From positions 1 to 64,000 of the forward strand of contig NZ_JAAMFJ010000007.1 in NCBI RefSeq assembly GCF_018437235.1: a stretch of DNA of 64,000 nt. The letters are read 5' to 3'. The notes below the pieces were generated by a model. That model had not been told where the DNA came from. It made no database searches and was given only the letters and a program-made list of their open reading frames with translations. Shown here piece by piece: positions 1-64,000 of this stretch; the stretch's first letter is position 1; each line of letters begins with the position of its first letter. This DNA comes from Fructobacillus papyrifericola (lineage in GTDB: Bacteria; Bacillota; Bacilli; Lactobacillales; Lactobacillaceae). The position numbers and the translations under genes are program-made.

Positions 1-50
1 GCGCTGTGTTGATAACGCAGAGGTCCCTGGTTCGAATCCAGGATGGCCCA
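1..50 (+). tRNA. tRNA-Ile (GAT), 3' part
   Basis: Only the anticodon arm, T arm and acceptor 3' strand are inside the window; the 5' half lies upstream. The anticodon stem CTGTG/CGCAG holds a 7-nt loop TTGATAA with anticodon GAT. The T arm is CCTGG-TTCGAAT-CCAGG, followed by acceptor strand ATGGCCC and discriminator A at 50. CCA is not encoded. It is followed directly by a terminator, so it is probably the last gene of its transcript. Confidence 0.85.
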
Positions 51-54
51 TAAC

Positions 55-78
55 AGTCGACTTCGGTCGACTTTTTTT
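55..78 (+). terminator. terminator after tRNA-Ile
   Basis: Perfect 7-bp stem AGTCGAC/GTCGACT closed by a TTCG tetraloop and followed by seven T. Typical intrinsic terminator. Confidence 0.9.
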
Positions 79-93
79 GTGCCTAAAAAGCGC

Positions 94-122
94 TTGTCAA
101 AGTCTTCTTTCTAGCATACAAT
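94..122 (+). promoter_or_regulatory. serS promoter
   Basis: TTGTCA (94-99) and TACAAT (117-122) with exactly 17 bp between them. It places the start of the T-box leader near 129. Confidence 0.75.
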
Positions 123-128
123 AAGGGT

Positions 129-340
129 ATCAACTCATCATAAGTAGGTCATTTCAGAAAGGTAGCGGTTGTTGCGAGCTGCCAGACCGAAACTCCAATG
201 AGTCACGCTTAGCAGGTAATGCTGCTCGGTTTCCACCGTTATCGGATAATGAGTGCTGCATTTATGCAGAAACTGGGTGGTACCACGGATTGCGTCTTTT
301 TCGTCCCTGACTTTTGTTGGATGAAAAGGCGCTTTTTGTA
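129..340 (+). promoter_or_regulatory. T-box riboswitch leader of serS
   Basis: The leader holds the T-box core GGGTGGTACCACGG at 275-288. A terminator hairpin follows (about 291-335, then a T tract), whose 5' arm begins just downstream of the core, so antiterminator and terminator are alternatives. T-boxes sense uncharged tRNA, here presumably tRNA-Ser since the next gene is serS. I did not assign the specifier codon with confidence. The long leader before serS has no other coding content. Confidence 0.88.
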
Positions 341-358
341 TAGAAGGAGAATAGTATT

Positions 359-1669
359 ATGCTTGATATGAAGTACTTACGTAAGAATAAGGAAGAAGCA
401 GCCAAGAAGTTGCAGGACCGTGGTGTTGAAGCTGGCACTTTGGAGGCTTTGCTTGAAAAGGACCAAAAGCGTCGTGACCTGATTGCCAAAGTCGAAGAAA
501 TGAAGGCCAAGCGTAACGAAGCCTCTGACAAGATTGCCTTTGCAAAGCGCCAAAAAGAAGACGCTTCAGCTGCCATTGCTGAAATGCAAGAAGTGGCCAA
601 GCAGATTAAGGATATGGACCAAGAGTTGGCCGACCTTGATGCAGAAGTCAAGGAAGTGGCCGCTCACTTGCCAAACATTGCCGAAGACGATGTACCGGTT
701 GGACCGGATGAAGACAGCAACGTTGAAGTGCGCAAATGGGCACCGGCCGACTATGAGGGCCGCCCAGAAGCCTTAACGGAAGCCCCTGCCTGGTTGAAGC
801 CCCACTTTGAAATTGGGGAAGACTTGGGCATCTTGGACTTTGAACGCGGTGCCAAGGTTTCTGGAGCCCGCTTCCTTTACTACGTTGGTGATGGTGCTCG
901 TTTGGAACGGGCCGTTTACAACTTTATGTTGGACGAACACCGCAAGGAAGGTTACACGGAAATGATCACGCCAATCGTGGTCAATGATTCCGCTATGTAC
1001 GGAACGGGTCAGTATCCAAAGTTTAAAGACGACGCCTACCGTGTCCAGGACTTGGATCAAACTTACATTCCAACGGCCGAAGTGCCACTGACGAACTACT
1101 ATTCTGGTGAGACTTTGCCAGCAGAAGATTTGCCAATCTCATTCACGGCGCTGTCACCATCCTTCCGTAAGGAAGCTGGGGCTGCCGGTCGCGACACCCG
1201 AGGCTTGATCCGCTTGCACCAGTTTAACAAAGTCGAAATGGTCAAGTTTGCCAAGCCAGACGATTCCGACAACCAACTGGAAATCATGACGAAGAATGCC
1301 GAAAACATTCTGCAAAAGTTGGGCTTGCCCTACCACGTGATTACGCTTTCAACTGGTGACATGGGCTTCTCGGCTGCCAAGACCCACGACGTGGAAGTTT
1401 GGATTCCGGCACAAAACTGCTACCGTGAAATTTCATCGGTTTCAAACACCCGGGACTTCCAGGCCCGCCGGATGCACATCACTTACCGCAACGATGAAGG
1501 GAAGTTGGAACTGGTTCACACGTTGAACGGATCTGGCTTGGCCGTTGGTCGTACGGTTGCCGCCATTTTGGAAAACTACCAAAACGAAGACGGTTCTGTG
1601 ACGGTCCCAGAAGTCTTGCGCCCATACCTGGGTGGTCAGGAAAAATTGAACAAGACACCACACCACTAA
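359..1669 (+). CDS. serS: serine--tRNA ligase
   Basis: SerRS charges tRNA-Ser with serine in the cytoplasm. The 436-residue protein has the family layout: an N-terminal helical arm (residues ~1-110, rich in Lys/Glu/Ala) that clamps the long tRNA-Ser, then the class II catalytic core. Visible core elements are [10 protein letters not shown], motif 2 ([15 protein letters not shown]) and motif 3 ([15 protein letters not shown]) near the end. The start MLDMKYLR matches the usual MLD-type SerRS start, with AGAAGGAG 9 nt upstream. It is a single-gene unit behind a T-box and closed by a terminator, so expression should rise when tRNA-Ser is uncharged. Confidence 0.97.
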
Positions 1670-1670
1670 A

Positions 1671-1727
1671 AAGCCCTAAAAGCGCGAAATTGACGGATGG
1701 ACCATCTGTTTTTTTCGGGCTTTTTTT
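1671..1727 (+). terminator. terminator after serS
   Basis: Nested hairpin: outer AAAGCCC/GGGCTTT arms around an inner stem ACGGATGG/CCATCTGT, ending in seven T. The secA -10 begins 3 bp further on, so terminator and next promoter are packed together. Confidence 0.8.
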
Positions 1728-1735
1728 GCTATAAT
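1727..1735 (+). promoter_or_regulatory. secA promoter, extended -10
   Basis: TGCTATAAT, an extended -10 with perfect TATAAT at 1730-1735. The -35 region overlaps the T-rich terminator and is poor (TGTTTT). Transcription should start near 1742. Confidence 0.65.
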
Positions 1736-1768
1736 TAAGCTTAGTTTCTAAATTATTTCAGATTAAGT

Positions 1769-1808
1769 ATGACTTTTATGAAAGGGGCGTATCTGGGCAA
1801 CTAGATAC
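1769..1808 (+). promoter_or_regulatory. secA leader: mini-ORF and GNRA hairpin between SD and start
   Basis: A strong Shine-Dalgarno stretch (AAAGGGG, 1781-1787) lies 31 nt before the secA ATG, too far for normal use. Between them is an 8-bp hairpin, 1789-1796 with 1801-1808, closed by GCAA (GNRA tetraloop). Folding it brings the SD to about 11 nt from the ATG. The same stretch is covered by an 11-codon reading frame ([11 protein letters not shown], 1769-1804) that lacks its own SD. Whether either is used is an inference. Confidence 0.55.
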
Positions 1809-1818
1809 CGAACATTCG

Positions 1819-4230
1819 ATGGCAAATCCAATTCGTAAGGTGCTTGACAACTCCAAGCACAAATTAAAGAAAATTGACAAGGTGGCAAACCAGGTCGAAG
1901 CGTTGGCCGATGACATGGCTTCTTTGTCCGATGAGGCCTTGCAAAAGAAGACCCAGGACTTTCAAATTCGAATCCAACAGGCTTTGGCCGGTGTAAAGGA
2001 TGAAAAGGCCAAGCAAAAGGCGACAGCCAAAGTCTTGGACGAACTCCTCCCCGAAGCCTTTGCCGTTGCTCGTGAAGGGGCCAAGCGTGTGCTTGGGTTG
2101 TACCCTTATCACGTCCAAGTCATGGGTGCCATCGTCTTGCACGGTGGAAACATCGCCGAAATGAAGACTGGTGAAGGTAAGACCTTGACGGCCACGATGG
2201 CAGTTTACTTGAACGCCCTTGCCGGAAACGGTGTGCACGTTGTTACGGTTAACGACTACCTGTCAAAGCGAGATGCTGAACAAATGGGTCAGCTCTACAA
2301 CTGGCTTGGCCTTTCTGTTGGAATCAACGTTGGTGACGATTCACCCGATAAGAAGCGGGCCGCCTACGACGCTGACATCACGTATTCTACGAACTTCAAC
2401 ATCGGATTCGATTACTTGCGCGATAACATGGTGGCCCGTGCCGAGGACCGTGTGATGCAGCGTGGTTTGAACTACGCCCTGATTGATGAGGCCGATTCAA
2501 TCTTGATCGATACGGCCCGGACGCCGTTGATTATTTCCGGTCCTGGTTCAGGCATTTCTCCACTCTACCAGCGTGTTGACCGTTTCGTTAAGACCTTGAC
2601 CCGCGATCAGGATTACAAAGTCGACGAAGAATCAAAGAACACGTCCTTGACGCCGGAAGGAATCAAGAACGCCGAAGTCTTCTTCAATTTGGACAACATT
2701 TACGGCAGTGAAAACACGGCGTTGACCCACCACATTGACCAGGCCTTGCGCGCCAACTTTAACTACTTGCGCGACAAGGATTACGTGGTTCAAGAAGGCG
2801 AAGTCAAGTTGATTGACCAGTCAACCGGTCGTATTTCGGAAGGAACTCGTTTGTCCGATGGTTTGCACCAAGCCATCGAAGCCAAAGAAGGCGTCGAGAT
2901 CAAAGAAGAAAACAAGTCAATGGCCCAAATTACCTACCAGAACCTCTTCCGGATGTACAAGAAGTTGTCTGGTATGACGGGAACGGCCAAGACCGAAGAA
3001 GAAGAACTGCTTGAAATCTACAACATGGAAGTCATCGAGATTCCAACGAACCGTCCGGTTCAACGAGTTGACATGCCAGACCTCTTGTACCCTTCACTGA
3101 AGTCCAAGTACAACGCGGTGGTCAACCGGGTGGCGGAGCTGCACAAGAAGGGCCAACCAGTCCTCTTGGGAACCGGTTCCGTTGAATCTTCTGAATTGGT
3201 TGATAAGCTGCTGACGGCACACAACATTCCGCACAGCGTTTTGAACGCCAAGAACAACGAAAAAGAAGCCGATATCATTGCTAACGCCGGTCAAAAGGGC
3301 GCCGTTACCGTTGCCACCAACATGGCCGGTCGTGGAACCGACATCAAGTTGGGCCCTGGAATCGATCAGCTTGGCGGCTTGGCCGTGATTGCAACCGAGC
3401 GACACGAATCACGACGGATTGATAACCAGCTGCGTGGTCGTGCTGGACGTCAGGGAGACAACGGTTTCTCACAGTTCTACCTGTCTTTGCAAGACGACCT
3501 GATGATTCGTTTCGGTGCTGAAAAAGTCCGCGCCCTCTTGCAACGGATGAACATGGATGATGACGAAACGGTCATCACCCACCGCTGGATCACTCGTTCC
3601 GTTGAATCCGCACAGAAGCGTGTTGAAGGAAACAACTACGATACGCGTAAGAACGTCTTGCAGTACGATGACGTTGTCCGGGAGCAGCGTGAATTGATTT
3701 ATAAGGAACGCGATCAAGTTTTGGATGAAACAAAGTCATTGGATAACGTGTTGATGCCAATGGTTAAGCGGACCATCGACCGAGTGGTTGACGCTCAAAC
3801 GCCTGGTAAGGACCAAAAGGAATGGCACTTGGATGCGATTAACGCCTTCATTGAGTCTTCCTTGACCTCACCAAAGCACGGGTCCGTTCGCTTGCAGAAC
3901 TTAAACCGCGATGAAATCAAGGACAAGCTCTACACCCTTGCCCAGGAAAACCTGGATGAGAAGAAGCAGGACTTGCCAGACGAAGGCCAGCTCTTGGCCT
4001 TTGAACGCGTGGTTATCCTGCGTTCCGTTGACCAACACTGGACGGATCACATCGATGCCTTGGACCGCTTGCGTCAGGGAGTCGGACTCCGTGGTTACGG
4101 TCAGTTGAACCCATTGGTTGAGTATCAAAACGAAGCCTTTGCAAACTTTAACAAAATGATTGCTGACATCGAATACGATGCCACTCGGACTTTCATGAAG
4201 GCCGAGATTCGCACCAACATGTCAGCCTAA
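1819..4230 (+). CDS. secA: preprotein translocase ATPase SecA
   Basis: SecA is the motor that pushes unfolded preproteins through SecYEG. The 803-residue protein has the first nucleotide-binding fold with GEGKT at ~118-122 and the DEAD box in [18 protein letters not shown] at ~222, a preprotein cross-linking region, and the second fold with [13 protein letters not shown] and [11 protein letters not shown]. The C-terminus stops at [11 protein letters not shown], just after the helical scaffold. The Cys-rich zinc-binding SEC-C tail found in many SecA proteins is absent, so the protein is shorter than the ~840 residues usual in Bacillus. The start matches MAN-type SecA starts, although its SD is displaced by a hairpin. 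secY lies at 26935. Confidence 0.97.
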
Positions 4231-4234
4231 AAAC

Positions 4235-4258
4235 AAAGCGAACGATGAGTTCGCTTTT
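4235..4258 (+). terminator. hairpin between secA and prfB
   Basis: Perfect 9-bp stem AAAGCGAAC/GTTCGCTTT with loop GATGA and only four T. It may act as a weak terminator; prfB starts 18 bp later without a clear promoter of its own, so part of secA transcription may read through. Confidence 0.6.
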
Positions 4259-4275
4259 CTTATGGGAGGATCGCC

Positions 4276-5394
4276 ATGGAAGTAGTGGCAGCCAAACAGG
4301 CCTTAGCCGGTATTCGAGAAGAAGTTGCCGGTTTTGAAAAAACATTGGATTTGGATGCATTGACGGAAGAAATTGCCGACTTTGAAAACCAAATGACAGA
4401 ACCTGGTTTCTGGGACGACCAGCAAAAAGCACAGGGCGTCATTGATGAAACCAACGTCTTGAAGAAGCGCCGTGATTCCTTTTTAGCGCTTGGTGAAGCG
4501 GCCGACGAAATTGAAATGCTCATCGAAATCGTCAACGATGATCCGGAAGATGCCGATTCTGCTGAAGAACTTGGTAATTTGGTCGAAAAGACCCAGGACG
4601 CTGTGACGGCCTATAACCTGGAGCAGTTGTTGACTGGTGAATACGACGCCAACAACGCTATCTTGGAAATTCACCCGGGATCGGGTGGAACGGAATCAAC
4701 GGACTGGGGTGAAAAGCTCTACCGGATGTATACGCGTTGGGCTCAGGCCCACGACTTTAAAGTCGATGTCTTGAACTACAATGCCGGTGACGAAGCCGGG
4801 ATTGATTCAGCCACGATCAAAGTCTCCGGCCACAACGCCTACGGCTTCCTGCGCTCTGAAAAGGGTGTGCACCGCTTCGTCCGTATTTCACCCTTTGATT
4901 CGGCCGGCCGTCGGCACACCTCCTTCGTTTCGGTTGATGTGATGCCAGAATTAGACGACTCAATCGAAGTCGAGGTTCGCGATGACGATATCAAGATGGA
5001 CGTTTTCCGTTCCGGTGGAGCCGGTGGTCAGAACGTCAACAAGGTGTCAACCGGAGTCCGCTTGACCCACGAACCAACCGGGATTGTGGTGTCATCGACC
5101 GTTGAACGAACGCAGTATGGTAACCGTGATTACGCCATGCGCCTGTTGAAGGCCAAGCTTTACCAACTGGAGTTGGAGAAGAAAGAGGCCGAACGTGCCG
5201 CCTTGGCTGGTGAAAAGAAGGAGAACGGCTGGGGTTCCCAGATTCGTTCCTACGTCTTGCACCCCTACCAAATGGTTAAGGATCACCGGACTAATTACGA
5301 GACCAACCAACCACAAGATGTCTTGGATGGGAACTTGGATCCTTTCATCAATGCCTACCTCCAGTGGCAGTTATCACTGAAGAATCCGGATTAA
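4276..5394 (+). CDS. prfB: peptide chain release factor 2
   Basis: RF2 recognises UAA and UGA and releases the finished peptide. In 372 residues the sequence shows the codon-recognition tripeptide SPF (~205-207, [14 protein letters not shown]) and the catalytic GGQ (~250-252, [12 protein letters not shown]). The start ATG has GGGAGG 6 nt upstream. The reading frame is continuous from this start through the N-terminal helix ([13 protein letters not shown]). The in-frame UGA and CTTTGA slippery site used for RF2 autoregulation in many bacteria are absent, so this copy does not appear to use programmed +1 frameshifting. Confidence 0.95.
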
Positions 5395-5396
5395 TC

Positions 5397-5425
5397 AAAA
5401 GAGCAGCCGCAGCTGCTCTTTTTAT
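5397..5425 (+). terminator. terminator after prfB
   Basis: Stem GAGCAGC/GCTGCTC with loop CGCA, flanked by A and T runs. Confidence 0.85.
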
Positions 5426-5470
5426 TTTGACCGGGTCAGACTTTATGAAGAAAGGTCCCTGCGTTATAAT
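5426..5470 (+). promoter_or_regulatory. clpC promoter with possible CtsR box
   Basis: TATAAT at 5465-5470 precedes clpC. Upstream, 5426-5442 reads TTTGACC-GGG-TCAGACT: one perfect CtsR heptad (TTTGACC) and one degenerate one at the 3-bp spacing known for CtsR operators. CtsR control is inferred from this and from clpC being a classical CtsR target; no ctsR gene is in the window. Confidence 0.5.
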
Positions 5471-5511
5471 AGAAGCCAACAAAGTAAACGAAAGAAACAA
5501 AGGAGCAGAAC

Positions 5512-7986
5512 ATGGCTAATCAGTATACGAATTCCGCAAAGACTGCCCTGACAATTGCGCAGGACCAAGCCAAGTACTTCCGTCACCTAGCGGTTGGCAC
5601 CGAGCACCTGCTCCTGGCCTTGGCCATGGAAAAGCAGGGCGTGGCCGGTAAGATTTTGGCCGAATTCTCAGTTGGACCAAAGGATGTCCAAGAAGAAATC
5701 GAGCACTACACCGGTTTTGGTATTGAACAGGCCTTTGATAACGACCTGTATTTGCCTTACTCACCAAAGGCTGGAACGGTGTTGAACTGGGCCAAGGAGC
5801 AAAGCGAAACCCTCAATCAGGGTGAAATTGGCACTGAACTGCTTTTACTCGCCTTGATTCAGGATCAAAGCATCCTGGCAGCCCGGGTGCTGCTGGCCTT
5901 GGATGTCAACTTGATGGACTTGCAAAAGGCCATTCTGCGCCGCCTTGGTATCTCGGACTTGCGTAAGCAGATGAAGCGGGGCAAGCCCGCACAAAAGCCT
6001 TTGGAGGGCACGCCAACCCTTGATAAGTTGGGTCGGGACCTGACGCAGGTGGCTCGTAGTGAACACTTGGATCCGGTCATTGGCCGCGATCAAGAGGTGC
6101 GCCGCGTGGTTCAGATTCTGTCCCGACGGACGAAGAACAACCCTGTCTTGGTTGGTGAACCAGGGGTTGGAAAAACGGCCATTGCCGAAGGCTTGGCCCA
6201 ACGGATTGTCAAAGGGCAAGTGCCGGATAACTTAAAGCACAAGCGCCTCATGGTCTTGGACATGGGTTCCTTGGTGGCCGGAACCAAGTACCGTGGTGAA
6301 TTTGAAGCCCGCTTGAAGCAGATCATCGATGAAATTGAGCAGGATGGCCAGGTCATTCTCTTTGTTGATGAATTGCACACCCTTGTTGGGGCCGGTGGTG
6401 CCGAAGGGGCCATTGATGCTGCTAACATTTTGAAGCCGGCTTTGGCCCGTGGCGAATTGCAGTTGCTTGGGGCCACGACTTTTGATGAGTACCAGCAGTC
6501 GATTGAATCCGACGCTGCTTTGGAACGGCGCTTTGCCAAGGTGACGGTTAACGAACCATCCACCAACGAGGCCGTTGCGATTTTGAAGGGCATCCGGCCC
6601 AAGTTTGCCAATTACCATCGGGTCAACATTTCAGACGATGCCATTGAAGCAGCCGTCAAATTGTCCGCCCGCTACATCACGGACCGCTTCCTGCCCGATA
6701 AGGCCATCGACTTGATGGATGAGGCCGCTGCCAAAGTCCAAATCGACGCCGTCGATCGGCAGACACCCCTTCATAAGGAACGGGCGGCACTGGCCAAGAT
6801 TGTCAACGATAAAGAAAACGCCATTGCCGAAATGGACTTTGAGCTGGCTGCGGACTTGCGCTTAAAGGAAATCGCCCTTCGTCAAAAGATTGAAAAGGCG
6901 GTTGCTCGAGCTGAAAAGAAGCAAGGCCAACAGGAAGAATATAGCATGGAAGTGACCAAGGAAGACATTGCCACGGTCATTTTTGAACAGACCGGTGTGC
7001 CCTTGACCCAGGTCCACGAAAGCGAAACCGACCAGTTGATTAACTTGGAAAAGGAATTGGGCAAGCGGGTGATTGGTCAAAAGGATGCCGTTTCAGCAGT
7101 GTCTCGCGCCATTCGTCGTTCCCGTTCTGGCTTAGCGGATCCAAAGCGGCCAATGGGAACCTTTCTCTTCCTTGGCCCAACCGGGGTTGGAAAGACGGAA
7201 TTGGCAAAGGCCCTGGCAGAACTGGTCTTTGGTTCAGAAGACAACATGATTCGAATCGACATGTCCGAATACCAAGAACAGTACTCCGCCTCCCGCTTGA
7301 TTGGTTCGGCCCCTGGATACGTTGGCTACGATCAGGGTGGCCAATTGACGGAGCAGGTGCGCAAGCACCCTTACTCCATCATCTTGTTAGATGAGCTGGA
7401 AAAGGCCAACAAGGACATCTATAACCTGATGCTCCAGGTCTTTGACGATGGCTTCTTGACCGACGCCAAGGGTCGTCGCGTGAACTTCCGTAACACCATC
7501 ATCATCATGACGTCAAACCTCGGGGCCACCCGCCTCCGTGATGAGAAGACGGTTGGCTTTGGCTCGCTTGACCAAGCGGAAAACAACGAGGCCGTTGCCG
7601 CCAAAATCAAGGAAACGGTGAAGGAAACCTTCCGCCCCGAATTCGTTAACCGAATTGACGAAGTGCTGGTCTTCGATGCCTTGGAAGAAAAGGAAGTCGA
7701 ACAGATTGTGCGCCTCTTGTCCAAGTCGCTGCTCGAGCGAGTAGCCGAACAGGGTGTCAAAATTAAGATTACCAAGGCGGCCGTTCAGGCGATTGCCAAG
7801 GATGGCTATGACCGTGAGTACGGTGCCCGTCCAGTCCGGCGCTTGATTCAAACCGAGATTGAAGATAAGCTTTCAGAGGCGCTTTTGTCCGGTGAAATCG
7901 AGACGGCTGACATGGTAACGATTGGCGCAACCAAGGGTAAGGTTACCCTAAAGATTCAAAAGGCCAAGGACCCGGTCCAAGCCTAA
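5512..7986 (+). CDS. clpC: ATP-dependent Clp protease ATPase subunit ClpC
   Basis: Clp/Hsp100 unfoldase that feeds substrates to ClpP or refolds aggregates. The 824 residues contain an N-terminal double Clp repeat (~1-140), a first AAA+ module with GEPGVGKT (~216-223) and [11 protein letters not shown], a middle region with a UVR-like helix ([20 protein letters not shown], ~443), and a second AAA+ module with GPTGVGKT (~555-562), then DELEKAN. The UVR-like insert and length favour ClpC over ClpE or ClpB. SD GGAGC precedes the start. It is monocistronic here, whereas in Bacillus clpC lies in the ctsR-mcsA-mcsB-clpC operon. Confidence 0.93.
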
Positions 7987-7995
7987 TAAACATTG

Positions 7996-8030
7996 AAAAA
8001 GTCCCGCTACGAAAGTAGCGGGACTTTTTT
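7996..8030. terminator. bidirectional terminator clpC / EIIC-like gene
   Basis: Perfect stem AGTCCCGCTAC/GTAGCGGGACT with GAAA loop, A run on one side and T run on the other; it serves the two convergent genes. Confidence 0.9.
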
Positions 8031-8036
8031 TACTCT

Positions 8037-9155
8037 TTACATCATATCTAAGTGAAGATCGTTTTCCTTGGTTAAGCCAGCCTTCTTCAATAAGAAGTAG
8101 TAGGCAAATCCGGCAGCTGCTGGCAACAAAGCGCCGAAGACCATGACCAGTACCAAAGCATGCACGTTAGTACCCAGCAAGGCCAGGGGTGCGATTAGCG
8201 AGGTGAGACCCAAGCCGGCGATGGTGAAAGGCACCTTCAAATCAAAGACTCCAACGGCCAACATAGCGGACACACCGGCAATAACCGCAGGACCGAAGAA
8301 GAGCAAAGGGCTCTTTAACAAGTTAGCAAACTGGATTTTCGGTGTCACGATGGTTTGGGCAACGTTGGCACCGACGTTGTTTTGACGAAAGCCCATTACG
8401 GTATACATGACAAAGCCGGCGGTTGTACCAACCAATGCGGCCCCACTGGAAAGGGGGTCAAGCATGACGGCGATGGCAAGGGCGGCAGACGAAGCCGGTG
8501 TCATCAAGAAGAGGAACCAGAAAAAGGAGACGACAAAGGCGCCTAAGAAGGGACTCACGGCCATTGTCTTGGCAAGGTTTTCAGAAACCCAGTTCAAAAA
8601 CGGTGTCGTGTAGGTTGCGGCCACTAAGCCGGTAACGGTACCTGTTAAGGCTGCAGAAAAGGGAACGAGTAGCATGTCCAAGGCCGTTTTGCCGGTTAGG
8701 TAATTACCGACTAAGACCGCGACAACGGCGGCAAAGACGGCAGAAACCGGTTGGCCCGAGGTCATGACCAAAGAGCCGACGGGCTGTGTTGCGGCCCAAT
8801 TGGTCGCTGTGTGCGTGTTTGCAATCGCTGTGCTAGCAAAGTAGACGGCGTTTGAACCAACTGTTGCGGCAATTAAGGCAGCCCCGGTTGTTAAAACGGT
8901 GGCATCAAGGGCCATGGCGACACCGACACCGAGTGCGGGGGCCAACATCTTTTGCCCCATGGCACCGGCCTGGACTAATGCGGGAAGGTGCAGGATGTTG
9001 CCCAGTGAACTAAGCAGTAAGCCCATTCCTAAAACAGATAGGATGGCGTAAGTGATTCCCTGTGAAACAGCGTAAAAGGCTGATTGTTTCTTTTTGTTTG
9101 GTGTAGCCATTTCCTGTGGGCGAACATCCGCCGCTTGTAAAGTTGTTGCATCCAT
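8037..9155 (-). CDS. PTS_EIIC_2-like membrane transporter under leader-peptide attenuation
   Basis: A 372-residue integral membrane protein with about ten hydrophobic segments, resembling the EIIC-like family usually annotated as PTS sugar transporter subunit IIC (PTS_EIIC_2). Features include a Gly/Ala-rich core and the stretch LFLMTPASSAALAIAVMLDPLSS cut by polar turns. No EIIA or EIIB domain or gene is adjacent, so sugar phosphotransfer is doubtful. The start MDATTLQ is chosen because TTGGAGGAAG lies just upstream; longer frames run into the attenuator. Its mRNA begins 230 nt upstream with an Ile-rich leader peptide and a terminator, which suggests a role linked to branched-chain amino acids rather than sugars (inference). 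Confidence 0.75.
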   Translation of the reverse strand: MDATTLQAADVRPQEMATPNKKKQSAFYAVSQGITYAILSVLGMGLLLSSLGNILHLPALVQAGAMGQKMLAPALGVGVAMALDATVLTTGAALIAATVGSNAVYFASTAIANTHTATNWAATQPVGSLVMTSGQPVSAVFAAVVAVLVGNYLTGKTALDMLLVPFSAALTGTVTGLVAATYTTPFLNWVSENLAKTMAVSPFLGAFVVSFFWFLFLMTPASSAALAIAVMLDPLSSGAALVGTTAGFVMYTVMGFRQNNVGANVAQTIVTPKIQFANLLKSPLLFFGPAVIAGVSAMLAVGVFDLKVPFTIAGLGLTSLIAPLALLGTNVHALVLVMVFGALLPAAAGFAYYFLLKKAGLTKENDLHLDMM

Positions 9156-9184
9156 CGATACTTCCTCCAAATTTCTTCTCCAAC

Positions 9185-9209
9185 AAAAAAGACGCCAGAA
9201 ACTGGCGCC
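9185..9209 (-). terminator. attenuator terminator of the EIIC-like gene
   Basis: On the minus strand GGCGCCAG (9209-9202), loop TTT, CTGGCGTC (9198-9191), then six T (9190-9185). It lies 30 nt before the gene start, inside the leader transcript. Its 5' arm can also pair with the upstream segment around 9245-9250. Confidence 0.8.
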
Positions 9210-9293
9210 TTCCCATAGCATTGGATAGAAAGTAGAGGATTGGCCGCCAGCCCAAGTCAATGTGCTGGCAGCTAAAAAGGTGACCAGCAGTTA

Positions 9294-9362
9294 TCAAATA
9301 ATGATAATGCTAATCACGATTGCGTTATTCAATTGAGTTGATTGCTGATTTGTTGTCATCAT
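9294..9362 (-). CDS. leader peptide, 22 aa, Ile-rich
   Basis: An open frame starting with ATG ATG and ending in TGA, preceded by GAGGAG (9373-9368) at 5 nt. The peptide is MMTTNQQSTQLN followed by NAIVISIIII. The last eight codons are ATC GTG ATT AGC ATT ATC ATT ATT: six Ile, one Val, one Ser. This run of control codons just ahead of alternative RNA hairpins and a terminator is the classical arrangement of ribosome-mediated attenuation. It is too short for ordinary gene callers. Translation is strongly implied by the SD; regulation is inferred. Confidence 0.75.
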   Translation of the reverse strand: MMTTNQQSTQLNNAIVISIIII

Positions 9363-9387
9363 CTTTTCTCCTCGATTGGTTGTATTC

Positions 9388-9416
9388 ACTATACTAAGAT
9401 TAAAAATAAATGTCAA
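9388..9416 (-). promoter_or_regulatory. promoter of the leader peptide / EIIC-like gene
   Basis: On the minus strand, perfect TTGACA (9416-9411) and TATAGT (9393-9388) with a 17-bp spacer. The transcript starts about 20 nt before the leader peptide ATG. Confidence 0.85.
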
Positions 9417-9432
9417 TCTTTTAATAAAACTT

Positions 9433-10119
9433 TTATTTAAACCTGAAAACAAGCAAGGTAAACAGCCAACTAAAAAGGAGAAAAGGAATCATCGGCATTT
9501 TTTTGTGTTGATATTGAAAGAAAGCAAAAAGGCCGCTGGTTGATGCCAAAAAGAGTAGGAATAATACATGGTGAAGATCAAAAACCAGAAAAGAGAGCAA
9601 AAAGACCGGCAGGTCCCCCAAACCGAGACTTTCCTGTAAAACAAAGAACAGGAGTAGGAGGAAAAGGAGAACAAGGGGCCAGTTGAAGGCGGGTGGCTGA
9701 AAGATTAAAAGGAGGGAGTCAATGACCCAGACAAAGTCGGTATGGGCAGCCATGCCTTGCGAATCCTCGCGTGCTAAAAACAAAAGGGGGTAGGCCAGGA
9801 GGTAAGGCGTTTGGAAGTCGAATGGCAGGCTGGCCATGACCAGGGGAAATAAAAGTTCGAACAGAAAACACTCGCCAAGGGAACCAAAGGCCTGCTGACA
9901 GTTGGCGCAGCGAAAACGGAGGAACAGGGCGGAAAGAAAGGGGATGAGTTCGTACCAGGAGAGGTTGTGTCCACAAGAAAAACAGTGGGAACGGGTTGAA
10001 AAAAGTGGTCGCTGATGGATAGCCCGGTCGGCCAAACAGAGGATGGTCGATGCCAGCGTTGATTGTAATAGAAAGTAAAGAAGGAAGGTCATACTATATA
10101 GTACGAAAGCAAAGGGCAA
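9433..10119 (-). CDS. prepilin peptidase (A24 family, ComC/PilD-like)
   Basis: Membrane aspartyl protease that cleaves and methylates type IV pilin-like precursors, in this group the competence pseudopilins. The 228 residues show the N-terminal zinc-binding region with two Cys pairs (CFSCGHNLSW and CANCQQ), then several membrane segments. The A24 motif GLGD (in QESLGLGDLPVF) and a likely first catalytic Asp in WVIDSLL are present. The start is TTG at 10119, supported by AAAGGA 11 nt upstream; the internal ATG at 10092 has no SD. No pilin or other competence genes are adjacent. Confidence 0.85.
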   Translation of the reverse strand: MPFAFVLYSMTFLLYFLLQSTLASTILCLADRAIHQRPLFSTRSHCFSCGHNLSWYELIPFLSALFLRFRCANCQQAFGSLGECFLFELLFPLVMASLPFDFQTPYLLAYPLLFLAREDSQGMAAHTDFVWVIDSLLLIFQPPAFNWPLVLLFLLLLFFVLQESLGLGDLPVFLLSFLVFDLHHVLFLLFLASTSGLFAFFQYQHKKMPMIPFLLFSWLFTLLVFRFK

Positions 10120-10180
10120 AAGTTTGCTTGTCCTTTGTTCTTTCTTAAGAAAAAAGACCGAAAAAACGTCAAAAAGCGCC

Positions 10181-10208
10181 TTGACTTTACCGGTAAACCT
10201 GCTATTAT
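10181..10208 (+). promoter_or_regulatory. str operon promoter
   Basis: TTGACT (10181-10186), 16-bp spacer, TATTAT (10203-10208) with TGC in front (extended -10). The string CTGCTATTATATTCAA is shared exactly with the S10 operon promoter at 17609-17624. Confidence 0.8.
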
Positions 10209-10213
10209 ATTCA

Positions 10214-10366
10214 ACGTGCTTTTAAGACATTCAGCTCGGATGTCGCAATAACTGCGACAAAGAGCGGTGTAAAGGCAAGTCTAAGCAGGACTTCCGGGAG
10301 CACTTTTGTTTAATGACAAAAATGATACACCTGGAACTGTGAAATGAAACGAAGGAGAATAGTAGG
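10214..10366 (+). promoter_or_regulatory. structured rpsL leader
   Basis: An untranslated leader of about 150 nt. Closing helix GTGCT (10216-10220)/AGCAC (10299-10303) encloses two hairpins: GCTC plus TGTCGCA (10234-10247) with TGCGACA plus GAGC (10253-10265), and AAGTC/GACTT (10277-10281, 10289-10293). This three-way junction resembles the layout of ribosomal protein leaders and may be an autoregulatory site for S12 or S7 (inference). Confidence 0.5.
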
Positions 10367-10780
10367 ATGCCTACAATTAACCAATTGGTTCGTAAGTCAC
10401 GTAAGTCTCAAGCGACTAAGTCAAACTCACCCGCTTTGAACTTCGGCTACAACTCAATGAAGAAGCAAGCAACAAAGAATGCTGCCCCACAAAAGCGTGG
10501 TGTTGCCACTCGTGTTGGAACTTTGACGCCAAAGAAGCCTAACTCAGCTTTGCGTAAGTACGCTCGTGTACGTTTGTCAAACCTGTATGAAGTAACGGCT
10601 TACATCCCAGGTATCGGTCACAACTTGCAAGAACACTCGGTTGTTTTGATCCGTGGTGGTCGTGTTAAGGATTTGCCTGGTGTGCGTTACCACGTTATCC
10701 GTGGTGCACTGGATACTGCCGGTGTTGACGGTCGTATGAGCTCACGTTCTAAGTATGGAACGAAAGCTCCTAAGAAGTAA
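10367..10780 (+). CDS. rpsL: 30S ribosomal protein S12
   Basis: S12 sits at the decoding centre and monitors codon-anticodon fit. The 137-residue sequence carries the conserved [11 protein letters not shown] and [13 protein letters not shown] stretches, where streptomycin-resistance changes occur in other bacteria. The Lys of TPKKPNS is present, as in streptomycin-sensitive strains. SD AAGGAG precedes the start. It is the first gene of rpsL-rpsG-fusA. Confidence 0.98.
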
Positions 10781-10797
10781 AAAGGAGAGGAAAACTT

Positions 10798-11268
10798 ATG
10801 CCACGTAAAGGTTATACGAAGCGTCAGGAAGTTTTGCCTGACCCAATTTACAATTCAAAGCTGGTTTCCCGTTTGATCAACAAGTTGATGATCGATGGTA
10901 AGCGTGGAACGGCATCAACGATCTTGTACGATGCCTTCGACCGTATCAAGGAAGCAACTGGTAACGATCCATTGGAAGTTTTCGAACAAGCCATGGAAAA
11001 CATCATGCCAGTCTTGGAAGTTAAGGCCCGCCGTGTTGGTGGATCAAACTACCAGGTGCCAATCGAAGTTCGCCCAGACCGTCGTACGACTTTGGGACTC
11101 CGTTGGTTGGTTAACTACGCCCGTTTGCGTAACGAACACACAATGGACGAACGTTTGGCCAAGGAAATCATGGATGCAGCCAACGAAAACGGTGCATCTG
11201 TTAAGAAGCGCGAAGACACGCACAAGATGGCGGAAGCCAACCGTGCCTTTGCTCACTACCGTTGGTAG
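10798..11268 (+). CDS. rpsG: 30S ribosomal protein S7
   Basis: S7 nucleates assembly of the 30S head. At 156 residues it is family length, with [16 protein letters not shown] at the start and the conserved [18 protein letters not shown] in the middle. It lies 17 bp after rpsL behind AAAGGAGAGG. In E. coli S7 represses this operon; whether it does here is unknown. Confidence 0.98.
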
Positions 11269-11322
11269 GATTAGCTGGACTAGCTTGCTAGCCCATGCTT
11301 CTTAGCAAGGAATATTCTTTTT

Positions 11323-11353
11323 AAAAAGCGAACTGAAACTAGGTCGCTTTTTA
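11323..11353 (+). terminator. hairpin between rpsG and fusA
   Basis: Stem AAAAAGCGA/TCGCTTTTT around 11323-11352. It could be a partial terminator setting the ratio of ribosomal proteins to EF-G; no separate fusA promoter is obvious. Confidence 0.55.
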
Positions 11354-11384
11354 TTGCAATAACGAAAAATTTTAGGAGATCACA

Positions 11385-13496
11385 ATGGCAAAGCGTGAAT
11401 ATCCGCTTAACCGTACTCGTAACATTGGTATCATGGCCCACATCGATGCTGGTAAGACGACGACGACTGAGCGTATCTTGTACTACACTGGTAAAATCCA
11501 CAAGATTGGTGAAACGCACGATGGTGCTTCACAAATGGATTTCATGGACCAGGAAAAGGAACGTGGAATCACGATCCAGTCAGCCGCTACGACGGCCGTA
11601 TGGCGTGGATTCTTTGACCAATACGAAAAGGATCCTTTCCGTGTTAACATCATCGATACTCCAGGTCACGTGGACTTCACGATCGAAGTTGAACGTGCCC
11701 TCCGTGTCTTGGATGGTGCCGTAGCCGTGTTGGATGGTGCTGCTGGTGTTGAGCCACAGACTGAAACTGTTTGGCACCAAGCCACGACTTACAACGTCCC
11801 ACGTATCGTCTTCGTTAACAAGATGGATAAGTTGGGTGCTGACTTTGGTATGTCAGTTGAATCAATGCACGAACGCCTCCGCGTTAACGCCGAAGCCATC
11901 CAATGGCCAATCGGTGCTGAAGACGACTTTGCTGGTGTGATTGATTTGATCACGCAGGAAGCTTACTACCCAACCGATGATCTTGGATCAACTTGGGAAC
12001 CAAAGCCAATTCCTGACGACTACAAGGACATTGTTGCAGAACGTCGCGAAAAGTTGATTGAAGCAGTTGCTGATGTCGATGAAGACTTGATGAACAAGTA
12101 CCTTGAAGGGGAAGAAATCTCAGTTGACGAATTGAAGGCGGCTATCCGCCGTGCAACGTTGGCCTTGGAATTCTACCCAGTTCTTGCCGGTTCTGCCTAC
12201 AAGGATAAGGGTGTTCAAATGATGTTGGATGCCGTTGTTGACTACTTGCCATCACCTTTGGAAGTTCGTCCTTACGTCGCTACTGACCCTAAGACGGACG
12301 AAGAAGTTGACTTGGTTGCCGATGACTCAAAGCCATTTGCTGCCTTGGCCTTCAAGATCATGACGGACCCATTCGTTGGTCGTTTGACATTTATGCGTGT
12401 TTATACTGGTTCTTTGCAAGCCGGTTCATACGTACAAAACACTTCTTCAGACTCACGTGAACGTGTTGGTCGTTTGCTCCAAATGCACGCCACTTCACGT
12501 ACTGAAATCGAAGAAGTCTTCTCTGGTGATATCGCCGCTGCCATCGGTTTGAAGAACACGACGACTGGTGATTCTTTGACGGCCGTTGACCACCCATTGA
12601 TCTTGGAGTCAATGGAATTCCCAGAACCAGTTATCGAATTGGCCATCGAACCAAAGACGAAGGCCGATCAGGACAAGTTGGCAACTGCTTTGCAGAAGCT
12701 TGCTGAAGAAGATCCTTCATTCCGTGCTACGACGAACCAGGAAACTGGTGACACGTTGATCGCCGGAATGGGTGAATTGCAGTTGGACATCATGGTTGAT
12801 CGTATGAAGCGTGAATTCAACGTTGAAGCCCAAGTTGGTGCCCCTCAAGTTGCCTACCGTGAAGCCTTCACCAAGGACGTTAAGGCGCGTGGATTCTTCA
12901 AGCGTCAGTCCGGTGGTAAGGGACAGTATGGTGATGTTTGGATCGAATTCTCACCAAACGAAGAAGGTGCTGGATTCGAATTCGAAGACGCCATCGTCGG
13001 TGGTGTTGTTCCTCGTGAATACATCCCTTCTGTTGAAGCAGGTTTGAAGGATGCTTTGAACGCTGGTCCTTTGGCTGGCTTCCCATTGGTTGACTTGAAG
13101 GCCAAGTTGTACGATGGTTCTTACCACGATGTCGATTCTTCTGAAGCTGCCTTTAAGATTGCCGCTTCATTGGCATTGAAGGAAGCATCAAAGACTGCCG
13201 GTGCCGTTATTTTGGAACCAATCATGGCCGTTGACATTGTTGTTCCTGAAGAAAACCTTGGTGATGTGATGGGACACGTTTCCGCACGTCGTGGTTTGAT
13301 TGAAGGACAAGAAAACCGAGGACCTGTTTTGGCCGTTAAGGCTCAGGTGCCATTGTCAGAAATGTTCGGTTATGCAACGACTTTGCGTTCAGCTACGCAG
13401 GGACGTGGAACCTTCCAGATGGTCTTCGACCACTACCAGGCCGTTCCAAAGAACGTTCAAGAAGAAATTATCAAGGAACACGGCGGCGAAGCATAA
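11385..13496 (+). CDS. fusA: elongation factor G
   Basis: Translocase GTPase of protein synthesis. The 703-residue protein has G1 [15 protein letters not shown] near the start, G3 DTPGHVDF and G4 NKMDKLG, followed by domains II-V. AGGAG precedes the ATG at ~7 nt. It ends the str operon, with no tuf gene after it; potA follows behind a terminator. Confidence 0.98.
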
Positions 13497-13515
13497 GCTT
13501 TCCCCCATTTTCCTT

Positions 13516-13546
13516 AAAGCAGATGAGCTTGCTCGTCTGCTTTTTT
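13516..13546 (+). terminator. terminator after fusA
   Basis: Stem GCAGATGAGC/GCTCGTCTGC with flanking A and T runs (six T). Confidence 0.85.
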
Positions 13547-13649
13547 CGTACATAAAAGTCGGATGAGTTCGCTAAAATCACGGCCAAAGGGCTATACGCC
13601 ACCCGCGGGGCGTTGTAAAATGGAAACACTGACTGATTGGAGAAAAGTA

Positions 13650-14804
13650 ATGGCAGAAGTAGAAAAGATTCTTGAATTTAAGCAGGTTGCCCTTTCCTTT
13701 GGGGAGACCGAAGTCTTAAAAAACATCGATTTGAGCTTGGATTCCGGCCAGTTTTACACCCTCTTGGGCCCCTCTGGTTCTGGTAAGTCGACGATCTTAA
13801 AGTTGATTTCCGGCCAACTCCAGCCCTCAGCCGGACAAGTCGTCTTTGACGGTGCGGTCATCAACGACCTGCCTGCAGAAAAACGGCGGGTGAACACCGT
13901 CTTTCAAAACTACTCGCTTTTTCCAAACATGAACGTTTACGACAACGTGGCCTTTGGTCCCCGTTTGAAGAAGATGCCAGAGGAAGCCATCGAAGAAAAG
14001 GTCAAGGAGATGCTTGGCTTGGTCAAGTTGGCCGGTTATGAAAACCGGGAAATCAACGAACTGTCCGGTGGTCAGCAGCAGCGCGTGGCCATTGCCCGGG
14101 CGCTGGCCAACGATCCGGAAGTGCTGCTCTTAGACGAACCGCTTTCCGCCTTGGACTATAAGCTACGCAAAGTCTTGCAGACGGAACTGCGGACAATTCA
14201 ACGGCGCCTGGGAATTACCTTTGTTTTCGTAACTCACGATCAAGAAGAGGCCCTGGCCATGTCGGACTGGATCTTTGTCATGAACGACGGGGTCATCCAG
14301 CAGCAGGGAACGCCGGAAGACATTTACGATGAACCGGTCAACCACTTTGTCGCCGACTTTATCGGAGAATCGAACATCGTGCCCGGGGTGATGAAGGGAG
14401 ACTATTTGGTTCACTTTGTCGGCAAGGACTTTGAAAACGTGGATGCCGGCATGCGGCCAAACGAAGCGGTCGAAGTCGTCTTGCGCCCGGAAGACTTGGA
14501 TTTGACCACGCCCGAGGAGGGAAAGCTGGTGGTCACCATCAAGAACCAGTCCTTCCGCGGGGACTACTATGAAATCATGGCCCAGGATGACGACTTGAAC
14601 CTCTGGCAGGTTCAGGTCACCAATCCGGCCGTCATTGGGTCTCGGGTGGGGCTGACTTTTGACCCGGAAGACATTCACATCATGCGCTACAACGAGTCCG
14701 AAGAGGACTTTGACGCCCGGCTGGAAGCCTACGAGGATGACGAAACGCCAACCGATCCGTCGGGTTCCGCTGACAAAGTCCCCGAGGTGTTCAACCATGA
14801 ATAA
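13650..14804 (+). CDS. potA: spermidine/putrescine ABC transporter, ATP-binding protein
   Basis: ATPase of the polyamine importer. 384 residues: Walker [10 protein letters not shown] (~41-49), signature LSGGQQQR, Walker [12 protein letters not shown], then a C-terminal TOBE-type regulatory region (~residues 270-360) and an acidic tail. The start at 13650 is preferred because GGAG lies 8 nt before it and [13 protein letters not shown] begins the ABC fold; an upstream in-frame start at 13563 would add 29 residues without SD. It overlaps potB by 8 bp. Confidence 0.93.
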
Positions 14805-15624
14805 GACCAAGAAACGTTTTACGGAAGCCTACCTCGGCATTTACGGCCTCTGGCTGCTGGCCTTTGTGGTCGCACCACTGTTGCTCCTCTTGATTCAGTC
14901 GCTCAACGTGCCTGGTAAGGGCTTTTCCCTCGAAAACTACCGGGACTTTTTCACATCTGGTCCCTACTTAGCCATGACGGTTAATTCGATTTGGTACGCC
15001 TTTTTAATCACGGTGATTACGCTGGCCATTTCCTATCCGTTGGCCATTTGTCTAACCAAGCTCAAGCACCGGCAGTTCTGGCTTCTGCTGGTCATCTTGC
15101 CAACCTGGATTAACCTTTTGCTCAAAACCTACGCCTTCATCGGGCTGCTTGGCAAGGGGGGCTTGCTGAACCAGGCCTTAAGCAGCATGGGCTTTGGTCA
15201 CAGTCAGCTCCTCTTTACCAACGGAGCCTTCTTGTTGGTGGCTGCCTACATTGAACTGCCCTTCATGGTGCTGCCGATCTACAACGCCCTGCTGGACATC
15301 GATCCCCTGTTGCCAGCGGCCTCCCGTGACCTGGGGGCCTCGTCCTTTGACACCCTTAAAAAAGTCATCTGGCCACTGTCCATGCCCGGGGTAAAAACCG
15401 GTGTGCAAACCGTCTTTATCCCCAGTCTTTCCCTCTTTATGATTACCCGCCTGATTGGTGGTAACAAAGTCATCACGCTGGGAACGGCAATCGAGGAACA
15501 CTTTTTGGTTACCCAAAACTGGTCTTTTGGTTCGACCATCGGCGTTGTTCTGATTATTGCCATGGCCCTGACCATGGCTTTGACAACCGATAAGAAGAAA
15601 ACAAGAAAGCGAGGTCGCAAATGA
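14797..15624 (+). CDS. potB: spermidine/putrescine ABC transporter permease PotB
   Basis: 275-residue inner membrane permease with about six hydrophobic segments and the EAA-type loop ([25 protein letters not shown]) that docks on PotA. The start [19 protein letters not shown] overlaps the end of potA by 8 bp, which suggests translational coupling. It overlaps potC by 4 bp. Confidence 0.92.
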
Positions 15625-16424
15625 AAATCATTGAACGTTCCTGGCTGACCTTCTGCTTCTTCCTGCTCTATGCACCAATTCTCTTCTTGGTCGTCTACTC
15701 CTTTAACTCGGGGGAGGCCATGCAGGGCTTTGCTGGCTTCTCCTTCGTTCACTATCAAGAACTCTGGCAGGACACCCGACTCTTGCAGATTGTTTTGAAC
15801 ACGCTGATTCTGGCCCTGTCCGCCGCCCTGATTGCGACAGTCATTGGGACTATTGGCGCTTTGGCGATTTACCGGACGGAACGGCAGCTATTGAAGCAGT
15901 CCTTGCTTAGCCTAAACAACGTCTTGCTGGTTTCGCCCGATGTCATTATCGGTGCCGCCTTTTTAATTTTGATGACGGCCCTAGGCTTGAAACTGGGCTT
16001 TTTGACGGTTTTGATGGCCCACGTGGCCTTTTTGATTCCAATCGTTGTTTTGATGGTCTTGCCCAAGCTGCAGGAAATGAACCGGGATTTGGTTCTGGCG
16101 GCTTCCGACTTGGGGGCTAAGCCGACCGAGGTGCTGACAAAAGTCACGCTGCCGGTCATTACGCCGGGGATTTTTGCCGGCTTCTTCATGGCATTGACCT
16201 ATTCCTTGGACGACTTTGCCGTGACGTTTTTCGTTACCGGAAACGGCTTTTCAACGCTGGCCGTTGAAGTCTACTCCCGGGCCCGGCAGGGGGTCTCACT
16301 TGAAATCAACGCCCTGTCGACGATCATGCTTGGCCTGGCCTTTATTCTGGTCTTGGCCTACTATGCCTATAGTCAAAAGCGGCGCGGGCAAAAGCCAACC
16401 AAGCTAAAGGAGAAAGTCAAATGA
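15621..16424 (+). CDS. potC: spermidine/putrescine ABC transporter permease PotC
   Basis: Second permease subunit, 267 residues, six predicted membrane spans and the coupling loop AASDLGAKPTEVLTKVTLP. ATGA overlaps join it to potB upstream and potD downstream, so all four genes are one translationally coupled unit. Confidence 0.92.
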   Translation: MKIIERSWLTFCFFLLYAPILFLVVYSFNSGEAMQGFAGFSFVHYQELWQDTRLLQIVLNTLILALSAALIATVIGTIGALAIYRTERQLLKQSLLSLNNVLLVSPDVIIGAAFLILMTALGLKLGFLTVLMAHVAFLIPIVVLMVLPKLQEMNRDLVLAASDLGAKPTEVLTKVTLPVITPGIFAGFFMALTYSLDDFAVTFFVTGNGFSTLAVEVYSRARQGVSLEINALSTIMLGLAFILVLAYYAYSQKRRGQKPTKLKEKVK

Positions 16425-17503
16425 AGAAACTACTGATGACTTTTCTAGCGGTTTGCTGCCTGATTTTGGCCCTGCTTGGCCTGGACTTTGCCCTGACGGC
16501 AAGTCGGGCACAGCCAAGTAGCCAGAAGGGGCAGACGCTGACTTTTTACAATTGGGGCGATTACATCGACCCAAGCATCCTGTCCGACTTTGAAAAGGAG
16601 ACGGGCTATAAGGTGAACTACCAGACCTTTGACTCCAACGAGGCCATGTACACGAAGATTCAGCAGGGTGGAACCAACTATGATTTGGCCGTGCCTTCGG
16701 ATTACATGGTCGCCAAGATGAAGAAGGCCGGCTTGCTGGCAAAATTGGACAAGAGCAAGCTGACTGGCATGGATAACTTAAACAAGCAGTTCCTAAACCA
16801 GTCCTTTGATCGAGGGAATCAATACTCGGTTCCATACTTCTGGGGAACGCTTGGCATTTTATACAATACGAAGCGGGTCAAGGGTTCTGACCTCACGAGT
16901 TGGTCCTCGCTTTGGTCCGACCGCTACAAGAACCGGTTGCTTCTGGTTGATTCGGCCCGTGACATTTTGGGGATGACTTTGCTCTCCCAGGGAAAGTCGG
17001 TCAATGATCAAAACAAGGCCGACTTGGCCGCTGCCCAGGGTAAGCTGTCCTCGCTCATGCCAAACGTCAAGGCGATTGTCGGCGATGAGTTGAAGATTTA
17101 CATGGCCCAGGGGGAAGGCGACTTGGCCGTGACCTATTCTGGCGAGGCTAAAAACGCCATTGAGAAGAACTCGGACCTGGCCTACACCGTGCCAGAAGAC
17201 GGCTCCAACCTCTGGCTAGATAATTTGGTCATCCCAAAGTCGGCCGAGCACAAGCAGGCCGCTTACGCCTTGATCAATTACTTGAACCGACCAGACGTAG
17301 CAGCAAAGAACGCCAAGTACATTGGCTATGCCACGGCCAACCAGGCCGCCTACCAGCAGTTGCCAAAGTCAATTCAAAACGACAAGGCCTTCTATCCAAA
17401 GCAAGCCATTTTGGATAAGCTGCAGGTTTATCAAAATTTCAATTCCTATTGGACCCAGGCATACAACGATGCCTTTTTGGAGTTTAAGTTGGGAAAGTCG
17501 TAA
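16421..17503 (+). CDS. potD: spermidine/putrescine-binding protein PotD
   Basis: Extracellular substrate-binding protein of the polyamine importer, 360 residues. It begins with a hydrophobic export/anchor segment (~1-25) and then the PotD core starting at LTFYNWGDYIDPS. The two Cys at 12-13 lie inside the hydrophobic stretch rather than in a clear lipobox, so an uncleaved N-terminal anchor is as likely as a lipoprotein. It is the last gene of potABCD. Confidence 0.92.
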   Translation: MKKLLMTFLAVCCLILALLGLDFALTASRAQPSSQKGQTLTFYNWGDYIDPSILSDFEKETGYKVNYQTFDSNEAMYTKIQQGGTNYDLAVPSDYMVAKMKKAGLLAKLDKSKLTGMDNLNKQFLNQSFDRGNQYSVPYFWGTLGILYNTKRVKGSDLTSWSSLWSDRYKNRLLLVDSARDILGMTLLSQGKSVNDQNKADLAAAQGKLSSLMPNVKAIVGDELKIYMAQGEGDLAVTYSGEAKNAIEKNSDLAYTVPEDGSNLWLDNLVIPKSAEHKQAAYALINYLNRPDVAAKNAKYIGYATANQAAYQQLPKSIQNDKAFYPKQAILDKLQVYQNFNSYWTQAYNDAFLEFKLGKS

Positions 17504-17516
17504 AAAAATAAGTGAT

Positions 17517-17541
17517 TTTGTCAAAAAACGACTTTGACAAA
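17517..17541. repeat. inverted repeat after potD
   Basis: Perfect 9-bp arms TTTGTCAAA and TTTGACAAA separated by 7 bp, 14 bp after the potD stop. No T run follows, so it could be a protein-binding site or a processing/stabilising hairpin. Confidence 0.5.
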
Positions 17542-17581
17542 GCGAGTTAAAATTTAAGCAAAAAAACATGATAAATCCACG

Positions 17582-17608
17582 AAAAACCCTTGTATACCAA
17601 GGGTTTTT
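17582..17608. terminator. terminator overlapping the S10 operon -35
   Basis: Perfect 11-bp stem AAAAACCCTTG/CAAGGGTTTTT with loop TATAC. It should end potABCD transcription in the plus direction. The -35 TTGTAT of the next promoter is formed by the end of the left arm and the loop. Confidence 0.8.
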
Positions 17609-17618
17609 CTGCTATTAT
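17590..17618 (+). promoter_or_regulatory. S10 operon promoter
   Basis: TTGTAT (17590-17595), 17-bp spacer, TATTAT (17613-17618) with extended TGC. It lies partly inside the preceding terminator and has the same -10 region as the str operon. Confidence 0.75.
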
Positions 17619-17624
17619 ATTCAA

Positions 17625-17802
17625 GTACGCCTTTTGGGGATGCCGATGCAAACCCGCTAAAAAGACTGGTGTATCAACGTTTAGCGATGATGATTAAGGT
17701 TGCGACACGCGCGGCCGCGTTGCCATGGGCGCGCAAACACAACAGTGTTGTCGGTTTTTGATCGGAGTTAGCTGATTTACAAAATCAACGAGGAGGCAGA
17801 AA
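17625..17802 (+). promoter_or_regulatory. long leader of the S10 operon
   Basis: About 180 nt without a gene. Visible pairings are GCTAAA (17656-17661)/TTTAGC (17680-17685), a GC-rich self-complementary stretch at 17708-17732, and CACAAC/GTTGT near 17738-17751. The S10 operon of E. coli is controlled by L4 on its leader; nothing here shows the same mechanism, but the length and structure suggest control. Confidence 0.45.
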
Positions 17803-18111
17803 ATGGCACAAAAGAAGATCCGTATCCGCTTGAAGGCATACGAACACCGTATCTTGGACCAATCAGCGGACAAGATTGTTGAAACGGCAAAGCGTACCGG
17901 CGCAGAAATCGCTGGTCCTATTCCGTTGCCAACTGAACGCTCTTTGTACACGGTGCTTAGCTCACCACACAAGTACAAGGATGCCCGCGAACAGTTCGAA
18001 ATGCGGACGCACAAGCGTTTGGTCGACATTGTGAACCCTACTGACAAGACAGTTGACGCATTGCGTAAGCTTGAATTGCCAGCAGGTGTTGCAATTGAAA
18101 TCAAGCTCTAA
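17803..18111 (+). CDS. rpsJ: 30S ribosomal protein S10
   Basis: 102 residues, family length. Conserved [28 protein letters not shown] cut at the N-terminus and [15 protein letters not shown] follow the known S10 fold. First gene of the large ribosomal cluster; SD GAGGAGG precedes it. A hairpin (CGCTGGAC/GTTCAGCG, 18129-18148) separates it from rplC. Confidence 0.98.
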
Positions 18112-18168
18112 TAAATAAGTACCACCCCGCTGGACATGAGTTCAGCGACGAAATGAAGGAGATTAGTC

Positions 18169-18852
18169 ATGACTAAAGGTATCTTAGGCCGTAAAGTCGG
18201 TATGACTCAGGTTTTCACTGAATCTGGTGAATTGATCGCCGTGACTGCTGTCGAAGCAACGCCAAACGTTGTCTTGCAAGTAAAGACGCAAGCAACTGAT
18301 GGTTACAACGCTTTGCAGTTGGGTTACCAAGACAAGCGCGAGATTTTGTCAAACAAACCTGAACAAGGCCACGTTGCAAAAGCCAACACAGCCCCTAAGC
18401 GCTACATTCGTGAAATCCGTGATGCGGAAGGCGAATACAGCGTTGGGGATGCAATTGCTGTTGACACTTTCCAAGCCGGTGAATATGTTGATGTTACCGG
18501 TGTTACTAAGGGACATGGTTTCCAAGGTGCAATCAAGAAGCTTGGACAATCACGTGGACCTATGAGCCACGGTTCCCGTTACCACCGTCGCCCAGGTTCA
18601 ATGGGTGCCATCATTAACCGTGTTTTCCCTGGTAAGCTTTTGCCAGGTCGCATGGGTAACAACAAGCGTACGATGCAAAACATTGCGATCGTTCACGTTG
18701 ACGTTGAAAACAACCTCTTGTTGTTGAAGGGGAACGTTCCTGGTGCCAACAAGTCATTGTTGACCATCAAGTCAACGGTTAAGACAAACGCAAATCACCC
18801 TGAAATCAAGATGGCCGGTTCAAAGCCTGCTGCTGATTCAGAAGAAAACTAA
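18169..18852 (+). CDS. rplC: 50S ribosomal protein L3
   Basis: 227 residues. [16 protein letters not shown] is the standard start, and the long loop that reaches the peptidyl transferase centre ([14 protein letters not shown]) is present. The C-terminus has a tail of about 15 residues ([14 protein letters not shown]) beyond the usual end. Confidence 0.97.
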
Positions 18853-18878
18853 ACTAATAGAAAGGAGAACAATCAATC

Positions 18879-19502
18879 ATGACTAAAGTTGCTGTATTAA
18901 AGCAAGACGGTTCAAAGGCTTCTGACTTGGAATTGAACGAAGAAGTTTTCGCCGTTGAAGCAAACAACGCTGTGATTACTGATGCCGTATTGATGCAACG
19001 CGCTTCAATGCGTCAAGGTACGCACGCTGTCAAGAACCGTTCTGCGGTTTCTGGTGGTGGACGTAAGCCTTGGAAGCAAAAGGGTACTGGTCGCGCACGT
19101 CAAGGTTCAATCCGTGCACCACAATGGCGTGGCGGTGGAATTGTCTTCGGACCAACTCCTCGTTCATACGCATACCGTATCAACAAGAAGGCCTACAACT
19201 TGGCCTTGAAGTCAGCCTTGTCACAAAAGGTTGCCGACAACAAGTTGGTTGTAGTTGACGCTTTGGCCTTTTCAGAAGCTAAGACAAAGGACTTCAAGCA
19301 AGTTCTTGCAAACTTGGCAGTTGATTCAAAGGCCTTGGTAATCGTTGACGAAGACAACGAAAACGCAATGCGCGCTGCTCGTAACTTGGCAAATGTTCAA
19401 GTAATGACTGCTGCAGGCGTTAACGTCTTGGACGTGGTAAACGCGGACAAGCTGGTGGTTGTTCAATCAGCGATTGAAGAAATCCAAGGAGGTCTCGCCT
19501 AA
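18879..19502 (+). CDS. rplD: 50S ribosomal protein L4
   Basis: 207 residues. The exit-tunnel loop motif [16 protein letters not shown] is intact. SD AAAGGAG precedes the start. Its stop overlaps the rplW start codon by one base. Confidence 0.97.
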
Positions 19503-19789
19503 TGGATGCACGCGATATTATCCGTCGCCCAATCATTACCGAAGCTTCAATGGCGCAAACTGAAAACAAGCGCTATGTCTTTGAAGTAGACGTACGGGCA
19601 ACTAAGCCAGAAATCAAGCGAGCTATCGAATCAATCTTCGATGTACAAGTTGCTCGTTTGAACACCGCTAACGTAAGCGGAAAGAAGAAGCGTCAAGGTC
19701 GCTACGTCGGCTTCACTCGTAAGATGAAGAAGGCTACGGTTACTTTGAAGGCTGATTCAAAAGATATTCAAATCTTTAACGAAGGTTAA
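19502..19789 (+). CDS. rplW: 50S ribosomal protein L23
   Basis: 95 residues; L23 lines the tunnel exit and binds trigger factor and [16 protein letters not shown] and the C-terminal KKATVTLK match the family. It overlaps rplD by one base, with GGAGG inside the end of rplD. Confidence 0.97.
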
Positions 19790-19810
19790 TTTTAATAGGA
19801 GGATAAGACA

Positions 19811-20647
19811 TTGGCTATCAAGAAGTACAAGCCAACCTCGAACGGACGACGTAACATGACTTCTTCTGATTTCTCTGAAATCACGAAGTCAACGCCCGAA
19901 AAGAGTTTGTTGGAAAAGAAGTCAAAGACCGGTGCCCGTAACGCACAAGGTCGCATGACTGTTCGCCACAAGGCTGGTGGACACAAGCAAGCCTACCGTA
20001 TTATCGATTTCAAGCGTGTCAAGGACGGCAAGTTCGCGACTGTTAAGGCGATTGAATACGATCCAAACCGTACGGCTAACATTGCTTTGATCGTCTATGA
20101 AGACGGAATCAAGAGCTATATCTTGGCGCCTAAGGGATTGAAGGTTGGCGATAAAGTTCAATCTGGTCCTGATGCCGATATTAAGATCGGTAATGCCTTG
20201 CCATTGAGCGCTATCCCTGAAGGTACTTTGATTCACAACATCGAATTGAAGCCTGGTAAGGGTGGTCAATTGGCCCGCTCAGCCGGTGCATCAGCACAGG
20301 TTTTGGGACGTGACGGCAAGTACGTTATCGTTCGTTTGACTTCAGGTGAAGTACGTTTGGTCTTGGAGACTTCACGTGCAACTATCGGTGAAGTTGGTAA
20401 CGCAGAACACTCATTGATCAACTGGGGTAAGGCTGGTCGTAACCGTCACCGTGGTATTCGTCCACACGTTCGTGGATCAGTTATGAACCCTAACGATCAC
20501 CCACACGGTGGTGGTGAAGGTAAGGCACCTGTTGGTATGCCTAGTCCACTTTCCCCATGGGGTAAGAAGACTGCTGGTAAGAAGACTCGCGACAAGAAGA
20601 AGAGCTCAACGAAGTTCATTATTCGTGGTCGTAAGAAGAGTAAGTAA
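19811..20647 (+). CDS. rplB: 50S ribosomal protein L2 (TTG start)
   Basis: 278 residues, full length. [14 protein letters not shown] is the standard L2 start and is encoded by TTG with AGGAGG 8 nt upstream; no ATG is available in frame until residue 16. The peptidyl-transferase region with His ([16 protein letters not shown]-type, here [16 protein letters not shown]) is present. Confidence 0.97.
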
Positions 20648-20664
20648 GGGAAAGGAGATAACTA

Positions 20665-20940
20665 ATGGCTCGTAGTTTGAAAAAGGGACCATTTGCGGAC
20701 CCGCACTTGCTTAAGAAGATCGAGGCCCAAGCGGACCAAGAAAAGAAGTCAGTGATCAAGACATGGTCACGTCGTTCAACGATTTTCCCAAGTTTCATCG
20801 GCTTCACGATCGCAGTTTATGACGGTCGTAAGCACGTTCCTGTTTATGTCCAAGACGACATGGTTGGTCACAAGTTGGGCGAATTCGTTCCAACGCGTAC
20901 TTTCCGCGGACACAAAGTAGACGATAAGAAGACTAAGTAA
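20665..20940 (+). CDS. rpsS: 30S ribosomal protein S19
   Basis: 91 residues, family length. [14 protein letters not shown] and the [18 protein letters not shown] stretch identify it. 17 bp after rplB, SD AAAGGAG. Confidence 0.98.
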
Positions 20941-20954
20941 GGAGGAAATGCAAA

Positions 20955-21311
20955 ATGGCTGAACAAGTAACATCAGCTCGGGCGACTGCCAAGATCGTTC
21001 GCGTTGCCCCTCGTAAGGCACGCTTAGTTCTTGATACGATTCGTCGGAAGAATGTCAACGAAGCCTTTGCAATCCTAAAGTTCTTGCCAAATACTTCTAC
21101 TGAAGATATTTACAAGGTATTGAACTCAGCAGTTGCAAACGCCGAAAACAACTTTTCACTTGACCGTGAAGATTTGATCGTTAAGGAAGCATTCGCAAAC
21201 GAAGGACCTACGCTTAAGCGTTTCCGTCCACGTGCGAAGGGATCTGCTTCCGCTATTAACAAGCGCACTAGCCACATTACGATTGTGGTTGCTGAGAAGG
21301 AGGAAAAGTAA
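20955..21311 (+). CDS. rplV: 50S ribosomal protein L22
   Basis: 118 residues. The tunnel hairpin region [21 protein letters not shown] is recognisable. SD AAGGAGG; one-base overlap with rpsC. Confidence 0.98.
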
Positions 21312-21979
21312 TGGGTCAAAAGATTAACCCAACTGGCTTCCGTGTCGGTGTCATCCGTGACTGGGATGCGAAGTGGTTTGCTGACAAGGCAGACTTTTCT
21401 AACCAACTTCTTGAAGACTTGCGTATTCGCAAGTACATCGAAGAAAACTTAACGGATGCGTCAGTTGACCGCGTTGAAATCGAACGCTCAACGAAGTCAC
21501 GTATCGATTTGACTTTGCACACTGCCAAGCCAGGAATGGTTATTGGTAAGGGTGGTTCCGAAGTTGAAAAGTTGCGTACGCAATTAGCTAAGTTGACGGA
21601 TGTTGACTCACGTGGCCGTCACAAGCGCGTGTTCATCAACATCGTTGAAATCAAAAAGCCAGACTTGTCTGCTCACTTGGTGGGTCTTCAAGTTGCTGGT
21701 GATTTGGAACGTCGTGTTGCCTTCCGTCGTGCAATGCGTGGTGCGATCCAACGTGCCCGCCGTGCCGGTGCTAAGGGAATCAAGATTGTTGTTTCAGGTC
21801 GTTTGAACGGGGCAGATATGTCACGTATCGAACAGTACACTGAAGGAACTGTTCCGCTCCACACACTCCGTGCCGATATCGATTACTCATGGGACGAAGC
21901 AGTTACTGCTTACGGAAACTTGGGTATCAAGACTTGGATCTACCGCGGTGATGTGTTGCCAAAGAAGAAGAACAAGTAA
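21311..21979 (+). CDS. rpsC: 30S ribosomal protein S3
   Basis: 222 residues. [18 protein letters not shown] starts the protein and the KH-domain GKGG motif ([13 protein letters not shown]) is present. S3 forms the mRNA entry site. It is translationally coupled to rplV by a one-base overlap. Confidence 0.98.
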
Positions 21980-21993
21980 GGAGGGAAGCAAAC

Positions 21994-22407
21994 ATGTTAG
22001 TACCAAAGCGTGTTAAGTTCCGTCGTGTACACCGTGGCCACATGCGTGGTGAAGCAAAAGGTGGAAAGACGGTTGCCTTCGGTGACTACGGCTTGCAAGC
22101 AACGACTTCAAGCTGGATCACTAACCGGCAAATTGAAGCTGCCCGTATTGCAATGACCCGTTATATGAAGCGTGGTGGTAAGGTCTGGATCAAGATTTTC
22201 CCACACAAGTCATATACATCGAAGGGTGTTGGTGTTCGAATGGGTAACGGTAAGGGTGCTCCCGAAGGATGGGTTGCCCCAGTTAAGCGTGGTAAGGTAA
22301 TGTTCGAAGTTGGTGGCGTGGCTAAGCCTGTTGCCTTGGAAGCATTGCGTCTTGCCTCACACAAGTTGCCTGTACGTACAAAGATTATTGCTCGGGAGGC
22401 TGAATAA
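21994..22407 (+). CDS. rplP: 50S ribosomal protein L16
   Basis: 137 residues. [19 protein letters not shown] and [14 protein letters not shown]-like [18 protein letters not shown] are conserved L16 segments. One-base overlap with rpmC. Confidence 0.98.
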
Positions 22408-22613
22408 TGGCTAAAGCAAATGAATTAAAAGCTTTGTCACTTGCGGATTTGCAAAAGCGCGAAGCCGAATTCAAGGAAGAATTGTTCAACCTTCGTTTCC
22501 AATTGGCTACTGGTCAATTAGAAAACACGGCCCGTATTTCAAAAGTTCGTAAGGACATCGCACGTGTGAAGACTGTCATTCGTGCACAACAGTTGGCAGA
22601 AGCCAACAAATAA
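22407..22613 (+). CDS. rpmC: 50S ribosomal protein L29
   Basis: 68 residues, helical. The central [19 protein letters not shown] segment is the L29 signature. It starts at the last base of rplP. Confidence 0.97.
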
Positions 22614-22635
22614 GACGAAAGGAAGAAGCTGAATA

Positions 22636-22902
22636 ATGAGTGAAGAACGTAACGCTCGTAAGGTCTACCGTGGCCGCGTCGTTTCCGACAAGATGGAAAA
22701 GACGATTACTGTTGCTGTTGACACTTACGTCAACCACCCAGTTTATGGTAAGCGAGTTCGCTATACGAAGAAGTTCAAGGCCCATGATGAAAAGAATGTT
22801 GCCAAGCAAGGCGACATCGTCCAAATCATGGAAACTCGTCCTTTGTCTGCAACGAAGCACTTCCGTTTGGTTAAGGTCATTGAAGAGGCCGTTATCCTTT
22901 AA
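22636..22902 (+). CDS. rpsQ: 30S ribosomal protein S17
   Basis: 88 residues, OB fold. [17 protein letters not shown] and [11 protein letters not shown] are family hallmarks. 22 bp after rpmC. Confidence 0.98.
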
Positions 22903-22951
22903 TTTGGGTTAACCATTCGTCTGTAATAATTGCTAACAAGGAGGATGAACC

Positions 22952-23320
22952 ATGATTCAACAAGAGAGTCGTTTGAAAGTGGCTGATAACTCTGGCGCAC
23001 GTGAAATCTTGACGATTAAAGTGCTCGGTGGTTCTGGCCGTAAGGTTGCTGGCATCGGTGACATGATTGTTGCTACTGTTAAGCAAGCTATTCCTGGTGG
23101 TACAGTAAAGAAGGGTGACGTCGTTAAGGCTGTCATCGTGCGAACTGTTTCTGACGTACGTCGTACGGACGGTTCATACATCAACTTCGATGAAAACGCT
23201 GCTGTTATCGTAAAGGATGACAAGTCACCAGTCGGAACGCGTATCTTTGGCCCTGTTGCACGTGAATTGCGTGACAACAACTATACGCGTATCGTTTCAT
23301 TGGCACCAGAAGTGCTCTAA
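22952..23320 (+). CDS. rplN: 50S ribosomal protein L14
   Basis: 122 residues, exactly family length. [18 protein letters not shown] and [14 protein letters not shown] are diagnostic. SD AAGGAGG. First gene of the classical spc segment. Confidence 0.98.
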
Positions 23321-23342
23321 TACTGACAAGGAGGAGCCAATC

Positions 23343-23651
23343 ATGTTTGTAAAAACAGGTGATAAGGTTCGCGTCATTGCAGGTAAGGACAAGGGTAAGG
23401 AAGGAACAATCACTAAGACTGTTGCCTCAAAGAACCGCGTCGTTGTCGAAGGCGTAAACCTCGTTAAGAAGCATCAAAAGCCTTCTAACGAATATCCACA
23501 GGGTGGTGTTATCGATACTGAAGCACCTATCCACGCATCAAACGTGCAAGTACTTGACCCTTCAACCAACGAACCAACGAAAGTTGGATTCAAGTTTGAA
23601 GACGGCAAGAAGGTACGTTTTGCCAAGAAGTCTGGCAACAAGCTGGGCTAA
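23343..23651 (+). CDS. rplX: 50S ribosomal protein L24
   Basis: 102 residues from [21 protein letters not shown] (KOW motif). The start at 23343 follows AAGGAGG; a longer frame from 23217 would run through the end of rplN and is rejected. Confidence 0.97.
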
Positions 23652-23686
23652 TTAAGCTAACCATTTGAAAGGTAGAAATCATTATC

Positions 23687-24229
23687 ATGGCAAATGAATT
23701 GAAAGAAAAATATGTTAATGAAGTTCAACCTGCTTTAATCAAGAAGTTTAACTTCACGTCAATCATGCAAGTACCCAAGATCGAAAAGATCGTTTTGAAC
23801 ATGGGTGTTGGTGATGCCGTGTCAAACTCGAAGAACCTCGATGAAGCGGTTGAAGAATTGAAGCTGATCGCTGGTCAACAACCAGTTATCACGCGTGCTA
23901 AGAAGTCAATCGCCGGTTTCCGTTTGCGTGAAGGTATGGCAATCGGAACCAAGGTTACTTTGCGCGGAGAACGTATGTACGAATTTTTGGACAAGTTGAT
24001 TAACATCTCCTTGCCACGTGTTCGTGATTTCCACGGTGTTTCTGGTAAGGCCTTTGACGGTCGCGGAAACTACACGTTGGGTATCCGTGAACAGTTGATT
24101 TTCCCTGAAATCGACTTTGACAAAGTGAACAAGGTTCGCGGTTTGGACATCGTTATCGTAACGACTGCCCAAAGCGATGAAGAAGGTCACGAATTGTTGG
24201 CTCAACTTGGCATGCCATTTGCTAAGTAA
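23687..24229 (+). CDS. rplE: 50S ribosomal protein L5
   Basis: 180 residues. L5 binds 5S r[19 protein letters not shown] and [18 protein letters not shown] are conserved. In most Firmicutes rpsN (S14) follows directly; here a 122-bp noncoding stretch with strong RNA structure follows, then rpsH. Confidence 0.97.
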
Positions 24230-24235
24230 GACAAC

Positions 24236-24329
24236 TTTGAACGGTCACTCATTTGAGTGACCCGTTCTTAAGTCTGGTAGACGTTGGTCTACTGGACTTA
24301 AGAACGTATCAATTGTTGTTACGTTCAAA
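24236..24329 (+). ncRNA. structured intercistronic element at the rpsN position
   Basis: Closing helix TTTGAACG (24236-24243)/CGTTCAAA (24322-24329) encloses two hairpins. One is GGTCACTCA/TGAGTGACC (24243-24251, 24254-24262). The other is a 20-bp helix, 24263-24282 with 24287-24306, loop GTTG, containing two adjacent G-T wobbles. The first hairpin can alternatively extend by using bases of the second. No T run follows, so it is not a terminator. No rpsN remnant is readable in it. Likely a regulatory or RNase III processing site (inference). Confidence 0.7.
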
Positions 24330-24351
24330 TTAAAAAGGAGGATATCGATAG

Positions 24352-24750
24352 ATGTCTATGACTGATCCAATTGCTGATTTTTTGACTCGGATTCGTAACG
24401 CCAACTTGGCCCGTCACGCTTCCGTATCAATTCCAGCATCAAAAATGAAGAAGAGCATGGCTGAGATCTTGAAGCAAGAAGGTTTCATCCGCGACTTTGA
24501 ATTCGTTGAAGACAACAAGCAAGGTGTTATCAACGTATTCTTGAAGTACGGGGAAGATCAACAGCGTGTCATCACTGGAATCAAGCGTGTGTCAAAGCCA
24601 GGTTTGCGTAAGTACGCCAAGGCCGAAGACATGCCTAAGGTTTTGAATGGCCTGGGTATCGCTATCGTTTCAACATCAATGGGTGTTGTCACTGATAAAG
24701 TCGCACGCGCTAACCAAGTTGGTGGCGAAGTGCTGGCTTACGTTTGGTAA
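24352..24750 (+). CDS. rpsH: 30S ribosomal protein S8
   Basis: 132 residues. [18 protein letters not shown] and the C-terminal [14 protein letters not shown]-type GEVLAYVW are S8 hallmarks. The ATG at 24352 lies 10 nt after AGGAGG; the second ATG at 24358 is too far. S8 controls the spc operon in E. coli, which makes the structured RNA just upstream interesting. Confidence 0.97.
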
Positions 24751-24774
24751 TATATCTAAGAAAGGAGACTTACC

Positions 24775-25311
24775 ATGAGCCGTATTGGTAATAAAGTCGT
24801 TACGATTCCTGCTGGCGTTGAAGTTAAGCAGGACGGACAACACGTCACGGTTAAGGGACCTAAGGGTGAATTGTCATACAACATCAACCCTGAAATCACC
24901 ATGCACATGGATGGAACGGAAGTTCGTTTCACTCGTGCAGCCGAAGACAAGAAGCACCGTGCCTTGCACGGAACAACCACTGCTAACTTCTTGAACATGA
25001 TCGAAGGTGTAACTAATGGTTTCACTAAGACGTTGAAGATGGTCGGTGTTGGTTACCGTGCCGCAAAGAAGGGTTCAGTATTGAACCTGTCAGTTGGTTA
25101 TTCACACCCAGTTGACTTTGAAGACCGCGAAGGATTGACGGTTGAAGTGCCTGACGCTTTGACGATCAAGATTTCTGGAATTTCAAAGCAAGCCGTTGGT
25201 GACTTTGCCGCTGAAGTTCGCGCTATCCGCCCACCAGAACCATATAAGGGTAAGGGAATTCGCTACGAAGGCGAAGTTGTTAAGCGCAAGGAAGGTAAGA
25301 CTGGTAAGTAA
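24775..25311 (+). CDS. rplF: 50S ribosomal protein L6
   Basis: 178 residues with two related domains. [16 protein letters not shown] at the start and [16 protein letters not shown] near the end are diagnostic. SD AAAGGAG. Confidence 0.98.
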
Positions 25312-25361
25312 GCTTTACGCTCTACGAACAGTTTTCACCGATTTAATTAATTATTTTGAAC

Positions 25362-25380
25362 AGGCAATTCCGATTGCCTA
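25362..25380 (+). repeat. intercistronic hairpin before rplR
   Basis: AGGCAAT-TCCG-ATTGCCT, perfect 7-bp stem, in the 87-bp gap between rplF and rplR and 20 bp before the rplR start. No T run. Confidence 0.55.
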
Positions 25381-25398
25381 GAAAAGGAAAGCACAGCT

Positions 25399-25752
25399 AT
25401 GATTTCAAAACCAGATAAGAACAAGCTCCGTGCACGTCGCCACAAGCGCGTCCGCGGAAAGGTCTCTGGTACTGCTGCTCGCCCACGTTTGAACGTTTTC
25501 CGTTCTAATGTAAACATCTACGCTCAATTGATTGATGACGTAGCGGGTGTAACGCTAGCAAGTGCCTCATCACAATCTGCCGATGTTACCGGTACTAAAG
25601 TCGAACAGGCCGTTAAGGTTGGTGAATTGATCGCCAAGAACGCCAAGGCTGCTAAGATCGAAGAAGTTGTCTTTGATCGTGGTGGTTACGTCTATCACGG
25701 ACGTGTGAAGGCTTTGGCTGACTCAGCCCGTGAAAACGGCTTGAAGTTCTAA
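25399..25752 (+). CDS. rplR: 50S ribosomal protein L18
   Basis: 117 residues; L18 binds 5S r[24 protein letters not shown] cut at its start and [17 protein letters not shown] at its end are conserved. Confidence 0.98.
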
Positions 25753-25771
25753 GGAAAGGAGGAATAAACAA

Positions 25772-26278
25772 ATGGTTGAATTCGTAAACCCTAAAGAATT
25801 AGGTGAATTAGAAGAAAACGTTGTCGCAATTAACCGTGTTACCAAGGTTGTTAAGGGTGGACGTCGTTTGCGTTTCGGTGCTTTGGTTGTCGTTGGTGAC
25901 AAGCAAGGACACGTTGGTTTCGGAACTGGTAAGGCGCAAGAAGTGCCTGAAGCCATCCGTAAGGCCGTTGAAGATGCAAAGCGCAACTTGATTACTGTCC
26001 CAATGGTTGGTACGACTATTCCTCACGATGTTCTTGGAGAACACGCTGGTGGTAAGATCTTGATCAAGCCAGCCGAAGAAGGTGCCGGGGTTGCTGCCGG
26101 TGGTTCTACCCGTTCCGTTATGGAATTGGCCGGAATCTCTGATGTGACTGCTAAGTCACTTGGTTCATCAACTCCAGTTAACGTTGTCCGCGCAACTTTT
26201 GATGGTTTGTCAAAGTTGAAGGATGCAAACGACGTTGCAAACTTACGTGGTGTTTCTTTGGAACACTTGGCTGAATAA
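25772..26278 (+). CDS. rpsE: 30S ribosomal protein S5
   Basis: 168 residues. [18 protein letters not shown] and [13 protein letters not shown] are the dsRNA-binding-like S5 core. SD AAAGGAGG. Confidence 0.98.
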
Positions 26279-26289
26279 GGAGCGATAAC

Positions 26290-26472
26290 ATGGCTGATTT
26301 GAAAATCACTTTGATTAAGAGTGCGGCTCATCGCTTGCCTAAGCAACGTGCCATCGTTAAGTCACTTGGACTTAACCGTGTGTCAAGCTCAGTGGTGAAG
26401 CCAGATAACGCAGCGACTCGTGGCGCAATCTTCCATATTGCACACTTGATCTCTGTTGAAGAAGTAAAGTAA
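26290..26472 (+). CDS. rpmD: 50S ribosomal protein L30
   Basis: 60 residues. [21 protein letters not shown] and [15 protein letters not shown] identify the short bacterial L30. 11 bp after rpsE. Confidence 0.97.
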
Positions 26473-26500
26473 AAAAATTAAGAAAAGGAGGGACCAAACC

Positions 26501-26935
26501 ATGGATTTGAACGAATTACAACCTGCTGCTGGCTCACGTTCAGTACGCAACCGTGTTGGTCGTGGTACATCATCTGGAAATGGTAAGACTGCTGGTCGTG
26601 GACAAAAGGGTCAAAAGGCCCGTGGTAAGACACGTCTTGGCTTCGAAGGTGGTCAAATGCCTTTGTACCGTCGTATTCCAAAGCGTGGATTTACGAACAT
26701 CTCACGCAAGGAATTCGCTGTTGTTAACTTGGACAAGTTGAACAACTTCGATAACGGTACTGAAGTTACGCCTGCTTTGTTGATCGAATCTGGTCTCGTT
26801 AAGAACCAAAAAGACGGTGTGAAGATCTTGGCCAACGGACAACTCGACAAGAAGTTGACTGTTAAGGCACACAAGTTCTCAGCATCTGCCGTAAAGGCAA
26901 TCGAACAAGCTGGTGGAAACACTGAGGTGATTTAA
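26501..26935 (+). CDS. rplO: 50S ribosomal protein L15
   Basis: 144 residues. Gly-rich basic N-terminus ([19 protein letters not shown]) and [18 protein letters not shown] are typical. One-base overlap with secY. Confidence 0.98.
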
Positions 26936-28233
26936 TGTTTCGCACGTTATTTAATGCCATCCGACAAAAAGATATTCGCAAGAAGATGCTCTGGACGGTG
27001 TTTCTGATTTTCGTTTACCGAATCGGAACACACATTACGGTGCCTGGTGTGAACCCTGCTGCTCTGCAGTCAGTGGCAAACTCTGGCCTCTTGAACATCT
27101 TAAATATCTTCTCGGGTGGGGGATTGTTGAACTTCTCCCTCTTTGCGATGGGAGTGTCACCCTATGTGACCGCACAAATCGTTGTGCAGTTGCTGCAATT
27201 AGATATCGTGCCACGTTTTGTCGAATGGAGTAAGCAAGGTGAAGTCGGTCGACGGAAGCTGAATCAAGCGACCCGTTATTTGACCATTGTCTTTGCCTTT
27301 TTGCAATCAGTCGGAATTACGGCTGGTTTCAACTCCTTAGCCGCCTATGGCCTGGTACAGCATACCAACAACGTGACCTCCTTCTTATTGATTGGGTCGG
27401 TCATGACAATGGGTACTTTCTTTGCCATGTGGCTTGGTGAGATGATCACTGAAAAGGGTCTTGGAAACGGTGTTTCCATGATTATCTTCTCCGGTATCAT
27501 TTCCCAAACTCCTTCTTCGTTCAAGGAAATCTTTACTGAAAACGTTTTGCAGGCGTCAAAGTCGCAAGTCGTTAACGGTTGGATTTTCGTGACAGTTTTG
27601 CTTTTGGCCATTATTTTGGTTATCGGAATCACGACTTGGTTCTACGAAGCTTCCCGTAAGCTGCAGATCCAATACACGCGTTCCGCTGCCTCATATGGTT
27701 CCGAAGCCTACCTGCCCCTAAAGTTGAACGTTTCCGGTGTTATTCCGGTCATCTTTGCTTCGTCATTGATTTCCACACCGCAAACGATTCTCTTTGCCTT
27801 CCAAAGTAAGTATGCGAGTGCCCAGTGGTTTAAAGTCTTGAAGGAGGTCTTCTCCATGCAGACAACCACCGGTGCCATCTTCTATACGGTGATGATCATT
27901 CTCTTTACTTACTTCTATGCCTTTGTTCAGGTTAACCCGGAGAAGCTTTCCGAAAACTTGCAAAAGCAGGGTGCATACATCGTGTCGGTTCGACCTGGTA
28001 TCGAAACACAAAAGTTCATCACGAAGCTCTTGCTTCGTCTGTCCTTTGTCGGTGCCCTCTACCTTGGCTTTGTTGCCCTGGTACCGTTGATTGCCTCCGA
28101 TGTTTGGGGATTGAACGAAAAGATTGGTCTGGGTGGAACATCCCTGCTGATCACCATTGGAGTTACGCTCGATTTGCTTCGTCAAATCGACGGTTTGCTG
28201 CAGAAGAAGAACTACGTGGGCTTTATCCACTAG
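26935..28233 (+). CDS. secY: preprotein translocase channel SecY
   Basis: Protein-conducting channel of the Sec pathway; 432 residues with ten hydrophobic segments. Conserved features are the early IFSGGGLLNFSLFAMGVSPYVTAQI (cut) and the cytoplasmic loop LPLKLNVSGVIPVIFASSL. It is coupled to rplO by a one-base overlap, the usual spc-operon position, and works with SecA at 1819. Confidence 0.97.
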   Translation: MFRTLFNAIRQKDIRKKMLWTVFLIFVYRIGTHITVPGVNPAALQSVANSGLLNILNIFSGGGLLNFSLFAMGVSPYVTAQIVVQLLQLDIVPRFVEWSKQGEVGRRKLNQATRYLTIVFAFLQSVGITAGFNSLAAYGLVQHTNNVTSFLLIGSVMTMGTFFAMWLGEMITEKGLGNGVSMIIFSGIISQTPSSFKEIFTENVLQASKSQVVNGWIFVTVLLLAIILVIGITTWFYEASRKLQIQYTRSAASYGSEAYLPLKLNVSGVIPVIFASSLISTPQTILFAFQSKYASAQWFKVLKEVFSMQTTTGAIFYTVMIILFTYFYAFVQVNPEKLSENLQKQGAYIVSVRPGIETQKFITKLLLRLSFVGALYLGFVALVPLIASDVWGLNEKIGLGGTSLLITIGVTLDLLRQIDGLLQKKNYVGFIH

Positions 28234-28253
28234 TCTGCTAAAGGAGTCTCGTC

Positions 28254-28820
28254 ATGACAAAAAACTTAATTCTTTTGGGCCTGCCTGGTGCGGGTAAGGG
28301 AACCCAAGCAGAGAAGATTGTTGCCGATTATCCGATGGTTCACATCTCAACCGGTGATATCTTCCGTGCCAACCTCCGTGATAACACGCCTTTGGGTGAA
28401 AAAGCCCGGGCCTACATGGACGCTGGAAACTTGGTGCCTGATGAAATCACAAACGCCATGGTTGCCGATCGGTTGACCAAGGAAGACGTGGTGGAAAACG
28501 GCTTTATGCTGGATGGCTACCCCCGAAACGAAGACCAAGCAAAGTTCTTGGATCAATTCCTCGCAGAACGAAACGAAGCCGTTTCGGCTACTTTGTACTT
28601 CAAGGTAGCAGACGATGTTTTGGTTCAACGTCTCTTGGGACGTGGCCGTGCCGATGACACAAAAGAAGTCATCGCACACCGCTTGGAAGTCAACAAGAAA
28701 GCGAACTTACCATTGGTTGACTACTATGAAAAGCACAAGGTCTTGCACACGATTGATGGTGAAGGCGACTTGGATACGATTTATTCAGCCGTTAAGACTG
28801 TCTTGAATGGCTTGAACTAA
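28254..28820 (+). CDS. adk: adenylate kinase
   Basis: Converts ATP + AMP to 2 ADP. 188 residues with P-loop [10 protein letters not shown] near the start and [14 protein letters not shown]. The LID region is short ([13 protein letters not shown]) and lacks the Cys pairs of the zinc-type LID common in Gram-positive bacteria, giving a protein ~25-30 residues shorter than the Bacillus form. Position after secY is canonical. Confidence 0.96.
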
Positions 28821-28827
28821 GCATTTC

Positions 28828-28856
28828 TTGTCAGCTATTGATAATTCTGGTATAAT
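28828..28856 (+). promoter_or_regulatory. internal promoter before infA
   Basis: TTGTCA (28828-28833), 17-bp spacer, perfect TATAAT (28851-28856) with TGG in front. It allows infA-rpmJ-rpsM-rpsK-rpoA-rplQ to be expressed separately from the S10/spc genes. Confidence 0.8.
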
Positions 28857-28915
28857 TTGATAGGTTAAGCACTTATCGATTATGTTGAAGCATGGTTACA
28901 TAGGAGGTAATCTGC

Positions 28916-29131
28916 GTGGCCAACGATGTCATTGAAATTGAAGGCAAAGTCAAAGAGACGATGCCAAACGCAATGTTTCAAGTCGAACTTGAAAACGGGG
29001 CGGTAATCCTGGCGCATGTTTCCGGTAAGATTCGAAAGAACTACATCCGTATCTTGCCAGGTGACCGCGTCACAGTTGAGATGTCACCCTACGACTTGAC
29101 AAAGGGTCGTATTACTTACCGTTTCCGTTAA
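28916..29131 (+). CDS. infA: translation initiation factor IF-1 (GTG start)
   Basis: 71 residues, OB fold; blocks the A site during initiation. [19 protein letters not shown] and [15 protein letters not shown] match the family. The start is GTG with AGGAGG upstream. Confidence 0.97.
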
Positions 29132-29174
29132 GGAAGCGGTCAATAATCAGTTAACCGAATAGGAGGAATAGATT

Positions 29175-29294
29175 ATGAAGGTACGTCCATCAGTAAAAAA
29201 GATGTGTGAATCTTGTCGCGTAATCAAGCGTAACGGCCGGACAATGGTTATTTGCCCAGCTAACGCTAAGCACAAGCAACGCGCAGGTAAGTAA
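29175..29294 (+). CDS. rpmJ: 50S ribosomal protein L36
   Basis: 39 residues: [19 protein letters not shown] followed by [20 protein letters not shown]. The zinc site C-x2-C...C...H is complete, so this is the zinc-containing form. AGGAGG lies 9 nt before the ATG. Its stop codon is inside a perfect 7-bp hairpin (GGTAAGT/ACTTACC, 29286-29302), and a second hairpin (29315-29342) follows before rpsM. Confidence 0.97.
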
Positions 29295-29366
29295 AACTTA
29301 CCACTTAATAACACTTGAAAATGAACCTAAAAGTTCTTTCAAAATATCAAAAGGAGGTAAATTGTT

Positions 29367-29738
29367 ATGGCTCGTATTGAAGGTATCGATTTGCCACGTG
29401 ACAAGCGAATTGTCATTGGCTTAACATACATCTACGGAATCGGTGCAAACACTGCACAAAAGATCTTGAAGACGGCCGGTGTGTCAGAAGACATCCGTGT
29501 TCGTGATTTGTCAGTTGATGACGAAGACAAGATCCGTGAAGCAATCGCTTCATTGAACTTGCAGTTGGAAGGTGATTTGCGTCGTAAGGTATCACTTGAT
29601 ATCAAGGGACTCCAAGAAATCGCTTCGTACCGTGGTATTCGTCACCGTAAGGGCTTGCCCGTTCGTGGACAACACACGAAGAACAACGCCCGTACTCGCA
29701 AAGGCCCAGCTACGGCAATTGCAGGTAAGAAGAAGTAA
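29367..29738 (+). CDS. rpsM: 30S ribosomal protein S13
   Basis: 123 residues. [25 protein letters not shown] and the basic tail [14 protein letters not shown] are conserved. SD AAAGGAGG. Followed by a 152-bp structured gap. Confidence 0.98.
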
Positions 29739-29876
29739 TTTTTCTTACCATCTCTTTAATGAAAAAGCGGCTTAAGCCAATTTTTAAAAGAGCCTCACTT
29801 TCGTGAGAAATGATTATCACAACCAAAGTTGTGTAATGTTGATGAGTTTGACTCATCCGAGAAATTATAAGAAAAA
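29739..29876 (+). ncRNA. multi-hairpin intercistronic element rpsM-rpsK
   Basis: Closing helix TTTTTCTTA (29739-29747)/TAAGAAAAA (29868-29876), perfect over 9 bp, surrounds four hairpins in a row: GGCTTAAGCC (29769-29778), CTCAC/GTGAG with TTTC loop (29794-29807), CACAAC/GTTGTG with CAAA loop (29818-29833) and GATGAG/CTCATC (29841-29857). No gene is readable. A regulatory or processing role is inferred; rpsK and rpoA lie downstream. Confidence 0.6.
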
Positions 29877-29890
29877 GAAGGAGGCATATT

Positions 29891-30277
29891 ATGGCAGTTC
29901 GCACTACGCGCAAGCGTCGCGTCAAAAAGAACATTGAATCTGGTGTGGCACACATCCACGCTACTTTCAACAACACGATCGTCATGATTACCGATGCACA
30001 GGGTAACGCTGTTGCCTGGTCATCAGCCGGTGCCCTTGGATTCAAGGGATCCCGTAAGTCAACGCCATTCGCTGCTCAAATGGCAGCGGAAGCAGCCGCA
30101 AAGTCAGCATTGGACGTTAACATGCGTACCGTTGCTGTTACGGTTAAGGGCCCTGGTTCCGGTCGTGAATCAGCCATTCGTGCATTGGCCGTAGCTGGTC
30201 TTGAAGTAACGTCAATCAAGGATGTTACCCCAGTTCCCCATAACGGATCACGCCCACCAAAGCGTCGTCGTGTATAA
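29891..30277 (+). CDS. rpsK: 30S ribosomal protein S11
   Basis: 128 residues. [20 protein letters not shown] and [16 protein letters not shown] are S11 hallmarks. SD AAGGAGG. Confidence 0.98.
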
Positions 30278-30327
30278 TTGATTTTCATTGCGCTTTGCTT
30301 TGAAAAGAGGGGGGTTAGAGTTAACAG

Positions 30328-31272
30328 ATGATTGAATTTGAAAAGCCAGATATTCATAACATCGAAGAGGATGCCAACTACGGTAAGTTTATCGTAGAAC
30401 CTCTTGAGCGTGGCTATGGGACGACATTGGGAAATTCCCTTCGTCGTGTCTTGCTGTCATCGCTTCCTGGCGTAGCAATCAACACCGTTCAAATTGACGG
30501 CGTTGTTCACGAATTCTCCACCGTTGACGGTGTTGTAGAAGACGTTACGCAGCTGATCTTGAACTTGAAGAAAGTTGTCTTTGCTACGGATTCAGCTGAA
30601 GAACACGCTTTGGAAATTGATGTTCAAGGTCCAAAGGATGTTACGGCTGCCGACTTGGTCGGTTCTGCTGACATCGAAGTGTTGAACCCTGATTTGCATA
30701 TTGCGACTTTGGCAGCTGGTAAGTCATTACACATGACGGTTACTGCTGTTAAGGGCCGTGGTTATGCTTCAGCTGAAGAAAACAAGCAATTACGTGATGA
30801 AATGCCAATCGGTGTTTTAACGGTTGATTCAATTTACACACCAATCGAACGAGTAAACTACCACGTTGAACAAAAGCGTGTTGGTGCTCGTGATGACTTT
30901 GATAAGTTGACGATGGAAGTTTGGACCAACGGTTCAATCAAGCCATCCGATGCTTTGAGTCTTGGTTCAAAGATTCTAACAGAACACCTGAACTTGTTCA
31001 CGGATATTTCCCCAGTCGCACAAGAAACCAAGGTCATGGTTGAAGCCGAAGCTCCTGTTAACGCAGCTGCCGATGCCGCACCAATCGAAGACTTGGACTT
31101 GTCAGTTCGCTCATACAACTGCTTGAAGCGGGCCGGCATCAACACCATTGAGGAGTTGACTGACCGTTCCGAAGCCGACATGATGAAGGTTCGCAACTTG
31201 GGCCGCAAGTCATTGGACGAAATTCAAGAAAAGTTGACTGAGATGGGCTTGGGCTTCCGTCAAGAAGATTAA
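30328..31272 (+). CDS. rpoA: RNA polymerase alpha subunit
   Basis: 314 residues. The N-terminal assembly domain (~1-230) begins [11 protein letters not shown] and contains [25 protein letters not shown] (cut); the C-terminal domain (~245-314) has [22 protein letters not shown] and the helix-hairpin-helix [14 protein letters not shown]. It lies between rpsK and rplQ as usual. Confidence 0.98.
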
Positions 31273-31307
31273 TTCATCAAAAGTTTAGAAAAAAGGAGGA
31301 TTAACCG

Positions 31308-31691
31308 ATGTCATACCGTAAGTTAGGCCGTACTTCATCACAACGTAAGGCAATGATGCGTGATTTGACTACTGACTTGTTGATCAACGGCCGGATTCAG
31401 ACCACTGAAGCCCGCGCTAAGGAAATCCGCAAGACAGCAGACCAAATGATCACGCTTGGTAAGAAGGGTGACTTGGCTGCACGTCGTAAGGCTGCCGCCT
31501 ACGTACGTAACGAAGTTGCTGACGTCAAGGAAGACGGTGACAACATCCGTATCCAAACGGCTTTGCAAAAGTTGTTTGAAGATGTTGCACCTCGTTTTGC
31601 TGACCGCAATGGTGGTTACACGCGCATCATGAAGACTGTTCAACGTCGTGGAGACGCTGCACAAATGGTTATCTTGGAGTTAGTCGACTAA
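31308..31691 (+). CDS. rplQ: 50S ribosomal protein L17
   Basis: 127 residues. [22 protein letters not shown] is diagnostic. Last gene of the alpha operon, followed by a strong terminator. Confidence 0.98.
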
Positions 31692-31707
31692 TTTCCTCGT
31701 AACCTTT

Positions 31708-31736
31708 AACCTCCGACTTTTGGGTCGGGGGTTTTT
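31708..31736 (+). terminator. terminator after rplQ
   Basis: Stem AACCTCCGAC/GTCGGGGGTT with a T run. It closes the S10-spc-alpha transcription units. Confidence 0.85.
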
Positions 31737-31744
31737 CTTTTGCC

Positions 31745-31750
31745 TATAAT
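31745..31750 (+). promoter_or_regulatory. possible promoter before ecfA1
   Basis: Perfect TATAAT, but the -35 region lies in the preceding terminator and is poor. It would give a transcript of only ~55 nt before the next terminator. Confidence 0.35.
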
Positions 31751-31783
31751 TCAAGGACGGCATATGAAGGAAAATCATAAATG

Positions 31784-31812
31784 GGGCTGAGAGGCATTCT
31801 CAGCCCTTTTTA
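31784..31812 (+). terminator. second terminator upstream of ecfA1
   Basis: Perfect 9-bp stem GGGCTGAGA/TCTCAGCCC and five T. There is no gene between it and the rplQ terminator, so it ends either read-through or a short leader RNA. Confidence 0.8.
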
Positions 31813-31845
31813 CTAGCTGCCAAAGTCGTCTCCGCCCCGGCAATA

Positions 31846-31854
31846 TGGTAAAAT
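31846..31854 (+). promoter_or_regulatory. extended -10 just before ecfA1
   Basis: TGGTAAAAT, 8 bp before the ecfA1 ATG. A start 7 bp after this -10 would make the transcript nearly leaderless. No convincing -35 is present. Confidence 0.4.
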
Positions 31855-31862
31855 AACAGGTA

Positions 31863-32684
31863 ATGACAGACGCAATCACAATCAAAAATCTGACTTATTC
31901 CTACCCGGAGCAGGGGGGGCTTTTCCAGGACTTTAGCTTGTCGGTCAAAGAGGGCGAGTGGCTGGCCATCGTTGGCCACAACGGTTCTGGTAAGTCAACG
32001 CTGGCCAAGCTAATTCTGGGTCTTTTGGACTTTGAAGAAGGGCGGATTAAGGTCTTTGACCAAGTCCTTTCGGAACAGACTTTGGCAGCCGTTCGATCAA
32101 CGGTCGGGATGGTTTTCCAAAACCCGGACAACCAGTTTGTCGGGGCAACGGTGGCTGACGACGTCGCCTTTGGCTTGGAGAACCGCCAAATTCCTTCGCT
32201 TGAAATGCCAGCCAAGATTGAAAAGGCTTTGAAGCAAGTTGGCATGAACGCCTACGCCGACCGAGAGCCGCACACCCTGTCCGGTGGGCAAAAGCAGCGG
32301 GTGGCCATGGCCTCCGTTTTGGCCCTGGAGCCCAAGGTTATTATTTTAGACGAAGCAACGGCCATGCTGGACCCCGAGGGGAAGCAAGCTGTTTTGCAGA
32401 ACCTGAAGGAACTAAAGGCCCGCTACCAAGACGAACTGACCCTCATCATGATTACACACGATATGGAAGAGGCCGCCATGGCTGACCGCGTGGCCGTCAT
32501 TGATGATGGCAAGCTGATCTTTGATGAAAAGCCGGAAACGCTCTTCTTGAAGGGGGAACGCTTACGGGAACTGGGTCTGACGCAGCCCTTTGCCATGGCC
32601 CTTCGGGAACAACTGGGGATTCAAAACCCAGCCTATCAGACAACGCAGGAGTTGGTCGCATGGTTATCAACATTGAAGGCTTAG
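31863..32684 (+). CDS. ecfA1: ECF transporter ATPase EcfA1
   Basis: One of two ATPases of the energy-coupling module that powers vitamin uptake with interchangeable S components. 273 residues: Walker A GHNGSGKST, signature LSGGQKQR, Walker B VIILDEATAMLD. There is no SD before the ATG (AACAGGTA only), unlike almost every other gene here. It overlaps ecfA2 by 25 bp. Confidence 0.95.
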   Translation: MTDAITIKNLTYSYPEQGGLFQDFSLSVKEGEWLAIVGHNGSGKSTLAKLILGLLDFEEGRIKVFDQVLSEQTLAAVRSTVGMVFQNPDNQFVGATVADDVAFGLENRQIPSLEMPAKIEKALKQVGMNAYADREPHTLSGGQKQRVAMASVLALEPKVIILDEATAMLDPEGKQAVLQNLKELKARYQDELTLIMITHDMEEAAMADRVAVIDDGKLIFDEKPETLFLKGERLRELGLTQPFAMALREQLGIQNPAYQTTQELVAWLSTLKA

Positions 32685-33538
32685 ACTTTGCCTACGGGGC
32701 CGGCAAGCAAACCGTCCCGGTCTTAAAAGACATTAATTTAACAATTGAATCGGGTAAAATCACCGCCATCATTGGCCAAACTGGATCGGGTAAGTCAACC
32801 TTAGTCCAACAGTTAAACGCCCTGCTGAAGCCAACGGCCGGCCAGGTGGTCGTCGGTGAACAGGTCGTTACCAGCCAGACCAAGGAAAAGGACCTGGCCC
32901 CCATCCGGGCAAAAGTCGGGATGGTCTTTCAGTTCCCTGAATCTCAGCTCTTTGCGCCAACGGTTCTAGAAGACGTCATGTACGGGCCGCTGAACTTTGG
33001 CGCCAGCCAAAAAGAAGCAAAGGAAGCGGCTGAAAAGGCGTTAAGCGCCGTTGGCTTTGACCAAAAGCTCTACGAGCAGTCACCCTTTAATTTGTCCGGA
33101 GGGCAGATGCGCCGAGTGGCACTGGCAGGGGTCTTAGCTATGAATCCAGAAACCATGGTCTTTGACGAGCCGGCTGCCGGCTTGGACCCAGCGGGCCAGG
33201 CAGAATTGCTTCAGCTCTTAAAGGACCTCCGGGATTCTGGTAAGACCATTGTGCTGATTTCTCACCAGATGGAACAGGTGCTGGCCTTAGCCGATCAAGT
33301 GGTCGTCATGAAGGACGGCCAGGTGGCCGCTGCCGAGGCAGTCGATACGCTCTTTTCAAGGCCCAAAGCCTGGTTTGAAGAGCAGCACCTGGACCTGCCG
33401 GAAACGATTGCCTTTCAAAAGGAAATGGAAGCGGCCGGCTTTACCTTTGACCACCTAGCCAAGACGGGCGCTGATTTGGCCGCTCAATTGAAGGGCCAGC
33501 TGGATCTGTCGAAGTTGGGAGGTGACCACCATGAATAA
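32660..33538 (+). CDS. ecfA2: ECF transporter ATPase EcfA2
   Basis: Second ATPase of the ECF module, 292 residues: Walker [10 protein letters not shown], signature LSGGQMRR, Walker [15 protein letters not shown]. The start ATG follows GGAG inside the end of ecfA1. It overlaps ecfT by 8 bp. Confidence 0.95.
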
Positions 33539-34328
33539 CCTCGTAATTGGGCAATTTGTGCCGGGTGATGGCCTTCTATACCGCCTGGATCCACGAACCA
33601 AAATTTTGATGACCATCGTATACGTCTTCATGCTCGTTTTCGCTAACGGCTGGACGACCTATCTTTGGTCCGCCGCCTTCCTGCTGCTGGCACTGATTCT
33701 GACCAAGCAGGGTCTGGGCTTGTACTGGCGGGGCATCAAGCCAATCCTCTGGCTGATTCTCTTCACGGTCGTCTTGCAGCTGCTCTTTTCCGGTGGCACA
33801 CCGGTTCTCTTTGCCCTTGGCCCTGTCAAAGTCACCGCTCCTGGCCTAATGAATGCCATCTACGTGGTCGTGCGCTTCGTTTTGATCGTCCTCATGTCGA
33901 CCATTCTGACGATCACCACGCCACCGACGGCCATTGCTTCGGCCATTGAGTCGCTCTTGAAGCCATTGAAAGTCCTCCGGGTACCAGTCGCCGAGTTAGC
34001 CCTGATGCTGTCGATTGCCCTGCGTTTCGTGCCACTTTTGATGGGCGAAACCGACAAGATTATGAAGGCGCAAAAGTCCCGGGGCATGTCACTGTCAACC
34101 GGCTCGCTGGTTAAGCGGGCCAAGGCCGTGATTCCCTTGCTGGTCCCGCTCTTCGTCGGTGCCCTGCAGCGGGCTCTGGACCTGGCCAACGCCATGGAAG
34201 TCCGCGGCTTTGAATCGGCTGAGGGACGGACCCGCTACCGCGAGCTGGCCTACGGGCGAGACGACACGCTGGCCTTTTTTGCCACCTTACTCTTCTTCCT
34301 GGGCTTCATTTGGCTCAGCATTTTATAA
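33531..34328 (+). CDS. ecfT: ECF transporter transmembrane protein EcfT
   Basis: Membrane scaffold that links EcfA1A2 to substrate-binding S components; 265 residues. Hydrophobic segments are followed by the coupling helices with the two characteristic Arg-Gly motifs (QKSRGM and EVRGFE). ATG at 33531 is chosen because GGGAGGT lies 7 nt upstream; a GTG at 33522 would overlap the SD. Confidence 0.95.
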
Positions 34329-34354
34329 GACAAAATCATTGAAAGGAGCCCGGT

Positions 34355-35152
34355 ATGCCACGCTACCGTGCAGTTGTTTCATACGATGGCTCGGATTTTC
34401 TGGGCTTCCAAATCCAATCGAAAAACGGGGTTGAACGGCACCGAACGGTTCAGGGTGAACTGATTAAGGCCGTCAACCAGATGGGCAAAAATCCTGCCGA
34501 ACGAATCAAAGTCGTCGGTGCCTCCCGCACCGACACCGGAGTCCATGCCAATGGCCAGGTCATTCACTTTGACCTGCCCTATGATATTCCCGGTGAGGGT
34601 GTTCGCAAGGGCTTGAATACCATCTTGCCCAGAGATATCTTAATTAAAGAAGTCCACCAGGTCGATGAGGACTTTCATGCTCGTTTTTCCTCACACAACA
34701 AGCGTTACTACTACCGGGTTTCAACCTCTGATTACGTCAATCCCTTTAAGCGCCGCTACACGGGCCACTTCCACTGGCACCTGGATCCAAAGCGGATTGA
34801 ACAAGCCCTACCCGACCTGATTGGTGAGCAGGACTTTGCCACCTTTGCTGCTTCGGGCAACCAAACGGCGACGACCGTTCGGACCATCACCCGGGCGGAG
34901 GTCGAGGTGAAGGAAGATGAGCAGGAACTAGTCTTCACCTTTGAGGGCAACGCCTTCTTGTACAACCAGATTCGCATCATGGTTGGCGTTTTGCTTGAAA
35001 TCGGCACGGGCCGTCGCGAGCCCGACTGCATTCCGACTTTGATTGCCGCGCGGGACCGTGAGCAAGCGCGCTATACGGCACCGGCTGCGGGTTTATATTT
35101 GGATCATATTGACTATAATGGAAGTAGTGACATTGAAGGGGGAAGCAAATGA
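34355..35152 (+). CDS. truA: tRNA pseudouridine(38-40) synthase TruA
   Basis: Modifies uridines 38-40 in the tRNA anticodon arm. 265 residues with YDGSDFLGFQIQ near the start and the catalytic Asp in GASRTDTGVHA. SD AAAGGAG. Usually followed by rplM-rpsI in this group; here about 2.9 kb of extra genes intervene. Confidence 0.95.
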   Translation: MPRYRAVVSYDGSDFLGFQIQSKNGVERHRTVQGELIKAVNQMGKNPAERIKVVGASRTDTGVHANGQVIHFDLPYDIPGEGVRKGLNTILPRDILIKEVHQVDEDFHARFSSHNKRYYYRVSTSDYVNPFKRRYTGHFHWHLDPKRIEQALPDLIGEQDFATFAASGNQTATTVRTITRAEVEVKEDEQELVFTFEGNAFLYNQIRIMVGVLLEIGTGRREPDCIPTLIAARDREQARYTAPAAGLYLDHIDYNGSSDIEGGSK

Positions 35153-35559
35153 CCTTGTTTGAAGAATACGCGCAGGCCGCAAAGGGCTTGCTATACGTCG
35201 CAACGGAAAAGGATGGCCAGCCGGGACTGCGAATCATGGGCTTTGCCATGGACCCCAAGCGGGTGAACCACTGGTACCTGGTCAGCCAGCCGGACGCCGG
35301 TAAGATGGCCGACTTGAAGGCAAACGACCGGGTCGCCATCATGACCAAGATGAACGAAAACGGGGCCCGGATTGAATCCAACCAGGCCACGCTTCGTCCC
35401 ACTGACAAGACTTGGGCCGACGTGAAGGACTACTTTACCAACCCCGTCTTCCACAAGAACCACCCCCATCCCGAAGAGGAAGTGCTACTGGAACTGACGA
35501 TTCGTTCGGCTCGCTTGGCCTCCTTTGCTGGGGATGAAGTCATGACATTTGAAGACTAA
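35149..35559 (+). CDS. pyridoxamine 5'-phosphate oxidase-like FMN-binding protein
   Basis: 136 residues with the look of the small split-barrel PNPOx-like family: LLYVATEKDGQPGLRIMGF, HWYLVSQPDAGKMADLKAND and a C-terminal VLLELTIRSARL strand. The pattern 'protein versus substrate name' cannot be resolved from sequence; such proteins bind FMN or F420 and often reduce small molecules. ATGA overlap with truA implies cotranslation. Confidence 0.75.
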   Translation: MTLFEEYAQAAKGLLYVATEKDGQPGLRIMGFAMDPKRVNHWYLVSQPDAGKMADLKANDRVAIMTKMNENGARIESNQATLRPTDKTWADVKDYFTNPVFHKNHPHPEEEVLLELTIRSARLASFAGDEVMTFED

Positions 35560-35568
35560 TTCATAATC

Positions 35569-35599
35569 AAAAGCGCTTGTTTAGACGAGTGCTTTTTTT
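35569..35599 (+). terminator. terminator after the PNPOx-like gene
   Basis: Imperfect stem AAAAGCGCTTGT/ACGAGTGCTTTT followed by a T run. Confidence 0.75.
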
Positions 35600-35673
35600 C
35601 TTGCCGATTTTCTGAAAAATTCCCAAAATCATGTTTTAATAAAAGCATACAAATCGGGAGGAAATGTATTGTA

Positions 35674-35889
35674 ATGGAAAAGTCAGTCGTGAAAAAGTCA
35701 GCCGTCCAAAAGGTGACTCGGTTCATGGTGTTTACCATGCTCCTGCTCGTGCTGATTTGTCTTCTACACGATTATCTTGACTTTCCATTGAACGATGATT
35801 TCGCTAATGACCTTGCAACCATACTGCCAATCTTCTTATCCTTTTGGGCCTTTCTGGATTTCTATTCGAGAAGAAGAAATGACAAGTAA
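35674..35889 (+). CDS. small membrane protein, 71 aa
   Basis: Not recognised. A basic N-terminus (MEKSVVKKSAVQKVTRF) is followed by two hydrophobic segments (~18-35 and ~48-62) and a short Arg-rich end (SRRRND). GGGAGG lies 12 nt before the ATG. It stands alone between two terminators. Confidence 0.65.
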   Translation: MEKSVVKKSAVQKVTRFMVFTMLLLVLICLLHDYLDFPLNDDFANDLATILPIFLSFWAFLDFYSRRRNDK

Positions 35890-35939
35890 AAAAGATGATA
35901 ATATACACTGTATTTAAAAATGTATATTATCATCTTTTT
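35889..35939. terminator. long hairpin terminator
   Basis: Perfect 19-bp arms (35889-35907 and 35921-35939) with A run before and T run after; AT-rich stem. It separates the small membrane protein from the noncoding RNA promoter. Confidence 0.8.
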
Positions 35940-35963
35940 ATTTAAAATAATCGAAGTTTTCTA

Positions 35964-35993
35964 TTGCTTAATTATTCCAAAGCGTGGTATAAA
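35964..35993 (+). promoter_or_regulatory. promoter of the noncoding RNA
   Basis: TTGCTT (35964-35969), 18-bp spacer, TATAAA (35988-35993) with TGG directly before it. The predicted start near 36000 coincides with the first base of the RNA's closing helix. Confidence 0.65.
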
Positions 35994-35999
35994 GGAAGC

Positions 36000-36327
36000 G
36001 GGAAAAGGGGTTATTTCTCAACTGCTCTTGCAGGCAACCACGCCAAGATTGCTGTCTTACAATTGGCGCTCTTCTCTTCCGATACGTCTTTTGCCCGGTT
36101 CGGGGATGATGAACCCGACTGGTCCGTCTTTCTACTTGGCGAGCCTGCCGGTGCAAAGGAATGGTTAACCTGTTATTCGAGTAGTCTTTTCAAAGTGTTC
36201 TCATGCAAATCCTCTTACTTTGCTGAATGGACTTCCTTAAAACTTGTCTTTAGTAGCAGCGGGATGCTACTGGTAACCCCTTTTCCTGATCGATCGGTGG
36301 CTAAACTTTCTTAGCCGCCGGTCTTTT
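36000..36327 (+). ncRNA. unidentified structured noncoding RNA, ~330 nt
   Basis: The transcript implied by promoter and terminator starts with GGAAAAGGGGTTA (36001-36013) and ends with its exact complement (36274-36286), a 13-bp end-to-end helix. A 13-bp terminator hairpin (36292-36304/36311-36323, loop ACTTTC) with TTTT follows. Inside are further hairpins: CTGC-TCTT-GCAG (36022-36033), CGCCAA/TTGGCG (36041-36046, 36063-36068), a GGTTC/GAACC stem near 36098-36115, CAAAGT/ACTTTG (~36191-36222) and AGTAGCA/TGCTACT (~36253-36271). It does not show the hallmark sequences of RNase P RNA, tmRNA, SRP RNA or 6S RNA. A chance open frame crosses it but breaks no pairing rule and looks noncoding. Confidence 0.7.
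36292..36327 (+). terminator. terminator of the noncoding RNA
   Basis: 13-bp stem with two G-T pairs, loop ACTTTC, then TTTT on the plus strand only. Confidence 0.75.
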
Positions 36328-36346
36328 CATAATTTAGTCAAAAAAG

Positions 36347-36375
36347 AAAAGCCGTCCGATTAGGACGACTTTTTT
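36347..36375. terminator. terminator of the minus-strand adhesin
   Basis: AAAAG-CGTCC-GATT-GGACG-CTTTTTT type hairpin; A and T runs on both sides make it usable in both directions. Confidence 0.8.
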
Positions 36376-36387
36376 ATTCATAACAAT

Positions 36388-37662
36388 TTAGTGCTTGCGG
36401 GTGACGAAGTAGAGACCGGCAGTTGTCATGCCGGCTACTAAACCAACCAAGAGCAAGGATTCATTTGTCTTCTTGCCTGTTTCGGGAAGGGGAGCGGGCG
36501 CTGCAGCCTGCGTGGTGCTTGCTGGTGTTGAGGCGCTCTTTGATTGCGAGTTGTTCGACTGGTTGGAATTCTCCGGTACAGCCGGCGTGTTTGGGCCTGT
36601 TGGCGTCGTTGGTGCGACCGGTTGGTTCTTTGGTGTGTCCGGGGTATCCGGCGTGTTATCACCGCTACCATTGGAGCTTGCCGAACCTGATCCGGAATAG
36701 GTCGGAGAGTTGACTGATTGTTCCTGCTTTTGGATGTCACTTCCAGTCAAATCAACCGTGTTGCCATACTTCTTCATGGCGCCACCATCGGTGATTTCCG
36801 TTTCGTAGTAAATCAGGTAGGTCGAGTTAATATCGCCCATGTTTAAGTGGAAGGAGGTGTCGCTATCCTTTGAAAAAGCAGAATGGGTGTAAATTTCTGT
36901 GGTACTGGTTAGGTTACCGTTTGCGTCATACTCGGCTTTCTTACCCGTGAAGGTACCGACAATCTTTTGGCCAGGGCCAATGGTGTCGGTCAAGACCGCA
37001 TTGTGAACCGTCAGCTTTTGATAGTTGACGCGGATTGCCCAGTGAATAATGTTGGCATTGTCTGGATCGTACCAAGACCACTTAGCCAGTTTTTCATCGG
37101 CAGCAGGCCCAGTGGCAGGATTAATGATGACGTCCGTCGCATTTGGCGTTGTGCCATCCTTGTCGGGTAGGTTCCAGTTGATGGTCGTTGTCACACCGGT
37201 ATTGACGTGATTCAAATCCCACTTCAGTGTGATATCAAAGGTACCGGTAATGTCGCCATTTTTATTTTCTTGCATACCAAAGTCGGTGAACTTCACGCTA
37301 ACGGTTTTGGTTGACGGATTAGCCGTCGCCTTACCAATGACGTTATTGTTGGCATCCTTGATGTCAAAGTTTAGGACCGCTTGCAAGTTGAATTGCTCGG
37401 GCACTTTGACGGTCAACGAATCGTTGGAACTGCTGAGTGAACCCTTTGGGATTTTGAAACCGTAGGTTACATGCATGTCGTCAATCGGGCCATACTTGGT
37501 TGCACCGGGATTCGTTGTATCCTGCAATGAAACACTGGTCAAATACTGATTATTTTCGTTGGCCGATACTCGCTTGGCCTGGTTGATGGCCAGGGCAAAG
37601 ACGGCCAGGCCAGCCAGAAGCATGAGGACGATTGAACGAATCGTCAGGCTTTTTCTTGTCAT
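36388..37662 (-). CDS. LPXTG cell-wall-anchored adhesin-like protein
   Basis: 424-residue surface protein. Signal segment (~1-37: basic start, IRSIVLMLLAGLAVFALAI), then two Ig-like/MSCRAMM-type adhesion modules (~45-330) beginning LTSVSLQDTTNPGATKYGPI. A Ser/Gly/Pro/Thr/Asn-rich stalk (~331-390) and the sorting signal LPETGKK plus hydrophobic segment and RKH tail follow. Sortase should link it to peptidoglycan. The start MTRKSLTIRS is preferred because AGGAGG lies 8 nt upstream. It is a paralogue of the protein at 41696: both share SVSL/SISL..S..PG...YG, and W-S-W-[YF]-D-P-[DE] in the second module. Ligand unknown. Confidence 0.88.
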   Translation of the reverse strand: MTRKSLTIRSIVLMLLAGLAVFALAINQAKRVSANENNQYLTSVSLQDTTNPGATKYGPIDDMHVTYGFKIPKGSLSSSNDSLTVKVPEQFNLQAVLNFDIKDANNNVIGKATANPSTKTVSVKFTDFGMQENKNGDITGTFDITLKWDLNHVNTGVTTTINWNLPDKDGTTPNATDVIINPATGPAADEKLAKWSWYDPDNANIIHWAIRVNYQKLTVHNAVLTDTIGPGQKIVGTFTGKKAEYDANGNLTSTTEIYTHSAFSKDSDTSFHLNMGDINSTYLIYYETEITDGGAMKKYGNTVDLTGSDIQKQEQSVNSPTYSGSGSASSNGSGDNTPDTPDTPKNQPVAPTTPTGPNTPAVPENSNQSNNSQSKSASTPASTTQAAAPAPLPETGKKTNESLLLVGLVAGMTTAGLYFVTRKH

Positions 37663-37892
37663 TTGTTTCCTCCTCGCTGTATTCAATTGGATTGCTTTGA
37701 AACAATCGTTTCATCACAGTTTTCCTACAATAAAAGTCCAATTGTAACAAAAAATTCTTCCCCTGTATTCTACTCCCTCACTTTGTAAAAGGGGAATATA
37801 ATGTAGAAAAGTCTCACATCTTAACCATTTTGAAAGAATTACCGGACTTGAATTAAAAAGGCAAAATTCCATTGAAAAGTCAGCGACTTTCG

Positions 37893-37921
37893 TTGACAGG
37901 CCTGGATTTATTTTATATACT
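37893..37921 (+). promoter_or_regulatory. rplM-rpsI promoter
   Basis: Perfect TTGACA (37893-37898), 17-bp spacer, TATACT (37916-37921). Confidence 0.85.
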
Positions 37922-37932
37922 GTAAGTCGGTA

Positions 37933-38005
37933 TTGTTTACCTCACGATAAGCCCCGGAAACTTATTGTAACCGTCTGAGAAGGAACGCTCAGACATTGTA
38001 AACAA
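37933..38005 (+). promoter_or_regulatory. L13 leader RNA
   Basis: Three-way junction: closing helix TTGTTTAC (37933-37940)/GTAAACAA (37998-38005), hairpin CGATAAG/CTTATTG (37945-37951, 37961-37967) and hairpin GTCTGAG/CTCAGAC (37973-37979, 37988-37994). Its place directly before rplM and its form match the L13 leader family of Firmicutes, which is thought to mediate autoregulation by L13. Confidence 0.75.
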
Positions 38006-38024
38006 CTAATTAAAGGAGCGCGCC

Positions 38025-38468
38025 ATGCGTACAACATTTTTAGCAAAGCCAGGCGAAATTGAAAAGAAGTGGTACATCATTGATGCAAAGGACGTCGTAA
38101 TGGGACGTTTGTCAACGGTTGTTGCCGCCATTTTGCGTGGTAAGAACAAGCCAACTTTCACGCCGAACGTTGACATGGGTGACAACGTCATCATCATCAA
38201 CGCTTCAGAAGTAAAGTTGACTGGTAAGAAAGCAACCGACAAGATTTACTACCACCACTCAAACCACCCAGGTGGCTTGAAGGAACGTACGGCTGGTAAC
38301 TACCGCCAATACGATCCAGAAAAGTTGTTGGAATTGTCAATCAAGGGTATGTTGCCTAAGACTTCTTTGGGTCGCAAGCAAGGTTTGAACCTCCACGTAT
38401 ACGCTGGAGCCGATCACAACCACGCTGCACAAAAGCCTGAAGTGCTTGACATCAACAAGTTAGTTTAA
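38025..38468 (+). CDS. rplM: 50S ribosomal protein L13
   Basis: 147 residues. [18 protein letters not shown] and [13 protein letters not shown] are L13 hallmarks. AAAGGAG precedes the ATG. Operon with rpsI. Confidence 0.98.
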
Positions 38469-38485
38469 GAAAGGAGACCAAGAAT

Positions 38486-38881
38486 ATGACTGAAGCAGTA
38501 CAATATGCCGGAACCGGTCGTCGTAAGAACTCAGTTGCCCGTGTACGTTTGGTACCAGGTACTGGTGCAATTACGATGAATGGTAAGTCTATTGAAGACT
38601 ACATTCCTTTCCCTAACTTGCGTGAAGTTGTTTTGCAACCATTCAACGCAACGGATACTTTGGGTAACTACGACGTTCTCGTTAACATTAACGGTGGTGG
38701 TTTCTCAGGTCAAGCTGGTGCAACTCGTCACGGTATCGCCCGTGCCTTGTTGACGGTTGACCCTGACTTCCGTTCAGCATTGAAGCAAGCTGGTCTTTTG
38801 ACTCGTGACGCTCGTATGAAGGAACGTAAGAAGCCAGGTCTTAAGAAGGCCCGTAAGGCATCACAGTTCTCAAAGCGTTAA
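38486..38881 (+). CDS. rpsI: 30S ribosomal protein S9
   Basis: 131 residues. [19 protein letters not shown] at the start and the C-terminal [12 protein letters not shown] tail, whose last residues contact P-site tRNA, are intact. 17 bp after rplM. Confidence 0.98.
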
Positions 38882-38901
38882 TCTTTGGATTACCGTTTTA
38901 C

Positions 38902-38927
38902 AAAAAGTCCGCATTCGCGGGCTTTTT
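38902..38927 (+). terminator. terminator after rpsI
   Basis: AAAAAG-CCGC-ATTC-GCGG-CTTTTTT type hairpin. The next 220 bp up to the promoter at 39082 are AT-rich and show nothing else. Confidence 0.85.
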
Positions 38928-39081
38928 TGTTTGCATAAAAAGTCACGAGCGAATAAGAATAAGGTTGTCACAATAGCTTTTATTTGTTTTCTAAACTTAT
39001 AGGGAATAATCGACTTTTATTTAGAAAAAAGAGTTTTAATAGACAAAACATTCGTTTTTTATTCGAATATTATCTGAATAT

Positions 39082-39110
39082 TAAACAATTTTTCCAAATA
39101 GTGCTATACT
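39082..39110 (+). promoter_or_regulatory. promoter of the 39152 gene
   Basis: TAAACA (39082-39087), 17-bp spacer, TGCTATACT with extended -10 TATACT at 39105-39110. Confidence 0.6.
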
Positions 39111-39151
39111 CGGTATTGTGTAAAAAATAGCATAGTAATAAAGGAGAAAAA

Positions 39152-40093
39152 ATGACGAGTCGTAATGAATGGGAAGAGTACTTTGAACTAGTGAACGACC
39201 GAAAGCCTAGTGCGGATGAAATTGCTGCTGCCTTGCAGCGCGGTGAATTCGCAGAAGGAACCGGTCAAGAAAACTTTGATCAGCGTGCCCATGAAGACGC
39301 AAGAAAAGCAGAAGAACGTGTTTCAGAAGGTGCGGAACGTGCGAAGGAACAAGCCAACGTTGCCTTCAACTCAGCTAAGAAGCATGCGGGTAATTACTTT
39401 GCCTGGTTTAAGAACCGGGCTTTGCACCCAACCAACTATATTAATGAGGAAGAACCAAATAAGCTTTACCTTTGGTTGAGCTTTGCCTTTACCTCAATTC
39501 TGTCTGCTGGTATTTTCTGGAATGTCATTCGTCGAATTTTCGACGCCTTCTACAACTATATGACGAGCGAATATAGCCGGTCAGACGCTCAAAACGTTTC
39601 AAACTTGGCCGGTCGTGTTTTGCCTTCCGCCTTCTTTGACTTTTTGATTGCCTTTGTCATTCTTTTCTTGGCATCATTGGCTGGTTTGGCCTTGGCATCA
39701 CGTGGGAAGGAATCCTTTAAGGCCTTGACCTTGAAGTACTTGACCTTCCAACCAACGGCCATGATCTTTGCCATTCTTGGTTTTCTTTATTCATTTGTGG
39801 CTTCGATTCCAAGTATTAACAACATTAACGATATCGAATCAGCTATTCAAGGAATCGCTGTAAACGTTGGTATTTTAGTTGTTTTGCCTTTGTTGGCAGT
39901 CGCAGTCACGACGATTGCTGCCACTTACTTCGTTCAAATTTACCGTCAAAATGATCAGAAGTTTGACTTGATTTGGTGGCAGATGATTCAAGCCGTTATC
40001 ACGGGTCTTGTGATTTACATCGGCTATGCAGTCATCGTTGCCCCAATGTTTAAGTCACTGATTTCGACATTGATGAGCGGTTCAAACTTCTAA
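39152..40093 (+). CDS. membrane protein with N-terminal W..F..N.R.PS motif
   Basis: 313 residues, function unknown; similar in design to small Lactobacillales membrane proteins annotated with a DUF6574-like domain (uncertain). The soluble N-terminus has a helical motif (NEWEEYFELVNDRKPSADEI) and an Ala/Glu/Lys-rich coiled segment (~45-85). About five hydrophobic segments follow (~105-300). SD AAAGGAG. It is 10 bp upstream of a gene with the same N-terminal motif, so the two probably act together at the membrane. Confidence 0.6.
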   Translation: MTSRNEWEEYFELVNDRKPSADEIAAALQRGEFAEGTGQENFDQRAHEDARKAEERVSEGAERAKEQANVAFNSAKKHAGNYFAWFKNRALHPTNYINEEEPNKLYLWLSFAFTSILSAGIFWNVIRRIFDAFYNYMTSEYSRSDAQNVSNLAGRVLPSAFFDFLIAFVILFLASLAGLALASRGKESFKALTLKYLTFQPTAMIFAILGFLYSFVASIPSINNINDIESAIQGIAVNVGILVVLPLLAVAVTTIAATYFVQIYRQNDQKFDLIWWQMIQAVITGLVIYIGYAVIVAPMFKSLISTLMSGSNF

Positions 40094-40103
40094 GGGGGCG
40101 TCT

Positions 40104-41474
40104 ATGAACCAGCAAGAATGGCGAGATGCCTTTAAAAAGGCGAATGGTCGCGAACCATCGCTTGAAGAGTTTAAGCAGGCAAAGGCAAAGAGTTTTGCTC
40201 TTGGGAATTCTGCTGAAAGTGCGCAAAACGAACTGAAGAATTGGGTTCGTCAATTCGAATCGGACTACAACCGTAAGCCATCATTACAAGAGGTGAAAGA
40301 ACGACGGTTTATTCCAGCAAACGATGGCCAAACGGTCCAAGGAACCAGTGCAAGCAATCAGTCATCTGCTGCAAGAGCTCAAGGTGCAACACCACACCGT
40401 CAACGAAAAAATGGTAAGAAGAAGCATCGCAGTATTTGGGCTTTGGTGATTGTCCTTGTCCTCCTCATTGCCGGTTTCCTCTTTGGACAAAACTATTATT
40501 CCTATGATGCTTCGATGGACCGTGCCGCTTCAATGCTAAAGCGGCACAACCTCGATCAATACAGCCACCAGATTGTTTGGTCTGATTCAAAGGATACGCT
40601 GTCGGGTAGTGAAGCAACGCCGATTGCAAATTGGATGTCGGAAGGTTTCACCAAGCAGAGCATTAAGAAGCTTTTGGCTAACAATAACTATGGATTGACC
40701 TTGCAGAAGACGGGAACCAAGTTCTTCTTCTTTAACGACTACAAGGTGGTCGCCACTCCTGTGACGATGAAAATTTCAACTTCCGACTCTGGTTTGACGG
40801 TTAAGGTCAATGATAAAGTCGTTGATAACGATTCCGATGAGGATAGCGACATTACCGTTAAGCACCAGGCGCCTGGTTTGTATGACATCACCGCTACTGG
40901 TACATCAGATGGCGACAAGGTGAAGGCTAACTATCGAAATATTCTTGGCTATGAACGTGTCGTGGATATTGACTTGAACGCGAAGAAGCTTTCTTCCTCT
41001 TCGTCGTCATCGAAGAGTAAGCTATCAAAGGACGAAGCAAGCACCTTGATTCAATCAATGGCGGATTTGATGTCAGCCAAGGGGGCTTCCTCGAATTCCG
41101 ACTACAATAGTTCGGTTGATGCCGATGACGTCTTTGTTGACGGTTCGGATAACAAGGCTTACACCGACTTTTCACAGATGATTGACAACAACAAGACCAA
41201 GTCAAAGCGGGTGGCCGATTCCGTTGCCTTTAACTCGCCAGACGTTCAAGATGTTTCGTCAACTGGTCAGAACAAAGCCGATGTGACCTTCAAGATTTCC
41301 GAAGTCTTCCACTATACCGAAGATACCGATCCTGACAACCATACTTCCGGTGACTTGACACAGGTATACCTGCTAAAAGCACACGTCAAGTATGACAAGG
41401 ATTCTTCGAAGTGGTTGATCGATAGTATTGATTCCGATCAGAAGAAGTTGTCAGAACAAGACAACACGAAGTAA
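40104..41474 (+). CDS. TcaA-like membrane-anchored protein
   Basis: 456 residues. The cytoplasmic N-terminus has two copies of the motif seen in the preceding protein (QEWRDAFKKANGREPSLEEF and WVRQFESDYNRKPSLQEV). A basic stretch and one membrane helix (~112-130, IWALVIVLVLLIAGFLFG) follow, then a large extracellular part with a Ser-rich linker (~297-305) and an NTF2-like C-terminal region. The layout resembles TcaA-family proteins linked to cell-envelope stress; that assignment is tentative. Transcribed with the 39152 gene. Confidence 0.6.
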   Translation: MNQQEWRDAFKKANGREPSLEEFKQAKAKSFALGNSAESAQNELKNWVRQFESDYNRKPSLQEVKERRFIPANDGQTVQGTSASNQSSAARAQGATPHRQRKNGKKKHRSIWALVIVLVLLIAGFLFGQNYYSYDASMDRAASMLKRHNLDQYSHQIVWSDSKDTLSGSEATPIANWMSEGFTKQSIKKLLANNNYGLTLQKTGTKFFFFNDYKVVATPVTMKISTSDSGLTVKVNDKVVDNDSDEDSDITVKHQAPGLYDITATGTSDGDKVKANYRNILGYERVVDIDLNAKKLSSSSSSSKSKLSKDEASTLIQSMADLMSAKGASSNSDYNSSVDADDVFVDGSDNKAYTDFSQMIDNNKTKSKRVADSVAFNSPDVQDVSSTGQNKADVTFKISEVFHYTEDTDPDNHTSGDLTQVYLLKAHVKYDKDSSKWLIDSIDSDQKKLSEQDNTK

Positions 41475-41487
41475 TTGATTACGTTAC

Positions 41488-41514
41488 AAAAAGTCCGCAT
41501 TTGCGGGCTTTTTT
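41488..41514 (+). terminator. terminator after the TcaA-like gene
   Basis: Nearly identical to the rpsI terminator: AAAAAG-CCGC-ATTT-GCGG-CTTTTTT. Confidence 0.85.
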
Positions 41515-41631
41515 GTTTTCTTAAAAAGTCGTCTGTACTCGTGAAAACCTTTCCTTCCAATCGTTTTTGACAAGGAATGACATTAGCGGGAAAATAGGGC
41601 AAGAGAAGGACCGGTTTTAATAAGCGGGCCT

Positions 41632-41655
41632 GGGTCCAAGCGCGAGCTTGGATCG
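41632..41655 (+). repeat. GNRA hairpin in the second adhesin leader
   Basis: GTCCAAGC-GCGA-GCTTGGAT: 8-bp stem with a GCGA tetraloop, about 27 bp before the start region. Possibly an mRNA-stabilising or regulatory structure. Confidence 0.5.
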
Positions 41656-41695
41656 ACTACTTTTTGAGGAGAGAAGGATTCATGGATGAGAAGAA

Positions 41696-43102
41696 GTGGA
41701 CGAGTCGAATCGAACGGGCTTCAGAGAACAAAGGCCGCTTGAAGAAGCGTTTTTGGCTGCTGCCAATGTGACTTTACTGATCTTTTTTGGCTTAAATGTT
41801 TTGACCTTTGAGACAAATAATGAAAATGAGTTTCAAAACTTTCACCGGGGCAACGGTTCGGCCGCTGCTTCGGCCGTTTTGAATCCCAAGGACTATATTA
41901 CCAGCATCTCCCTTTCGGATAGCTCCCATCCCGGTAGCAGCCAGTACGGGGTCTATGATAACCTGCAGGCCATTTGGAACTTTGCGGTGCCGGATGACGC
42001 TCAGCTTTCAGCTGGTGATACGCTGACCATTCCGATTCCCGATCAGTTAGCGGTCCTGACTGATGATAATTTCAATATCAAGTCCACGGCCGGCAATATC
42101 TTCGCTGCCGTTCACGTGGACAAGGATGCCAGGACGGTCGTGGTGACTTTTAACGACTATACCGCCCAGGCCATTAAGACCCACACGGTGACCGGTAAGT
42201 TGAAGTTGCCGCTGACCTTCCAGAGTGGCAAGATTCAGCCTGGTAAAGACAACGTGATTCCTTGGGGCATTGGCGATTTGAAGACGGTCGTTAACGTTGC
42301 GCCGTCAAGCAACATCACCAAGTCCGAGCAAATCTTCAAATGGTCTTGGTTTGACCCCGAAGACAAGGACCTAATTCACTGGCGGATTCGTCTGAACGCC
42401 CTGTCGGACTTAGACATTCAAAACGGGGTGATTAGCGATCAGGTCTTGAGTAACCACCAGATTGTTTCACCAATCACAGCTAACTACGCGACCTTTACCG
42501 ACGTGAACCACTACACGCTGGGAGCGGCCATTCCGGCTAGTCAGATTCATCAGACCTCCGGCAACGACTTTACCGTCGACGTGGGGAACACGCACAGTTC
42601 GGTCGTTGTTGGCTATGGCACGCGTATTACCGATGGCGAAGACTCGCCATCATACGGGAACACGGCCAAGTACACGGCCAGCAACCTGCCCGGTGATTCG
42701 ATTACCGTTTGGCAGGGGCTGACCAATGGCTCTGGTTCGGCTAATTCTGGTAACCGGCCAACGCCGCAGCCAAATCCAAATCCTGACCCAAATCCAAACC
42801 CACAGCCGGATCCAAATCCGACACCTAACCCTAGTCCCAACAAGGGCGGCAATGACCAGCCCAAGGATAAGGGGGACAAGAAGGGTTCTGACCAGCCGGC
42901 GAAGGGAGCATCGAATAGTGACGATAACCAAGCCAAGGCGCCTGCACAAAGTGTCACAGCCGACTCCGTTGCTTCGGCCTTCCGGATTGGCAAGCCATTG
43001 CCCGAGACCGCCCAGGTCGTCGGCAAAAAGCTGCCCGTGCTTTTGGGACTGGCCACGGTGATGACCGTCGCTCTCAGCTGGTACTTCAGCAAGAAAAAAT
43101 AA
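41696..43102 (+). CDS. LPXTG-type adhesin with damaged 5' end
   Basis: Surface protein paralogous to the adhesin at 36388. Ig-like adhesion region beginning ITSISLSDSSHPGSSQYGVY, WSWFDPEDKDLIHWRIRLN in the second half, an Asn-Pro repeat stalk (PNPNPDPNPNPQPDPNP), and the C-terminal sorting signal LPETA with hydrophobic segment and KKK. The open frame begins at a GTG (41696) without its own SD. The real start appears to be ATG 41682 (AGGAGAGAAGG upstream; MDEKKWTSRIERASENKGRL), which is out of frame by one base. A one-base loss in the T5 run at 41750-41754 explains it: a sixth T would give KKRFLAAANVTLLIFF, a good signal peptide. So it is either a recent pseudogene or switched by slippage. Confidence 0.75.
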   Translation: MDESNRTGFREQRPLEEAFLAAANVTLLIFFGLNVLTFETNNENEFQNFHRGNGSAAASAVLNPKDYITSISLSDSSHPGSSQYGVYDNLQAIWNFAVPDDAQLSAGDTLTIPIPDQLAVLTDDNFNIKSTAGNIFAAVHVDKDARTVVVTFNDYTAQAIKTHTVTGKLKLPLTFQSGKIQPGKDNVIPWGIGDLKTVVNVAPSSNITKSEQIFKWSWFDPEDKDLIHWRIRLNALSDLDIQNGVISDQVLSNHQIVSPITANYATFTDVNHYTLGAAIPASQIHQTSGNDFTVDVGNTHSSVVVGYGTRITDGEDSPSYGNTAKYTASNLPGDSITVWQGLTNGSGSANSGNRPTPQPNPNPDPNPNPQPDPNPTPNPSPNKGGNDQPKDKGDKKGSDQPAKGASNSDDNQAKAPAQSVTADSVASAFRIGKPLPETAQVVGKKLPVLLGLATVMTVALSWYFSKKK

Positions 43103-43108
43103 GTAAGT

Positions 43109-43134
43109 AAAAAAGCAGCCACTTGGCTGTTTTT
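43109..43134 (+). terminator. terminator after the second adhesin
   Basis: AAAAAGCAGCC-ACTT-GGCTGTTTTT hairpin. Confidence 0.8.
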
Positions 43135-43275
43135 CTTTTGGCCTCAGGGGGTTGGCAAAGTCGTAAGTAAGAGTCGCAGACAGACGGCAACAGGCACCAG
43201 CCGCTTCTGCCCCAGTCACTGCCAATTCATGGTAAACTGAATTATCATTAAAAATCATAACCAAGGAAGAAAAAC

Positions 43276-43404
43276 ATGGCATTCATTAACAAGGTTATCA
43301 ACGCATTTAAGCAAATCCGTCCCCGCACCTGGCTGATCGTGGCCATCTTGATTCTGGCCATCATCGCCATTGCCCCATCAGCCTTTCAGGGACTGGAACG
43401 CTAA
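43276..43404 (+). CDS. small single-span membrane peptide, 42 aa
   Basis: MAFINKVINAFKQIRPRTW, then a hydrophobic helix (LIVAILILAIIAIAP) and the end SAFQGLER. AAGGAAG lies 8 nt before the ATG and a terminator-like hairpin follows 11 bp after the stop. The size and single helix recall membrane-active toxins or regulators, but there is no sequence match I can name. It borders the tandem-repeat region. Confidence 0.65.
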   Translation: MAFINKVINAFKQIRPRTWLIVAILILAIIAIAPSAFQGLER

Positions 43405-43414
43405 AGTCAAAAAA

Positions 43415-43447
43415 GAAGCGAGTAGCTTGCGCTGCTGGCTTTTTTTA
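43415..43447 (+). terminator. terminator after the 42-aa peptide
   Basis: AGCGAGTAGC/GCTGCTGGCT stem with one mismatch and a TTGC... loop, then seven T. Confidence 0.7.
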
Positions 43448-43581
43448 TTAGGATTAGCCAGAAAGCTGTCGATAACTCGGTCGATAAGTGCACGAATTCC
43501 ACACAGCCTGTCGATAAGTAGAAAAGGGATTGTTGAAAAGCTAGCGACTTTCAAGGTTTTTGGCAGGACGAACCGTTCATT

Positions 43582-43767
43582 ATTGAAAAAAGAGCGAAAT
43601 TTCAAGAAAGAACGTTCGAAATCAATTATTTATTGAAAAAACGGCCAAATTTCAATAAAGAGCGTTCGAAATCAATTATTTATTGAAAAAATGGCGAAAT
43701 TTCAGGAAAGAACATACGGAACCGATTATTTACTGAAATAATGGCTAAATTTCAATTAAAAGCAGAC
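43582..43767. repeat. tandem repeat, 50-bp unit, 3.7 copies
   Basis: Units start at 43582, 43632, 43682 and 43732 (last one partial). Each has ATTGAAAAAA, a variable 4-5 bp, AAATTTCA, then a second part containing GAACGTTCGAAAT and ending ATTATTT. ATTGAAA...TTTCAAT gives every unit an imperfect palindrome. A degenerate earlier unit may lie at 43532-43581. The whole 50 bp is repeated, so there are no CRISPR-like spacers. Confidence 0.85.
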
Positions 43768-43807
43768 AATGAATTTCATAAAGTATTCAGGTCAAGTAAT
43801 CGGGTGT

Positions 43808-43843
43808 AAAAAAAGGGAAGAATCATCAGATCCTTCCTTTTTT
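43808..43843 (+). terminator. terminator after the tandem repeats
   Basis: AAAAAAAGGGAAG/CCTTCCTTTTTT hairpin with no gene before it, which suggests that the repeat region is transcribed. Confidence 0.65.
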
Positions 43844-44086
43844 GATACCGTAATTTAAAGTTTTCACAAAACATTTCTTTCAAAATGACAAAATATAGGA
43901 AACACTGTAATACCGATTTGCTTCGAAAATCCATAACATAAACCGTTAAAAGTCAGTATTCAAGCCGTTTATCGGCAAAGATTAAAAATAGCTAGCCAAT
44001 GAAACGCTGAAACAATGAGTCTAACTTAGAAAATTAACGGTAAGCAAATTGTAATTTTGCTGTATCTTTCACAAGTATCTTTGTGA

Positions 44087-44092
44087 TATTAT
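44087..44092 (+). promoter_or_regulatory. promoter of the small RNA at 44099
   Basis: TATTAT with TGA directly in front (extended -10). The -35 region is weak. Confidence 0.45.
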
Positions 44093-44098
44093 GAATAT

Positions 44099-44216
44099 GC
44101 ATAATGATAAGCAGCAAGTTGGAGCTTGTCCTCAAGTTATGCACGAAGTCTTTTTTCTGTTATCGATTTCATCTCGACCCAACTTGCATCCTCAACCTCG
44201 GTTGGGGCTTTTTTTT
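44099..44216 (+). ncRNA. candidate small RNA, ~118 nt
   Basis: Perfect 9-bp closing helix GCAAGTTGG (44114-44122)/CCAACTTGC (44179-44187) with an inner CTTG-TCCT-CAAG hairpin, followed by a strong terminator CCTCAACC/GGTTGGGG and eight T. An extended -10 stands just upstream. No open frame of note. Not recognised as SRP RNA, 6S RNA or tmRNA. The next gene starts 95 bp later with its own promoter-like TGGTAGAAT, so this is probably an independent RNA. Confidence 0.6.
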
Positions 44217-44310
44217 ATGCTTTCAGAACATAAGTATAACAATTTGTGACTGGCTAAACGTTTATAACCAATAGTGGTAGAATGAAACTAATCTATATGA
44301 GGAGAATGTT

Positions 44311-45543
44311 ATGAATCAATCAGATGAATTGTTGAATCAAGTTCAAAATGAGATGAAATGTGTCGTTTCATATCAAAGCGGATTGTTGGCGCTTAAAGAC
44401 ATGAAGGCGCAACTAAATAGTTCAGAAGAATATGCTAGACAAATTGGTTCAAAGCAGCATAAGCTGGCCAAAAAGTTAGCAAATGTAACAGGAAAACTTG
44501 AGAATAAAGATCAGTTTAAAAGTAATTTGTTGGCGGAAAATAGTCATGCTGGAATTGATCAGTACAGGCCGAAAATAAAAAAGGATAATGCTTCAATTCC
44601 AGTTCAAGTGTTCATTTTAGACTTTTTAATTTTGATGATTTCGGTTTTGTTGTCATTTGTTTTTGGTTCATTCAAAGCAACAGCAATGCAATTAGTAACT
44701 GGTGATTCTTCACAGACTCTTTTGAACGCGGCTTCCATTGCACCATTTGTGGCGATTTTCTTTATAATTTTTAGGCATAAATATCCAAAGGAAGTACACC
44801 GCAACAACATGTTTTTGAATCGTAAGTTATTGGTTCGACTGTTCTGTGTGCTTCAAATAATTGCTGGATTCATTATTCCAACTGTAATGATTCGAAACTT
44901 TGGGAATGTTCAACCTGCGATTGCAATTTTATTTCCAATTTTATTAATTGCCAGTTTCATTATCACTGTTCCAATTTTTGGTAAAATTGCAAAAAAATAT
45001 AATAGTCGTTTTGTACAGGAACAAAACAAACATGATGCAGTTGTCTTCAATAAAGGCCTTAAAAAACTGGAAGAAGAACAAAGTGAACTGCAAAGTGAAA
45101 ATAATTGGTTGTTGTCTGTTGTTAATGACGTGGATAATAGTATTGCCCAAATGAAGAATGTTCAATTACCTGCTGCCGAAAAGGAAGTTCAACGATTGCA
45201 TGATGCGCTTCCAGGAAAAATTAAAGTTCCCGACAGGTATTTATACGATGTCTTGTATTATCAGTATTTAGTTGAAATTGTTAAAAGTGATCAAGCTAAA
45301 GAAATTGGTGAAGCACATCGCATAGCGACTGATCGTTGGACTGAGCAGGTACATCACAATGAAAACCATAAGGATGCAGAAACAATTAAGGATCTTGTAA
45401 GTAAACAAATGGATAAACAAGACGTTGCATTAGAAGGAATTATGAAGGAATTTTGGCAATTAAACACAAGTGTTCAAAGTGGATTTAGCGACGCTAGTGA
45501 TCGTATGAGGGATGTTGAAGATGCCATCAATGGACGCGATTAA
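44311..45543 (+). CDS. membrane protein with coiled-coil ends, unknown
   Basis: 410 residues, family not recognised. An N-terminal helical part (~1-90) is followed by four hydrophobic segments (~98-120, ~132-152, ~170-190, ~198-222). A long Glu/Gln/Lys-rich coiled-coil region comes next (~225-300), then a cytoplasmic-looking C-terminus rich in charged residues. GAGGAG precedes the ATG. The gene is distinctly more AT-rich than the ribosomal and groESL genes, which suggests acquisition. It is flanked by its own promoter and terminator. Confidence 0.6.
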   Translation: MNQSDELLNQVQNEMKCVVSYQSGLLALKDMKAQLNSSEEYARQIGSKQHKLAKKLANVTGKLENKDQFKSNLLAENSHAGIDQYRPKIKKDNASIPVQVFILDFLILMISVLLSFVFGSFKATAMQLVTGDSSQTLLNAASIAPFVAIFFIIFRHKYPKEVHRNNMFLNRKLLVRLFCVLQIIAGFIIPTVMIRNFGNVQPAIAILFPILLIASFIITVPIFGKIAKKYNSRFVQEQNKHDAVVFNKGLKKLEEEQSELQSENNWLLSVVNDVDNSIAQMKNVQLPAAEKEVQRLHDALPGKIKVPDRYLYDVLYYQYLVEIVKSDQAKEIGEAHRIATDRWTEQVHHNENHKDAETIKDLVSKQMDKQDVALEGIMKEFWQLNTSVQSGFSDASDRMRDVEDAINGRD

Positions 45544-45557
45544 TCTTGTATTTTAAT

Positions 45558-45591
45558 TAAAAAAGGCCACACCATAAGGTGTGGCCTTTTT
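45558..45591. terminator. bidirectional terminator
   Basis: AAAAAGGCCACACC-ATAA-GGTGTGGCCTTTTT, perfect 14-bp arms between two convergent genes. Confidence 0.9.
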
Positions 45592-45603
45592 ATCCATTCA
45601 AAA

Positions 45604-46614
45604 TCAATCTTCAATAATGGCTTCCATTTGCTTTAATTTATCACTGTTCTTGTACTGCTTGTAAAGGGCAGAGAGCGAAGCGGTACCAACCACTTTCCCC
45701 TTCCGAATCTCTTCAGATTCACCACCGGTACGAGTTCCTTCAACACGATAAGTCACGGTATCACCGTCAATGGTATAAACACCCATGGTATCGGCACGGT
45801 TATTGTCCTGAATGTCTTGTGGCACATTCTGCAAGCGCAAAACTTGTTCATCGGGGTGGCCGTCATTTGGTACGATCTTTACACCGTTGAAAGTCGAGTC
45901 GACATCCTCAAAGTTCATCTTCATAATGGTGGTGTGCAATTTTCCGGACAACATCATATCGACATTGGTTTCCCCATAATCCGAGTGGAACTTGTCTGGC
46001 ATGCCAAGCAGTACGAGTGCCTGCTTTTCCTTCGTTGAAAGCTTGTCAACCGATGCGGCTTGAGCAGCATCAGCCTGACTTTGCTTGTAGAAGACGGCAT
46101 CGTCACTGACTTGTTGACCATAATAAATGCGGTCAACGCTATCATTCGTTGTTCCTTCGAGTTTGGTACCCTTAGGAATGAAGTAGGTATCAACAGCTCC
46201 AGAAGGACCTATATCGTCAGTGTTCTTTGGTCCAATAAAGCTTTTTAACATGCCATCTTTTTCTTCAGCTCCGTGGATTGAACCAACTGATTTGATGTAG
46301 ACCATTTGATCAGTTGTTGTCTGTCCAGAATAAGTGGCCGACACCAACCCATTCTTATCAAAGGTAAAGCTGTCACCTTTGCTATTCTTCCAAGTACCTT
46401 CCACTGATGAAAAGTCACCCTTTGAGATGGCCGTTAAATCCATCCCAGTGGCTTTCTTATCCGACGTAGCAGACTTCTTTGTCTTGGTCACCGTAGCCGT
46501 TGTTTTGTTCCCATTATGGTGCGACTGACCGGCCGCATAACCAAATGATGCACCACCGATCACCACCACAGCACCAACGGCTGCAATGGCAATCTTACTA
46601 GCTTTCGTAAGCAT
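45604..46614 (-). CDS. secreted or membrane-anchored protein with DUF6287-like domain
   Basis: 336 residues. An N-terminal export/anchor helix (MLTKASKIAIAAVGAVVVIGG) and a Thr/Lys/Ser-rich linker (~30-55) precede MDLTAISKGDFSSVEGTWKN, which resembles the DUF6287 domain of lactic acid bacteria. The remaining ~240 residues are not recognised. Start at 46614 is chosen for GGAGAGG close upstream; an ATG at 46626 would add four residues. A minus-strand TATACT lies near 46688-46693. Confidence 0.6.
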   Translation of the reverse strand: MLTKASKIAIAAVGAVVVIGGASFGYAAGQSHHNGNKTTATVTKTKKSATSDKKATGMDLTAISKGDFSSVEGTWKNSKGDSFTFDKNGLVSATYSGQTTTDQMVYIKSVGSIHGAEEKDGMLKSFIGPKNTDDIGPSGAVDTYFIPKGTKLEGTTNDSVDRIYYGQQVSDDAVFYKQSQADAAQAASVDKLSTKEKQALVLLGMPDKFHSDYGETNVDMMLSGKLHTTIMKMNFEDVDSTFNGVKIVPNDGHPDEQVLRLQNVPQDIQDNNRADTMGVYTIDGDTVTYRVEGTRTGGESEEIRKGKVVGTASLSALYKQYKNSDKLKQMEAIIED

Positions 46615-46847
46615 TTTCCTCTCCATTTCTTCAATTCAACATCAAATCTGGCAGGAAAAGTAAGCAAACTTGCTCCTTCTGTCGTGAATAGTATAACACT
46701 CTACGTTTTTGGCTGAAAAAGTCGCACCCAACCGTCAAGACGTGGACCAGCGATTCCAATCGCAGTCAATCAAAGAGATGTCGTCGGGCAACAAGCTCGC
46801 AACAATGTTTTTATACAATAAAACTAACTATCGAGGAGGACAAATAC

Positions 46848-47075
46848 ATGATGCATTACTTTGGCCCTGGCGCCGATATCTGGTGGGAGCGCGCAAAAGA
46901 ACGCTACCAGCAAAAGTTCCACCAAAACTTTCCAACCCTAAACAGCACATTTGACCGACTCAAATCAGCAAAAGACGGCTGCATCACCGCCCGCCGCATG
47001 CGCTTCATCTACCACCTCATCTTCTTCATGCCCAAACCCTTCAAAGAAGAATTTGAAGATGGGATGATGTTTTAA
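46848..47075 (+). CDS. hypothetical protein, 75 aa
   Basis: Not recognised. Aromatic and basic (MMHYFGPGADIWWERAKERY...), no membrane segment, single Cys. GAGGAGG lies 9 nt before the ATG, and TATACAAT upstream could be its -10. A weak hairpin (AAATAGGC/GCCTATTT, 47078-47109) follows. Confidence 0.55.
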   Translation: MMHYFGPGADIWWERAKERYQQKFHQNFPTLNSTFDRLKSAKDGCITARRMRFIYHLIFFMPKPFKEEFEDGMMF

Positions 47076-47110
47076 AAAAATAGGCCTCAATCGTAGTTGC
47101 AGCCTATTTA

Positions 47111-47394
47111 AATAATTCAATTCCAGTTTATTAAATTGTTGATAACGTGCTTGAATTGAGAAAGTACGGACATTTATTAGATTCAATATGAAGTATCATA
47201 GCATCTGAAAACTGAGCGCTAAATTAAACTAAGAATATTGATAGAAATAATGGAAGATACGGAAGTATTGTTATAAATGTATTTTTAAAATATTTTTTCA
47301 GCAGTCGTGTTATCTTGTTGCGTGCTTTTACCATGTTAAGCTGGTCTTTGAAGTTGGAATGAGAAGAGAAATAGAGGCAACACCATGTATAAAC
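47111..47394. other. intergenic stretch without recognised feature
   Basis: About 280 bp of AT-rich DNA between the 75-aa gene and the end of abiH. I see no gene, clear terminator or promoter. Confidence 0.5.
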
Positions 47395-48741
47395 TTATTT
47401 TTCGTAATTCTTTGTCTCATCGATATCTATAATCTGAATTCTATGCTGAATGAGCAAACGATTGAAGAGATCCTTTTGCTGATTTTCTGGAAGTGTATCT
47501 TGATATCTACGTATTAATTTTTCCACGTTTTCACAAACAGATGCTTTAATGGCGTGTGCATTATCTGAATCATATGCAGTTGCGTATTTAAAAATAAGAT
47601 TACAGTTACTTGAATATAGATTTACTTCATCGAAAATATATTCAAAATATGAATAATCTGCATCACTAAGAGAGTGTCCGAAGAAGACTATGTTGTGGTA
47701 GGACGAACGGATGCTAAAATCTGTTGATTCAGTCATCCGTAGTTTTCGTGATGTTTTGGTGAAAGGCTGAACTAACAATTGAAAATCGTGATTTTGTAAT
47801 TTTTGGTCATCATGTGAATCAATGCCAAAGATTATATTTTGCTTATCTATTTCACCGTGTATGTTTTCAACATTAATTTTTTTATAGTAGGTTAAATCAT
47901 GATTTTCGGAAACGAGTTTTTCACCGTTTTGGACATTGAATCCATCAAGGCAACGTAGAGAAACATTTTTTAAATCTGTATAATTAAAATTTAAAATTTC
48001 AACCTGACTTTTGTCACCTGTAATGTGAGCAGAATCATAACTACCAACTAATGTGGAAAGTTTGTCAATAGCATTTTTTTTATAGCGTTCTGTAGTACCA
48101 ATCTCCTGTCGTAAATATTTTTCAAATTCTTATTCCAGTTGATTTAGTTCTTCCAAAAGAAAAGGAGCCATAATGGACAAAAAATGGTAATATGTTTTTT
48201 CTAATTGTATTTCCTGATTTTTAATCTCTGAAGGATTTTGGGTGTCTTTGGTTGATGGTTGTTCTTTTGAATGGCTAATATTTCCATAAGAATTTTCGGA
48301 TAAATATTCTACAATTCTTAAAAGTTTTTTTGAACTATTTTTCTTTAAAAGTTTGGCAGTAATCAAAAATAAAATATGTGAACTAATAGGTAACTTTGTA
48401 TTGACTATTGATTCTTCGATTTTTACTTCATCCCAGATCCAATGATAATTGGAAGAATATGAATTGATTTTTCGTAGGGCTGAATCCATATTTGAATTGC
48501 TATAGCTTTTGAAAACACCGAATGCTGAATCAATTAAGACTTTTGCAATTGCAGATTCAATATCCATCCAGTTAGCTTCCTCAGCATCTGGAACTAATAT
48601 AGGAATTAAATATGACCAAATTGAATCTGAATTTTTGAAAATAGTACTCTTATAAAAATCTTCGTATTTAGATTTTATTTGTAACGACAAATCAAAGCCG
48701 TTGCCAAGAATGAGTAAAGTATGTTCGTTCGGTGATGTCAT
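47395..48741 (-). pseudogene. abiH: AbiH-family abortive-infection protein, broken by one stop codon
   Basis: AbiH proteins give phage resistance by abortive infection. The N-terminal part has the family start TLLILGNGFDLSLQIKSKYEDFY; the C-terminal part has IVFFGHSLSDADYSYFEYIFDE, the typical AbiH end motif. One frame runs through both, 448 codons from ATG 48741 to 47395, interrupted by a single TAA at 48130-48132 (NQLE-stop-EFEKYLRQEIG). The sequence after the stop stays coding-like for 245 codons, so inactivation is recent or the stop is read through at low level. SD AAGGAAA precedes the start. AT-rich; start of the defence island. Confidence 0.85.
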
Positions 48742-48856
48742 TGTATTAAGTTCTTTCCTTTTAATGATCATAAACTATTCTCTCAAGAAGATTAAATTTA
48801 CTGTTAATTATAACAGTTGAATCCTTTGAATAAAGTCGACTGTGGGTCATCCGACC

Positions 48857-48885
48857 TTGGCCGGATATACCCAAAAGGGTATAAT
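48857..48885 (+). promoter_or_regulatory. hsd operon promoter with palindromic operator
   Basis: TTGGCC (48857-48862), 17-bp spacer, TATAAT (48880-48885). A perfect palindrome TATACCC-AAAA-GGGTATA (48866-48883) fills the spacer and the first bases of the -10, an arrangement expected for a repressor site. Confidence 0.65.
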
Positions 48886-48968
48886 GTTAACTATATTTGT
48901 CACAAATGGCTATATATATTAATTATACGAAAACGACACTGATTATTTGTCTAAGGAGTCCAAAATTC

Positions 48969-51900
48969 ATGCTTGCGAGAGACGAGAGAGAACTGCAGTT
49001 TGAAGAGGAACTAATTGCCTACTTACAGCAATTAGGAGGAACAAAGCAATGGGAATATCGTGCAGATATTAAAACCAACGAACAGCTTTGGAACAACTTC
49101 AAACAGATTTTGGAACAAAATAATCAAAAACTGAAGAAGCCACTCTCAGACCAAGAGTTCAAGCAAGTTCAAACAATCATCAATAACATCAAGACACCAT
49201 ACGAAGCTGGTCAATTTTTGTATGGTTCCAATGGAATTTCTCAAATTGAGATTGACTTGGATGATGGTAATCATGTGTACTTAGATATTTTTGACTCCTC
49301 ACAGATTGGTGCCGGTAACACGGTTTACCAAGTCGTGAATCAAATTCAACGTCCTAAGAAGTTGGCAAGAAAGGGCGATTGTCGTTTTGACACGACGCTT
49401 TTGATCAATGGTTTACCCGTTATTCAAATCGAGGAAAAGTCAAACTCTCTCCCATCCGATCGCGCGCTTAATCAGATGAAGAAATACACCAAGGAAGGTC
49501 AGTATTCAGATATCTTCTCAATGGTGCAAATTCTGATTGCCATGACACCAACGGATATTCAGTACATGGCGGCAACAACAGCTGATAAGTTCAATAAGGA
49601 CTTTGCTTTCCGTTGGCAGCGTGAAAAAGATAATTCTCGCGTGAACGACTGGAAGGAATTTGCTAACTCCTTCTTGTCCATTCCAATGGCGCATCAAATG
49701 GCCACTAATTTCATGGTTTTGGATGGAACCAAAGGACGTGAAATGCTTAAGGTGATGCGCTCCTATCAAGTGTATGCAACAAAACGTGTCTTGGATTCCA
49801 TATCAAACCACCACTTTGGGACTGACGACCCACGGCTTGGATATGTCTGGCATACAACAGGTTCAGGAAAGACTATCTCATCTTTCAAGGCGGCTTGGTT
49901 GGCTTCACGTATGCCAACCGTTGATAAAGTGATTTTCATGGTTGACCGTGTGGCATTGACTGATCAAACGACTGCTCAGTATTCAGCCTATGATCCTGAT
50001 TCCACGTCGGATAGCAAAACATCTGTTGTTTCAGAAACTGCCAGCGTTTATGACTTGAGAAAGAAGCTCCTTTCAAAAAATGTTAAGGGAATCATTGTAA
50101 CTTCCAATCAAAAGATGAATCGTCTGGCTGACCGTTTTGCTGATGAAAAAGATAAGTTCGACAAGAACATCCTTTTTGTTGTGGATGAAGCCCATCGGTC
50201 AACTGGTGGTGAAGGGTTTGAAAAGGCGCGAAACTTATTTAAAAACGCAGCTTGGATTGGTTATACCGGAACACCAATGTTTGAAAAGAACCCAAGTACC
50301 AAGGATATCTTTGGTGATCTCCTTCACTCCTATACCATTCGTGAAGCAATTTCGGATAAGAACGTTCTTGGATTTAACGTTGAATTCCGAACAACATTAC
50401 CTGAAAAGACCATTAAAGAAGATTACTTACCAAAGTATTACCAAGCCCAACATCCAGATTGGGACTATGAAAAGATTCAGAAAAAAATTAATAACATGAC
50501 AGCGGCTGACCTTGATTTGGCCGTTGAACCTGATATCTACGACCACAACGATCAGCACGTTAAAGAAGTTGTTTCTGAAATTTTGGAACACTGGCAGAAC
50601 CGATCGGCAGACTACAAATACAACGCCCTATTCACCACGCACGCTGCGGGGAATAAACCTTCTGTTCCACTCGCTATGAAGTATTACCGTGAGTTTAAGC
50701 GACAAAACACGGAAGACAATCCAAAATTGAAGCGTAAGCTCAATATTGCGATTACGTTCTCCTTGAATCATCTGAACGATGACAACATGGATGAAAATAA
50801 CGAAGCCTGGGACGAAGCGGTTGAGGATTATTCTGAAATGTTTGGTGGTCGTTTTGGGCAAGACAATGAAGATGAATATACTGCCGACGTTGCCGCTCAC
50901 TTGAACCGTTCATCTGGGGATGGCAAAGTCTTAGACTTAGTCATTGTTGTTAACCGTTTCCTGACTGGTTTTGATGCTCCAATGTTAAACACTTTGTATG
51001 TTGATCGTACTTTATCGGGAGCAAGTTTAATTCAGGCCTACTCACGTACCAATCGTATTGAAAGTAATGAGACCAAGCCATACGGGAACATCATTAATTA
51101 CCGCTGGCCAGAATTATCAAAGCAAATCATGAACCGTGCCTTGGAGCTCTACTCCAACAAAGACTCGGCTGATATTGATAATCGGAAAGCCATTGGACCA
51201 GAGTGGCCCGACATTTTGGCAAGCACTTATGAAAAAGTGACGGATAAATTGGCGGAAGTCGTTAACCGACTACGAGAATATTCCATGAGCTTTACGGATA
51301 TTCCAAGGTCTGAGAGAGAACAGCTGGCCATGTATGGTGAGTTACAGCAATTCAACCGTTTGGTTAACTTGGCTAAGCAGTATCCTAGCTATGATTATGT
51401 GCATCCAGAAGAACTGCTTGAAAGAATTGGCTTGACTGAAGAGCAGGAGAGGACGCTTACCGGATCGTTGGCAACACAATTGATTAAAGCCATTAACGAT
51501 CACCCTGATGGGAGCGAACAAGGTGAGCTAGAGTTAAAGATGACCCACATCTCGGACGTTCGAGTGAATTATGACTACTTGCGCGACTTGCTTGCTGATC
51601 TGGCGAACCACGTGCACAACAAGGATTTCGACAAGGCGCAACAGGCATACGACGATATCCAAAAGCAAACGAAGCAATTGGACGACCAAAAGTATGCCAA
51701 GCAAGTTGAGCGAACTGCTGCTGGCATCCAGTCGGGTGAGATGAAGGTGGATAACTATCCTGTAAAGGCAACGGATGTTGATGGCATTATCGTTGGCTCC
51801 GAGGATAACTTAAAAAAGGCGAAAATCAATCATTTCATTGGTGAATGGGGACTAGATGTCACGACGGCACAGGTACGTGAAGTCCTTGAAAAGCACCAAA

Positions 51901-52079
51901 AGGGTCACGATGATCTGAACCGGATGGGCGAATTGGATGCTCTTCGTCAAAATGGGCAGGAAAACTACCAGTTAATGGCCCGGAATTCAGAAGTGAAAGC
52001 TCTGAAGAAAATTCGCTATCGAAATGCTTTCAGTGACGCATTTACAAAATTCGCTGATAACTTTGTTAATGAGTATTAA
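48969..52079 (+). CDS. hsdR: type I restriction enzyme, R subunit
   Basis: Cuts unmodified DNA after ATP-driven translocation. 1036 residues: nuclease domain with PVIQIEEKSNSLPSDRAL, helicase motif I HTTGSGKTISSFKAAW, DEAH-type motif VVDEAHRSTGGEGF, later helicase motifs (VNRFLTGFDAPMLNTLYVD, QAYSRTNRI) and a C-terminal helical part that binds the methylase. The start at 48969 (MLARDERELQFEEEL) follows AAGGAG; an upstream TTG frame from 48897 has no SD. A ~77-nt leader separates promoter and start. First gene of hsdRMS. Confidence 0.95.
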   Translation: MLARDERELQFEEELIAYLQQLGGTKQWEYRADIKTNEQLWNNFKQILEQNNQKLKKPLSDQEFKQVQTIINNIKTPYEAGQFLYGSNGISQIEIDLDDGNHVYLDIFDSSQIGAGNTVYQVVNQIQRPKKLARKGDCRFDTTLLINGLPVIQIEEKSNSLPSDRALNQMKKYTKEGQYSDIFSMVQILIAMTPTDIQYMAATTADKFNKDFAFRWQREKDNSRVNDWKEFANSFLSIPMAHQMATNFMVLDGTKGREMLKVMRSYQVYATKRVLDSISNHHFGTDDPRLGYVWHTTGSGKTISSFKAAWLASRMPTVDKVIFMVDRVALTDQTTAQYSAYDPDSTSDSKTSVVSETASVYDLRKKLLSKNVKGIIVTSNQKMNRLADRFADEKDKFDKNILFVVDEAHRSTGGEGFEKARNLFKNAAWIGYTGTPMFEKNPSTKDIFGDLLHSYTIREAISDKNVLGFNVEFRTTLPEKTIKEDYLPKYYQAQHPDWDYEKIQKKINNMTAADLDLAVEPDIYDHNDQHVKEVVSEILEHWQNRSADYKYNALFTTHAAGNKPSVPLAMKYYREFKRQNTEDNPKLKRKLNIAITFSLNHLNDDNMDENNEAWDEAVEDYSEMFGGRFGQDNEDEYTADVAAHLNRSSGDGKVLDLVIVVNRFLTGFDAPMLNTLYVDRTLSGASLIQAYSRTNRIESNETKPYGNIINYRWPELSKQIMNRALELYSNKDSADIDNRKAIGPEWPDILASTYEKVTDKLAEVVNRLREYSMSFTDIPRSEREQLAMYGELQQFNRLVNLAKQYPSYDYVHPEELLERIGLTEEQERTLTGSLATQLIKAINDHPDGSEQGELELKMTHISDVRVNYDYLRDLLADLANHVHNKDFDKAQQAYDDIQKQTKQLDDQKYAKQVERTAAGIQSGEMKVDNYPVKATDVDGIIVGSEDNLKKAKINHFIGEWGLDVTTAQVREVLEKHQKGHDDLNRMGELDALRQNGQENYQLMARNSEVKALKKIRYRNAFSDAFTKFADNFVNEY

Positions 52080-52093
52080 TTAAAGGAGACACC

Positions 52094-53737
52094 ATGTCTG
52101 AACAACAAACTGCTCAGTCCATCACCAGCCAGCTCTGGTCAATGGCGAACGATTTACGAGGTAATCTTGATGCCTCTGAATTCCGTAACTACATTTTGGG
52201 CTTCATGTTTTATCGTTACCTTTCAGAACACCAAGAAGAATACTTGGTGAACGAAAACATTCTCGATTTAAAAGAGGGTGAGACGGTTAATGATGCCTAC
52301 CGTCGGGAAGCAGACGGCGAAGACCGTGCTGAATATCTCGAAGACATTGCCCGTAACCTTGGTTATGCCATCGAACCTGAATTTACTTGGAAGACAATTG
52401 TTGGAAAAGTCAATTCTGGGGAAATCAAGCCTTCGGATTACCAAGATATGTTCGATGAGTTTAATAAGAATGCTCAGTTAAACCAATCAGCAAGGGAAGA
52501 CTTTAGTGAAATTTTCGCTGACGTTAACTTGGGAAACTCACGTCTTGGAAATTCGACTGCTGCCCGTGCTAAGTCATTGGGTGCTGTGGTTGAATCCGTT
52601 GATACTTTTGAATATCAGGATGACCAAGGTCATGATATTTTGGGGGATGTTTACGAATACTTGATCGCTGAATTTGCTGGTAACTCAGGTAAGAAGGCCG
52701 GTGAATTCTACACCCCACACCAAGTATCCAAGATTTTGGCCAAGTTGGTTGCCCTTGATGCCAAGCAAGACGGACAGTTCACTGTCTATGACCCAGCCAT
52801 GGGGTCAGGATCACTGTTGTTAACCGTTCAAGATCAGTTGCCAAATGGTAAAGAAAAGGGCCGTGTTGCTTTTGAAGGACAAGAGCTGAACACGACCACT
52901 TATAATTTGGCTCGGATGAACTTGATGATGCACGGTATTGATTACCAAAACATGGACTTGCGAAATGCCGATACTTTAGAAGATGATTGGCCATCACGTG
53001 AAGAAAACGGTGTGATGGCACCCGTTACTTTTGACGCCGTTGTTGCTAACCCGCCATATTCAGCGAAGTGGGACAACAATGACAATAAAATGAAGGATCC
53101 TCGTTTTAAGGACTTCGGTAAATTGGCTCCAAAGACGAAGGCGGACTATGCCTTTGTCTTGCACGGTTTGTATCACTTAGACCGTGAGGGAACCATGGCC
53201 ATTGTTTTACCACACGGGGTTCTTTTCCGTGGTGCCGCAGAAGGCATGATTCGTCAGGCCATCATTGAAAAGAATTATTTGGATGCTGTGATTGGGCTGC
53301 CAGCGGGAATTTTCTTCTCGACAGGTATCCCAACGGTTGTTCTTGTCTTTAAGAAGAACCGACAGAACAAAAACATATTGTTTATTGATGCTTCAAACGA
53401 CTTCGAAAAGGGTAAAAAGCAAAACGTTCTTCGTGATTCAGATGTTGATAACATCATCGACACCTACACGAAGCGGGAAGACGTTGAAAAGTATGCCCAC
53501 GTTGCGCAGATTGACGAGATTGAAGAAAACGATTTCAACTTAAACATTCCACGTTACGTAGATACTTTTGAAGAAGAAGAACCAGTTGATGCGGAAGCAT
53601 TGCTGTCAGACATGCAATCCATTGATTCAGAAATTGCTGAATTAACGAAGCAAATCAATGACCAGATGCAAGATTTGGTTGCCACTGACGAAGAAAGTCA
53701 AAAGACACTTCATATTCTAAAGCAGGTTCTCAAATGA
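52094..53737 (+). CDS. hsdM: type I restriction-modification, methylase subunit
   Basis: N6-adenine methyltransferase, 547 residues. N-terminal helical domain (SITSQLWSMANDLRGNLDASEFRNYILG cut), AdoMet motif PAMGSGSLLLTV (~237) and catalytic NPPYSAKW (~318). It starts 14 bp after hsdR with AAGGAG and overlaps hsdS by four bases (ATGA). Confidence 0.95.
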   Translation: MSEQQTAQSITSQLWSMANDLRGNLDASEFRNYILGFMFYRYLSEHQEEYLVNENILDLKEGETVNDAYRREADGEDRAEYLEDIARNLGYAIEPEFTWKTIVGKVNSGEIKPSDYQDMFDEFNKNAQLNQSAREDFSEIFADVNLGNSRLGNSTAARAKSLGAVVESVDTFEYQDDQGHDILGDVYEYLIAEFAGNSGKKAGEFYTPHQVSKILAKLVALDAKQDGQFTVYDPAMGSGSLLLTVQDQLPNGKEKGRVAFEGQELNTTTYNLARMNLMMHGIDYQNMDLRNADTLEDDWPSREENGVMAPVTFDAVVANPPYSAKWDNNDNKMKDPRFKDFGKLAPKTKADYAFVLHGLYHLDREGTMAIVLPHGVLFRGAAEGMIRQAIIEKNYLDAVIGLPAGIFFSTGIPTVVLVFKKNRQNKNILFIDASNDFEKGKKQNVLRDSDVDNIIDTYTKREDVEKYAHVAQIDEIEENDFNLNIPRYVDTFEEEEPVDAEALLSDMQSIDSEIAELTKQINDQMQDLVATDEESQKTLHILKQVLK

Positions 53738-54906
53738 TGGATAAATCAAAACAAAAAAAGATGGTTCCAGCAATTCGTTTCTCCGGCTTCACCGACGATT
53801 GGGAACAGCGTAAGTTTGAAGATATATTAGTTCCATTCAGTATAAAGTCGAAAGTTGAAAATGAATATCCGGTGCTTTCAAGTACTAATGGTGGGATGGA
53901 ATTTAGAAGCGGTAGGGTTTCAGGTGCGTCGAATAAAGGGTATAAAATTATTGGGAATGGTGATTTGGTGCTTTCTCCTCAAAATTTGTGGTTAGGAAAT
54001 ATCAATATTAATAATATTGGTAAGGGGCTGGTCTCACCAAGTTATAAAACTTTTAAATTCAAAAATATCAATCCAGAATTTGTCGCTCCACAGTTAAAAA
54101 TAGGCAGAAAGTTAAAAGAATATAAAGATTCTTCAACACAGGGAGCCAGTGTCGTCCGAAGAAATTTAGAAATGAATTATTTTTATGAAATAACATTATT
54201 GGTTCCAAATATTGAAGAACAAAATCGAATTGGTGAATTAATAAAGAAATTAGAAATAGCCATCACTCTTCATCAGCGTAAGTTAGAGAACCTGGAAGCT
54301 TTAAAAAAGTTGCTTCTTCAAAAAATGTTTCCAAAAAATGGACAAGATAAGCCAGATATTAGATTTAATGGATTTACTGACGATTGGGAACAGCGTAAGG
54401 TGAGCGATATTTTTCAAGTTACTAGAGGGCACGTTTTATCGGCTAAAGCTGTTAGCCCTATTAAAACAGATAGTAATCCGTATCCAGTTTATTCATCTCA
54501 AACTAAAAATAATGGCTTAATGGGCTATTATAACGAGTATCTATTTAATAATGCTATTACATGGACAACGGATGGGGCCAATGCTGGGACTGTTAATTAC
54601 AGGCCAGGCCAGTTCTATAGTACGAATGTTAATGGTGTTTTACTATCGAATGATGGCTATGTTAATAAAGCTGTTGCTGAATCTCTTGATAAAGTATCTT
54701 ATAAATTTGTTTCCCATGTTGGAAACCCCAAGCTAATGAATAATGTAATGTCTGAAATTATCATAAATATTCCTTCGGAAATTGCCGAGCAGGCTAGGAT
54801 GTCAGAGCTTCTCATAGATTTAGATCACTCTGTTACTCTTCATCAGCGTAAACTTCAAAAATTGGATGATGTAAAACGCTCATTGCTCCAAAATATGTTT
54901 GTTTAA
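53734..54906 (+). CDS. hsdS: type I restriction-modification, specificity subunit (expressed copy)
   Basis: Determines which bipartite DNA site is modified or cut. 390 residues with two target-recognition domains (~25-185 and ~220-370). Each begins after TDDWEQRK and ends at LHQRKL, with a conserved helix after each. At DNA level each domain is bounded by the same repeats: GATTGGGAACAGCGTAAG (53797, 54382) and ACTCTTCATCAGCGTA (54265, 54835). Translation is coupled to hsdM by ATGA. Confidence 0.93.
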   Translation: MMDKSKQKKMVPAIRFSGFTDDWEQRKFEDILVPFSIKSKVENEYPVLSSTNGGMEFRSGRVSGASNKGYKIIGNGDLVLSPQNLWLGNININNIGKGLVSPSYKTFKFKNINPEFVAPQLKIGRKLKEYKDSSTQGASVVRRNLEMNYFYEITLLVPNIEEQNRIGELIKKLEIAITLHQRKLENLEALKKLLLQKMFPKNGQDKPDIRFNGFTDDWEQRKVSDIFQVTRGHVLSAKAVSPIKTDSNPYPVYSSQTKNNGLMGYYNEYLFNNAITWTTDGANAGTVNYRPGQFYSTNVNGVLLSNDGYVNKAVAESLDKVSYKFVSHVGNPKLMNNVMSEIIINIPSEIAEQARMSELLIDLDHSVTLHQRKLQKLDDVKRSLLQNMFV

Positions 54907-56152
54907 ACCAAATTTTTTCGGGGTTAACTTTTGCATTTATATAAATAATATATTTCTGTTTTTCTACTTTAGAGTAATCTACAAAAATAGTTCGTAAATT
55001 TTAGTAAATATATTAGAATGTATAAATAAATACTGATTTTCTAAACTACTAGCATGATGCTGGTAGTTTTTTTAGTTGATTGGGAACAGCGTAAGTTGGG
55101 TGATGAGTTTGTAAAAGTGAATGAACGCAATAATGGTCAATTTGCAAAAGACAAATGGATTTCCGTTGCCAAGATGTATTTTCAATCTGTAGATAAAGTA
55201 CAAAGTAACAATATCGATACCCGTACCTATGTTATGAGAATGGGGGATATTGCTTTTGAAGGACATCCAAATAAAGATTTTAGATTTGGACGATTCGTTG
55301 CAAATGACATTGGTGATGGGGTTGTTTCTGAGCTTTTTCCGATATATAGGCATATCGGAAAATATGATTTAGAGTACTGGAAATATGCTATCCATCTTGA
55401 AAGAATTATGGGTCCGATTCTGTCAAAGTCGATAACTTCATCTGGTAATTCTTCAAACAAGATAAATGAACATCATTTCCTAAAACACAGGATTAATGTT
55501 CCTAATCTAAATGAACAAAGGAAAATTGGACATCTATTAAAAGAACTCGAAATAGCTCTTACTCTTCATCAGCGTATAACTTCTTATGTAGAATGGGCAT
55601 TTCATAGCGCATTCTTTTTTATAGAAAAAGTGATGTACGATTGGGAACAGCGTAAGTTAGACGAAATATCTACAAGAGTGCGCGGTAATAATGGAGATAT
55701 GACTTTGCCAACGTTAACAATATCTGCTGCAATGGGTTGGTTAAATCAAAAAGAACGTTTTTCCGGTAATATAGCTGGCGCTGAACAAGAGAATTACACA
55801 TTATTGAGTAAAGGCCAACTTTCATATAATCATGGTAACTCTAAATTGGCTAAATATGGTACTGTATTCACTCTGGAGAATTATCAAAAAGCTTTAGTAC
55901 CAAGGGTTTATCATAGTTTTGATGTTTCAACAGCGGCAAATCCTAAGTTCATTGAATATTTATTTGCAACAAGAAAACCTGATAGGGAATTACGTAAGTT
56001 GATATCTTCTGGAGCGAGGATGGATGGACTACTGAATATTAACTACGATGCTTTTATGTCTATTACTATTTCGGTACCTATGAAAGAGGAGCAAGAAAGA
56101 ATCAGTAGAATTATTGATGGATTAAATGATTCTATTACTCTTCATCAGCGTA
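53797..56152 (+). repeat. direct repeats flanking four TRD cassettes
   Basis: Repeat A, GATTGGGAACAGCGTAAG, is identical at 53797-53814, 54382-54399, 55078-55095 and 55639-55656. Repeat B, ACTCTTCATCAGCGTA, is identical at 54265-54280, 54835-54850, 55561-55576 and 56137-56152. Each A-B pair encloses one recognition domain. All copies are in direct orientation. Confidence 0.95.
54907..55077 (+). other. gap between the two hsdS copies with terminator
   Basis: AT-rich, no gene. A terminator hairpin AAACTACTAGCA/TGCTGGTAGTTT with seven T (55043-55073) ends 4 bp before the first repeat of the silent copy, so hsdRMS transcription should stop before it. Confidence 0.75.
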
Positions 56153-56166
56153 TAGTACCGCCATAA
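55054..56166 (+). CDS. hsdS: silent hsdS cassette with two more recognition domains
   Basis: 370-codon open frame, but its first codons (ATG ATG CTG GTA...) lie inside the terminator hairpin, without SD or promoter, so it is probably not expressed. It holds two recognition domains, each bounded by the same two repeats as in the expressed hsdS (GATTGGGAACAGCGTAAG at 55078 and 55639; ACTCTTCATCAGCGTA at 55561 and 56137). The linker between them (TSYVEWAFHSAFFFIEKVMY) replaces the normal conserved helix. All four cassettes point the same way; in most phase-variable type I loci the silent copy is inverted. It is a store of alternative specificities. Confidence 0.8.
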   Translation: MMLVVFLVDWEQRKLGDEFVKVNERNNGQFAKDKWISVAKMYFQSVDKVQSNNIDTRTYVMRMGDIAFEGHPNKDFRFGRFVANDIGDGVVSELFPIYRHIGKYDLEYWKYAIHLERIMGPILSKSITSSGNSSNKINEHHFLKHRINVPNLNEQRKIGHLLKELEIALTLHQRITSYVEWAFHSAFFFIEKVMYDWEQRKLDEISTRVRGNNGDMTLPTLTISAAMGWLNQKERFSGNIAGAEQENYTLLSKGQLSYNHGNSKLAKYGTVFTLENYQKALVPRVYHSFDVSTAANPKFIEYLFATRKPDRELRKLISSGARMDGLLNINYDAFMSITISVPMKEEQERISRIIDGLNDSITLHQRIVPP

Positions 56167-57095
56167 TTAACTTAAACTAGAAAGTGAACGCATAACGAGG
56201 TCAACGTCTTGGTTTTCTAGTTCTTGGATGATGTGAAGGTATGTTTTTTGAGTAGTTGTCATTGATGCATGGCCAAGTCGTCGAGCCACACTGGCAATGG
56301 ATACGCCTGCGAAAAGAAGTAGAGATGCATGAGTGTGACGCAGACCGTGAATAGAAATGATTGGGAGATCGTTTTTACGGCAATGTTTGGCGAGTAGGTT
56401 GTTCAGTGTTGAATTGTAGACGGTTTCTTTATCTTGAACGAAGATTGGTTTTCCTTCAGGAAGATTCTTGATAAGTTCTGAGAACTGCATAACAGTTTGC
56501 CAGTCAATCTGCATTTTTCGAACGGAGGATGGGTTCTTTGTTGGTAGGAAGCCACCTTTACCTTTATAGTCCCAAGTTTTATTAATGGTGAGCATTTGAT
56601 GCGCAAAATCAAAGTCGCCTGGTGTTAAAGCTAATGCCTCAGAAAAACGAATGCCAGTCTTAGCTATTAGCAAGATAAACCAATCCCAATTCACTTCTGT
56701 CTCTAAGTTGAGTTGTGTGAGTAGCTTGTGTAATTCAAATTGGTTTAGGTATTTTGGCTTTTTCTGCCTTGGCGTTTTACCCTTGATGATGGCTTTTCGG
56801 GTTGGATTACGTTCAATCAAGTTATCGTCGACTGCATCCAATATCGCTCCCTTTAATTGATGGTGAAAATCCATTGTTGTCTGACGTTCGTGTTCTTCAG
56901 CTAGTCATTTAGTAGTTGTTGATAAGTAATTCGAGTTAATTCACCGACTTTTAAATTGGGTGCAAGTTTGATCAACCATTTATGTGTCATGCGATACTTT
57001 GACATGGTAACAGGGCGAATAGCTCCTTCCTTATACATGAGAATCCAACGTTTGTAGTAACGATGGAAAAGTTCTGTTTTGTTCTGATTAGTCAT
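56167..57095 (-). pseudogene. tyrosine recombinase of the hsdS locus, frameshifted
   Basis: XerC/phage-integrase-type recombinase like those that shuffle hsdS genes. The N-terminal SAM-like part is at 57095-56903 (MTNQNKTELFHRYYKRW...YQQLLND, then TAG). The catalytic part is readable from 56904 on in another frame, with Arg in GIRFSEAL, HxxR in HGLRHTHAS, and the final LGHASMTTTQKTYLH. Adding one base at about 56903 restores LLND-Y-AEEHERQTTMDFHHQLK and a ~309-residue protein. SD GAGG precedes the start. As it stands no complete enzyme is made. It converges on the silent hsdS, whose stop codon abuts its own. Confidence 0.85.
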
Positions 57096-57128
57096 AATGA
57101 CCTCTTTCTGTATTCTTTTGAATAAATG

Positions 57129-57156
57129 AAAAGCACTCCGGACGGAGTGCTTTTTT
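57129..57156. terminator. terminator upstream of the recombinase gene
   Basis: AAAAGCACTCCG/CGGAGTGCTT hairpin with six T on the plus strand. It would stop plus-strand transcripts coming through the silent hsdS and antisense through the recombinase. On the minus strand it sits between a putative promoter and the recombinase start. Confidence 0.75.
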
Positions 57157-57307
57157 CACAGTCTTATCCAATTATAGTGTGAGAGGTGAATCTTAAATGG
57201 ATGCTAATGGGATTTTATTTTAAATTAGTATTCTTATTACGAAATTTCATTATTTTTTACATATGGAATTGCTAAAATTTTCTTGAAAGTTTGGAGGAAG
57301 AATTCGT

Positions 57308-57313
57308 TATAAT
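57308..57313 (+). promoter_or_regulatory. -10 of the STAS-like gene pair
   Basis: Perfect TATAAT; TTGAAA lies 19 bp upstream (57283-57288), a longer than ideal spacer. Confidence 0.5.
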
Positions 57314-57350
57314 CAGCATAGATAAACCGAAGTGAAGAACGGAGGTCGAA

Positions 57351-57644
57351 ATGAAAACGATTGAACTGAAGTTTGCTAACCCGCATAATCCTGCATTGGG
57401 TGGGGTGGAACTTGGAAAAGAGACATATGACCAACAGGTACTCCCAATGATTGATGATCGTGTATTGGAGGGGGAACTGACGATTCGTTTTCCGGATAAT
57501 ATTGTCATTATTGGGAACTCCTTTGTAAAAGGATTCTCTGCTGACTTAATCGATAAGATAGGAATCGATGGTGTACGAGAGCGCGTTCATTTTGTGACAT
57601 CTCGAAAGAAACTAACAAGGGAGATGTACGATGGGCTACTATAA
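57351..57644 (+). CDS. STAS-like (DUF4325) protein
   Basis: 97 residues resembling the DUF4325 STAS-like family: EGELTIRFPDNIVIIGNSFVKGFSADLIDKIG is the core strand-helix with the typical SF motif. Such proteins are small cytoplasmic domains of unknown function, often beside ATPase or signalling genes. GGAGGTC precedes the ATG. It overlaps the next gene by 14 bp, so the two are made together. Position at the edge of the R-M island suggests a defence link (inference). Confidence 0.75.
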   Translation: MKTIELKFANPHNPALGGVELGKETYDQQVLPMIDDRVLEGELTIRFPDNIVIIGNSFVKGFSADLIDKIGIDGVRERVHFVTSRKKLTREMYDGLL

Positions 57645-58095
57645 TGCAATAACAATTGTGATATCGTCACTCGCACTGTTTGTGACTGTGGTCAGGTGGT
57701 GGTTAGATAAGCGAATGAAAAAATCCAACCGTGAATTGATAATATCAGCACCACTCTATGAAAAACATTTATTGCACACGATACCAGAAGCATTCGAAGA
57801 ATTTGTCAAATCGAAGAATGTAAAACGCGCAGGTCTTGCCTTCTCTATGGAGCTAAAGAATATTGAGATGGATTTGTACTACTTTAAGTATACACGTCCC
57901 AAAATTCATAAAATGGTCATAGATTCGCTTTCGGAATTAGATAAACTAATTATGAAAGCTTTTGAAAACAGTGATGACGGAGTTGTTTCGGAAGAAATCC
58001 AGATAAAAATGGTCGACGCTCTCGATAACATTTTCAAAGCCTTTCTCTACGACCTTCCCGATGACCGCATTGACCAATACTTCCGTTTACACTAA
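57631..58095 (+). CDS. membrane-anchored partner of the STAS-like protein
   Basis: 154 residues, not recognised. One N-terminal hydrophobic helix (~5-25, YNAITIVISSLALFVTVV) is followed by a basic stretch (DKRMKKSNRE) and a ~120-residue helical, charged cytoplasmic domain (FEEFVKSKNVKRAGLAFS...DDRIDQYFRLH). AAGGGAG inside the preceding gene serves as SD. Overlap of 14 bp with the STAS-like gene argues for a two-protein module. Confidence 0.65.
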   Translation: MGYYNAITIVISSLALFVTVVRWWLDKRMKKSNRELIISAPLYEKHLLHTIPEAFEEFVKSKNVKRAGLAFSMELKNIEMDLYYFKYTRPKIHKMVIDSLSELDKLIMKAFENSDDGVVSEEIQIKMVDALDNIFKAFLYDLPDDRIDQYFRLH

Positions 58096-58097
58096 TA

Positions 58098-58125
58098 AAA
58101 AAGCCTTCCGTTTGGAAGGCTTTTT
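58098..58125. terminator. bidirectional terminator
   Basis: AAAAGCCTTCC-GTTT-GGAAGGCTTTTT between convergent genes. Confidence 0.88.
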
Positions 58126-58127
58126 GT

Positions 58128-58691
58128 TTATTCTTCGTGGTGCTTGTGTTCGAGTTTGTCGATGACGCGCTTGGCACCCTTTTCGACTTTGATGACTTTG
58201 TCTTCGACTTTTTTAATTTCGTCGGGCATGGCGAAGCGGTTGATGGCGATGGCGAAGAGGACGCCGACAAAGACGTCCATGACTCGCAAGAAGACGTAGT
58301 CGATGGTGGCGTCTAGGGGGATGGTCAAGGCGATCATGAGAAAGGCGGCCATTCCGCCGACGATGCCGATACTCTGGTCCAGCTTGTTGTGGATGATGAT
58401 GCCGGCCATGACGAGGACGGGTACTAAGACAATGGTGATCCAGTCAGCGTTGTGAGTTGCCTCGCGAAAGAGGTAGAAGACGATGGCTAGGCCACCACCG
58501 ACGGCGTTTGAGACCAGTCGGAGTTTGGCAAAGGATAGGGTGTTGTCCCAGTTCTCACGCAGGGCAAAGACGGCGGCCAGGGCGGGAACAAAGGCTGGAC
58601 GATCAACAAAGTGGTAGGCGATCATCACGAGCATAACGGCGAGGCCAGTTTTGAATGTCCGTAGGCCGATGTGGACATGGAAGAAATTCAT
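58128..58691 (-). CDS. FUSC/aromatic acid exporter family membrane protein
   Basis: 187 residues, five to six hydrophobic segments, starting IGLRTFKTGLAVMLVMIAYHF and with FALRENWDNTLSFAKLRLVSNAVGGGLA, which resembles the N-terminal membrane half of the ArAE_1/FUSC family. The C-terminus is a Lys/Glu-rich helix ending HKHHEE. AGGAGC precedes the start. Substrate not inferable. Codon use returns to that of the core genome here. Confidence 0.75.
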   Translation of the reverse strand: MNFFHVHIGLRTFKTGLAVMLVMIAYHFVDRPAFVPALAAVFALRENWDNTLSFAKLRLVSNAVGGGLAIVFYLFREATHNADWITIVLVPVLVMAGIIIHNKLDQSIGIVGGMAAFLMIALTIPLDATIDYVFLRVMDVFVGVLFAIAINRFAMPDEIKKVEDKVIKVEKGAKRVIDKLEHKHHEE

Positions 58692-58780
58692 GGGTGCTCC
58701 TAGAAATTATTTTTTGGAAAGTGTAAGATGGCTGTGAGCCACACAAGTATAAAAGTATACACCGATTTATGGAGGATGTC

Positions 58781-59524
58781 ATGGAGAATAACCAAGTCTT
58801 AGAACAATTGCAAAATCACCAATCTATCCGGGCCTTCCAGGATAAGCCCGTTTCAGACGAAACGATGGATACGATTTTCAAGGCCGCCTTTGCCGGACCC
58901 AACATGCAAAACTACCAACCCGTTACCTTTATTGAGGTCACGGACCAGGCTTTGAAGCAGAAGATTACCGACACGGTCCACATGGGCTACATCGCTTCAG
59001 CCCCTCGTTTCTACGTGGCCTGTGTTGATTGGAACCGCGATTTGATTGGCCAGCCAGAAGAGGCCAAGGAAATCATTGAAGACCGCATCCAACACTACCA
59101 GTTCTTAGAGGGTGGGATTGTTTCAACGGCCATTACCTTGTGTCGCGCCCAAGTTGCTGCCGAATCCCTTGGTTTGGGAACGGTTACCATGGCTGGTGTC
59201 ATGGGCGCCTTTGAACTCTACGAAGCCGAATTGGACTTGCCAAAGTACGTCAAGCCGATCATGGGCTTCTCCGTTGGCTACCCCGACCAGAACCCTGGTG
59301 TCAAGCCAAAGTTGCCACTTTCTGGTTCGGTCATGGCCGGCAAGTACGACGAGAAAAAAGTCGAAGCAGCCGTCAAGGAATACGACCAAACGATGGCCGA
59401 CTACTACGGCGAACGTGACATGGACACCAACTGGACCAAGCACAACGCCAAGCTCTTCAAGATGATTCCGGCCGACCCTCGCTTGTCCAAGTACCCAATG
59501 TCAAAGGGCTTGAACTTGAAATAA
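58781..59524 (+). CDS. NADPH-dependent nitroreductase-family oxidoreductase
   Basis: 247 residues, FMN-dependent nitroreductase of the NfsA/FrxA-like group: LQNHQSIRAFQDKPVSDETMDTIFKAA cut at the start is the usual FMN-binding entry, with AESLGLGTVTMAGVMGA and FSVGYPDQNPGVKPKLPL in the centre. The start at 58781 follows GGAGG at 5 nt; the ATG at 58769 overlaps that SD. Physiological substrate (flavin, quinone or nitro compound) unknown. Confidence 0.85.
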   Translation: MENNQVLEQLQNHQSIRAFQDKPVSDETMDTIFKAAFAGPNMQNYQPVTFIEVTDQALKQKITDTVHMGYIASAPRFYVACVDWNRDLIGQPEEAKEIIEDRIQHYQFLEGGIVSTAITLCRAQVAAESLGLGTVTMAGVMGAFELYEAELDLPKYVKPIMGFSVGYPDQNPGVKPKLPLSGSVMAGKYDEKKVEAAVKEYDQTMADYYGERDMDTNWTKHNAKLFKMIPADPRLSKYPMSKGLNLK

Positions 59525-59533
59525 GTTTTTTCC

Positions 59534-59562
59534 AAAAAGACTGTCTGCGGACGGTCTTTTTT
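59534..59562 (+). terminator. terminator after the nitroreductase
   Basis: AAAAAGACTGTC-TGCG-GACGGTCTTTTTT hairpin. The groES -35 begins 3 bp later. Confidence 0.85.
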
Positions 59563-59564
59563 AA

Positions 59565-59593
59565 TTGGCATTTAATCGTAGCTGGGGTATACT
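59565..59593 (+). promoter_or_regulatory. groESL promoter
   Basis: TTGGCA (59565-59570), 17-bp spacer, TATACT (59588-59593). Confidence 0.8.
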
Positions 59594-59604
59594 AGAGATA
59601 GCAA

Positions 59605-59631
59605 TTAGCAGTCGTGTGCAACGAGTGCTAA
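59605..59631 (+). promoter_or_regulatory. CIRCE operator (HrcA binding site)
   Basis: TTAGCAGTC-N9-GAGTGCTAA, matching the CIRCE consensus TTAGCACTC-N9-GAGTGCTAA with one change in the left arm. It lies just after the transcription start of groES, so HrcA repression of groESL is expected. hrcA is not in the window. Confidence 0.92.
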
Positions 59632-59653
59632 AAACAAAATGGAGGTCATTGTG

Positions 59654-59938
59654 ATGTTGAAACCATTGGAAGATCGGTTGATTGTTGCCGTGAAAGAAGC
59701 GGGTGAACAGCAGGTCGGCGGCATTGTCATTGCCCAGGCACAAGAAGAAAAGCCTGTGACGGGTAAAGTTGTGGCAGCTGGCCCTGGTCGTGTAACGGAA
59801 GCCGGTCAAAAGCTTGCGATGACGGTCAAGGAAGGCGACCAAGTCTTATTCGACAAGTTCGCCGGTCAGGCGATCGAAGTCGATGGGCAAAACTACCTTG
59901 CCCTGCGTGAAAAAGACGTCATCGGCATTCTCGCTTAA
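59654..59938 (+). CDS. groES: co-chaperonin GroES
   Basis: 94 residues. LKPLEDRLIVAVKEAGEQQ, the mobile loop QQVGGIVIAQAQEEKP and the roof loop are in place. GGAGG lies 8 nt before the ATG at 59654. GroES caps the GroEL cavity. First gene of groESL behind CIRCE. Confidence 0.97.
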   Translation: MLKPLEDRLIVAVKEAGEQQVGGIVIAQAQEEKPVTGKVVAAGPGRVTEAGQKLAMTVKEGDQVLFDKFAGQAIEVDGQNYLALREKDVIGILA

Positions 59939-61645
<1,707 letters not shown>

Positions 61646-61685
61646 AAATAAAGGGACCGTTTTGTCTAACAAATGACGGTCAGAC

Positions 61686-61709
61686 AAGCGAGCTTAGGCT
61701 CGCTTTTTT
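61686..61709 (+). terminator. terminator after groEL
   Basis: AAGCGAGC-TTAG-GCTCGCTTTTTT hairpin. Confidence 0.85.
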
Positions 61710-61793
61710 AGATGGAAAAAGAATTGCTTGGGCCGCTGACTTTCCTAGTCCCGGGCCGGTCCTTGTGCTACAATACAAGTCATGGAGGGTCTC

Positions 61794-62237
61794 ATGACAT
61801 TTTATTCCCTAAACTATTTGCTTAACCAAAACAACCTCACCAACAAGGTCTACATCGCCCTGTTGATCATCACCTTCGTGGCCGTGGGCATCGGGCTGGT
61901 CGCCTCGTTGCGGCACCGCTTCAACATGCGCTACCGGGATCTGACCATTATCGCCTTTTTGGCCTTTCTCTTCTTTGCCGGTTTGACCTACACCAACCTG
62001 CAAAACACGCAGACGCAAAACTTGCAGCAAAACGAAATGGCGACTTTTGCAACGTCTTACGCTAAGGATCAGAAGGTGAAGAAGTCCGATCTGGCCTTCA
62101 ACTCGACGACCATGCAAGACGGCATGATTGCCAAAGAGGGCAGCAAGTTCTACCAAATCACCCTGTCCAAGGACCAAAAGTCCTACAGTCGGACCCAGGT
62201 CTACTTGATTAATGCCAAAGCGGAGGTGGCCCAATAA
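61794..62237 (+). CDS. DUF3290 family membrane protein
   Basis: 147 residues with two hydrophobic segments near the N-terminus (~18-37 and ~48-66) and an extracellular-looking C-terminal domain, as in DUF3290 proteins. Start at 61794 follows GGAGGG; ATG 61782 overlaps this SD. TGCTACAAT upstream is a likely extended -10. One-base overlap with the DUF421 gene: the pair is commonly found together. Confidence 0.82.
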   Translation: MTFYSLNYLLNQNNLTNKVYIALLIITFVAVGIGLVASLRHRFNMRYRDLTIIAFLAFLFFAGLTYTNLQNTQTQNLQQNEMATFATSYAKDQKVKKSDLAFNSTTMQDGMIAKEGSKFYQITLSKDQKSYSRTQVYLINAKAEVAQ

Positions 62238-62881
62238 TGTCAGTTTATATGCCAATCTTTTTGAAGCTGGGAATTGGTCTGGTCGTTATCATCATTCAGA
62301 TCAACATCTTCGGTAAGGGAAACCTGGCGCCGACAAACGCCTTGGACCAGGTCCAAAACTACGTTCTTGGTGGTATCATCGGTGGAACGATTTACTCCGA
62401 GGCCATCACGGTCTTCCAGTTCATGATGGTCATGATCATCTGGACCCTTTTGGTTTTGGTTTTGAAGTTTGCTAAAGAGCACAACCGTTTTGCTAAGGTG
62501 CTGCTCGATGGGAAACCCACGATTTTGATCGATCGCGGGAAGGTCAAGGTGCACGCCGTCATGCAGGCGGGACAGTCGGCCGCGGACTTGATGTTTAAGC
62601 TTCGTGAACAGGAAGTTTATGACATTTCCAAAGTCAAGCGTGCCGTTTTGGAGCAAAACGGCCAGTTGACGGTCATTGAGTACGGGGATGAATCCCCCAA
62701 GTATCCAATCATCTATGACGGTCAGTCGAATGACGATGTCTTGGATGCCATTGAAAAAGATGAGGATTGGCTTCGAGAGCAGGTCGTGGCCCAGGGCTAC
62801 GACGGCATTGGCGACATCTTCGTCGGGGAGTACATCTCCGGTGACATTCGTTTGACGCCATACGATGGCACGAAAAAGTAA
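62237..62881 (+). CDS. DUF421 (YetF-type) membrane protein
   Basis: 214 residues. Three N-terminal membrane segments (~5-90) precede a soluble domain with KVLLDGKPTILIDRGKV and the core LMFKLREQEVYDISKVKRAVLEQNGQLTVIE cut here, as in YetF/YrbG proteins. Role unknown; often stress-related. Translationally coupled to the DUF3290 gene. Confidence 0.85.
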   Translation: MSVYMPIFLKLGIGLVVIIIQINIFGKGNLAPTNALDQVQNYVLGGIIGGTIYSEAITVFQFMMVMIIWTLLVLVLKFAKEHNRFAKVLLDGKPTILIDRGKVKVHAVMQAGQSAADLMFKLREQEVYDISKVKRAVLEQNGQLTVIEYGDESPKYPIIYDGQSNDDVLDAIEKDEDWLREQVVAQGYDGIGDIFVGEYISGDIRLTPYDGTKK

Positions 62882-62900
62882 AAGTGAATGATTTTTTGAT

Positions 62901-62939
62901 AAGACTTTTTTGCCGGTTATCCGGTGAGAAAGTCTTTTT
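62901..62939 (+). terminator. terminator after the DUF421 gene
   Basis: AAGACTTT/AAAGTCTT outer arms with inner CCGG/CCGG-type pairing, then five T. Confidence 0.75.
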
Positions 62940-62983
62940 GATTACGTGTGATTGGGTGAGGGAGTGGACGGCATCGGCTAAAG

Positions 62984-63009
62984 AAAAAACCTTCGAAAGA
63001 AGGTTTTTT
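62984..63009. terminator. terminator of rbsK-rpiA (bidirectional)
   Basis: AAAAAACCTTC-GAAA-GAAGGTTTTTT, perfect arms with a GAAA loop. Confidence 0.85.
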
Positions 63010-63057
63010 GTTTGGATTTGATTTTGATTGTTTTCGAGGGAGTGATTTCTGACTCCC

Positions 63058-63777
63058 TTAGGCAGTTGGGACAGGCCGTTGATCAGCTGATTGGCGTTGA
63101 GGCCGCTCAATCTCCTTGATGGGGTCGCTGCCAATGATTGCCTTGTCGCAGATGCCAAGGAAGAGGCCGTGCTCGACGACACCGGTGATTGATTTGAGCT
63201 GTTCGGCCAGCTGTGACAGATCAGCAACGGCCGAGATGTCCAGGTCGATGATGTTGTGACCGGAATCGGTCTTTTTCCTGTCCCGCTCGTTTTGCATGCG
63301 AAAGCGGGGATGGAGGCCCATGTGGACGAAGGTCCGGTAGACCTGTTGGGCGCCGAACTCAATCACCTCGACCGGGAGGAGGAAGGCACCGAGGCGGGGG
63401 CTCAACTTGGATTCGTCGATTAACCAGACGTTTTTCTTGGATCGGAGAGCGACGACTTTTTCAAAGAGGAGAGCCGCACCGCCGCCCTTAATGCCGTTTA
63501 GCTTGGGGTCGACCTCGTCAGCCCCGTCGACGGTCAGGTCGATGGCCGAGACCTCATCGATGTCCTTAACAATCAGTCCCAGGGAACGAGCCAGTTCGGC
63601 CGATTCCTTGGAGGTGGCCACGGTCTCAATTCGCCAGTTTTCCTCGTGGACGCGGTTGGACAGGGCTTGGATAAAATAAGCAGCGGTCGAACCAGTGCCC
63701 AGGCCGACGACCATTCCGTCTTGCACTTCGTTTAGGGCGGCCCGGGCCGCGTTCTTCTTTTGACGATCTTGGTCCAT
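63058..63777 (-). CDS. rpiA: ribose-5-phosphate isomerase A
   Basis: Interconverts ribose 5-phosphate and ribulose 5-phosphate. 239 residues with GLGTGSTAAYFI, the catalytic region DLTVDGADEVDPKLN and IKGGGAALLFEK. The C-terminus has a ~12-residue Gln/Arg/Pro-rich tail beyond the usual end. SD TTAGGAGG overlaps the end of the upstream gene, 9 bp away: rbsK-rpiA is an operon for ribose use. Confidence 0.95.
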   Translation of the reverse strand: MDQDRQKKNAARAALNEVQDGMVVGLGTGSTAAYFIQALSNRVHEENWRIETVATSKESAELARSLGLIVKDIDEVSAIDLTVDGADEVDPKLNGIKGGGAALLFEKVVALRSKKNVWLIDESKLSPRLGAFLLPVEVIEFGAQQVYRTFVHMGLHPRFRMQNERDRKKTDSGHNIIDLDISAVADLSQLAEQLKSITGVVEHGLFLGICDKAIIGSDPIKEIERPQRQSADQRPVPTA

Positions 63778-63786
63778 GCTGGCCTC

Positions 63787-64000
63787 CTAATTCATCGCCA
63801 TTGGGGCGAGCTTGCGGGCGATTTCCTCCTGGGTCGGAATGGCGGGAATGGCCCCTGGTCTAGAAACAACAATGGCCGAGGCGGCACTGGCCTTCTGCAG
63901 GGTTCTTTCGATGTTTTGAAAGTCCGCTTCGAGCGTCGTGGCGATCGTGCCAATAAAGGTATCACCGGCCGCCGTCGTGTCGACAACGTCCACGGCGAAG
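63787..64000 (-). CDS. rbsK: ribokinase, C-terminal part
   Basis: Runs off the window end; only the last ~71 residues are visible. VVDTTAAGDTFIGTIATTL is the PfkB-family signature with the catalytic Asp (AAGD). The following ALxKA(S/A)AASAIVVSRPGAIPAIPT matches ribokinase ends. Placement before rpiA supports ribokinase over other PfkB kinases. Confidence 0.85.
   Translation of the reverse strand, partial: FAVDVVDTTAAGDTFIGTIATTLEADFQNIERTLQKASAASAIVVSRPGAIPAIPTQEEIARKLAPMAMN

Follow-up and report, generated by a model that had tools for sequence, protein, structure and literature searches.

A leader-peptide attenuator with a branched-chain amino acid codon run precedes the gene for an EIIC-fold transporter in Fructobacillus papyrifericola and its relatives

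In the stretch of Fructobacillus papyrifericola DNA analysed here, 64,000 nucleotides long and hereafter called the window, the gene for a PF13303 transporter is preceded by a ribosome-mediated attenuator, and this leader is more than a chance arrangement because it is conserved in relatives. The explanation that best accounts for the data, to which a probability of about 0.7 is assigned, is that the attenuator switches on a transporter of branched-chain amino acids (BCAA), mainly Ile and Val, when charged tRNA-Ile or tRNA-Val is short. The mechanism is of an already known kind, ribosome-mediated attenuation, and the apparently new features are the target family, a regulon made up only of carriers, a first pairing segment placed past the stop codon, and control codons that are split between paralogues or merged in one leader.

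Leader and transporter gene in the window

The promoter, the Shine-Dalgarno sequence, the leader reading frame, pairing segments A to E and the transporter start were all located on the minus strand at the positions proposed in the sequence-only reading. That reading had called the promoter perfect; it is strong, but falls one position short of the consensus. The parts are as follows.

9388 to 9416, minus strand: promoter, with -35 TTGACA at 9416-9411, a 17-nt spacer and -10 TATAGT at 9393-9388 (11/12 consensus positions)
9368 to 9373, minus strand: Shine-Dalgarno sequence GAGGAG of the leader peptide, by sequence reading
9294 to 9362, minus strand: leader peptide reading frame MMTTNQQSTQLNNAIVISIIII, 22 codons, ATG at 9362, stop TGA at 9296-9294
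9284 to 9289, minus strand: segment A, directly after the leader stop, with partner B or alternatively D (A:B covariation in the g16 alignment)
9263 to 9272, minus strand: segment B, with partner A or C (duplex energies, g16 alignment)
9243 to 9254, minus strand: segment C, with partner B or D (C:D columns almost invariant in g16)
9202 to 9209, minus strand: segment D, the 5' arm of the terminator (duplex energy, g16 alignment)
9185 to 9198, minus strand: segment E, then the six U that complete the intrinsic terminator (duplex energy)
8037 to 9155, minus strand: PF13303 (PTS_EIIC_2) transporter gene, 372 aa, EIIC fold, ATG at 9155, stop codon at 8039-8037
7996 to 8029, minus strand: terminator 3' of the transporter gene, between it and a convergent clpC-like reading frame

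The control codons of the leader read Ile-Val-Ile-Ser-Ile-Ile-Ile-Ile, and its TGA stop is followed by an in-frame TAA. The proposal of five alternately pairing segments held, in that all four pairings were computed as stable duplexes, with energies of -11.3 (A:B), -19.5 (B:C), -14.9 (C:D) and -14.1 (D:E) kcal/mol. D:E was missing from the list returned by a terminator scan of the locus, presumably because its stem can extend into the U tract, and neither a T-box (RF00230) nor any other Rfam element reached gathering score there. Upstream, the neighbour of the transporter gene encodes a prepilin-peptidase N-terminal domain (A24_N_bact), and the convergent downstream reading frame is one which we take to be clpC. 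Among 397 short ATG reading frames (15-32 codons) in the window, three carried at least eight Ile, Val or Leu residues among their last 13 (the other two at 44746 and 57909), and of these three only the leader had a Shine-Dalgarno match of 6/6. The small reading frame with a terminal Leu run at 44675-44746 (minus strand) lies antisense within a 410-aa reading frame and is most likely a chance occurrence. Elsewhere in the window, a ribosomal protein L13 leader (RF00555, 56.6 bits) lies at 37929-38008 (plus strand).

Under the favoured reading, a ribosome would be translating the 22-codon peptide as RNA polymerase copies the leader. When Ile or Val is short, the ribosome would stall within the Ile/Val run, upstream of A, so that A could pair with B (or directly with D) and C with D; D:E would then not form and the transporter would be made. 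When both are plentiful, a ribosome at the stop codon would cover A, B:C and D:E would form, and transcription would end at about 9185. The product would be an EIIC-fold carrier working without the phosphotransferase system (PTS), most likely a BCAA importer. Its genome also contains a paralogue with a Leu-sensing leader, and BrnQ genes whose leaders, of similar kind, sense Ile and Val. This account is built on the leaders, their conservation and covariation, the company of BrnQ leaders and the absence of enzyme I from the genomes searched, from which we infer ribosome stalling, the direction of the switch, the substrate and the direction of transport.

Conservation of the leader

Homologues of the transporter were sought in 397 genomes of the family (E <= 1e-40, with at most five candidates scored per genome), and at least 160 of these genomes held one. 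The window's clade was defined as the best 48 of the matches listed (E up to 7.8e-108) together with locus L126 of genome G175; of these 49 loci, 48 were examined, the exception being that of G098 (score equal to that of G063), and the duplicate copies L033-L035 were not counted. A leader peptide ending in a run of Ile/Val or Ile/Leu/Val was present at 44/48 same-clade loci, spanning eight genera, and was followed by chained hairpins and then a terminator. At one other locus (L053) the leader region is cut off by the contig end, and in genus g11 three loci of the clade (L059, L062, L068) showed no leader reading frame. The endings include IVISIIII, IIVAIIIIT, IIVISPIVIII, LITINVVIII, AIIIRTVIIIN, IIVVNIIVIII, LLLGLILDLIIIN and SIILISIVLLITQ, as well as SIILISLVLLIRQ at L126, the 48th locus examined, which does not enter the folding, footprint and Leu-codon counts below. 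All 74 leaders of the structural set, from which loci without a leader reading frame were left out, carry an Ile/Val, Leu or mixed run.

No such leader was found in 19 upstream regions of distant homologues, nor in three of four others (L011, L012, L015), and the interrupted gene at L125 (G330) belongs to a leaderless group and not to the Leu type described below. Homologues without a leader peptide or terminator had been named in the sequence-only reading as an observation that would count against it; this check found a leader retained at 44/48 same-clade loci and missing from most of the more distant homologues inspected. The proposal of amino-acid attenuation is supported.

Several features were observed upstream of or beside homologues outside the window's clade. 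At L019 (G016), a 40-codon reading frame with a Shine-Dalgarno sequence starts with the BCAA run MLVIIIIGLLLDLVLIITT and is possibly a separate BCAA leader. Leaderless homologues at L011, L076-L079, L081 and L088 share, by eye, TTCTCAT-like words between the -10 element and the Shine-Dalgarno sequence, perhaps a regulator-binding site. An Rfam Ref68 (Lacto-3) sRNA (L012, 1279-1406, plus strand, 81.6 bits) adjoins another homologue, and upstream of the L015 homologue (G053, of another family, with CodY present) the sequence AATATTTAGAAAAATT resembles by eye a CodY box, judged against what we take to be its consensus.

BrnQ genes, T-boxes and regulatory company

BrnQ is a known family of BCAA importers, according to the available part of PMC6123439. 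Of the three BrnQ (PF05525) genes in the window's genome, two have leaders designed like that of the transporter: these tandem genes follow MTNSFQNNQAIIISIIIP and MNKNLTLNLAVVVSVVIR, Ile- and Val-sensing by their codons, and no leader was found for the third. The window's transporter is thus not the sole candidate BCAA carrier in this genome. A TPP riboswitch lies near the tandem pair (L129, 4853-4950, minus strand). Among 24 further chosen BrnQ genes, 16 have such leaders, four have a T-box as judged by consensus words, and four have neither; the leader-bearing genes come from genera g1, g6, g7, g16, g19, g46 and g56, with the weakest run, ASVLVIVPTLR, in g56.

A T-box instead stands ahead of the transporter homologue at the three g22 loci examined (L075, L080, L083), the first two being among the 19 upstream regions above and three further g22 genomes lying outside this count. 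The matches at L075 (58.9 bits) and L080 (73.6 bits) are both below the Rfam gathering score of 93, and the T-box at L083, absent from the Rfam matches at gathering score, is recognised by consensus and specifier only. Read by eye, the specifier is the same at each of these loci, CUC (Leu) and then A. A second, divergent T-box in g22 has an AUC (Ile) specifier by eye and precedes a 2-oxo-alkenoate hydratase-like gene that lies head to head with the T-box transporter gene; the protein at L075 matches TIGR02312 at 87 bits, below cut-off, and has no Pfam match. The divergent regions are the following.

L075, 4670 to 4921 and 5004 to 5804, plus strand: g22 divergent T-box region
L080, 2236 to 2477 and 2535 to 3410, plus strand: g22 divergent T-box region
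L083, near 5006, plus strand: g22 divergent T-box region

CodY was not found in any of the 49 family genomes searched, and control of the locus by CodY was therefore rejected. IlvC was not found in 13/13 genomes of Fructobacillus, nor in 43 of the 53 genomes searched overall.

Paralogues and codon content

A second, paralogous group of the transporter was present in 24 of 28 chosen genomes and had a Leu-run leader in all 24, with endings such as LLLSLLWTS, LLLNLLLI, LLLSLLGNS and similar. Across the same 28 genomes, the window's orthologue was not found in five of Fructobacillus (G001, G002, G005, G006, G012) and two of g56 (G073, G105). Next to the Leu-leader gene, these seven genomes carry a tandem copy that is 62-66% identical to the paralogue-group query and has an Ile leader (such as QVIIIVSLLNN or AVIISSPS), so that each again holds one Ile and one Leu leader. 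In the tree, the tandem Ile-leader copies form a single branch (support 98/87) and, together with the Leu-leader genes, a clade (100/100) separate from that of the window (100/100). The Leu group itself has support of 74/98, and the Ile-leader copies fall either within or beside the Leu-leader genes. Two separate carrier clades thus have members with Ile leaders. Three genomes (G003, G009, G010) have the Leu type only, and in G010 two short fragments (G010:C9:5695-5958), 58-59% identical to the window's protein, are probably what is left of an orthologue that was lost.

The number of Leu codons in window's-clade leaders varied with the number of paralogues. In 27 two-paralogue genomes there were 0-2 among the last 13 codons, as against 2-6 in 15 of 16 single-paralogue genomes, the exception being G379 with none (Mann-Whitney p = 2e-7, with related genomes counted as independent). 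By genus, the five with two paralogues throughout have at most one Leu codon, g43 and g46, with one paralogue, have two to three, and g18 is mixed. The separation of Ile- and Leu-sensing paralogues, together with the merging of Leu codons into single-paralogue leaders, suggests that the substrate classes follow single amino acids.

The proposed link of the transporter to branched-chain amino acids is supported. An unlikely variant, albeit one that deserves some weight, keeps the same attenuator, on during BCAA shortage, and has the carrier import compounds that yield BCAA, such as oligopeptides or 2-oxo and hydroxy acids. It would be in line with the BrnQ genes of the same genome and with a fold known from sugar EIIC carriers and not from a known amino acid carrier. 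It accords poorly with the Ile- and Leu-sensing paralogues and the mixed Leu codons where one paralogue was found, and with the 7 of 24 tested Ile-leader genomes in which neither BrnQ nor IlvC was found (G027, G096, G190, G230, G290, G379, G412; among BCAA carriers, this search covered BrnQ).

RNA structure and direction of the switch

An alignment of 18 leaders of genus g16 was compared with the two alternative structures, which had been drawn up from the same 18 sequences. A:B with C:D was paired in 95.6% of cells and showed 11 double-change cells, where shuffles gave 3.3; for B:C with D:E the values were 97.1% and 30, where shuffles gave 8.5. When partners were slid by 1-3 columns as a control, 21-54% were paired. 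Four pairs of A:B with C:D show double changes, a number reached by 23 of 500 shuffles, and B:C with D:E shows 18 further pair types against 19.0 in shuffles, that is, no excess. The C:D columns are nearly invariant, so this helix is supported by conservation and not by covariation. As judged from the alignment, both predicted structures covary, with the exception of the C:D part.

The direction of the switch was addressed by folding transcripts that ended before E, either with A free or with the first 13 nt from the stop masked. With A free, D was more tied up by upstream RNA (difference above 0.1) in 54 of 72 leaders, the reverse (below -0.1) held in six and 12 lay between; shuffled controls averaged near 0, and in only 16 of the 72 was the difference matched by at most 5 of 100 shuffles. 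The window's own leader scored -0.02 in this set, where its terminator was misparsed automatically; with the correct arms, D was tied up at 0.86 with A free and 0.19 with A masked, as calculated without shuffled controls. In its minimum-energy fold, D pairs directly with A and encloses B:C. Two g6 leaders of the transporter set, L008 and L054, showed little C:D pairing by eye and no folding gain. Among BrnQ leaders, 10/17 exceeded 0.1 and 2/17 fell below -0.1. Full-length equilibrium folds favour D:E whether A is free or masked, and the switch must therefore be kinetic, decided during transcription.

A ribosome covers about 12 nt past its A-site codon. With this footprint, a stall at the first control codon leaves segment A free, with at most two bases touched, in 91/91 leaders, and by class 84-100% of control codons do so. 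Once the ribosome has reached the stop codon, half or more of the computed A is covered in 65/91 leaders, a figure depressed by cases in which the B:C hairpin had been taken for A. Geometry and folding thus favour a gene that is on when the ribosome is stalled and off when it stands at the stop codon. This is what would be expected of an importer produced when amino acids are scarce, and it argues against an exporter.

Two readings of the leader offered from the sequence alone did not withstand this geometry. Stalling at the Ile codons had been thought to mask A and cause termination, which would suit an exporter expressed at abundant Ile. The stated pairings of A to E are possible, and a ribosome halted on the final Ile codon would cover part of A, yet with A free as counted above and the same leader design ahead of BrnQ importers, such an exporter is quite improbable; overflow export is also unlikely because Fructobacillus lacks IlvC in all 13 genomes. 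An importer switched on by a stalled ribosome that covers B is an unnecessary assumption and also misfits, because in the window B begins 22 nt beyond the last base of the stop codon. Very little likelihood attaches to a leader that senses translation speed in general, or an antibiotic, and not amino acids; leader peptides of that type exist, ermC being an example in the available part of PMC2965389, but codon identity here (Ile, Val, Leu or mixtures) tracks gene and paralogue.

The transporter protein and its PTS label

The protein matches PF13303 (PTS_EIIC_2) at 212 bits, with no EIIA or EIIB domain detected by Pfam, and no NCBIfam family was found for it or for four relatives. No sequence relatives of known structure were found, and a plasmid search gave a single weak match, to a gene with a PTS-subunit annotation on a Nicoliella plasmid. 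An AlphaFold2 model built with 58 homologues (pLDDT 88.9, pTM 0.83) had three Foldseek matches at E <= 0.001, all of them PTS EIIC entries at 14-15% identity: 9a6a_B, an integrative model of GLPD-PTTBC (TM 0.47), 9a3b, a model of E. coli PtsG (0.56), and 8qsr, a cryo-EM structure of the E. coli glucose IICB (0.53), with TM taken by query length. Both sequence family and fold therefore place the protein among the EIIC proteins.

EIIC proteins have a conserved catalytic Glu or His. In the 58 homologues no Glu column reached 60% and the best His column reached 78%; invariant polar residues include D160, N259, K273, Q275 and N278. Enzyme I (PF05524) was not found in 6/6 Fructobacillus genomes or in G234, the window's genome being 93% complete; it was found in 8 of the 15 genomes searched and in 7/14 controls, and HPr was present in 15/15.

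The earlier doubt about the PTS-sugar label is supported, and a PTS sugar permease was rejected on the ground that enzyme I was not found in the six Fructobacillus genomes tested. A true PTS permease whose expression is tied to amino acid supply by chance would agree with the Pfam match, the fold and the presence of HPr, but is hardly credible given that no enzyme I was found in the six Fructobacillus genomes tested, that Pfam detects no EIIA or EIIB domain in the protein and that no Glu column reaches 60% in the 58 homologues. The model and alignment suggest that the protein may be an EIIC-type carrier without phosphorylation chemistry, and its regulation indicates that import of BCAA is its most likely function, as regards both substrate and direction of transport.

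Relation to known systems

Enteric bacteria control BCAA genes by ribosome-mediated attenuators, and their his attenuator is a chain of alternately pairing segments, A-F, whose register is likewise set by the position of the ribosome and which ends in a terminator. The window's chain resembles it minus the first segment and differs in having a transporter gene as its target and in that its first segment lies beyond the stop, where a terminating and not a stalled ribosome would mask it.

Within the same genomes, the BrnQ leaders have the design found in the window, namely a short reading frame with a BCAA run, A at the stop, a hairpin chain and a terminator, although BrnQ and PF13303 are unrelated transporter families. 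T-boxes, found on the g22 homologues and, by consensus, on 4/24 BrnQ genes, also bring about amino-acid-specific antitermination, but sense tRNA without a leader peptide, and none was found at the window locus.

In Bacillota, the S. aureus ilv-leu operon is described in the available part of PMC5794164 as having a BCAA-codon leader-peptide attenuator that terminates transcription when the amino acid is plentiful, and that of PMC6123439 names further attenuators of this type from Listeria, L. lactis and Streptococcus. As far as these portions describe it, the ilv-leu type shares with the window the BCAA-codon leader peptide and the terminator, but has biosynthetic targets and, in S. aureus, additional control by CodY, whereas the targets here are carriers in genomes where CodY and, for Fructobacillus, IlvC were not found. 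His leader-peptide attenuators predicted from sequence in Bacillota (PMC9413887, PMC2965389, available parts) are also ribosome-mediated but, in those accounts, carry His codons and control his or hisS-type genes, unlike the window's leader. No report of leader-peptide control of PF13303 or BrnQ in these bacteria was recognised in a literature search that left subscription papers largely outside its reach.

Implications

With somewhat better than even confidence, the broader pattern may be that a family with the EIIC fold left the sugar PTS and became carriers of BCAA, that in lactic acid bacteria without CodY these carriers form an attenuator regulon with BrnQ, and that leader codons were divided into Ile/Val and Leu sets, or combined, in step with the gain and loss of paralogues, so that the leader would read out the substrate of its carrier. 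A transporter family that bears a PTS sugar label thereby gains a function that can be tested, and bacteria without IlvC a probable route of BCAA uptake. The leaders also supply a case, spread across the family, of ribosome-mediated attenuation among Bacillota, in which the coupling of transcription and translation is debated. Leader codons may further serve as a means of predicting the substrates of unassigned carriers, for which the close paralogues with Ile or Leu leaders would act as natural replicates.
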